A stretch of 35,870 nt of DNA from Propionibacteriaceae bacterium (GTDB lineage: Bacteria; Actinomycetota; Actinomycetes; Propionibacteriales; Propionibacteriaceae): positions 1 to 35,870 of the forward strand of contig WRFI01000004.1 in assembly GCA_009778875.1 (NCBI GenBank), given 5' to 3'. The notes beneath the pieces were generated by a model. That model saw only the letters and a program-made list of their open reading frames with translations. It did no database searches and was not told where the DNA came from. This document shows positions 1 to 35,870 of this stretch, one piece after another (the stretch's first letter is position 1; the number at the start of each line of letters is the position of its first letter). The position numbers and the translations under genes are program-made.

Positions 1-349
1 GCCCGAGCTGCCAGGAATCGCCGAAGCTGACGTTCTGGCACTTGCTGGTCAGGCCCTTGCGGCAGTATTCGCAGACACCACAGGTGGTCATGCAACTGAT
101 GACGCGGCGGTCGCCGACCTTCAGCTTCTTGACGCCAGAGCCGACCGCCACGATGGTGCCGACACCCTCATGACCGATGATGTTGCCCTCGGCCACCTCT
201 GGGGTGTCACCCTTGAGAATATGCAGATCAGACCCGCAGATGGTGGTCGTGTCGATCTGAATAATGACATCAGTTGGCTCAATGATTGACGGGTCAGCAA
301 CGTCGTCCCATGACTTCTGGTTCGGTCCGTGATAAACCATTGCTTTCAT
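1..349 (-). CDS. Zinc-dependent alcohol dehydrogenase (MDR family), N-terminal part, cut by window edge
   Basis: The reading frame from 349 down to base 1 gives the first 116 residues of a medium-chain zinc alcohol dehydrogenase, which interconverts an alcohol and an aldehyde or ketone with NAD(P)H. Catalytic zinc ligands are visible as C38 (in CGSD) and H60-E61 (in IGHEG). The structural zinc site is present as four cysteines, C90, C93, C96 and C104. The start is supported by an AAAGGA ribosome-binding site about 7 nt upstream. The NAD(P)-binding Rossmann half lies outside the window, so substrate and cofactor cannot be assigned. Codon use looks more AT-rich than the genes from 3 kb onward, as in the neighbouring LRR gene. 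Confidence 0.9.
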   Translation of the reverse strand, partial: MKAMVYHGPNQKSWDDVADPSIIEPTDVIIQIDTTTICGSDLHILKGDTPEVAEGNIIGHEGVGTIVAVGSGVKKLKVGDRRVISCMTTCGVCEYCRKGLTSKCQNVSFGDSWQLG

Positions 350-441
350 GTAAATATCCTTTCACTGGGGGTGGCAAGACACCTGGATCCTCAGCGCACC
401 GCTAGGGGCGATGACGCGGCGCCGAAGCCATCAATGACACC

Positions 442-447
442 ATACTA
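442..447 (-). promoter_or_regulatory. Candidate -10 element for the alcohol dehydrogenase gene
   Basis: TAGTAT reads on the minus strand about 93 bp before the start codon at 349, in the 137-bp gap between the LRR gene and the dehydrogenase. No convincing -35 hexamer lies 16-18 bp upstream. Apart from this, nothing recognisable is in the gap. Confidence 0.25.
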
Positions 448-486
448 GCGTGGCCCGCCCCAGATCCGCACCGCCGGGTGGGCGTA

Positions 487-2916
487 CTACAACACCACCC
501 CGCTGCGTCGATGTAGCCACACCGCACCAAGGCCGAGACCGAGCGTCAACAGCAAAGCCGCGGCAGCGGTAGAACCGGCCGAACCGGCGGCCACAGACCC
601 ACCCGTGTTCGCGCCCGCCGCGTATGAGAACGTCCTGGACACCGCGCCAGATCTCGACCCGGCAAACGTGATCGTGTGCTTACCCGTTGAGAGACCTGCC
701 GGGGAAACCGCCTTCACAGACACCTTGCCATCGGCCCCGACAACGGAATCCTTGACCACAACCCAGGCATCGGAGTGAACCGTGACGGTCACCGACTCGC
801 CAGGCCGGAAACCAACCCCCGTCGCAGACAGTTCCTGGCCCACGGGAATGACGTCTGCCAAACCGATGATGCCTATGTAGTTCACCATCACTGGTGTTGT
901 GCCGGAATCGCCTATCGCTTTGCCGTCGAAAAACACGGTGACGGCATAGGAACCCGGCTCCGAGGCCGTCAGCGGCAGGGTGTACGTACCGTCCCCGTTG
1001 TCGACTATCGTGCCCAGGGCGACTCCAACCGGTACAGACTTGATGGTTAGCTCCTTCGCAGCACCAACCAAAGGCTTGCCATCGGTGCCAGACAACGTGA
1101 CAGTGACATCATAGGAACCGGTGCCGTTGGCCAGGCGAGCCAGGCCACCAGTACCGCCCTGCGCCACAGGCTTGTCCGGTGTCTCATCCAGAGTGAGGGT
1201 GGGCGCTGGAGGCTCCGGCGTCACAGGCGGATCCGAGGGGTCATACACCGAATATGTCACAATGCCCGAGAAGAGTGACTCGATGCCGCAGACGTCACCG
1301 AGCCATGCCCCATTTTGGTTCACACAATCTGCCTTGGTCATGCTGTTGGTTGACCAAATCTGCACACCATCCCAGTCATTTGCATCACTTTGGAATTGGA
1401 GTATGACGGTGCCTTTGGCATTGAATGTCACATTACCGCCTGTGATGTCCGCCGAACCGTCCATCGCCGTCCACGTTATTGTTTCACCGCTTTCGGAGCT
1501 GACAGCGGGCAACGCCTGCGGTATACCGATCTGGGCATTGCCGGTCAACGTCTGGAACACCGCATTGAAAAGAGTGCATTCCGGATTCATCTCGGCCGCG
1601 TAATGCTGATAGGAGCATGCTGCTATGGGATCGAGCGTGCTCAGGCTATTCTGGCGCACATCAATACTGGCCGGAATCCATGAATCGTCTGCGCCGACCA
1701 TTGTTTTGGCCAATGACGTGAGATCCGCCAGACTGTCAATGTCGTTGTCGGCCAAATTCAATATCCAAAGACTTGCCAAGCCATCCAGAGGCTTGACATC
1801 CTTGATGTGATTGCCACTCAGATCGAGGTGAGCAAGTTTGGTAAGCCCGGCCAACGGTGAAATGTCGATGATGCTGTTGGACCCAAGTTGCATATCCACC
1901 AAGCCCGTCAAACCGGCCAATGGCGTTAGTGCGCTTATCTGATTGGAACTCAAAAACAGTGTTGTCAGTGAATGCGCGTTGGTTAACGGTGTTAGGTCGG
2001 CGATCTTACAGCCATCGGCAGCCAGAAAACTCATTCTTGCCAAACCGGCAAGAGGTGTCAGCTTGCTGACTCCAGTCTCAGACACGTCAAGTTGGCTAAG
2101 GTCGGACATGTTGGCCACAGCCGAAATGTCGGTTAGGGGATTGGAGTTGAGATACAGGTTTTCCATCTTCGTCATCGCACCTAAAGATGAGATATCAGCG
2201 ATCTTGTTCGTACCCAGATCTAGTGCGGTCACCGCCTCCGGGTTGTCCAACTTGATGGTGGTTTTCGGGTCCAAAGTGTCGATGTTGTTACTGCTCGCCC
2301 AGATCTGCGACAAATCGCTCGACCCTTCCACCGAAAAGCCAGCAAGCTGATTGCCATCTACATTCAAAGACTTCAGCTGCGGCAAGCCGGTGAGGGTGAT
2401 TATGCCTTCGAGTTTGTTGTTGATCAGGCTCAAGTCCGTCAAGTTGGGTAGATTGGTCAGAGTTTCCGCGACCCCAGTCGTAAGCTCGCCATCTTCCAGG
2501 CTTAGGTCGGTCACGCTCGCACCGTTGGGAGACTGCAATAGGGCTACCAAGGGGCCAAGGTCATCGAAAGTACCCTGTGACAGCCATATGGAGGTTTTTC
2601 CTTCGCTGAAAGTCAGCCGGTCTATTCCGGTCAAGTCAGCTACTGCAAAGCAAGCCAACCCGGTGATACCCCCTACTTCAGGGTCAGCCAATGCGTCGAA
2701 TTTCTCATCCGGAATATCGTCTCCGTAGCCAAAATCACCCATGTCCACTCCGGCCCATGTCATGTTGCCAGCGATACACGCTGCGAAATTGACATCTGGC
2801 ACGTTTCGCTCTTCCGCGTTCGCCGCCGGCGCAAACCCAATCATCATGCCCAGACACAACACCGCACCCGATGCTAGGGCCACAATTTTTCGCCCATAGC
2901 GCTGCCCATTCACCAT
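487..2916 (-). CDS. Secreted, membrane-anchored leucine-rich-repeat (internalin-like) surface protein
   Basis: An 809-residue exported protein. I chose the start at 2916 because an AGGAGA ribosome-binding site sits 4-5 nt upstream; the frame runs 19 codons further up without support. It opens with a signal peptide (KIVALASGAVLCLGMM, then a probable AxA cleavage near ANAEE). The middle carries about ten internalin/SDS22-type leucine-rich repeats of about 22 residues (for example LTPLAGLTGLVDMQLGSNSI). Ig-like or invasin-like beta domains follow (CTLSGTDGKPL-type region), then a Gly/Ala/Ser-rich spacer, a membrane segment (ALLLTLGLGLGAVWL) and a short basic tail. No LPXTG sortase motif is visible, so membrane anchoring is inferred. 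LRR surface proteins of this build usually bind proteins or host and matrix surfaces; the ligand is unknown. The LRR part is clearly lower in GC than flanking genes, compatible with transfer. Confidence 0.85.
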   Translation of the reverse strand: MVNGQRYGRKIVALASGAVLCLGMMIGFAPAANAEERNVPDVNFAACIAGNMTWAGVDMGDFGYGDDIPDEKFDALADPEVGGITGLACFAVADLTGIDRLTFSEGKTSIWLSQGTFDDLGPLVALLQSPNGASVTDLSLEDGELTTGVAETLTNLPNLTDLSLINNKLEGIITLTGLPQLKSLNVDGNQLAGFSVEGSSDLSQIWASSNNIDTLDPKTTIKLDNPEAVTALDLGTNKIADISSLGAMTKMENLYLNSNPLTDISAVANMSDLSQLDVSETGVSKLTPLAGLARMSFLAADGCKIADLTPLTNAHSLTTLFLSSNQISALTPLAGLTGLVDMQLGSNSIIDISPLAGLTKLAHLDLSGNHIKDVKPLDGLASLWILNLADNDIDSLADLTSLAKTMVGADDSWIPASIDVRQNSLSTLDPIAACSYQHYAAEMNPECTLFNAVFQTLTGNAQIGIPQALPAVSSESGETITWTAMDGSADITGGNVTFNAKGTVILQFQSDANDWDGVQIWSTNSMTKADCVNQNGAWLGDVCGIESLFSGIVTYSVYDPSDPPVTPEPPAPTLTLDETPDKPVAQGGTGGLARLANGTGSYDVTVTLSGTDGKPLVGAAKELTIKSVPVGVALGTIVDNGDGTYTLPLTASEPGSYAVTVFFDGKAIGDSGTTPVMVNYIGIIGLADVIPVGQELSATGVGFRPGESVTVTVHSDAWVVVKDSVVGADGKVSVKAVSPAGLSTGKHTITFAGSRSGAVSRTFSYAAGANTGGSVAAGSAGSTAAAALLLTLGLGLGAVWLHRRSGVVL
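1690..2510 (-). repeat. Leucine-rich-repeat coding array
   Basis: This part of the surface-protein gene encodes tandem units of about 22 residues following the pattern LxxLxxLxxLxLxxNxIxDIxPL. The units are diverged at DNA level, so this is a protein repeat rather than a recent DNA tandem duplication. Boundaries are approximate. Confidence 0.75.
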
Positions 2917-2980
2917 AATGTCTCCTACCCTCTCGCAACGGCTCCCGAAGCAACACCGGGGCGCCACCACCACCTAGGCT

Positions 2981-3009
2981 AAGCTACCCGACAGGCCTGG
3001 GCCAGACAA
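2981..3009 (-). promoter_or_regulatory. Candidate promoter of the LRR surface-protein gene
   Basis: On the minus strand TTGTCT (3009-3004) is followed after a 17-bp spacer by TAGCTT (2986-2981). This fits a housekeeping -35/-10 pair (4/6 and 3/6 matches). It lies about 65 bp before the chosen start at 2916, in the gap between this gene and the upstream permease, so the LRR gene can be transcribed separately from the iron-type operon. Confidence 0.4.
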
Positions 3010-3022
3010 GGCCGAGATACTC

Positions 3023-3043
3023 CCTTAGACCTTAGACCTTGAG
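3023..3043. repeat. Three tandem 7-bp units at the end of the permease gene
   Basis: CCTTAGA, CCTTAGA and CCTTGAG follow one another directly. The permease stop codon lies inside the array and the third unit encodes its last residues. It may be a small slippage duplication; no function is implied. Confidence 0.5.
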
Positions 3044-4714
3044 ATTGTCACTGCCGCCCGGAAGCTTCATCAGCAGCGCGAGGGACAAGACCGTGATGGC
3101 AAGCAGGATGGTGGACAGGGCACCGGCAGTACCAAGCTGGTTTCGCACGACCGTGACGTAGATGCCGAGCGACATGGTCTGCGTCTTGGCGCTGTAGAGG
3201 AACAGCGTGGTGCTCAGTTCCGTGATGATGGTCACCCAGCTCAAAATGGCTCCCGAGAAGATGCCAGGAGCAAGCACAGGCACGATGACCTTGACCAGCG
3301 TTTTGAGCTTGGACGCCCCCAGTGACTGGGCGGCCTCTTCGATGCTGGGGCTCTGTTGGCCGAGTAACGCCGCGGTCGAGCGAATCGCGTACGGCATACG
3401 TCTGATCATTAAGGCGATCACCATGATGGTGGCGGTTCCCGTCAAGGCCAGCGGCTTGCCCGAGAAGGTCAGCATGAATGCGATACCGATGACCAGCCCC
3501 GGCACCACATAAGGCACCATGGTCAAAGCGTCCAAGGCCTTGTTGACGGGGTTGGGGCGACGCACCGAGATGTAGGCGACCAGCACCGCGATCACAACGA
3601 GCAGCACCAGCGCCGACAGCCCGATGGTGAACGTGTTCTTGACATACTTTTCGATGTCTTTGGAGGCCGACGTGTAGTTTGCCAGCGTGAAATGCAGGCC
3701 CGGGACGAACTGCCCCATGACCGTCTTGCGGAAGCTGGAAACGATCACCACCAACAGCGGCAGGAGCGACACCACCAAGTATGCGTACACAAGAACGTGG
3801 ACGAGAACCGCCGGGCCGGGGCGCAGCACCTTGGGCTGGATCGGCCGCATGGCGTTCATGGCGAATGAGTTGCGCGACGAAACGTAGCGTTGCACAAAGA
3901 AGATGGCCAACGTCAGCACAATGACGATGACGCTCAAAGCGGCGGCAAAGTTCATGTTCTGGCTGACTTCGCCGGTGGCGGCACCGTAAATCTGGTAGGG
4001 CATCGTTTGGTATCCCTTGCCGATCAGCATTGGGGTGCCAAAGTCCGCGAAGGCGCGGACGAACACCAGCAGGCTGCCCGCCAGGACGGTCGGCACCAGC
4101 AGTGGCGCCACCACCTTGAAGGCCCGCTTGGGGCCGTTGCAGCCCAGCGAGTCGGACGCTTCCAGGATTGACTCGTCGACGGTGCGCCAGGCTCCCATGA
4201 GATAGGTGAAGATCAGCGGCACAAGTTGCAGCGTGAGAACGACCAGGATTCCTGGCAACCCGTAGATGGACGGTATCGAGACGCCAAACAGTTTCTTGGC
4301 TCCCTGCGTGACAACGCCGTTGCTGCCCAGCAGCAGGATCCAGGAATAGGCGCCGATGAACGGCGGCGACATCATCGATGCCAGGACCAGTACCTGGATG
4401 GCGTTCTTGCCGCGCACCCGGAACATGGTCATGACATACGACAAAGGAAAGGCGACGACAAGCGCCAGCAGAGTGACACCAAAGCCGATGAAAAGGCTGT
4501 GCCCCAGCGCCGTCAGGTATGTCTTGGAGTGGAAGAACTGGCCGAACGAGGCCAGGGAGAAGCCTGCGCCGCCGCCTTGGAAGCTTTTTCGCAGCACCAT
4601 GAACATCGGGATGACGACGATCACGATGTAGAACAGCGAGATGAGGCCGGAGGCGCCCGTCCAGATGTCCGGTTTGACTAGCTTCAGGGTATTTCGGGGC
4701 GCAGTGCCACTCAT
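3032..4714 (-). CDS. ABC importer permease, two fused membrane domains (ferric-iron/FbpB-AfuB type)
   Basis: A 560-residue inner-membrane protein with about twelve hydrophobic segments made of two homologous BPD_transp_1 halves. Each half has an EAA coupling loop that contacts the ATPase: EASDSLGCNGPKR in the first and EEAAQSLGASKLK in the second. Double-length permeases of this form are typical of the Fe3+ (FbpB/AfuB) and related sulfate, thiosulfate or aminoethylphosphonate importers. The ATG at 4714 overlaps the stop of the ATPase gene (ATGA), indicating translational coupling. It is the last gene of a three-gene operon. The family and topology are clear; ferric iron as substrate is inferred from the family and the binding protein. 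Confidence 0.88.
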   Translation of the reverse strand: MSGTAPRNTLKLVKPDIWTGASGLISLFYIVIVVIPMFMVLRKSFQGGGAGFSLASFGQFFHSKTYLTALGHSLFIGFGVTLLALVVAFPLSYVMTMFRVRGKNAIQVLVLASMMSPPFIGAYSWILLLGSNGVVTQGAKKLFGVSIPSIYGLPGILVVLTLQLVPLIFTYLMGAWRTVDESILEASDSLGCNGPKRAFKVVAPLLVPTVLAGSLLVFVRAFADFGTPMLIGKGYQTMPYQIYGAATGEVSQNMNFAAALSVIVIVLTLAIFFVQRYVSSRNSFAMNAMRPIQPKVLRPGPAVLVHVLVYAYLVVSLLPLLVVIVSSFRKTVMGQFVPGLHFTLANYTSASKDIEKYVKNTFTIGLSALVLLVVIAVLVAYISVRRPNPVNKALDALTMVPYVVPGLVIGIAFMLTFSGKPLALTGTATIMVIALMIRRMPYAIRSTAALLGQQSPSIEEAAQSLGASKLKTLVKVIVPVLAPGIFSGAILSWVTIITELSTTLFLYSAKTQTMSLGIYVTVVRNQLGTAGALSTILLAITVLSLALLMKLPGGSDNLKV

Positions 4715-5829
4715 GGTTGACTCCGCATGACCGTGGAGCCGGTCTCCGGGTCGAAGTAGTTGAGCCTGCTTTGGTCAAAGGCCAGCTTGACCGGCTGGCC
4801 AGCCGTCCAGGAGTGCGATGCGCCGTGGCTGAACTCCAGGAACTCGACGACGTCCCCGCTGGACAGTTCCGCGCGCACCTGGTTGTGCGGCCCGAGGAAC
4901 GTCTGGTCGACGATCGTGGCGGCGGCGCCCTTGTCGGCCACGGCGAGGGCCTCAGGCCGGGCGGAGACGACCACTAAGTCGCCGGTGGCGGCCGTGTCGA
5001 CCTGATCGGTGATGTCCAACGTCAGCTCGGCGTCGAGGCTGACCAGCAGCCGGTCGTGTTCGCGCACGACGGGACGGGTGATCGGGTTCGTCTTTCCGAT
5101 GAAACCGGCCACGAACATGTTGGTTGGGCGGTGATAGATCTCGGGCGGGGTGCCGAGCTGCTGCACGATACCCTCGTTCATGACGGCGATGCGGTCGGAG
5201 ACCGACATGGCCTCCTCTTGGTCGTGGGTGACGTAGATGCAGGTGATGCCCGCCTGGTGCTGGATCTCGCGAATCGTTGTCCGCATCTCGACGCGCAGCT
5301 TGGCGTCGAGGTTGCTCAGCGGCTCGTCCATCAGAAGGACGGCCGGCTTGATGACGAGCGCCCGCGCCAGGGCGACCCGCTGCTGCTGCCCGCCGGACAT
5401 CATGCCAGGCATGCGGTCTCTCAACTGGTCCATGTGAACGGAATGGAGGGCCTCATCAACGCGCGGGCCGATGTCCGACTTGGGCACCTTGCGGTTCTCC
5501 AAGCCGAAAGCGACGTTTTTTGCCGCCGTCATCTGGGGGAACAGCGCGTAGTTCTGGAAGACCATGCCGATGTTGCGGGCCGCTGGGGCCAGGTCATTGA
5601 TGACCTCGCCGTTGAACGCGATGGTGCCTGCCTCGATCGAGTTGAAGCCGGCGATCATGCGCAACAGGGTGGTTTTGCCACACCCGGAGGGCCCGAGGAG
5701 GGTGAAGAACTCACCCTCCCGGACCTCCATGGAGAGGTCGGTGATCACGACGTGATCGCCGTACTCTTTGCGCAGGTGTTGCAGGCTGATGGCGGTGGCG
5801 CCACCCACTTGCTCTGCAGATTGTGACAT
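4711..5829 (-). CDS. ABC importer ATPase (FbpC/PotA-like, with TOBE domain)
   Basis: A 372-residue cytoplasmic ATPase that energises the adjacent permease. The N-terminal nucleotide-binding domain has Walker A (GPSGCGKTT), the Q-loop region (VFQNYALFPQ), the signature SGGQQQR, Walker B (LLMDEPLSNLD) and the switch histidine (VTHDQEE). The C-terminal ~120 residues match the regulatory TOBE region found in the ferric, polyamine and maltose-type importers. Its ATG at 5829-5827 shares one base with the TAA stop of the binding-protein gene (TAATG), and its TGA overlaps the permease ATG. The three genes are therefore tightly coupled. Confidence 0.9.
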   Translation of the reverse strand: MSQSAEQVGGATAISLQHLRKEYGDHVVITDLSMEVREGEFFTLLGPSGCGKTTLLRMIAGFNSIEAGTIAFNGEVINDLAPAARNIGMVFQNYALFPQMTAAKNVAFGLENRKVPKSDIGPRVDEALHSVHMDQLRDRMPGMMSGGQQQRVALARALVIKPAVLLMDEPLSNLDAKLRVEMRTTIREIQHQAGITCIYVTHDQEEAMSVSDRIAVMNEGIVQQLGTPPEIYHRPTNMFVAGFIGKTNPITRPVVREHDRLLVSLDAELTLDITDQVDTAATGDLVVVSARPEALAVADKGAAATIVDQTFLGPHNQVRAELSSGDVVEFLEFSHGASHSWTAGQPVKLAFDQSRLNYFDPETGSTVMRSQP

Positions 5830-6923
5830 TAGCTGACGTTGGCCAGAGCTGCCTGGTACTTCGAAAGGATCGTGTCGCGGTTGGCCGACACCCAGGTCGA
5901 GTCTTCTTGCAGCGTCTTGATGTCGCTCAACAGCGGGACGCCCTGCTTCACGATGCCCGGGCGCAGCGGACGGCCATTGGTCTGGTCGGCGATGATCTGC
6001 TGGGCTTGCTCAGACTGGATCCAGTCGCAGAAGGCTTGCGCCTGCGCCATGTTCTTGGCGCCCTTGATGATCTCGACACCGGACGGCAGGAAGACCGCAC
6101 CCTCGCTCGGATAGATGATCTTGACGGGCTGACCGGCCTGGACGAAGTTCGAGGCCAGCGGCTCATATGTCAAAGCCACGGTGTACTCGCCGTTGGCTGT
6201 GGACTGGCCGACCTCGTTGGACGAGCCGATGGCCTGGCCACCAGTTTGGTTCAGCAGGCTCTGCACGAACTGCCAGCCGGCGTCCGAGGTGTAGTTGGCG
6301 TCCATCGACGACTGGCCACCCATGGCGGCGAGCATGTTCGTCAACTGGGCGAACGCACTGGACGAGTTGGTCGGGTCACCGAAAGCAATCTTGCCCTTCA
6401 GCGCCGGGTTCAGCAGGTCCGCGTAGCCGTTGATCGTGATGTCACCGATCTTGTCGGTGTTGACCATGAGGACGGAACCGTCGGCCTGATACGGCGTGGA
6501 GAAGCCACCGACGTTCTTGCCGATGCCAGTCATGTCGCCATCATTGGCGCCGACGTATGGTTCCCATAGGTCCGAGTTGGACATGGCCTGGGCGACGCCG
6601 CCGCCGAACAGCACATCGCCTTGGGGATTGGCGACCTCATTCGTGATTCGGGTATAGAGTTCACCGGTTCCGGCAGTGACTGTGTTGACGGTGATGCCGG
6701 TGGCGTCGGTGAAGGCAGGCAGCAAGGCATCGAGCATGTTTTGCTCATTCGGCGTGTACATGGTGAGTGTGCCGCCGATCTTGGCCGGGGCGGTGGCGGA
6801 TGTGCCTGTGTCGCCTGTCGTGGGTGTGGTCCCTGCTGGACTCGACGTGCCACACGCGGTGGCGGTCAGTGCCAAAGCCAGAATCGGCAGTGCCACCAAG
6901 TAGCGAAGAGTGGGACGATGCAT
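5829..6923 (-). CDS. Extracellular substrate-binding lipoprotein of the ferric-iron-type ABC importer
   Basis: A 364-residue protein beginning at 6923, where a GGAGA ribosome-binding site lies 8-9 nt upstream; the longer frame upstream has no such support. The N-terminus is a lipoprotein signal (basic start, hydrophobic stretch, then LTATAC with the modifiable cysteine at C24), followed by a Gly/Thr/Pro-rich linker. The rest fits the bacterial binding-protein family that includes FbpA and AfuA (LTMYTPNEQ near the start of the mature domain, GKIAFGDPTNSSSA, LTYEP). As first gene of the operon it should capture the ligand at the cell surface and pass it to the permease. Ferric iron is the likeliest ligand, but phosphonates or other anions are used by relatives. 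Confidence 0.85.
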   Translation of the reverse strand: MHRPTLRYLVALPILALALTATACGTSSPAGTTPTTGDTGTSATAPAKIGGTLTMYTPNEQNMLDALLPAFTDATGITVNTVTAGTGELYTRITNEVANPQGDVLFGGGVAQAMSNSDLWEPYVGANDGDMTGIGKNVGGFSTPYQADGSVLMVNTDKIGDITINGYADLLNPALKGKIAFGDPTNSSSAFAQLTNMLAAMGGQSSMDANYTSDAGWQFVQSLLNQTGGQAIGSSNEVGQSTANGEYTVALTYEPLASNFVQAGQPVKIIYPSEGAVFLPSGVEIIKGAKNMAQAQAFCDWIQSEQAQQIIADQTNGRPLRPGIVKQGVPLLSDIKTLQEDSTWVSANRDTILSKYQAALANVS

Positions 6924-6985
6924 ATGGTTATCTCCTTCAATTTCAAGCCGCAGGCCAAACCCGCGGCAGTGTTGAACCTTTGTTA

Positions 6986-6997
6986 CATTCTCATTAT
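6986..6997 (-). promoter_or_regulatory. Fur-like half site and candidate -10 upstream of the iron-type operon
   Basis: On the minus strand the sequence ATAATGAGAATG lies 63-74 bp before the binding-protein start. It matches 10 of 11 bases of the first half of the classical Fur box (ATAATGATAAT), but the second half is not conserved. CATAAT (6998-6993) within it could be a -10 element. The 250-bp gap 6924-7173 otherwise holds only the secA leader. Confidence 0.25.
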
Positions 6998-7111
6998 GCC
7001 CGATGAGGTGAGACATTCCAGTCAGCCAGGGAGATGTGAAGTGCATGTCCGGCCAAGTTCCCGCCGATGACGCTGCGGAACGTCGCACAGGCCAAGCGGG
7101 GCGCCACCCGG

Positions 7112-7117
7112 TAAGAT
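7112..7117 (+). promoter_or_regulatory. secA: Candidate -10 element for secA
   Basis: TAAGAT lies 57-62 bp before the GTG start at 7174. It fits the TAnnnT pattern used in Actinomycetota; no clear -35 is present. A transcript starting near 7124 would begin at the hairpin described next. Confidence 0.3.
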
Positions 7118-7121
7118 GGAC

Positions 7122-7154
7122 GGCGCTGCCGCTTGTCGGAAGACCGACGGCGCC
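7122..7154 (+). other. Stem-loop in the secA leader
   Basis: GTCGG (7135-7139), loop AAGA and CCGAC (7144-7148) form a perfect inner stem. GGCGC (7122-7126) can pair with GCGCC (7150-7154) around it. No T-run follows, so it is not a terminator. It ends directly before the AGAAAGGA ribosome-binding site at 7156-7163 and could affect secA translation. Confidence 0.45.
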
Positions 7155-7173
7155 CAGAAAGGATGAGTGTGTT

Positions 7174-10073
<2,900 letters not shown>

Positions 10074-10077
<4 letters not shown>

Positions 10078-10514
10078 CTGCGCATGTGCGAGCCGGGCAG
10101 CAGCACCCCCAGATGTGTGCATGACCACCGGCCGGCTTCGCATTCCAGGCGGATCGGCACGGCCAGGTTGTGGTCGCCCCACCGGACCTGCGCAACACCC
10201 TCGATGACGCGGGGTGAGACCTGGCTGGCCCACACGCGGGTGACGGTCAGGCCCCTCCAGGTGCGGTGCCGACTGGCCATCGCCAACCCGTCCAGGGCCG
10301 CCGGTGTCAGCCATCTGGCCAGTTGGGCCAGTGGCCGATAGCCCGACAAGGCCTCGATGGCCGCTCTCGCGACAGTCAACACCAGGTTCCGGGGCATGGC
10401 GTCGGCGTCGTCAGCGGGCAAGGTGACGGCTGAGCGCGAAGCTGGAACGGGGCAGGGCGTGACGACGTCCCGTTCGGCCGGGGGAAGCCAGATGGTGCTG
10501 AAGTTGAGGTCCAT
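10074..10514 (-). CDS. Rv3235-family (DUF6459-like) conserved actinobacterial protein
   Basis: A 146-residue protein of unknown function. The C-terminal half resembles the Rv3235/DUF6459 family that commonly lies beside secA in Actinomycetota: [12 protein letters not shown], then [23 protein letters not shown], ending with [17 protein letters not shown]. The first 40 residues are Pro/Ala-rich and probably unstructured. The start at 10514 has an AAGG element 8 nt upstream. No signal peptide or membrane segment is visible. Its stop codon overlaps that of secA on the opposite strand. The family match is from memory of conserved pattern and gene order, without a profile search. Confidence 0.7.
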
Positions 10515-10603
10515 TCATCAAGCCTTCCGGATTTGCCGGTCCATTACCACCAACTTTGGCCCCATCTGTGGATAAGTCCCCAAGATCATGGGAGAATGGG
10601 CGC

Positions 10604-11170
10604 GTGGATGACGCGAAAAGGGTGCTGATCGCCGCGGCTGTGAACTGGGACGACCTGTGGGGTTTGGCCCAAGAGGGGCAAATCCCCTGCACGGACCTAC
10701 TGGCGTTCGCCGCGAACCAAGACTTGGCCGATCTGTTCGGTGTCGAACTGGGCGAAGACACCGAGACGGCCGCGCTGCAGATGGCCGATGTTTCGGGACT
10801 GGCCTTCGGCTACGCCGAGCGGGCGGTGTTGGTGGCTGAAGTGCCGGCGTCGAACTGCTGCCCCGCCTGGCGGGGTAACCCTCCAGGGGCCGTGTTGACG
10901 TCCCTTTTGCCCATCGGCGACTGCCTGGCCTTCTTCACCGGCGACACGGCAGCGACCGCCATCGAGGACGCCAAGGGTCTTTATGCCGATGACGCGTGGG
11001 ACCTGCCGTCCGTCCAAAAGCTGTTGGCCGACCAGCCGCTGGAGTGGCACGACATCAGCGAACTGGAGCCCTGGCTGGCGTCACAAAGTGGTAACCACAA
11101 TGACGATAAGGATGACGGTGCCGGCCATCTCGCCGATGCCGATCCGCTTGGGCTTGGCGCGCGGCCATAG
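10604..11170 (+). CDS. DUF6912-like conserved protein, C-terminus running antisense into the next gene
   Basis: A 188-residue cytoplasmic protein starting at GTG 10604 with GGAGA 9 nt upstream. The order of features (KRVLIAAAV strand, a helix rich in acidic residues, ALQMADVSGLAFGYAERAVLVAEV, and a two-part alpha/beta C-half ending SELEPWLASQ) resembles the DUF6912 family found near secA in Actinomycetota. Function is unknown. The last ~30 residues (after WLASQ) are hydrophilic, rich in Asp, Asn and Gly, and encoded entirely antisense to the end of the convergent YwiC-like gene. This suggests the original stop codon was lost and the tail is an acquired extension. Confidence 0.65.
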   Translation: MDDAKRVLIAAAVNWDDLWGLAQEGQIPCTDLLAFAANQDLADLFGVELGEDTETAALQMADVSGLAFGYAERAVLVAEVPASNCCPAWRGNPPGAVLTSLLPIGDCLAFFTGDTAATAIEDAKGLYADDAWDLPSVQKLLADQPLEWHDISELEPWLASQSGNHNDDKDDGAGHLADADPLGLGARP

Positions 11171-11836
11171 CTTGGGCACCAGGGCGGCTCGCGCCGTCGC
11201 CAAGATGGCGAACGCCCCCACCCAGGGGTTGACCAGGAAGCCCAGCCCGATCATGACGGCGTGGTAGGCGACGGAGGCGATGTACCAACCGGGTTTCCCG
11301 CGCTCGCGGATCATCGTCTTGACGTAGGGGATTGTCCCCCAGAAATAGCCCGCGAAAACGGCTGCGGCCAGCCAGGCCTTGGGCCACGCGACCCCGGCAG
11401 CGAAGACCGACCAACCAAAGCCGGCGCCCATCAGGTGCGCCGTCGCGGCGGCCGCCGTCATCATGCAGGACGCGCCGATCTGGGCGGCGTCGTTGGCGGC
11501 GCTGCGTTCGCGGCCGGTGACGATGAGTATCAAGCTGGTGCCGAATAGCACAACTAGCGGCCCGGCCCACCACATGAGCGCCATGTGCCAAACCAGCAGG
11601 GTGACCGCACCAGCCGCGGCCGCCACGCCGAACACCGCCGCTGGAGGGATGTGGGCCCGGCGGTCGCGTCCCGAAAAGCCGCGGATCGCCATGTAACTGA
11701 GGTAGGCCGTCACCCAGGAGGCCACGATGAGAATCTCGTGCCAACCAAATCCGCCGAGGATGGAGCCCGCCAGAACGGGCGCGAGCAGCATTGCCCACGC
11801 CCCGTATTGTTTTGGAACCCACACGTTCATAGCCAT
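11081..11836 (-). CDS. YwiC-like multi-pass membrane protein
   Basis: A 251-residue integral membrane protein with roughly seven to eight hydrophobic segments. It starts PKQYGAWAMLLAPVLAG and continues SYMAIRGFSGRDRR, a pattern typical of the YwiC family; in the Bacillus namesake the gene is near anaerobic nitrate genes but the function is unknown. Glycine- and tryptophan-rich helices (GFGWSVFAAGVAWPKAWLAAAVFAGYFWG) and a basic loop (RAKPKRIGIGEM) before the last helix are seen. Two in-frame ATGs (11836 and 11830) lack a Shine-Dalgarno; a TAGCCT hexamer at 11852-11847 suggests a very short leader. It diverges from rsfS and converges with the preceding gene, overlapping it by 90 nt. Confidence 0.75.
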   Translation of the reverse strand: MAMNVWVPKQYGAWAMLLAPVLAGSILGGFGWHEILIVASWVTAYLSYMAIRGFSGRDRRAHIPPAAVFGVAAAAGAVTLLVWHMALMWWAGPLVVLFGTSLILIVTGRERSAANDAAQIGASCMMTAAAATAHLMGAGFGWSVFAAGVAWPKAWLAAAVFAGYFWGTIPYVKTMIRERGKPGWYIASVAYHAVMIGLGFLVNPWVGAFAILATARAALVPKLWPRAKPKRIGIGEMAGTVILIVIVVTTL

Positions 11837-11850
11837 ACCAGGCTACAGGC

Positions 11851-11856
11851 TAAACT
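11851..11856 (+). promoter_or_regulatory. Candidate -10 element for rsfS
   Basis: TAAACT, extended to TAAACTTG, lies 25 bp before the rsfS GTG. A transcript starting about 7 nt downstream would carry a leader of about 19 nt that contains the GGGAGGAG ribosome-binding site. It overlaps a minus-strand TAGCCT possible -10 of the divergent YwiC-like gene. Confidence 0.4.
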
Positions 11857-11881
11857 TGTCATGACCTATGGGAGGAGCTTC

Positions 11882-12265
11882 GTGAGCGCAACACCGCATG
11901 CTGTCGAGCTGACGGGAGGGTTGGCGCGTGCGGCGTCATCCAAGCTCGGCCGGGATATCGTCGCCTTGGATGTGTCGCGGTCGCTGGCGATCGCCGATGT
12001 GTTCCTGATTGTGACAGCGGGAAACGAGCGTCAGGCGGGCGCGATCGTGGATGCGATCGACCTGGCCGCCGGCCTGGCCGGCGAACGGGTACTGCGACGG
12101 GAAGGCGAGGCGGAAGCGAAGTGGATTCTGCTCGACCTGGCCGACGTCGTCGTCCATGTCATGTCGGTCGAAGACCGCGAGCTTTACGCGTTGGAGCGCA
12201 TTTGGAAGGACGCCCCCCGCCTGGACCTGGACCTTGACGACCTGCCAAACCAGGTGGCGGCGTGA
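11882..12265 (+). CDS. rsfS: Ribosomal silencing factor RsfS (YbeB/Iojap family)
   Basis: A 127-residue protein that binds uL14 of the large ribosomal subunit and blocks subunit joining under nutrient limitation. Family features are DVSRSLAIADVFLIVTAGN near residues 29-47, EGEAEAKWILLDLADVVVHVM and the closing ELYALERIWKDAP. I chose GTG 11882 because GGGAGGAG lies directly upstream; an in-frame ATG at 11861 would sit too close to the candidate -10. Its TGA overlaps the GTG start of the phosphatase gene (GTGA), so the two are coupled. In many Actinomycetota nadD precedes rsfS; here it does not. Confidence 0.93.
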   Translation: MSATPHAVELTGGLARAASSKLGRDIVALDVSRSLAIADVFLIVTAGNERQAGAIVDAIDLAAGLAGERVLRREGEAEAKWILLDLADVVVHVMSVEDRELYALERIWKDAPRLDLDLDDLPNQVAA

Positions 12266-12900
12266 GTGCCACCCGGCTGGTGCTGTGGCGCCACGGTGTG
12301 ACCGACTGGAACGAGCAGGGCATTTTCCAGGGACGGGCCGACATCCCGCTGAACGAACGCGGGCAGGCCCAGGTTGTGGCCGCCGCCCCTGAACTGGTGG
12401 CGATGCACGCCACGGCCGTGTACGTGTCGCCACTTATTCGCGCCCGGCAGACCGCCCAGGCCTATGTTGACATTGCCGGTGGGCAGGCGGTCGTCGATGA
12501 CCGCCTGACGGAGATCAATGTCGGCACCTGGGTCGGGGAGAGCCTTGCGTCGGTGAGGATTCTCGACCCGGCAGCGGGCGCCGAGATGGCCGCTGGACGC
12601 GATTACCGCCGCTCTGCGACGGGCGAAACCATGACGGAGGTGGGTGTGCGGGTGGCTGACTGCCTGCGCGACATCGCCGATGCCCGCGAGGGCGAGACGG
12701 TGCTGGTGGTCAGCCATGGCGGCGCCATCCGCATGGGAATTGCCACCGTCCTGGGCTGGCCGTACGAGGCGTCCATACAGCTGGCCGGCATGGCCAACGC
12801 CGCCTGGTCTATCGTGGCGCGTTGGCACGGTGACTGGCGCCTTCAGACCTACAACCATGTGCCGGTGGACGCGCCGCCCGGGGTCAACACCGAGATTTGA
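12262..12900 (+). CDS. Histidine phosphatase, probable glucosyl-3-phosphoglycerate phosphatase (GpgP-like)
   Basis: A 212-residue cytoplasmic histidine phosphatase. The phospho-accepting histidine is in the RHG motif (R10-H11-G12), followed by D15 and N17 and the QGRADIPLNERG segment. The second catalytic histidine is in VSHGG and the acid is probably in LTEINVGTW. Pairing with rsfS is the arrangement of mycobacterial Rv2420c-Rv2419c, where Rv2419c (GpgP) dephosphorylates glucosyl-3-phosphoglycerate; the C-terminal GMANAAW...WRLQTYN resembles GpgP. Substrate is therefore inferred from context, and a general phosphoglycerate-mutase-like phosphatase remains possible. Translation is coupled to rsfS by a GTGA overlap. 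Confidence 0.85.
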   Translation: MSATRLVLWRHGVTDWNEQGIFQGRADIPLNERGQAQVVAAAPELVAMHATAVYVSPLIRARQTAQAYVDIAGGQAVVDDRLTEINVGTWVGESLASVRILDPAAGAEMAAGRDYRRSATGETMTEVGVRVADCLRDIADAREGETVLVVSHGGAIRMGIATVLGWPYEASIQLAGMANAAWSIVARWHGDWRLQTYNHVPVDAPPGVNTEI

Positions 12901-12904
12901 GGGC

Positions 12905-12910
12905 TAGAGT
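12905..12910 (+). promoter_or_regulatory. Candidate -10 element for the 73-residue protein gene
   Basis: TAGAGT lies just after the phosphatase stop codon. A start near 12917 would give a leader of about 15 nt that consists almost only of the AAGGAGG site at 12918-12924. Confidence 0.35.
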
Positions 12911-12931
12911 GGACATCAAGGAGGTTCCGAA

Positions 12932-13153
12932 ATGTCGCTAGGTTTGGACGGCATGTTCCAGCCGGGTTTGCGTCACTGGCGCGAATACATCGACATGGAA
13001 CGCATGCGCATCAACGTCAAGCCGGCGCTCGGGCCAGGCCCGAAGGGCGGGCCAGTCGAGGTCAACCTCACCACGGGTGACGTCATCATCGATGTGTCGC
13101 GGGTGCAAGCGGAAGAGGCGACCCGCGAGTCGCGGCGCGAGGGTCTTTCCTAA
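12932..13153 (+). CDS. Small conserved-looking protein of 73 residues, function unknown
   Basis: A 73-residue soluble protein with an unusually complete Shine-Dalgarno (AAGGAGG, 7 nt before ATG), which suggests strong translation. Sequence features are an N-terminal FQPGLRHWREYIDMERMR segment, a Gly/Pro-rich turn (PALGPGPKGGPVEV), a short beta-rich part (VNLTTGDVIIDVSRV) and a charged tail. There is no signal peptide, membrane segment or cysteine. I do not recognise a named family with certainty. It has its own candidate -10 and converges with the TPR gene, the stop codons overlapping by 4 nt. Confidence 0.7.
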   Translation: MSLGLDGMFQPGLRHWREYIDMERMRINVKPALGPGPKGGPVEVNLTTGDVIIDVSRVQAEEATRESRREGLS

Positions 13154-15129
13154 ATGTCGGTCGCCACGGCGGTCGCCTCGTCTGTGCGGCCAAGCCGTTG
13201 CAGCAGAACCACCAGCTGATTGGCGGCCTGCTGCTTCTGGGGCCGGCGGATAGCGATCTGATAACCTTCGACGGCTGATTGCAGGCACCAGACGGCCTGC
13301 TCGTCGTCAATGCCCTGCCAGGCCTGGCCGGCCAACTGGAAGGCGCCCGCAGCCTGCTCCACCATGCCGAGCTGCCCGTAGCTTTCGCCAGCGTGCTGTG
13401 CCAACGCGGCAGCTCCCGGCTCGTCGTTGCGGAACAGGTTTTCGGCCCGCATCTCGTCGACCCGGGTGCGCGCCCAGCGAAGATCGTTTTCGCGCCGCTT
13501 CGTGATGTCGGGGGCCTCGCTACCGGATGGTTTGGCGGCCATGGCCTCTTCCAGGGCGTTGGCGGTGTCGTCCAGCAGCGCCGAAGCCTCGGCCTCCTGC
13601 CGGTTGCGGAAGAGGCATTCGGCCAAGACTATCTGCACGGGGGCGGCGAACTGCGGCGGCGTGTCGGTGACGATGAGCAGCTTGGAAGCCCGTGTCAGGC
13701 ACTGCGTGGCGGTGTCCAGATCGTCAAGCATGAGGGCACCACGCCCGGCTTCGGCTAGGGCGAAGCCGCCGTCCGACAAACGCCCGTCACTGGTGAAAAG
13801 GTCGGCGGCCCGCAGGTACGTGTTGATGGCGGCACTGGGACGGCCCGCGGCGAACTCGTTGTCGGCTTGCTTGAGCAATGACCGTGGATCATCTGGGGCA
13901 GGCGTTTCGGGGGTGGCGTCAGTGCTGACGCTGACGGGCGTCTCGGTCGCCTTGGATTCGATGGCGATGTGAAGGTCCAGAGGCTCGGCGAAAAGGGTGG
14001 CTTGCCAGGCGTGGTGCAGCAGATCGGTTTGGTGGGTCGTGCCGTTGCGCTGGTCGAATTGGGCGGCCAAGGCTTCGGCTTCAGGCTGCAGCCAGACCCA
14101 CAGCTCGCGCAACGTGGAAACCGGTGGTTCCCGCAGCGCCACTGTCTCGTCGCCCAGGCCGCTTTCGTCCACCATGACGTGCAAGGCCGCCCCGACGTGC
14201 GTGAGGAAGTCCAGGCGAGACTTCGGCGGCGTGGCATGCACCAGGAAGCTTCGGTTGTCCTCCAGCAGGCGGATGGCGGCCTGCGGATTATGCGTGCAGG
14301 CCAAGAACTCGACGCATAACCCGCGCGCCTCAGCCAGGGCATGGGCCCGCTCCAGGACGCGATTGGCGTCGCGGGCCGACATGCCAAACGACGAGGTCCC
14401 GCCCAGGTACGAGCGGGCGCGGTGATGGGCGCTGATGGCGCTGGCTTTGTCACCGGGGCCGCCGCGCCGCAGATAGGCGAACTGGGCTTTGGCCAGGATG
14501 CTGGCTGGCTCAGAGAAGCATTCCTGGCGGACGGACGGGTCGGCGAACACACCCTCGAGAACCCGCAGGCCCTCGTCGTCGCGCCCGGACTCGAACAGGT
14601 ACTCGCAGCGGTCGGCGGGGGCGCACAGTTCGCAATCCGACATTTCGTCGCGGGCTTGCCTCTGCCATTCGTCAAACAGTGCCTGGGTGTCGGGGCTGCC
14701 GATGTGGCGCGCCAGCAGCCACTTCATCTGGTACGGCGCGTCCATGCCGTAGCCGGCGACCGCATAGCGGTGTTCCATGTCGGCCAGCGTCGCCTCGAGC
14801 TGTGCTAGCGGCACATTGGGGTAGGAGCGCAGCCCGCTGACCATCCATTTGAACGACCAGAAAAGGTTCGACTTGTCCATCTCGTCGAACCATTCGGGGT
14901 GGGCGTCGTACCAGCCCACCGCCTGGGTGAAGGGGACGAAGGCCTTTTCTTCCTCGTCGGAAAAGTAGTAGGCCTCCACCAGAACATCAAGCGCGTAGGC
15001 CTTGGCTTCCAGGGGTCCTTCGGCCTCGATCCGGTCGACCTCGGCGCGTGCCGCCGCCGACTTGGCATGCCCGTTTGGCAACTGGCGCACGATGGTGATG
15101 TCGCGGTTGGCTTCGTCGAGAGTTCTCAT
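13150..15129 (-). CDS. Large TPR-type helical-repeat protein coupled to the HSP90 gene
   Basis: A 659-residue cytoplasmic protein without signal peptide or membrane segments. It is almost all alpha-helical. The N-terminal ~400 residues have paired helices with aromatic and acidic residues (AYALDVLVEAYYFSDEEEKAF) and a cysteine cluster C166-x2-C169-x5-C175. A Thr/Pro/Ala-rich linker near residues 405-430 leads to recognisable tetratricopeptide repeats (LLKQADNEFAAGRPSAAINTY..., and AAGAFQLAGQAW...). Its ATG at 15129 overlaps the TGA of the HSP90 gene (ATGA), so I prefer this start to the ATG at 15144. TPR proteins often serve as HSP90 partners, so a co-chaperone or client-adaptor role is a reasonable inference, not shown. 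Confidence 0.8.
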   Translation of the reverse strand: MRTLDEANRDITIVRQLPNGHAKSAAARAEVDRIEAEGPLEAKAYALDVLVEAYYFSDEEEKAFVPFTQAVGWYDAHPEWFDEMDKSNLFWSFKWMVSGLRSYPNVPLAQLEATLADMEHRYAVAGYGMDAPYQMKWLLARHIGSPDTQALFDEWQRQARDEMSDCELCAPADRCEYLFESGRDDEGLRVLEGVFADPSVRQECFSEPASILAKAQFAYLRRGGPGDKASAISAHHRARSYLGGTSSFGMSARDANRVLERAHALAEARGLCVEFLACTHNPQAAIRLLEDNRSFLVHATPPKSRLDFLTHVGAALHVMVDESGLGDETVALREPPVSTLRELWVWLQPEAEALAAQFDQRNGTTHQTDLLHHAWQATLFAEPLDLHIAIESKATETPVSVSTDATPETPAPDDPRSLLKQADNEFAAGRPSAAINTYLRAADLFTSDGRLSDGGFALAEAGRGALMLDDLDTATQCLTRASKLLIVTDTPPQFAAPVQIVLAECLFRNRQEAEASALLDDTANALEEAMAAKPSGSEAPDITKRRENDLRWARTRVDEMRAENLFRNDEPGAAALAQHAGESYGQLGMVEQAAGAFQLAGQAWQGIDDEQAVWCLQSAVEGYQIAIRRPQKQQAANQLVVLLQRLGRTDEATAVATDI

Positions 15130-16976
15130 GTCTGCTCGTCCCATCGGGGCCCGCCGACGGCGCGGTGAAGCAGCATGGCCAGCGCCTCGTTCATGACCTT
15201 GGCGTCGCGCGGGCGCAGCGGTTCACCAGCCAGCAGCTGGGCCGTCACGTACAGCGTCTGGATGCCCGCCTTGTGGACTTCGGCGTCGCCCCCTGTGGCG
15301 AGGGTCTGCACGGTTTGGTTGTCATAGTTCAAGACGAGCCGGCGTTTCGCGCTCGGTTTGGCGAAATCGTCCAAAACCCCGCCCCACACGCCGGTCGATT
15401 CGTCGCGGGTGCGCTGCAGCGAGCGCTGGTGTTCGATGTCCGAGTCGGTTATGAGCATGGCGGGCAGGGCCTCTGGTTCGAAGCGGCGCAGCCAGATCTC
15501 ACAGTCCAACTCGCTGGCCGGCTCGCCCGACTCCAGCAGGAAGTCCAGGCATTTGAGTTCCTCCTCCGGCGTGAGCGGTGTCAACGTCGATTCGACATCG
15601 GAGGCCTCGAGAAGCCTGACCGACCAGGACGGGCGCCGGGCCGCCAGGCGTCCCAGCAGATCGGCGTCGTAGACATAGCCGGCGTTGACCACCCCGAGCC
15701 CCTGGGCGCGGGCAACCGGGGCCACGCGGCGGAAATCCTCGACGGTGGCGGCATAGAGGACGGTGTCTTGCTCCTCGTGGAATTCTTCCAGCGTCATTGT
15801 GCCGAGGGTTGTCTCATAGGGCAGCACCGACGCTGCCAGGTCGAGCATGTCGTCGTCATGCAGGGACATCGAGCGGATGGCCAGATGGTGGGTGCGGACG
15901 AAGGCGTTTCGCAGCTGGGACTCATCCGACAGGACGGCCGCCACCCAGTCGCGCACCGCTCGTCCCAGCGCCTCACGGGTGGCCAGCAGCACGTCGTCCT
16001 CGTAGAGGGCTTCGCGGGAGGCCGTCGGCCGCAGCTCAGACGAGTTGATCACGCAGCGGACAAAGAAGGCCCAAGGCGGCAGCAGGCCGGGCACCTGCGT
16101 GCCCACCAGCATGCGCTTGAGGTAGGCGCGGTGGGTGTTCATGCCTGCCGGGGATGCGGCCGTCGGCAGGACGAAGGCGATGCCCGTCAGGCCCACGAGG
16201 GGCACCGACAGGTCGAAGCACGCCAGCGGGCGGAATCCGAGTATCCGGGCGCAATAGTTGTCCATGGCGGCGTCGCGTTCGGCTGGCGACGAGTATTTGA
16301 CCGCCCAAGGCAGATCCGGTTCGGTGATGCGCTGCCAGAGCGCCGTGCCGTCGTCGAGCAGAACCTGGATGGCGATGTCCAGCGGCAGCAGCGAGCCGAA
16401 GTCGGTGGCGAGAGCCCGCACGGTGTCTGGTGCCAGCCAGTGTTCTTCGTCGCGACGGGGGCTGAGCCGCACCAGGGAGCCGGGCTCGACACCGCCCGTG
16501 GCCTGGGCGTACTCGTCCAACGTGATGTCATCCAGCGTGTAGGTGCCATCGGCGAAGCCGCGCCAACGGATCGGGGCGGCCCCCGGGGTGCCGGCGGACA
16601 AGCTGAGCATTTCGATTTCGTCGGCCACCATGAAGGCGCTCAGCAAACCGATGCCGAACTGTCCGAGATAGTCGCTCCGGGCTATCTCCAGGTCGTCCAT
16701 GCGCTTGGACGAGTGGCCGATGGTGGCCAGCAGTTCGGTGGCCTGGTCGTTGGTCAGCCCGATACCGGTGTCGCTGACCTGAAGGCCGCCGCCCGGAATC
16801 TGGCTCAGCCGAACCCTCGCCGGGCAGCTGGGTTCACCCAGCCGCCGCGCCGTGATGGCATCGACGCCGTTTTGCAGCAGCTCGCGCAGGTAGACCCGCG
16901 GGCTGGAATACAGGTGATGCGCAAACAGGTCGACCACACCGTGGAGGTCGACCTGGAATGCGCGGGCTGATTCCAT
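15126..16976 (-). CDS. Divergent HSP90-family ATPase (actinobacterial type, not classical HtpG)
   Basis: A 616-residue HSP90-like chaperone. The GHKL nucleotide pocket is intact: E32 and N36 (in RELLQNGVDA), D69 in DTGIGL (69-74), and the lid motif GQFGIG (105-110). The middle domain keeps a probable ATP-contacting arginine, R321 in TASRE, matching the VSRE position of HtpG. It differs from HtpG in the ELLQN (not ELISN) helix, in its middle domain and in a shortened C-terminal third, resembling the group annotated as 'HSP90 family protein' in Actinomycetota. No C-terminal MEEVD peptide exists. It starts 7 nt after the YbjN-gene stop, and its stop overlaps the TPR-gene start. Function of this group is poorly described. 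Confidence 0.87.
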   Translation of the reverse strand: MESARAFQVDLHGVVDLFAHHLYSSPRVYLRELLQNGVDAITARRLGEPSCPARVRLSQIPGGGLQVSDTGIGLTNDQATELLATIGHSSKRMDDLEIARSDYLGQFGIGLLSAFMVADEIEMLSLSAGTPGAAPIRWRGFADGTYTLDDITLDEYAQATGGVEPGSLVRLSPRRDEEHWLAPDTVRALATDFGSLLPLDIAIQVLLDDGTALWQRITEPDLPWAVKYSSPAERDAAMDNYCARILGFRPLACFDLSVPLVGLTGIAFVLPTAASPAGMNTHRAYLKRMLVGTQVPGLLPPWAFFVRCVINSSELRPTASREALYEDDVLLATREALGRAVRDWVAAVLSDESQLRNAFVRTHHLAIRSMSLHDDDMLDLAASVLPYETTLGTMTLEEFHEEQDTVLYAATVEDFRRVAPVARAQGLGVVNAGYVYDADLLGRLAARRPSWSVRLLEASDVESTLTPLTPEEELKCLDFLLESGEPASELDCEIWLRRFEPEALPAMLITDSDIEHQRSLQRTRDESTGVWGGVLDDFAKPSAKRRLVLNYDNQTVQTLATGGDAEVHKAGIQTLYVTAQLLAGEPLRPRDAKVMNEALAMLLHRAVGGPRWDEQT

Positions 16977-16983
16977 GCGGGCG

Positions 16984-17466
16984 TCAGTCGTCGCTTGTTG
17001 TCTGCAGGCCCGGGAACTGCCGGTCGAGCTCTTCAAACAGCTGCAGCGCCGTGTTGATGCCGGCATCAATGTGCAGCATGAGTTGCTCATCGGAGACGCC
17101 GTGTTCGCAGTCAATGGTGACTTCGGTGAAGACGCGCGAGTTGCCGTCGTCCGGGAAGTCCACGAGGACGGCCTTGGGAAACAGCTTTTCTTTGTGCCAG
17201 GTATTCAGCGCTGGCAGGATGGATGGGCCCACCTCGAGCGGGATGCGGGCCTCCCAGCGGCCGCGCACCATGAAGATCTCCTGGTTTTGGCCCATGCGCA
17301 AAAAGTAGAACAGGTGTCCGTCCCAGTTGCCGTTGACATCGCCGTCCTCGTCGGTGTCATAGTTCCATTGACGGCTGTCGAGCGCACCAGTGATGCGTTC
17401 CGGTGTCAGTGGTGACACGCGTCCTGGTGCGGCGGTGGCTTCAGTTGGTGTGGCGAAATACCCCAT
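16984..17466 (-). CDS. YbjN-domain protein (type III secretion chaperone-like fold)
   Basis: A 160-residue soluble protein. Its core follows the YbjN family: LTPERITGALDSRQWNY, an acidic turn (DTDEDGDVNGNWDG), LFYFLRMGQNQEIFMVRGRW, then an amphipathic helix pair and a final VTIDCEHGVSDEQL strand-helix, ending in a helix ALQLFEELDRQFPG. YbjN proteins share the fold of type III secretion chaperones and often bind partner proteins. The start at 17466 has AAAAGGT 7 nt upstream. It is immediately followed by the HSP90 and TPR genes; a three-gene chaperone-like set is inferred. The preceding radical SAM gene ends 74 bp upstream. Confidence 0.78.
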   Translation of the reverse strand: MGYFATPTEATAAPGRVSPLTPERITGALDSRQWNYDTDEDGDVNGNWDGHLFYFLRMGQNQEIFMVRGRWEARIPLEVGPSILPALNTWHKEKLFPKAVLVDFPDDGNSRVFTEVTIDCEHGVSDEQLMLHIDAGINTALQLFEELDRQFPGLQTTSDD

Positions 17467-17540
17467 AGCTTTGACCTTTTCTGATCGAATTCCGTGGCTC
17501 TATCTTGCCACCATCACAAGGCCTGGTGCATCACAGGGTT

Positions 17541-18779
17541 TCACAATGGACGCTTTGGCCAGCAGCAGTGTTTGGCCTTGCGACCGCTGCCGCATGGGCA
17601 GGGGTCATTTCGGCCAACACCTTGCCACTTTTCCGCCCGGGCAGTGCGCAGGGCGTCCATGATGGCGGGCGAGGCATATCCGTTGCTGGCCATCGCCACG
17701 ACGGTTCTCAACTCGGGCACGGCACGAGCGAAGAATGCCGTCAAGCCGTCACACAAGATGTTGATGCCGTTGCCGGGGCGATCCTTCGGGCAGCCGCCGT
17801 TGCACAGGGCCAGCCAGGGGCAGTCGCGGCACTTGTCCGGCAAATCGGCTTTGGCCTGCCCAAACGCCTGTTGGGCCGCCGAATCGGCGAGCGCCGCGAG
17901 GTTGCCCACGTCGCCCAGGCGGTACCTGGGACGGACGAAATGATCGCACGAGTAGACGCCGCCGTCGGCTTCGACCACCAGCGCTCGCCCGCAGGTGGGC
18001 GCCAGCCAGCACAGGCCGGGCGCCCCGCCGCCCAGGGTGTTGGCGGTCTCGGCGAACAGCTGCACCGCGGTGGTGCCAAGGTCGTGCAACGCCCACTCGT
18101 CGAAGACTTCGACGAGAAACCGTCCATAGGCCTCACCGGTGACCGATTCGGGTGTCAGGCCGGTGCCGTCCCTCACAACAATCGGAATGAACTCCATCCA
18201 ACCTGTGCCGAAAGCGCGCAGGTTGCGGTAAACCTCCAGCGGGTGGTCGGCCGCCGTTGACGTGACGGTGCACAGCAGGTCGGGTTGGACGCCGTGGGCT
18301 TGCAGCCGCCGGATCGCGCTGGCCGCCGCGTCATACGAGCCCCGCCCGCGGGGGTCCGGCCGGAACTTGTCGTGAATCCATTCGGTGCCGTCAATGCTGA
18401 GGCCGACATCGAAACGGTTGTCGGCCAGAAACTGGCACCACTGGTCGTCCAGCAGCACGCCGTTGGTCTGCAGGTTGTTCCAGGCCGTCCAACCCTTTGG
18501 CAGGTACCTGCCCTGCAACTCGACCACGCGGCGGTAGAAGTCCAACCCTGCCAGGGTCGGCTCACCGCCGTGCCAGACGAAGTTGATGTTGGTCTGGTCC
18601 GGTTGGAGGCCGACGCCCGCGGCAATGTAACCCGAGATGAACGCTTCGAGCACGGCATCGCTCATGCGGGGTGCCATGGTCGGGGTGGCCAGGTAGTAGC
18701 AGTAGGTGCAACGCAGGTTGCAGGTCGAGCCGACCGGCTTGGCCATCACCGAAAAGGGGTGGCGGGCGACGTCCTCCAC
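17541..18779 (-). CDS. Radical SAM/SPASM maturase of the anaerobic sulfatase-maturase family, with C-terminal SEC-C motif
   Basis: A 412-residue iron-sulfur enzyme. The radical SAM cluster is C20-x3-C24-x2-C27 (CNLRCTYC), followed by the GGEP segment (71-74) and LSIDG. Eight auxiliary-cluster cysteines are present as C257, C263, C278, C317, C320, C326, C330 and C343, with the spacing of anaerobic sulfatase-maturating enzymes, which convert an active-site Cys or Ser of a sulfatase to formylglycine. The last ~25 residues form a SEC-C metal-binding motif (C394, C396, H404, C405) nearly the same as the SecA tail. The GTG at 18779 follows the hydrolase stop by 6 nt; ATG 18746 is an alternative start. 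No sulfatase gene is in the window, so the true substrate is open. Confidence 0.88.
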   Translation of the reverse strand: MEDVARHPFSVMAKPVGSTCNLRCTYCYYLATPTMAPRMSDAVLEAFISGYIAAGVGLQPDQTNINFVWHGGEPTLAGLDFYRRVVELQGRYLPKGWTAWNNLQTNGVLLDDQWCQFLADNRFDVGLSIDGTEWIHDKFRPDPRGRGSYDAAASAIRRLQAHGVQPDLLCTVTSTAADHPLEVYRNLRAFGTGWMEFIPIVVRDGTGLTPESVTGEAYGRFLVEVFDEWALHDLGTTAVQLFAETANTLGGGAPGLCWLAPTCGRALVVEADGGVYSCDHFVRPRYRLGDVGNLAALADSAAQQAFGQAKADLPDKCRDCPWLALCNGGCPKDRPGNGINILCDGLTAFFARAVPELRTVVAMASNGYASPAIMDALRTARAEKWQGVGRNDPCPCGSGRKAKHCCWPKRPL

Positions 18780-18785
18780 GACCGG

Positions 18786-19544
18786 CTAGGCCAGTTGGGT
18801 TTCGAAGAAGGCCAGCGCCTTGTTCCACGAATCCATCGCCGCGTCGGCCCGGTACGAATCCCGGGCGTAATTCCAGATGGCATGGCCGGCACCGTCGTAG
18901 CGGTAGAACTGGTATTGCTTTCCGGCCGCCTTCAGCGCCGCCTCGTGCTGGTCGACCTCGGCCGGCGACGGGCGTTGATCGTCGTTGCCGAAGATGCCGA
19001 TCATCGGGCAGCCCAACTGGGCGGTCAGATCGATCGGGGCGACCGGCTGGCTTGGGGTGACGCCTGCTTGGACGACGCCCCCGCCCCAGCATTCGACGAC
19101 GGCACCCAGGCCTTTGACTTGGCAGCCGGCCAAGAAGGCATGACGTCCACCCGAGCACATGCCGATGACGCCCACCTTGCCATTGCTTTGCGGCATCGAT
19201 TTGAGGTAGTCGAGGGCGCCTTCGACGTCACCCATCACCGTCGCGTCGGGCACCATGCCAGCCTCGCGGGCTTTGCCGGCGATTTCGTCGGGTGTGCCCT
19301 CGCCAAAGCGCTGATAGATGTTGGGGCACAGCGTCACGAACCCGTGCTGGGTGAATCGGCGGGCCACCTCACGGTTCAACTCGTCCCAACCCGGCATGTG
19401 TGATATCAAGATGATGCCCGGGTAGGGGCCTGGGCCCAAAGGGCGCGACAGGTAGGCATGAATGGGCGTGTCGCCCTGGCCCCGCATCGTGACGGTTTCG
19501 GCCAGCATGCCCTCGTAATGGTCAGTTTGCAGATCGTTCCACAT
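18786..19544 (-). CDS. Dienelactone-hydrolase-family alpha/beta hydrolase
   Basis: A 252-residue cytoplasmic hydrolase of the dienelactone hydrolase family. The nucleophile elbow is GMCSGG with C130 as the expected nucleophile, as in true dienelactone hydrolases. A probable catalytic aspartate lies in FGNDDQ and the histidine in GAGHAIWN. The early HMPGWDELNREVARRF segment and PNIYQRFGEG loop are typical of the group. Natural substrates of most members are unknown. There is no Shine-Dalgarno; a TAGACT hexamer 8 nt before ATG suggests a leaderless mRNA. It is the first gene of a minus-strand run into radical SAM, ybjN, HSP90 and TPR genes. Confidence 0.88.
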   Translation of the reverse strand: MWNDLQTDHYEGMLAETVTMRGQGDTPIHAYLSRPLGPGPYPGIILISHMPGWDELNREVARRFTQHGFVTLCPNIYQRFGEGTPDEIAGKAREAGMVPDATVMGDVEGALDYLKSMPQSNGKVGVIGMCSGGRHAFLAGCQVKGLGAVVECWGGGVVQAGVTPSQPVAPIDLTAQLGCPMIGIFGNDDQRPSPAEVDQHEAALKAAGKQYQFYRYDGAGHAIWNYARDSYRADAAMDSWNKALAFFETQLA

Positions 19545-19552
19545 GGCTGGAA

Positions 19553-19558
19553 AGTCTA
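19553..19558 (-). promoter_or_regulatory. Leaderless -10 element for the dienelactone hydrolase gene
   Basis: TAGACT on the minus strand ends 8 nt before the ATG at 19544, the spacing expected when transcription begins at the start codon. No Shine-Dalgarno is present between them. Confidence 0.45.
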
Positions 19559-19568
19559 GACCGCTTGC

Positions 19569-20099
19569 TTATGAAACGGCCAGATCCGGCTCGGACAGGG
19601 GTTGGTAACGCGACTGTTCGCGCTGGCCGGCGGCGGAACTGTTGATCGATCGGCGGTAAACCCAGAAGCGGTAGACGCAAAACTCGGTGACGAAGTTGAT
19701 GATCATGGTGCCGATCAAGATGACGTAGCCCTGCAAAACAACACCCATGGACCAGTGTTGGGCGGCCAGCGCGTCACCCCACCAGGCCGAGGCCGGGGTG
19801 AAAAGAACGTAGTAGAAGGCCACCTTCATCATGGCGACGGGGATGTTGCTGACCGACTTGAAGGTGAACTTCCGGTTGGCGGTGAAACTCCACAGAACGG
19901 AGGCAATGAGCGCCGGCAGATAGCTGCTGCTCCAAGTCTTGAAGCCGACCACGCTGAACAGCAAGGCAAACACACCCGCTTGAACCAACGCGGCGCTGGC
20001 CTCGCACAGCAAGAAAACGATGAACTTGATGACTTCTTGAACTCTTGTGAGTTCTTGCGAATCAAAGGCAGTTTCGCGTGGTCCGAGGGTAGGCACCAT
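19569..20099 (-). CDS. GtrA-family small membrane protein
   Basis: A 176-residue protein with four hydrophobic helices (FIVFLLCEASAALVQAGVFALLF, YLPALIASVLWSFTANRKFTF, VAFYYVLFTPASAWW, and VILIGTMIINFVTEFCVYRFWVY). The second helix ends with the NRKFTF motif typical of GtrA. GtrA-like proteins take part in synthesis or export of cell-surface polysaccharides, often moving polyprenyl-linked sugars. No glycosyltransferase is adjacent, so a specific pathway cannot be named. Starts at GTG 20102, ATG 20099 or GTG 20096 are all possible; TAGTCT at 20108-20103 would place the transcript start almost on them. Confidence 0.82.
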   Translation of the reverse strand: MVPTLGPRETAFDSQELTRVQEVIKFIVFLLCEASAALVQAGVFALLFSVVGFKTWSSSYLPALIASVLWSFTANRKFTFKSVSNIPVAMMKVAFYYVLFTPASAWWGDALAAQHWSMGVVLQGYVILIGTMIINFVTEFCVYRFWVYRRSINSSAAGQREQSRYQPLSEPDLAVS

Positions 20100-20184
20100 C
20101 ACAGACTAGCCGATGTCGGCCCGCGGCGCACCTTCATTTTTCTCTAACAAACCGGACGTCAATTTGGAGCCGATACCCCGGCCG

Positions 20185-21288
20185 TTACCGTTGGACCCGG
20201 GCCGACCCGCCGGCGGCAAGCTTCTTGATCTCGGCCAGGGTGGCGGTGGTGGTGTCGCCCGGCGTGGTCATGGCGAGCGCGCCGTTGGCAGCACCGTATT
20301 CGACGCCGGCGGCCAGATCGTCCTCCACCATCAGGCCGAAAATGATGCCTGAGGCGAACGAATCGCCTCCACCCAGGCGGTCGAACACCTCAAGGCCGGC
20401 GCGCCACGTCGCTTGGACAAACCCGTCCCGGGCGCACCAGGCCATGCCGCCCCAGTCGTTGATGCTGGCCGATTTCACCTGGCGCAAGCTGACGGCAACC
20501 ACGCGCAGGTTCGGGAACTGGCGGATGGCTTCGGTGACCATGGCCTCGTAGGCGGCTTCGTCCAGGTTGGAATAGGACTCGTCCTTTGGCAGCGGCAGCC
20601 CCAGGCACACGGAATAGTCTTCCTCGTTGCCGAAGACGACGTCGGCGATTTGGGCCAGACGCCGGTTGACCGCCTGGCAGCGATCCAGCCCGCCTTGGGC
20701 TTTCCACAGCGATGGGCGGTAGTTGAGGTCGTAGGAGACGATCGCGCCGGACGCCTTGGCGGCCAGCATGAACGCCTCGGTGGTGGCGGCGGACTGCTCG
20801 GACAGGCCCGCCATGATGCCGCCCGAATGGAACCAACGCGTCCCGCGACGTGTGAACAGCTCGTCCATGTCGATGTCGCCGGGCTTCAACTGGCTGATCG
20901 CCGTGTAGGCCCGGTCGACGCAGCCGACGGAACCGCGCACGCCGAAACCGCGCTCGGCGAAGTTCAGCCCGTTGCGGGCAGACTTGCCGATGCCGTCGAA
21001 AGGCACCCAGTGGACGAAGCTCAAATCCAGCCCGGACGAGCCCATGGTGTTCTCCAACAGGCGCCCGACCTCGTTGTCGGCGAAGGCCGTCACAATGGCG
21101 CCGCGCAGGCCGAATGCCTTGTGCATGGCGCGGGCAACGTTGTACTCGGCGCCGGAATCCCACACCTCGAAGGTGTGGGCCGTCCTGATGCGGTGATCGC
21201 CTGGGTCCAGCCGCAGCAGGACCTCGCCGAGTGAAACCAGATCGAAAGCGCAGTTGGACGCATCTTTGAGTTGAAGAATCGGTGACAT
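20185..21288 (-). CDS. PfkB-family sugar kinase, probable 2-keto-3-deoxygluconate kinase
   Basis: A 367-residue ribokinase-fold kinase. The N-terminal SLGEVLLRL and SGAEYNVARAM contain the sugar-binding segments, and the C-terminal DRLGGGDSFASG carries the catalytic aspartate and anion hole. A long middle part with QLKPGDIDMDELF and SYDLNYRPSLW is typical of KdgK-type kinases that phosphorylate 2-keto-3-deoxygluconate, but other sugar acids are possible. I place the start at ATG 21288, seven nt after a TACACT hexamer, as a leaderless start. An alternative GTG at 21318 overlaps the stop codon of the upstream ABC gene (GTGA) and would add ten residues. No aldolase or uronate genes are adjacent. 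Confidence 0.85.
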   Translation of the reverse strand: MSPILQLKDASNCAFDLVSLGEVLLRLDPGDHRIRTAHTFEVWDSGAEYNVARAMHKAFGLRGAIVTAFADNEVGRLLENTMGSSGLDLSFVHWVPFDGIGKSARNGLNFAERGFGVRGSVGCVDRAYTAISQLKPGDIDMDELFTRRGTRWFHSGGIMAGLSEQSAATTEAFMLAAKASGAIVSYDLNYRPSLWKAQGGLDRCQAVNRRLAQIADVVFGNEEDYSVCLGLPLPKDESYSNLDEAAYEAMVTEAIRQFPNLRVVAVSLRQVKSASINDWGGMAWCARDGFVQATWRAGLEVFDRLGGGDSFASGIIFGLMVEDDLAAGVEYGAANGALAMTTPGDTTTATLAEIKKLAAGGSARVQR

Positions 21289-21295
21289 GCGTCCA

Positions 21296-21301
21296 AGTGT
21301 A
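21296..21301 (-). promoter_or_regulatory. Leaderless -10 element for the PfkB kinase gene
   Basis: TACACT on the minus strand, extended to TACACTTG, ends exactly 7 nt before the ATG at 21288. No Shine-Dalgarno is seen. It lies just after the ABC-gene stop codon. Confidence 0.45.
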
Positions 21302-21314
21302 GCCAGGCGGCCAC

Positions 21315-24300
21315 TCACTCGCTGCGCAGCGCCTCCACGGGGTCGCGCTTTGACGCCGCCGAGCTGGGTATCAGGCCGGCCACCAAGGTCAGCACCATCG
21401 AGACGGCGATCAGTGCCAGCCCCGAAGTCAGCGGCAATCGGGCGATACGGTCGATGCTGTACAGATGGCTGATGATCGGGTTGGCGATCAGCGTCAACCC
21501 CACCGTGATCAGCACGCCCATCAGCCCGGCCACGAAGCCGACGATCAGCGTTTCGGCGTTGAACACATTGGCGATGTTTCGCTTGCTGGCACCCATTGCT
21601 CGAAGGATGCCGATCTCTTTTCGCCGCTCCAGCACCGAAATGTAGGTGATGACGCCGATCATGATGCTCGAGACGACGAGCGAGATCGACACGAAGGCCA
21701 CGAGTACGGCCGAAATCTTGTTGACAATGTCGGTCACCGACGACATCAAGGTGCCGACGATGTCGGTGTAGGTGATCACCTTTTCGTCCTGGCCGGAATT
21801 GGTCATGCGGGTGTTGTAGCTGTCGAGAATGTTCAGAACCTGCTGTTTGGCGGCGAAGTCTTTGGGATAGATGTCGATGCTGGATGGCGCGGCAGGGTCG
21901 GCGTAGCCCAACTGGCGCAGATTGGACGCCATGGAGTTCTGCTTGTTGTTCATCATCGACATCAGCATGGTGGTCAACTGGTTGGAGTCGAGGTTGAACG
22001 AGAACAGGTTGCTCAACTTGCTGGGGTCAATCGCCATGACGGTGCTCAGCTGGCCGGCCATCTGCGACATGGTGGCTTTCATCGCCAGGCTGAGCTGGGT
22101 TTGCAGTGAACTCATCATGGACGTCAGCACTTGTTGCATGGCCTGCTGCATGTAGGTGGTCAGGGCGGTGGTCAGTTGCTGCTGCAACGAGGTCAGGTCA
22201 ACTGCCTGGCCGAGCCGGGACATGAAGGTTGCCTGTACTGACGGTTGGGCGAACCAGGCGGCAAACGAGTTTGCCAGGTCGGTGGCCGTCGGGAAGGATG
22301 GCAGGGCCGGGGTGGTCGCCGTGTCCGTCGGTGTCGGGGTCGCCGTGTCCGTCGGGGTGTCCGTGGGGGTGTCCGTCGGTGTCGGTGTCGCGGTGCTCGT
22401 TGACGTGGCGGTGGGAGACGGCGGGGGTGTCGGGGGGACGATGCCGGCAAGAGTGTCGTTGATGTAGTCAGTCAGCGTCTGGGTCAACAGATCGCCCACC
22501 GCCTGGGGTGACACCTGAATGTTCAGGTTGCCCAACAGGGACGTCAGATCGGGCGGCGGAATCGTCAGGTTGGTGGCGTTCAGCGGCATGGACGAAAAGT
22601 TGAGGCCGCTCAGATCAAAGTTGAACTTGGACGGGTCAAAGTTGAACAGCGAGGACATGGCCGCCGGATCGACGTTGATCATGGACGAAAAGTCGAAGCC
22701 CTGCAGGCCGGAGGTCTGATTGTCCTCTTCAAAGGTGTTGCCGGAAAACACATTGGTGTCCGGGTAAGCCAGCTGTTGCAAGACAGCGGGGGCCCTGGCA
22801 GCTTGGTCCATCAGGTGTGAAATGAGGCTGGCGGGGTAGTACAGCCCGGGGCTCAGCATGGTGGCGTTGGCCGACGGGTCCGGCTTGACGACACCGACGA
22901 TGTCGAGATTCTCGCCATTGGCAACGGCGGTGCGCATCCAATCCTGGTCGGAACTGCGATCCGTCCAGACGTTGTAGGTCGGGTCGTACTGATAGAACGC
23001 CGTCGCCGGCACCAGCTTGAAACTTGGCGCCATCAACTGCTCATAGGTGTAGGTCTGTTGGTTGTCGGTTGGCACGACGAGGGTTGTCCCATTGGCCAGG
23101 GCGTCAACCATTTGCTGCAGCTCGGCCGGGTCGCGCAGACCCATGGTGTACAAGATGCCGTCGTACACCCCACCCGACGACGTCAGCACCAGCAGCATCT
23201 GGTTGTAGCTGGTGGGCCAATGCCCGGCCACCAGGTTGTATTGGCCCTTGACCAGGTCGGTGTCTTCCGGCAGAGCGGAAAAGGAGTCGGCCGTCATGCC
23301 GAGCGAGAAGCTGGAGCTCATCGATGAGCCGGCGGTGCCAACACCCAGGGCCGCAAAGACCTTGTTGGGGTTGACCTGGCGCACATCGGTGCCGCCGGCC
23401 GCAAATATCTGTGGCGTCACGTCGTAGGAATACTCGACAGAGCTGGCATACTGCCCGATGCCGGATTCGGGCGAATCCAGGAACGTTTTCAGCGAACCCA
23501 AGTCGTTGGTGCCGATGTGACTGAACATTCGGGCCAGCTGTGCCACCTCGTGGGCCTCGTCGGTTGGCTGGGAACCGCTGTCGGTGGAGCCGCCGGTGGC
23601 GCCGGTCATGATGCTGGTGAGGTCGATGCCTTGCGTCGCGATCGTCAGCGGATACAGCGACAAGGTGTTTTCTTCGACGCCGCGGATGTAGACATTGACG
23701 CCGTTGGCCAGCGCCAGAATGGTGGCGATGCCGACGATACCGATGGACCCGGCAAAGCTGGTCATCAGCGTGCGGCCCTTCTTGGTCATCAGGTTGGTGA
23801 AGCTCAACCCGATGGCTGTCAGGAAGCTCATCGACGTGCGGCGGGGCGGCTTGGCGGCCCGGGCGTCGTCTTCGGCAGCCGGGTCGTAGGGGTCGGTGTC
23901 GTCGACCACCAGGCCGTCCCGCAGCGAGACGACGCGGGTGGCGTACTCGGCGGCCAGGTCGGGGTTGTGCGTCACCATGACGACCAGGCGGTCCTGGGCG
24001 ATCTCGGCCAACAGGTCCATGACCTGGGTGCCGGTGGTCGAATCCAGCGCACCGGTCGGCTCATCGGCCAAGACGATCTCGGGGTCGTTGACGAGGGCGC
24101 GGGCGATGGCGACGCGCTGCATCTGGCCACCGGAGAGCTGGTTGGGCAGCTTGTGGATGTGCTCGTCCAGGCCGACCTCACTGAGCGCCGCCATGGCCCT
24201 CTCCCGGCGCTCGGACGCCTTGACCCCGCTCAGGGTCAGTGCCAGCTCGACGTTGGCGAGCACCGTCTGGTGGGGTATCAGGTTGTAGCTCTGGAAGACG

Positions 24301-24560
24301 AAACCGACCCGATTGTTGCGGTAGGCATCCCAATCGCGGTCCTTGTACTGGCTGGTGGACACCCCGTCCACAACGAGATCGCCGGAATCGGCGTGATCGA
24401 GGCCGCCGACGATGTTCAGCAGTGTCGTCTTCCCCGAGCCGGAGGGCCCGAGGACGGCAACAAACTCGTTGTCGCGAAACGTGATCGTCACCCCGGCCAG
24501 GGCGGCCTGGGTGAATGACCCCGTTTTGTAAGTCTTGCGAACCTCGTCGAGATGAAGCAC
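21315..24560 (-). CDS. Giant fused ABC ATPase/FtsX-type permease with large extracytoplasmic domain
   Basis: A 1081-residue protein. Residues 1 to about 225 are a MacB/LolD-type ATPase: Walker [27 protein letters not shown], and [12 protein letters not shown] first membrane helix follows near residues 260-290 ([21 protein letters not shown]). About 640 residues then lie outside the membrane, rich in Ser, Thr, Gln and Asn, with a Thr/Pro/Asp linker near 707-750 and a long Met/Gln-rich helical stretch ([20 protein letters not shown]). Three FtsX-type helices end the protein (960-1070), with the conserved [20 protein letters not shown] loop. Such proteins act as mechanotransmission or extrusion pumps rather than solute channels. 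Start is GTG 24560; no clear ribosome-binding site beyond GGGTGG. Confidence 0.88.
22309..22440. repeat. Low-complexity GTCCGTCGG-type repeat within the ABC gene
   Basis: Irregular tandem copies of a GTCCGTCGG(G/T)GT-type unit, with GTCGCCGT and GTGGGGGT variants, encode a linker of alternating Pro and Thr with Asp and Ala ([11 protein letters not shown]). The units vary and have no unique spacers, so this is not a CRISPR array. Copy number is likely to vary between strains. Confidence 0.8.
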
Positions 24561-24580
24561 TACACCACCCGTTTTTCTGA

Positions 24581-24593
24581 TGTGAAAATCACA
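24581..24593. promoter_or_regulatory. Perfect palindrome in the leader of the fused ABC gene, candidate operator
   Basis: TGTGA-AAA-TCACA is a perfect 5-3-5 inverted repeat 21-33 bp before the ABC start at 24560. It lies just downstream of the candidate -10 at 24609-24604, roughly +4 to +16 of the transcript, a place suited to repressor binding. The spacer is 3 bp, unlike the 6 bp of CRP sites. The binding regulator is unknown. Confidence 0.4.
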
Positions 24594-24603
24594 CCACGGT
24601 CCA

Positions 24604-24609
24604 AGTTTA
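24604..24609 (-). promoter_or_regulatory. Candidate -10 element for the fused ABC gene
   Basis: TAAACT on the minus strand (TAAACTTG extended) lies about 44-49 bp upstream of the start. The same octamer stands upstream of rsfS, gltA and the FMN riboswitch. No good -35 is present. Confidence 0.4.
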
Positions 24610-24656
24610 CCGGTCTAACCTGTGAACGGTGGTGGGTGGTTGGGCGTTCCACAAGC

Positions 24657-24662
24657 TAGTCT
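24657..24662 (+). promoter_or_regulatory. Candidate -10 element for coaE
   Basis: TAGTCT lies 28-33 bp before the coaE ATG. It gives a leader of about 20 nt holding the GAGAGG ribosome-binding site. The divergent ABC gene has its own -10 about 50 bp away. Confidence 0.3.
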
Positions 24663-24689
24663 GGTTACTGGCCTATTTGAGAGGTGACC

Positions 24690-25349
24690 ATGATTCGGGT
24701 TGGATTGACGGGCGGCATCGCGGCCGGCAAGTCAGTGGCAGGCGAGCGCTTCGCCGCGTTGGGCATACCAGTGGTGGACTATGACGAGCTTGCCCGTGAG
24801 GTCGTCGAGCCGGGAACACCCGGGCTGGCCGCTGTCATCGAGGCCTTCGGCCCGGGCGTGCTGGAACCCGACGGCGCACTCGACCGCATCGGGCTGGGCC
24901 GGGTCGTGTTCGGCGACGACGAGGCGCTCGACCGGCTGGAGCAAATCATCCATCCGCAGGTCATCGCCAGGGGCAGCGAACTTGACGCGGCGGCCGAGGC
25001 CCACGGCGACAAGATGATCGTCCACAACATTCCGCTGCTGGTGGAATCGGTCGGCCCGGAGGCCTTTGACGTAGTCATCGTGGTGGACGCCCCGGCCAAG
25101 ACGCGGATTGCCCGGCTGGTCGATTCGCGCCGCCTGACCAAGCAGGACGCCAAGGCCCGCATCAAGGCCCAAACCGACGATGATGTGCGTCTGGCCGCCG
25201 CTGATGTCGTTTTCGACGGATCGGGGTCCGTCGAGAATCTGTGCGAACAGGTGGACAAGTGGGTCGACGAGGTGCGGCGCAACGGCGTCAGCTTCCGGCC
25301 CAACCCGGAGCGCTCCAAGTTCTTGGTGACCGAGGACGTGGGGGAGTAG
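24690..25349 (+). CDS. coaE: Dephospho-CoA kinase
   Basis: A 219-residue cytoplasmic kinase for the last step of coenzyme A synthesis, phosphorylating the 3'-hydroxyl of dephospho-CoA. The P-loop is GGIAAGKS (residues 8-15). The substrate side shows VVDYDELAREVVEPG, the lid region IIHPQV and DAPAKTRIARLVDSRRLTKQDAKARI, with conserved arginines. I chose ATG 24690 since GAGAGG lies about 5 nt upstream; an in-frame GTG at 24684 lies inside that site. There is no C-terminal GrpB-like extension such as seen in mycobacteria. The following permease gene begins 25 bp later. Confidence 0.95.
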   Translation: MIRVGLTGGIAAGKSVAGERFAALGIPVVDYDELAREVVEPGTPGLAAVIEAFGPGVLEPDGALDRIGLGRVVFGDDEALDRLEQIIHPQVIARGSELDAAAEAHGDKMIVHNIPLLVESVGPEAFDVVIVVDAPAKTRIARLVDSRRLTKQDAKARIKAQTDDDVRLAAADVVFDGSGSVENLCEQVDKWVDEVRRNGVSFRPNPERSKFLVTEDVGE

Positions 25350-25361
25350 CCATACCTTGGG

Positions 25362-25367
25362 TAGTAT
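25362..25367 (+). promoter_or_regulatory. Leaderless -10 element for the nickel/cobalt permease gene
   Basis: TAGTAT ends exactly 7 nt before the GTG start at 25375, and no Shine-Dalgarno is present. This suggests a leaderless transcript beginning at the GTG, even though coaE ends only 25 bp upstream. Confidence 0.45.
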
Positions 25368-25374
25368 CTCTGAG

Positions 25375-26487
25375 GTGACCCCTCGAAATGTCGGAGATGG
25401 GAAGACCACGCCCGCTGAGCGCCGCCACATCGCGTGGATGTCGGCGGCCGTGGCGGCGTTGCTGGTCATCGGCTGGGGCGGGATGGCCTTGGCGGTGGCC
25501 GTCGGCGGGGCTTCGCGGGAGGCCGGGTTTGGGGTCGGCTTGGGGTGGACGGTGTTCGTCCTGGGCATGCGCCACGCCTTCGACGCCGACCACATCGCGG
25601 CCATCGACAACGTCACGCGATCCCTGGCCGCCACCGGGCGTCGTCCGCTGTCGGTCGGGTTTTGGTTCTCGCTGGGGCATTCGACGGTGGTGTTCGTCGC
25701 CTGTGCCGCGCTGGCCGCCGGTGTGCGGTTCATCGCCACGACGATGAGCGGCGACTCCGCCGCGCTGCGATCGACGTTCAGTGTGGTGGGCACCAGCGTT
25801 TCGGCGGTGTTCTTGCTCGCCTTGGGGGTCATCAACCTGATGGCGCTGATCGGCCTGCTGGCGGCATATCGGGCGCGGGCGGGCGCCGCTGTCATAGAGC
25901 AAAGCCTCAACCAGCGCGGCCTGATCGCCCGTCTGCTGGGCGGTCGGCTGGCCAAGATAGCCCAGCCGTGGCACATCTACCCGGTCGGGCTGCTGTTCGG
26001 TCTGGGTTTCGACACGGCCACCGAAGTGGGGCTCTTCGCGATCTCTGGCGGCGTGGCCACATTGACGCTGCCCTGGTATGCCGTGCTCACGTTGCCGGTG
26101 ATTTTCGCGGCCGGCATGGCCCTGTTCGACACCATGGACGGCATCATGATGGGTCACGCCTACTCGTGGGCGGGGGCCGAGTCGGCCAGGCGCCGGCTGG
26201 TGTTCAACATCACCGTCACGGCGCTGTCGGTGCTGCTGGCCCTGCTGATCGGCATGGTCGAGTCGATGTCGCTGCTGCGCGACCACCTGGGCTGGACGAC
26301 AGGGCTGGTGGGCGCAATCGGTGGCGTCAACCTGGCGTCCCTTGGTTACGTGGCCGTCGCGGCTTTCGCCGTCGCCTGGGTCACCGCGCTACTGGTCATG
26401 CGCCGCGATCGCCGCGGCGACGAATTTGTGGACGAAACTGTAGCCGCTGTCCACGAGTTTGAGCGGGATGACCTTCTGGCTGGCTAG
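25375..26487 (+). CDS. Nickel/cobalt transporter, NiCoT (HoxN/NixA) family
   Basis: A 370-residue membrane protein with about eight hydrophobic helices. The signature of the family is present: RHAFDADHIAAIDN (metal-selecting HxxxxDH), FSLGHSTVVF, LFGLGFDTATE and LFDTMDG. NiCoT permeases take up Ni2+ or Co2+ with the membrane potential, supplying urease, hydrogenase or cobalamin synthesis; none of these is in the window, so the metal is not assigned. A leaderless GTG start at 25375 is favoured; TTG 25357 is open but unsupported. The last ~32 residues are hydrophilic (RRDRRGDEF...) and overlap, antisense, the end of the TIGR01777 epimerase gene by 99 nt. Confidence 0.9.
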   Translation: MTPRNVGDGKTTPAERRHIAWMSAAVAALLVIGWGGMALAVAVGGASREAGFGVGLGWTVFVLGMRHAFDADHIAAIDNVTRSLAATGRRPLSVGFWFSLGHSTVVFVACAALAAGVRFIATTMSGDSAALRSTFSVVGTSVSAVFLLALGVINLMALIGLLAAYRARAGAAVIEQSLNQRGLIARLLGGRLAKIAQPWHIYPVGLLFGLGFDTATEVGLFAISGGVATLTLPWYAVLTLPVIFAAGMALFDTMDGIMMGHAYSWAGAESARRRLVFNITVTALSVLLALLIGMVESMSLLRDHLGWTTGLVGAIGGVNLASLGYVAVAAFAVAWVTALLVMRRDRRGDEFVDETVAAVHEFERDDLLAG

Positions 26488-27153
26488 CAGCAATTCATCG
26501 GCCACCTGGCCGAGCATGGCCCGCAGAACGGGTGCCGGCACGGGGATCGGGTGGTGGGCCGGCGTCGGGCCGACGATGTTGACCGGGCCGACGAGGCGGT
26601 CGTGGCGCAGGGCGTGGACGATGGCACCCACCTCGTCGGTCAGCGACACCCACGGCCACCAGGCGGAGGCCGGTCCGACACGCGCCGCCAACCCCGGGGT
26701 GATCACCAAGCCGGTGCGAAGCCCCACCACGCGGGTGCGGTCCGCCGCAGCCGAGGTTGCCTGCTCCCAGGCCTTCGTCACTTCGGCCAAAAAGCCGCGT
26801 CCGGGGGCGGCCTCTTCGGTCAGCTCTTCGTCCCCGCGGTCGCCGTAGATGCCCACGGCCGAAGCCGCCAACCAGACGGCGGGCGGATTGGCGGACTGGG
26901 CAATGGCTTGGGCGATGGCCTCGGTGGTGTGGACCCGTGAGGCCGCGATCTGGCGGCGATAGCCGGGCGTCCAGGGCAGATGAGCCAGCGGCACGCCGTT
27001 TAGGCTGATGATGGCGTCCGCCCACTGGACATCGTCCGGCGGCACGAAATAGGGTGGCCGCAGGGTGAGCGTGCGGCAGTCCTGCCCCGGGCGCAACCGG
27101 GCCAGCAGGGCGGTGCCGATCAGGCCCGAGGCGCCCGTCAGAAGAATCTTCAT
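26389..27153 (-). CDS. TIGR01777-family NAD(P)-binding epimerase-like protein (YfcH/SulA type)
   Basis: A 254-residue extended short-chain dehydrogenase-like protein. The N-terminus has the nucleotide loop TGASGLIG, then ISLNGVPL, a short helical part and SAVGIYGDRG. The C-terminal DUF1731-like end is typical: PVPAPVLRAMLGQVADELLLASQKVIPLKLVDSGYSF (only part quoted as motif landmarks: PAPVLRAMLG and SQKVIPLKL). Catalytic function in this family is unproven; members are widespread near envelope or metabolic genes. The start at 27153 lies 7 nt after the citrate synthase stop, with TGAGG upstream, so it is the last gene of the TCA operon. Its 3' end overlaps the nickel/cobalt permease gene by 99 nt. 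Confidence 0.83.
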   Translation of the reverse strand: MKILLTGASGLIGTALLARLRPGQDCRTLTLRPPYFVPPDDVQWADAIISLNGVPLAHLPWTPGYRRQIAASRVHTTEAIAQAIAQSANPPAVWLAASAVGIYGDRGDEELTEEAAPGRGFLAEVTKAWEQATSAAADRTRVVGLRTGLVITPGLAARVGPASAWWPWVSLTDEVGAIVHALRHDRLVGPVNIVGPTPAHHPIPVPAPVLRAMLGQVADELLLASQKVIPLKLVDSGYSFVHKFVAAAIAAHDQ

Positions 27154-27160
27154 GAGCGCC

Positions 27161-28507
27161 TCAGCGACTGCGAAGCGGCAGGTATTCGCGCCGCTCCTCG
27201 TTGACCTCGCGGTAGGCGGGGCGGACGATGCGCCGCCCCGAGAAGTTGATCTCTTCGTTGCGGTGGGCCGTCCAGCCAACGATGCGGGCCATGGCGAACA
27301 GCGGTGTGTACAGCTCGCGGGGAATGCCGATCAGGTCGTAGACGAAGCCCGAATAAAAGTCAATATTGAGAGTGACCGGCTGGCCGTGGTTCTTGATCTT
27401 GGACACCAGATCGATGGCTTCGACGCCAACCCGGTCCAAGAACTCGAACTCGTCAAGGCGTCCCTTCTCGGCCGCCAGCTGTTCGGCCAGTTCACGCACC
27501 GGCGGCACGCGGGGGTCGGAGATTGTGTAGACGGCATGGCCCACGCCGTAGATCAGGCCGGAGCGGTCAAAAGCCTCCTTGTTGAGCATGCGCGTCAGAT
27601 AGGCGCGGATCTCATCGACGTCGTTCCAGTTCGAGATGGCCGACTTGAGGTGGTCGAACATTTCGGCCATAGCGTTGTTGGCGCCGCCGTGCAGCGGACC
27701 TTTGAGCGAACCGATGCCGGCCGAGATGGCCGAATAGATGTCGGTTTGGGTTGACGACGTGACCCGCACCGTGAAGGTCGAGTTGTTGCCGCCGCCGTGC
27801 TCGGCCTGCAGTATCAGCACCATGTCGAGCACTCGGGCGTCCAAGTCGGTGAAGTTCTCGCGCAGCATGTAGAGGAAGTTTTCGGCGAGCGTCAGCTCGG
27901 GCTTGGGGATGCGAATGTTCAGCGGCACGCCCTTGGTGTGATAGTGCAGGGCATTGTAGGCGTAGGCGATGATGGCGGGAAGGCCAGCGATCAAGCCGAT
28001 TGACTGCTCCATCGAATGTTCGCGGGACAGATTTTCGGGGTCGGTGTCGTAGGTGTAAAGCTCGAGCACCGTGCGGGCCAGAATGTTCATGACGTTCGAC
28101 CCGCGGGTTGCCAGGATGCTCATGATAACACCGTGCGGCAGTGGCATGTTGTCAACCAGCAGCGCCCGGAAGGCCTCGAGTTCGTCGGCGTCAGGCAGGT
28201 TCCCTGACAACAGCAGGTAGGCCACCTCTTCAAAACCGAACCGCTTCTCGTCCATGAATGAGTGCACCAGGGCGTCAACATCGTAGGCGCGGTAGTACAG
28301 ACGTCCGGGCGCCGGTTGCAGCACGCCCGCTTCATCATGGTCATATCCGACGACGTCACCGATGCGCGTCAAGCCGACCAGCACGCCCGAGCCGTCCTCA
28401 TTTCGCAGGCCCCGTTTGACGCCGAACTTGGTGAACAGCGGCAGGTCAATCTTGGACGTCTGCTTGATGGTTTCGGCGAGCTTGTAGGCCAGGTAGTTGG
28501 GTTGCAT
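27161..28507 (-). CDS. gltA: Citrate synthase (anaerobe-type, 448 residues)
   Basis: This enzyme condenses oxaloacetate and acetyl-CoA to citrate. The catalytic set is intact: H273 in GPLHGGAN, H324 in GVGHAVYT and D383 in NIDFYSG, with the substrate-binding EHGGGNNS at 236-243. The long N-terminal arm and the compact sequence resemble the citrate synthases of anaerobic Firmicutes and gut Actinomycetota more than the classical type of Mycobacterium or E. coli. Methylcitrate synthase activity cannot be excluded. AAGGAG lies 10 nt before the ATG. It starts 21 nt after the isocitrate dehydrogenase stop, and a candidate -10 lies inside the end of that gene. Confidence 0.93.
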   Translation of the reverse strand: MQPNYLAYKLAETIKQTSKIDLPLFTKFGVKRGLRNEDGSGVLVGLTRIGDVVGYDHDEAGVLQPAPGRLYYRAYDVDALVHSFMDEKRFGFEEVAYLLLSGNLPDADELEAFRALLVDNMPLPHGVIMSILATRGSNVMNILARTVLELYTYDTDPENLSREHSMEQSIGLIAGLPAIIAYAYNALHYHTKGVPLNIRIPKPELTLAENFLYMLRENFTDLDARVLDMVLILQAEHGGGNNSTFTVRVTSSTQTDIYSAISAGIGSLKGPLHGGANNAMAEMFDHLKSAISNWNDVDEIRAYLTRMLNKEAFDRSGLIYGVGHAVYTISDPRVPPVRELAEQLAAEKGRLDEFEFLDRVGVEAIDLVSKIKNHGQPVTLNIDFYSGFVYDLIGIPRELYTPLFAMARIVGWTAHRNEEINFSGRRIVRPAYREVNEERREYLPLRSR

Positions 28508-28528
28508 TTTCGCGTCGCTCCTTAACAG

Positions 28529-29683
28529 TCAGTGGTTGTCAAGTTTAGTGATGATGGCCTGGGTGAACTCCGCGGTTGAGCATGGCTGCCCATCAGCCGG
28601 GGCGATGTCCAAAGTGGCCACACCTTGCCGGTAGCAGGCGGCAAGAGCCGCCGTTATGGCGTCGGCGGGGCCCTGCCACCCCAGGTATTCGAGCATCATG
28701 ACGGCCGACAGCAGCAGCGACGACGGGTTGGCCTGCCCCGTGCCCGCCAGGTTGGGGGCGGTGCCGTGGGTTGCCTCGAAGACGGCATGTCCGGTCTCGT
28801 AGTTGATGTTGGCGCCCGGTGCTATGCCGACACCGCCGACCATTGCCGCCAGTTGGTCGGAGGCGAGATCGCCGTTGAGGTTCGTCGTGGCGATGACATC
28901 GTAGTTTTCGGGGTGCAGAAGGGTGTCTTGCAGGAACGCATCGGTGATGACGTCCTTGACCACCAACCCGGGGAACTCTTCTTTGGCCAGCTCGTAGCCC
29001 CACTGGAGGAAGCCGCCTTCGGTGAACTTCATGATGTTGCCCTTGTGGACGAGGGTGACAAAGCGGCGGCCGTGGTCGAGCGCGTATTGGCAGGCGGCCC
29101 GCACCAGGCGGCGGCTGCCGTCACGGGAGATCGGCTTGATGCCGAAGGCGCTGGAGCAGGGGAAACGCACCTGTTTGACGCCAAGATCGTCAGACAGGAA
29201 GCGGAACAGGCGCCGGGCCTCGGGGCTTCCGGCCGGCCATTCGATGCCCGCGTAGACGTCCTCAGTGTTCTCCCGGAACACCACCATGTCGACCCTGTCG
29301 GGCCGCTTCAGCGGCGACGTGACGCCCTCGAACCAGCGGACGGGACGCACGCAGGCATACAGGTCGAGGTCTTGGCGCAGCGCCACGTTCAGCGAGCGGT
29401 GACCGTCGCCGACGGGCGTGGCCAGGGGGCCCTTGATGCTGACGCGATAGTCACGGCAGGCGTTCAGCGTCGCTTGAGGCATCCATTCGCCGGTCAAGTC
29501 GAAAGCCGCCTGGCCGGCCGGCACGTCCAGCCAATCGATGTGTTTGGCGTCACCGACCGCCGCGTCGACCACGGCTTTCATGGCGGGGGTGATGTCGACG
29601 CCGATGCCGTCACCGGTTATGACGGGGATCGTGACGGTATCCGGCACTCGCAGTTGCCCGTCTTCGAATGTGATGGTGCTCAT
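28529..29683 (-). CDS. icd: Isocitrate dehydrogenase, E. coli-like dimeric type with NAD-type cofactor residues
   Basis: A 384-residue decarboxylating dehydrogenase converting isocitrate to 2-oxoglutarate. The substrate site is intact: S97 (phosphorylatable Ser113 in E. coli), N99, R103, R113 and R137, plus Y144 and K214; metal ligands are D272 and D276. The NADP-selecting residues of the E. coli enzyme are not kept: positions equal to K344, Y345 and V351 are N311, L312 and A318, and the Y391/R395 region reads TLDIAPAD. This favours NAD use. The ATG at 29683 overlaps the aconitase stop (ATGA); the open frame continues upstream but has no support. The enzyme lies between aconitase and citrate synthase in one operon. 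Confidence 0.93.
28542..28547 (-). promoter_or_regulatory. Candidate internal -10 element for gltA
   Basis: TAAACT (extended to TAAACTTG) on the minus strand lies in the last codons of the isocitrate dehydrogenase gene, 35-40 bp before the gltA start. It could give gltA a second, separate transcript. Confidence 0.35.
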
Positions 29684-31857
29684 GCTTGTTCCTTTCCGGA
29701 CATCAAGTTGAGGGCCGACCCGGCCTTGAACCATTCGATTTGCTGTTGGCTGTAGGTGTGGGTCAAGGGCACGGATTCGGTGGTGCCGTCGGCGTGGGAC
29801 AGCATCAGTGTAAGGCCGCGACCAGGGGCGAAGCCGGGCAGGTCGGGAATGGCGAGCCGGTCGCCCTGGCGGATCAGGGCGTAGCCGTCGGGGTTGACGA
29901 ATGTGAGGGCCAGCATGCCCTGCTTTTTCAGGTTTGTCTCGTGGATACGGGCAAACGACTTGGCGACGACGGCCACCACACCGAGGAAGCGCGGCTCCAT
30001 GGCGGCGTGCTCCCGGCTGGAGCCTTCGCCGTAGTTGTCTTCGGCGACGACGATGGTCGCTCTCCCAGATGCCTGATGGTCGCGGGCGAGTTGGGCGATG
30101 TTGGCGGTGCGCCCGGTGAACGCGTCGATGGCGCCGCTCAGCAGGTTGTCGCTGATCTTGGCCAGATGCCCGCGATAGGCCAACCACGGCCCGGCCGGCG
30201 AGATGTGGTCGGTGGTGCACTTGCCCGCCACCTTGATCAGAAGCGCTGCGTCGGTGATGGGCTGCCCGTCCCAGGCGGGGAAGGGCTCAAGAATGGCCAA
30301 GCGCGGCGAATCGGGGTCGACCGTTATGGGTGTGCCGCTGAAGGTCGGTTCGACGCAGCCGGTGGATGTGTCAGCGAAACTGGCGGGCAGCACCACGTCG
30401 GTGGCGGGCATCAGCGGGCCCGTCAGGGGGTTGGCGTCGAGACGTCCCGCCAGGGCGAGTGCGATGACGATCTCAGGGGAGGCCACAAAAGCGTTGGTCA
30501 GCGGGTTGCCGTCGTTCCGCCTGGCGAAGTTCCGGTTGAAGGACGTGACGATGGTGTTGGGGTGGTCGGGGTTGTCCGGGCGGTGCCACTGCCCGATGCA
30601 CGGTCCGCAGGCGTCCGCCAAAATGACGGCACCCAGTTCACGCAGCGGTGCCAGCAGGCCGTCCCGCTCGGCCGTCGCCTCGGTGCGGGCCGAGCCGGGG
30701 TTGATGTACAGCGGGCAGGCCAGGCTCATGCCCGCATCCAGGGCCTGGCGGGCCACCGACGCGGCCCGCGCCAGATCCTGGTAGGACGAGTTGGTGCACG
30801 AACCGATCAGCCCGGCCTCGACGGCCATCGGCCAACCGTTGGCTTTCGCCTGGGCGCCCAGCTGCGAGATCGGCGTCGCCCGGTCGGGGGTGAAGGGGCC
30901 GTTGACGTGGGGCTCAAGGTTCGTCAGATCAAGTTCGATGACGGAATCGAAGAAGTCGTGCGGGTTGGCCAGAACCTCGGGATCGGGCACCAGATCGCTG
31001 GCCACCTGGGCCGCCAGTTGGGCGATGTCTTCCCGGCCGGTGGCTTTGAGGTAGTCGCTCATGGCGGTATCGAAGCCGAAAAGGGACGACGTGGCGCCTA
31101 CCTCGGCGCCCATGTTGCAGATGGTTGCCTTGCCGGTGGCCGACAGGGTGGCCGCACCCGGGCCGATGTATTCGATGATCGCGTTGGTGCCGCCCTTGAC
31201 GCCAAGTTTTCCGGCCAGAGCCAAAATCACGTCCTTGGCGCTCGTCCAGGGGTTGAGCTGGCCGGTCAGCACGACGCCGATCAGTTTCGGCATGCGAAGC
31301 TCCCACTCCATGCCCGTCATGGCGTCCACGGCGTCGGAGCCGCCCACGCCGACCCCGCAGGTGCCCAACCCGCCGGCGTTCGGGGTGTGCGAGTCGGTGC
31401 CGATCAGCAGACCGCCGGGGAAAGCGTAGTTTTCCAGGACGACCTGGTGCATGATGCCCGCCCCCGGCTCCCAAAAGCCCAGCCCGTAATTGTCGGCCAC
31501 ACCCCGCAGGAAGCCGTAAACCTCGGCGTTGGCGGCGAGGGCCGCCGCCAGATCCTGGGCGGCCCCAAGGTGAGCCTCGATCAGGTGGTCGCAGTGGACG
31601 GTGGCCGGCACGGCGGTGGGGTGGTTGCCGGCGTTCATCAGCTGCAGCAGGGCCATCTGGCCGGTGACGTCTTGGAGCGCCACCCGATCCGGGCGGAATG
31701 CCGCCAGCTCACCCGAAGCGGTGGGGGCGGTGGGCTGGTCAAAAAGGTGGGCGTAGAGAATCTTCTCGGCGAAGGTCATGGGACGCCCCAGAAGGGCCCG
31801 GGCTGCGCTCACGGCCTGGGGCAAACGGTCATACAGCTGCGCTATCAGTTGGCTCAT
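29680..31857 (-). CDS. acn: Aconitate hydratase, short mitochondrial-type
   Basis: A 725-residue iron-sulfur hydratase interconverting citrate and isocitrate. The [4Fe-4S] ligands are C354 (IGSCTNSS), C417 and C420 (DACGPC). Other landmarks are the [20 protein letters not shown] segment (near 146-165), [11 protein letters not shown], and the C-terminal swivelling domain with [10 protein letters not shown]. The length fits the mitochondrial-type aconitase rather than the ~900-residue AcnA/IRP type common in aerobic Actinomycetota. GAGG lies 5 nt before ATG 31857. It is the first gene of the aconitase, isocitrate dehydrogenase, citrate synthase run, with overlapping stop and start into the next gene. 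Confidence 0.95.
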
Positions 31858-31907
31858 ACATCCTCACTCATCTAGCTCGCTTCGTAAACGATTCTGCGCG
31901 GTCCGTG

Positions 31908-32975
31908 TTACAGGGCTGTGTCGGCCGCGTAATCTTGGACGGTTCGCCGAATCGTGGCCGACCCGAGCACGGTCGATCCGTCGTAGAAAGCCGCCGTTTG
32001 CCCTGGCGCCACGCCGACGATCGGGGTGTGCAAGATGACCTCAACCGTGCCGTCGGCCTGCGGCGTGACGAGGCCGGCCTGCGGGGCGGCGTGGGCCCGC
32101 ACCTGGACCAGTGCCTCCAGCGGCCCAGGGGGTTGGGCACCGGACGTCCAGGTGGCCGGCCCGCCAATCAGGCCCGTCACCAAAAGATGCGCCCGGGGGC
32201 CGACGATGACGCGCCGCTGGTCGGCGTCAAGCCCGATGACGAAGCGGGGCTCACGCCCGGGCGCTGGCGTCTTGATGTTCAGGCCCTTGCGCTGGCCAAC
32301 GGTGAAGCGGTAGGTGCCGCTGTGGCTGCCCAGCGGGGTGCCCGCCTCGTCGACGATGACGCCGGGACGCTCGCGCAGGCGCTCACTCAGCCAGGCGGTG
32401 GTGTCGCCGTCCGGGATGAAGCACAAGTCCATCGACTCCGATTTGGCCGCCACCGGCAGACCACGGGCACTGGCTTCGGCGCGCACGTCGTCCTTGGTCG
32501 AAGCGCCAAGCGGCAGCCAGACGTGCCGTAACTGGGCCTGTGTCAACACGCTCAGCACATAGCTCTGGTCCTTGGCCGAGTCGACGGCCCGGCTCAGCTC
32601 GGCCAGGCCGCCGGACCGCGCCAGGCGGGCGTAGTGGCCGGTGGCGAGGCCGTCGAAACCGCGGGCCAGCGCCTTGTCGAGCAGGGCGCCGAACTTGATC
32701 GTCCGATTGCACACGAGGCAGGGGTTGGGGGTTCGTCCGGCCGCATACTCGCCTGCGAAATTGCCCAACACCTGGATCTGGAAGGCGTCTCGCAGGTCCC
32801 ACACCTCGAAGGGCAGGGCCAGCGCGTCGGCCACCCGTCGGGCGTCCTCGGCGGCCGGCTCCGCGCCGTCCCGCAGCCTCAAGTGGACGGCGGTGACTTC
32901 GTTCCCGTCAGCGCACAGCCGGGCCGCGGTGACGGCCGAATCAACGCCACCGGAGACTGCCGCAACTAGCTTCAT
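31908..32975 (-). CDS. mnmA: tRNA-specific 2-thiouridylase
   Basis: A 355-residue cytoplasmic enzyme that thiolates uridine 34 of tRNAs for Glu, Gln and Lys. It has the PP-loop SGGVDSAV (residues 8-15), GRTPNPCLVCN with catalytic C89, ATGHYAR, the KDQSYVL strand, and LCFIPDG with the persulfide cysteine C185, followed by the C-terminal barrel with TVGQRKGL. There is no Shine-Dalgarno; TATCGT ends 8 nt before the ATG, suggesting a leaderless mRNA. It is divergent from hemH with only 16 bp between the start codons. Confidence 0.95.
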   Translation of the reverse strand: MKLVAAVSGGVDSAVTAARLCADGNEVTAVHLRLRDGAEPAAEDARRVADALALPFEVWDLRDAFQIQVLGNFAGEYAAGRTPNPCLVCNRTIKFGALLDKALARGFDGLATGHYARLARSGGLAELSRAVDSAKDQSYVLSVLTQAQLRHVWLPLGASTKDDVRAEASARGLPVAAKSESMDLCFIPDGDTTAWLSERLRERPGVIVDEAGTPLGSHSGTYRFTVGQRKGLNIKTPAPGREPRFVIGLDADQRRVIVGPRAHLLVTGLIGGPATWTSGAQPPGPLEALVQVRAHAAPQAGLVTPQADGTVEVILHTPIVGVAPGQTAAFYDGSTVLGSATIRRTVQDYAADTAL

Positions 32976-32983
32976 GGCTTTTC

Positions 32984-32991
32984 ACGATAAC
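32984..32991. promoter_or_regulatory. Overlapping divergent -10 elements of mnmA and hemH
   Basis: The block ACGATAAC contains TATCGT on the minus strand (32989-32984), 8 nt before the mnmA ATG, and GATAAC on the plus strand (32986-32991), just before the hemH ATG and 9 nt before an in-frame GTG at 33001. Neither start has a Shine-Dalgarno. The two promoters share bases, so polymerase can probably occupy only one direction at a time. Confidence 0.4.
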
Positions 32992-33984
32992 ATGACTGCC
33001 GTGAAACCGAACCGCGCCGTGGTGCTGGCCAACTTGGGCACGCCCGACTCGCCAGCCCTGGCCGATGTCCGCGCCTACTTGCGCCAGTTTCTGTCTGACA
33101 AGCGCATCGTCGCCGCGCCGCGGGCCTTTTGGGTACCGTTCTTGCACCTCATCCTGCTGCGCTTCTACGCGCCAAAATCGGCCGCCCGGTACGAGTCAAT
33201 CTGGACCGCGGACGGATCGCCTCAGCGCGTCAACACCCAGCGCCAGGCGGACGACCTGCAGTCCCGTCTGGGGGCGGGCTGGACGGTGCGCTACGCCATG
33301 CGGTACGGCACGCCGTCCATTGACGAGACCTTGACCGCTTTGCGTGAGGACGGGGTGACGCAGGTGTTGATGCTGTCGCTGTTTCCGCAGTTCTCAACCA
33401 CCACGACCGCCAGCCTGCAGGACGACCTCAACCTCTACTTGAAGGTACGCCCGTCGACCTTGGAGTCTCCGCTGGACATCACCTGGGCCGACCGTTGGGG
33501 CGACGATCCGCCTTACATCGCCGCCTGCGTCGCCCGCATTGAAGACGCCTGGCAAACAAGCGGACGCCCCGACTTCGACCGGGGCGACAAGCTGGTGTTG
33601 AGCTTCCACGGCGTGCCGCTCAGCTGTGCTGACGCCCGCGACTACCAGGGCGAGTGCCAGCGCACCGCCGACCTGGTGCTGGAGGGTCTCGGATTGACGG
33701 GCAACCAGGGGCTGGTCACATTCCAGTCAAAGTTCGGCCCAGGTCAGTGGCTGACGCCGGCGACGATTGCGACCATGCGCGAGCTTGGCCCGCGCACCGC
33801 CCGGGTGGACGTTTTCTGCCCCGGTTTCGCCGCCGACTGTCTGGAAACCATCGAGGAGATCGGCCAGCTCAACCGGGCGGCCTTTCTTGGCGCCGGGGGC
33901 CAGGAGTTCAACCGGATCGACTGCCTGAACCAGCATCCGGCGTTCATCGATGGATTGCTAAGCTTGAGCCATGCCAAAAGATAA
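32992..33984 (+). CDS. hemH: Ferrochelatase, enterobacterial (protoporphyrin) type
   Basis: A 330-residue enzyme inserting ferrous iron into a porphyrin. H206 (SFHGVP) is the conserved catalytic histidine and E285/E288 lie in CPGFAADCLETIEEI (276-290). Stretches such as LANLGTPDSP, YLRQFLSDKR, TFQSKFG and NRAAFLGAGG match E. coli HemH as I remember it, rather than the YQSxPxS pattern of Gram-positive coproporphyrin ferrochelatases. Together with hemG this points to protoporphyrin IX as substrate. ATG 32992 is the chosen start; GTG 33001, 9 nt after GATAAC, is a possible leaderless alternative. Its end overlaps hemG by 14 nt. Confidence 0.92.
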   Translation: MTAVKPNRAVVLANLGTPDSPALADVRAYLRQFLSDKRIVAAPRAFWVPFLHLILLRFYAPKSAARYESIWTADGSPQRVNTQRQADDLQSRLGAGWTVRYAMRYGTPSIDETLTALREDGVTQVLMLSLFPQFSTTTTASLQDDLNLYLKVRPSTLESPLDITWADRWGDDPPYIAACVARIEDAWQTSGRPDFDRGDKLVLSFHGVPLSCADARDYQGECQRTADLVLEGLGLTGNQGLVTFQSKFGPGQWLTPATIATMRELGPRTARVDVFCPGFAADCLETIEEIGQLNRAAFLGAGGQEFNRIDCLNQHPAFIDGLLSLSHAKR

Positions 33985-34552
33985 GCCATGTGTGCTCGTC
34001 ATCCACTCCAGCCGGTTCGGCCAGTCCACCAAGATCGCTCAAGCCATCGTTGATGAGATGGCGGCCTGCGGCGTTGACTCTGACCTGCAAGCCCTTTCCG
34101 TCACCACGGCACCGGACCCGCAACGCCACGATGCCGTCGCGTTGGTCATCTCGGTGCGTTACGGTCACTTCGACGCGAACGCCGCCAAGTTCCTCGCCGC
34201 TCATCGGGCGTGGCTTGACGCCCACCCGAGCCTGCTCGTCACCGTCTCGTTGACGGCCCGCACGGAAGCCAAGCGCGACCCGGCCGTGCACAGCTACACG
34301 AAGAAGTTCTTGGAGGAAACCACCTGGGTGCCGACCCACACCGAAGTCGTGGCCGGCATGTTGGACTACCCGAGCTACAAGATTTGGGATCGCCTCGCCA
34401 TCCAGTTGATCATGACCATGACGAAAGGCCCGACCGACCCGAAGACGGTCATCGAGTACACCGATTGGGATCGGGTGAAGGAATTGGCCGACGAGTTCGC
34501 TAAACTTGTCAAAGATGCGCCCGGGGTCAGTGAAAATCTGAACCGGCGGTAA
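33971..34552 (+). CDS. hemG: Menaquinone-dependent protoporphyrinogen IX dehydrogenase, flavodoxin-like
   Basis: A 193-residue flavodoxin-fold FMN enzyme that oxidises protoporphyrinogen IX to protoporphyrin IX, passing electrons to menaquinone. The phosphate loop is SSRFGQST (13-20). The HemG-specific insertion is present (SLTARTEAKRDPAVHSYTKKFL; landmarks TAR and KRDP), followed by VVAGMLDYPSYKIWDR and LIMTMTKGPTDP, then YTDWDRV; all have close counterparts in E. coli HemG as I recall it. HemG is mainly known from gammaproteobacteria; Actinomycetota normally use HemY. It overlaps hemH by 14 nt. Its last 13 codons also encode the 5' part of an FMN aptamer. Confidence 0.9.
   Translation: MPKDKPCVLVIHSSRFGQSTKIAQAIVDEMAACGVDSDLQALSVTTAPDPQRHDAVALVISVRYGHFDANAAKFLAAHRAWLDAHPSLLVTVSLTARTEAKRDPAVHSYTKKFLEETTWVPTHTEVVAGMLDYPSYKIWDRLAIQLIMTMTKGPTDPKTVIEYTDWDRVKELADEFAKLVKDAPGVSENLNRR
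34501..34506 (+). promoter_or_regulatory. Candidate -10 element for the FMN-riboswitch transcript, inside hemG
   Basis: TAAACT (TAAACTTG extended) lies within hemG. A start 7-8 nt downstream falls on 34513-34514, which is precisely the first base of the aptamer P1 stem. A riboflavin-transport transcript separate from hemH-hemG is therefore likely. Confidence 0.45.
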
Positions 34553-34654
34553 CAGCCCGCGAACGGCCCCACCCGGGGCCGCCGATCCGGTGGAACTCCG
34601 GAGCCGACGGTGAAACCTGAGTTTTGGTTCAAGTCCGGATGAGAGGCGCGCATC
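34514..34654 (+). ncRNA. FMN riboswitch (RFN element)
   Basis: The conserved RFN blocks follow in order: GGGGTCAGTGAAAA, ACCGGCGGTAACAGCCCGCGA, GATCCGGTGGAACTCCGG, AGCCGACGGTGAAA and AGTCCGGATGAGAG. P1 closes perfectly between GATGCGC (34514-34520) and GCGCATC (34648-34654). GGCCCC/GGGGCC around 34565-34582 forms the P3-like arm. The GAAGGCGG ribosome-binding site of the next gene starts at the last base of P1 (34654-34661), and no terminator T-run follows. Translation control by FMN, through blocking this site, is therefore the simplest model. The 5' 39 nt lie inside the hemG reading frame. Confidence 0.92.
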
Positions 34655-34668
34655 GAAGGCGGTCTTTC

Positions 34669-35481
34669 GTGTCTGGATCTGACGACGCGGTGCGCGTCGA
34701 GCCGACGTCTCCGCAGCGCAGCTGGGGTCCGGTGTTGGCACCGGTGTTGGCCATTGTTGCGGTGTTCCTTGTTTGGCAGTTGGTTGTCACCATTTGGCAT
34801 GTGAACCCGGTGTTTTTGCCTGCTCCTGGGCGGGTGCTGGCAAGGCTGGGCAGCAATCTCGCGACGGCCGGCTTTCTCGGCGACGCCGGGGTGACGCTCG
34901 GCGAGGCCGCGCTCGGCTGCCTGGTCGGGGTGGCCATCGCGCTGCCGCTGGGTTACGCGATCGCCTCCTGGCGTCTGGTGGGGGCGGCAACGACGCCGCT
35001 GATCGCCGCATCGCAGGCCCTTCCGGCCGTGGCGATCGCGCCGATTCTGGCGCTGTGGTTCGGGTTCGGCATCGGCGCGAAGGTGGCGCTGTGCGCTCTG
35101 ATGGTGTTTTTCCCGATGCTGCTCAACACGGTGTTGGGGTTGCGCCAGGTCGACCGTCACATCCTGGAGGCAGCCCATCTGGACGGCGCGGGGGCCGGGG
35201 CGCTGCTGTTCTTCGTGCAGGCGCCGCTGGCCCGCAAGGCCATCCTGACGGGCCTGCGCGGCGGCTTCACCTTGTCGATCACCGGCGCCGTGGTCGGCGA
35301 GTTCATGATCGGCGGCAGCCGAGGGCTCGGCCGGCTTGTGACCGTCGCCGCCAACATGAACGACACCACCGGACTGTTCGCCACCGTCTTGGCGCTGTGT
35401 GTTTTGGCCGTCGTGATCTACGCGGCGATTTCGGCCCTGGAAGAGGCCACCGACCCCACCAAAGAAAGGACCACCCGATGA
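34669..35481 (+). CDS. ribX: ABC transporter permease, probable riboflavin uptake component RibX
   Basis: A 270-residue membrane protein with about six hydrophobic helices and the EAA-type coupling loop EAAHLDGAGAGALLFFVQAPL. It belongs to the family of SsuC/TauC/ThiX permeases. I start it at GTG 34669, which has GAAGGCGG 7 nt upstream; the longer open frame runs back into the riboswitch. An FMN riboswitch directly before it and an NMT1/THI5-type binding lipoprotein after it match the RibXY riboflavin transport systems described for Chloroflexi and some other bacteria. The substrate is inferred from regulation, not from binding residues. It overlaps the next gene by ATGA. Confidence 0.85.
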   Translation: MSGSDDAVRVEPTSPQRSWGPVLAPVLAIVAVFLVWQLVVTIWHVNPVFLPAPGRVLARLGSNLATAGFLGDAGVTLGEAALGCLVGVAIALPLGYAIASWRLVGAATTPLIAASQALPAVAIAPILALWFGFGIGAKVALCALMVFFPMLLNTVLGLRQVDRHILEAAHLDGAGAGALLFFVQAPLARKAILTGLRGGFTLSITGAVVGEFMIGGSRGLGRLVTVAANMNDTTGLFATVLALCVLAVVIYAAISALEEATDPTKERTTR

Positions 35482-35870
35482 GGTTGACGCGAATACTGAC
35501 GGGAGCCGCCCTGCTGGGCATCGTGCTGGCAGCGCTGACCGGTTGCCAGTCGCCGTCGGTGCCCACCGAGGCAACCAAGTTGACGATCGGTTTGACCTAC
35601 CAGCCCGACATTCAGTTCGCGCCGATCTACGTGGCGGCAGAGGAGGGGTACTTCCACGACGCCGGGTTGGACATCACGATCCGTCACCACGGCGCCTCCG
35701 AATCGCTGTTCGGTGCCATGCAAACCGGCGTGGAGGACGTAGTGTTCGCCGGTGGCGACGAGATGATGCAGGCCCGGTCGCAGGGGGTCGATGTCGTCAA
35801 CATCGCCACCATCTACCAGCAATACCCGGCGGCGGTGCTGGTGCCGTCCGACTCGCCGATCCAAACCGCC
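35478..35870 (+). CDS. ribY: NMT1/THI5-type substrate-binding lipoprotein, probable RibY, cut by window end
   Basis: The first 131 residues of an extracellular binding protein. The lipoprotein signal is clear (RILTGAALLGIVLAALTGC, lipobox LTGC with C23), then a short linker. The mature part begins LTIGLTYQPDIQFAPIYVAAEEGYF, followed by GADSL-like HHGASESLFGAMQTGVEDVVFAGGDEM, the pattern of NMT1/THI5-like proteins that bind thiamine precursors, sulfonates or riboflavin. Being under an FMN riboswitch with RibX, riboflavin or another flavin is the most likely ligand. Translation is coupled to ribX by an ATGA overlap; the remaining two thirds lie outside the window. Confidence 0.85.
   Translation, partial: MRLTRILTGAALLGIVLAALTGCQSPSVPTEATKLTIGLTYQPDIQFAPIYVAAEEGYFHDAGLDITIRHHGASESLFGAMQTGVEDVVFAGGDEMMQARSQGVDVVNIATIYQQYPAAVLVPSDSPIQTA

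Follow-up and report, generated by a model that had tools for sequence, protein, structure and literature searches.

A proteobacterial-type hemH-hemG pair as the probable ending of an oxygen-independent heme pathway in a Propionibacteriaceae bacterium

The DNA examined, referred to here as the window, is a stretch of 35,870 nucleotides from a Propionibacteriaceae bacterium. It carries the genes hemH and hemG, which are listed in Table 1 with the other features discussed below. An earlier note on this DNA, made from the letters alone, had placed the two genes in an overlapping pair; this was confirmed by the coordinates, and the overlap was also found in L088, a sister MAG obtained from Embiratermes. 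The starts of hemH and the divergent mnmA are opposed with 16 nt between them, and beyond mnmA lie the genes for aconitase and then isocitrate dehydrogenase. The gene order aconitase, mnmA, hemH, hemG was kept in the sister MAG. No other member of the clade was found with adjacent hemG and hemH, and the overlapping pair was seen in the window species and its sister only. hemH and hemG are probably co-transcribed. Differences in the pair between the window species and the sister MAG were mostly silent, giving dN/dS values of ∼0.06 for hemG (0.028/0.46) and ∼0.12 for hemH (0.087/0.75). Values well below 1 indicate purifying selection, and the pair is therefore not a product of chance or decay. 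The GC and GC3 contents of hemH (0.65 and 0.84) and hemG (0.61 and 0.80) resembled those of their neighbours, as exemplified by the aconitase gene (0.67 and 0.86).

Table 1. Coordinates of the heme genes and their neighbour in the window, and of ECF transporter genes adjoining hemG in other loci (L numbers).
Feature	Position	Strand	Remarks
hemH, protoporphyrin-type ferrochelatase (PpfC-like)	32992..33984	+	ATG 32992, stop ends 33984, 330 aa
hemG, menaquinone-dependent protoporphyrinogen IX dehydrogenase (predicted)	33971..34552	+	ATG 33971, stop ends 34552, 193 aa
hemH/hemG overlap, 14 nt	33971..33984	+	Read from sequence; identical overlap in sister MAG L088
mnmA, divergent neighbour (context)	31908..32975	-	NF001138, 359.8 bits
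ECF transporter by hemG	L098:7119-10717	-	HemN-negative genome; S component by similarity to that of L101
ECF transporter by hemG	L099:6974-9808	-	HemN-negative genome
ECF transporter by hemG	L100:7710-10835	-	HemN-negative genome
ECF transporter by hemG	L101:889-3934	-	HemN-negative genome
ECF transporter by hemG	L102:6714-9582	-	HemN-negative genome
ECF transporter by hemG	L103:2387-5433	-	HemN-negative genome

Elsewhere in the window, the reverse strand encodes a leucine-rich repeat protein with internalin-like repeats (487-2973; GC3 0.65, below its neighbours), an ABC transporter set resembling those for 2-aminoethylphosphonate uptake (3032-7223; PhnS2/T2/U2-like, below cut-offs) and an anaerobic sulfatase maturase (17541-18779; TIGR03942, over cut-off).

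The window HemH matched TIGR00109 at 255 bits (cut-off 124.6) and PF00762 at 307 bits. The Gram-negative pattern attributed to it previously was present in all three motifs (FQSKFG, CPGFAADCLETIEEI and FLGAGG), as were the catalytic His 206 and the Glu of CLETIEEI. At the proximal position the protein has the Leu (NLGTP) of the E. coli enzyme, whereas the CpfC sequences of the order have Phe (SFGGP), the proximal residue of actinobacterial CpfC (PMC10427985). Identity was 38-43% to the enzymes of E. coli, Comamonas and Azoarcus, and 21-24% to CpfCs. In a tree of limited sampling and weak backbone, seven CpfCs of the host's own order split off at 100/100, and the window HemH joined the HemHs of termite-gut actinobacteria, amid proteobacterial-type enzymes; it did not group with the actinobacterial coproporphyrin ferrochelatases, as the earlier note had anticipated. 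Family, tree position and proximal residue suggest that the window HemH is a protoporphyrin-type ferrochelatase, with the corresponding catalysis predicted.

HemG scored 167.7 bits against NF008316 (curated cut-off 142) and 121 bits against PF12724. Both the HemG-specific loop and the YTDW end previously reported for this protein were detected, the loop carrying Y133, Y136 and R141 with the same spacing as Y134, Y137 and R142 of Leishmania major HemG. Loop residues have been tested in the Leishmania enzyme, and Y137 is essential (PMC4114063). A profile search of the PDB yielded no HemG, with flavodoxins and quinone reductases matching weakly. Menaquinone is the likely electron acceptor, judging by the HemG family and by MenB, which was found in the sister MAG G002 and not in the incomplete genome of the window.

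The MAG that represents the window genome (G000) comprises 283 contigs totalling 2.18 Mb and is 76.5% complete. That the host is an actinobacterium agrees with the closest named HemG loci, which belong to MAGs of Propionibacteriaceae recovered from higher termites, Embiratermes and Nasutitermes among them, with several of these MAGs originating from a study of 589 termite-gut MAGs (PMC7024585). A search of this genome for hemQ, hemY and a second ferrochelatase had been proposed; profile searches detected no HemQ, HemY matches were below cut-off (best E 1.8e-6) and the ferrochelatase of the window was the only one found. HemF was also not found in G000. HemN was found on contig C107 (C107:3539-4966; 565 bits, cut-off 325), encoded directly downstream of hemA, with a hemL start facing away at the contig end. 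HemL (C202), HemB, HemC and HemE (C99), and HemA (C107) were recovered with a query of concatenated E. coli proteins that covered these five enzymes, CydA and MenB. HemW was located on C54, and CydA of cytochrome bd, a heme user, was present in two pieces. Owing to the incompleteness of this MAG each single absence is weak, and the weight lies on agreement among the relatives, including G026 (98% complete) and G029 (97%).

HemG was over cut-off in six of 57 genomes in the survey of relatives, namely four of the window genus (G000-G003), G026 and G029. HemQ was found in none of these six and in 44 of the 51 HemG-negative genomes (hypergeometric ∼5e-5, kinship ignored), and HemY was over cut-off in none of the six compared with 41 of the 51. 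HemN was over cut-off in three genomes, all HemG-positive. Ferrochelatase scores were 302-346 bits in the HemG-positive genomes with a match and for the additional copy in G021, and did not exceed 282 in the rest; no ferrochelatase match was found in the HemG-positive G001. Among 30 genomes reached via named HemG loci, from actinobacteria and Gram-negatives, 29 had a ferrochelatase and none had HemQ, kinship among the genomes lowering the independence of all these counts.

One relative, G021, has HemQ, HemY and CpfC plus a second, proteobacterial-type ferrochelatase (G021:C1:169550-191891; L244, L245), with no HemG over cut-off. Two nearly complete genomes (G017 and G030) have HemY and a ferrochelatase and no HemQ; in these genomes the coproheme decarboxylase is either absent or of a different type. 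The smaller genus mates G004, G005 and G006 were without HemG over cut-off, HemH, HemQ and the upstream heme genes; G005 and G006 keep CydA and so probably take up heme.

These data suggest, with a probability that we put at about 0.88, that hemH and hemG provide the two final steps of an oxygen-independent, protoporphyrin-dependent pathway that is complete and has taken the place of the coproporphyrin-dependent ending, the usual one in Actinomycetota. What was observed directly is the gene content, the families of the two enzymes and their position in the trees, the purifying selection on their genes and the failure to find the coproporphyrin-route enzymes. HemN, encoded elsewhere behind hemA, would make protoporphyrinogen IX, from which HemG would take six electrons and hand them to menaquinone, and HemH would then insert iron to give protoheme; catalysis by HemG and HemH in this organism is predicted from their sequences. 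The earlier suggestion of a replacement by a proteobacterial-type, anaerobic ending is supported, with the oxygen-independent HemN completing the route.

In a HemG tree of limited sampling, constructed from the best 80 HemG loci, the window HemG fell within a single clade (100/99) of 17 actinobacteria and two termite-gut Azoarcus, and the nearest rows outside this clade were Comamonadaceae (Comamonas and Paracidovorax; 98/89). The label 'enterobacterial-type' used in the earlier note thus stood in its proteobacterial part and not in its enterobacterial part: the ending appears to be proteobacterial-type without being specifically enterobacterial. A second HemG clade comprised Actinomyces, Propionibacterium sp. 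and G029 (100/100). For groups chosen after the tree was seen, the AU test rejected a single clade for all actinobacterial HemG (p 0.002) and a grouping of Azoarcus with Comamonadaceae (p 0.003), and did not reject the termite actinobacterial HemGs as a group without Azoarcus (p 0.28). HemG appears to have been acquired at least twice in actinobacteria. The HemH of G029 was placed with Lysobacterales (98/96) and its HemN with gammaproteobacteria (100/99); as these two also differ, G029 looks like a separate gain. Horizontal gain of the ending from Proteobacteria is the probable origin suggested by these sequences; the termite-gut HemN clade was not nested in the sampled Proteobacteria (83/88).

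The HemGs of the Azoarcus MAGs (L104:7716-8240 and L105:6977-7510) grouped with those of termite actinobacteria and not with those of other proteobacteria, and on L104 hemG lies beside an acetyl-CoA hydrolase/transferase gene. The Azoarcus contigs carry apparently ordinary chromosomal genes together with the CoA-transferase gene, which makes misbinning unlikely. That Azoarcus and actinobacteria of termites have this HemG in common indicates an exchange of genes within the gut.

Some gut relatives appear to have a shorter version of the pathway. Matches to HemG, HemH, CydA and MenB were obtained in G026, Actinomyces provencensis (G077) and the Bifidobacteriaceae MAG G068, and none to HemB, HemC, HemE or HemA, with no HemN over cut-off; their matches in the HemL range were weak enough to represent other aminotransferases. 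An alternative coproporphyrinogen oxidase in the HemN-negative genomes was considered and dropped for those tested, since the upstream genes were missing too. An ECF S-T-A transporter adjoins hemG in six HemN-negative gut actinobacterial genomes (Table 1), and in five of the six loci, L098 being the exception, the S component was over cut-off for Trep_Strep PF09605 and TIGR02185 (MptD family). The linkage is not universal, as no ECF S or T gene was found near hemG in three further HemN-negative loci (L095, L096 and L097). In G026 the genes flanking hemG and hemH, which encode malate synthase, a glycosidase, an MFS protein, a rhomboid protein and citrate synthase, included no porphyrin importer. 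Among the HemN-bearing loci of the termite clade (the window, L088, L090, L092, L093 and L094), some on contigs short enough to limit the check, no ECF S or T gene was found near hemG.

It is an even bet, in our estimation, that in gut actinobacteria lacking the upstream genes the hemG-linked ECF transporter imports protoporphyrinogen or protoporphyrin IX, which HemG oxidizes and into which HemH adds iron. The transporter is a candidate importer, and its substrate may be a porphyrin or porphyrinogen. If this is correct, an ECF family whose annotation is only putative would gain a substrate, and cross-feeding of heme precursors in termite guts would become testable. In the window organism the same borrowed ending would stand on a complete pathway.

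These relatives raise the question of whether the window pair also finishes protoporphyrinogen or protoporphyrin obtained from other gut microbes in place of the organism's own product. G026, G077 and G068, with HemG and HemH and without the earlier enzymes, and the transporters beside hemG are precedents for such salvage; however, the window genome has HemA, HemL, HemB, HemC, HemE and HemN and shows no ECF S or T gene in the vicinity of hemG, and for this organism the salvage reading is disfavoured and considered very improbable. Even less probable is that the pair was added for anoxic growth to an intact coproporphyrin route that is lost from the assembly. The MAG is incomplete and G021 does have a protoporphyrin-type HemH alongside CpfC, HemY and HemQ, but neither the four HemG-positive members of the genus nor the other HemG-positive genomes tested yielded a HemQ. 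That a contaminating proteobacterial contig was binned into an actinobacterial MAG, as the sequence type of the pair might suggest, is scarcely credible in view of the aconitase-mnmA-hemH-hemG synteny shared with another, independent MAG of the genus, the GC and GC3 match with the neighbouring genes and the occurrence of related HemGs in a clade of 17 actinobacterial MAGs, some of them nearly complete.

The favoured reading, an exchanged ending on a complete pathway, is best compared with HemN-HemG-HemH of E. coli, in which the same three families act in the same reaction order and are usable without oxygen, as predicted for the window organism. The window set differs in residing in an actinobacterium, in that no HemF was found and in the overlap of hemH and hemG in one unit; its HemG and HemH are 35% and 39% identical to those of E. 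coli. The coproporphyrin pathway of Actinomycetota and Bacillota (CgoX/HemY, CpfC and ChdC/HemQ) has the upstream part to coproporphyrinogen III in common with the protoporphyrin route. Its ending was found in most of the relatives, and none of its three distinctive enzymes was found in G000; one survey, as quoted in PMC10740692, places this route in 82% of Actinobacteria. HemQ needs peroxide and HemY oxygen (PMC10965808), and an exchanged ending with no oxygen-dependent step therefore fits an oxygen-limited gut.

A laterally gained ending that includes HemG is also known from Leishmania (Leishmaniinae), in which the late heme genes HemF-HemG-HemH were gained from bacteria (PMC4870792) and HemG activity has been shown (PMC4114063). 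Most upstream enzymes are missing there, as in the salvage relatives; Leishmania differs in being a eukaryote and in using HemF. For the ECF genes beside hemG, which are a candidate porphyrin importer, a comparable system is LhaSTA, an ECF heme importer of Staphylococcus lugdunensis (PMC7299338). Both would be ECF transporters for a tetrapyrrole, a likeness at the level of predicted function. LhaSTA brings in heme as an iron source, whereas the position of the ECF genes next to hemG suggests that their substrate may be an iron-free porphyrin. HemG and HemH themselves are ordinary members of known families; what is new is the wholesale exchange of the coproporphyrin ending in an actinobacterial clade, together with the linked candidate importer, and no report of such an exchange in termite actinobacteria was found in the literature searched, the coverage of which was partial. 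With the full pathway, an apparent two-enzyme salvage and complete loss all represented within one clade, the stepwise loss of heme synthesis becomes traceable.
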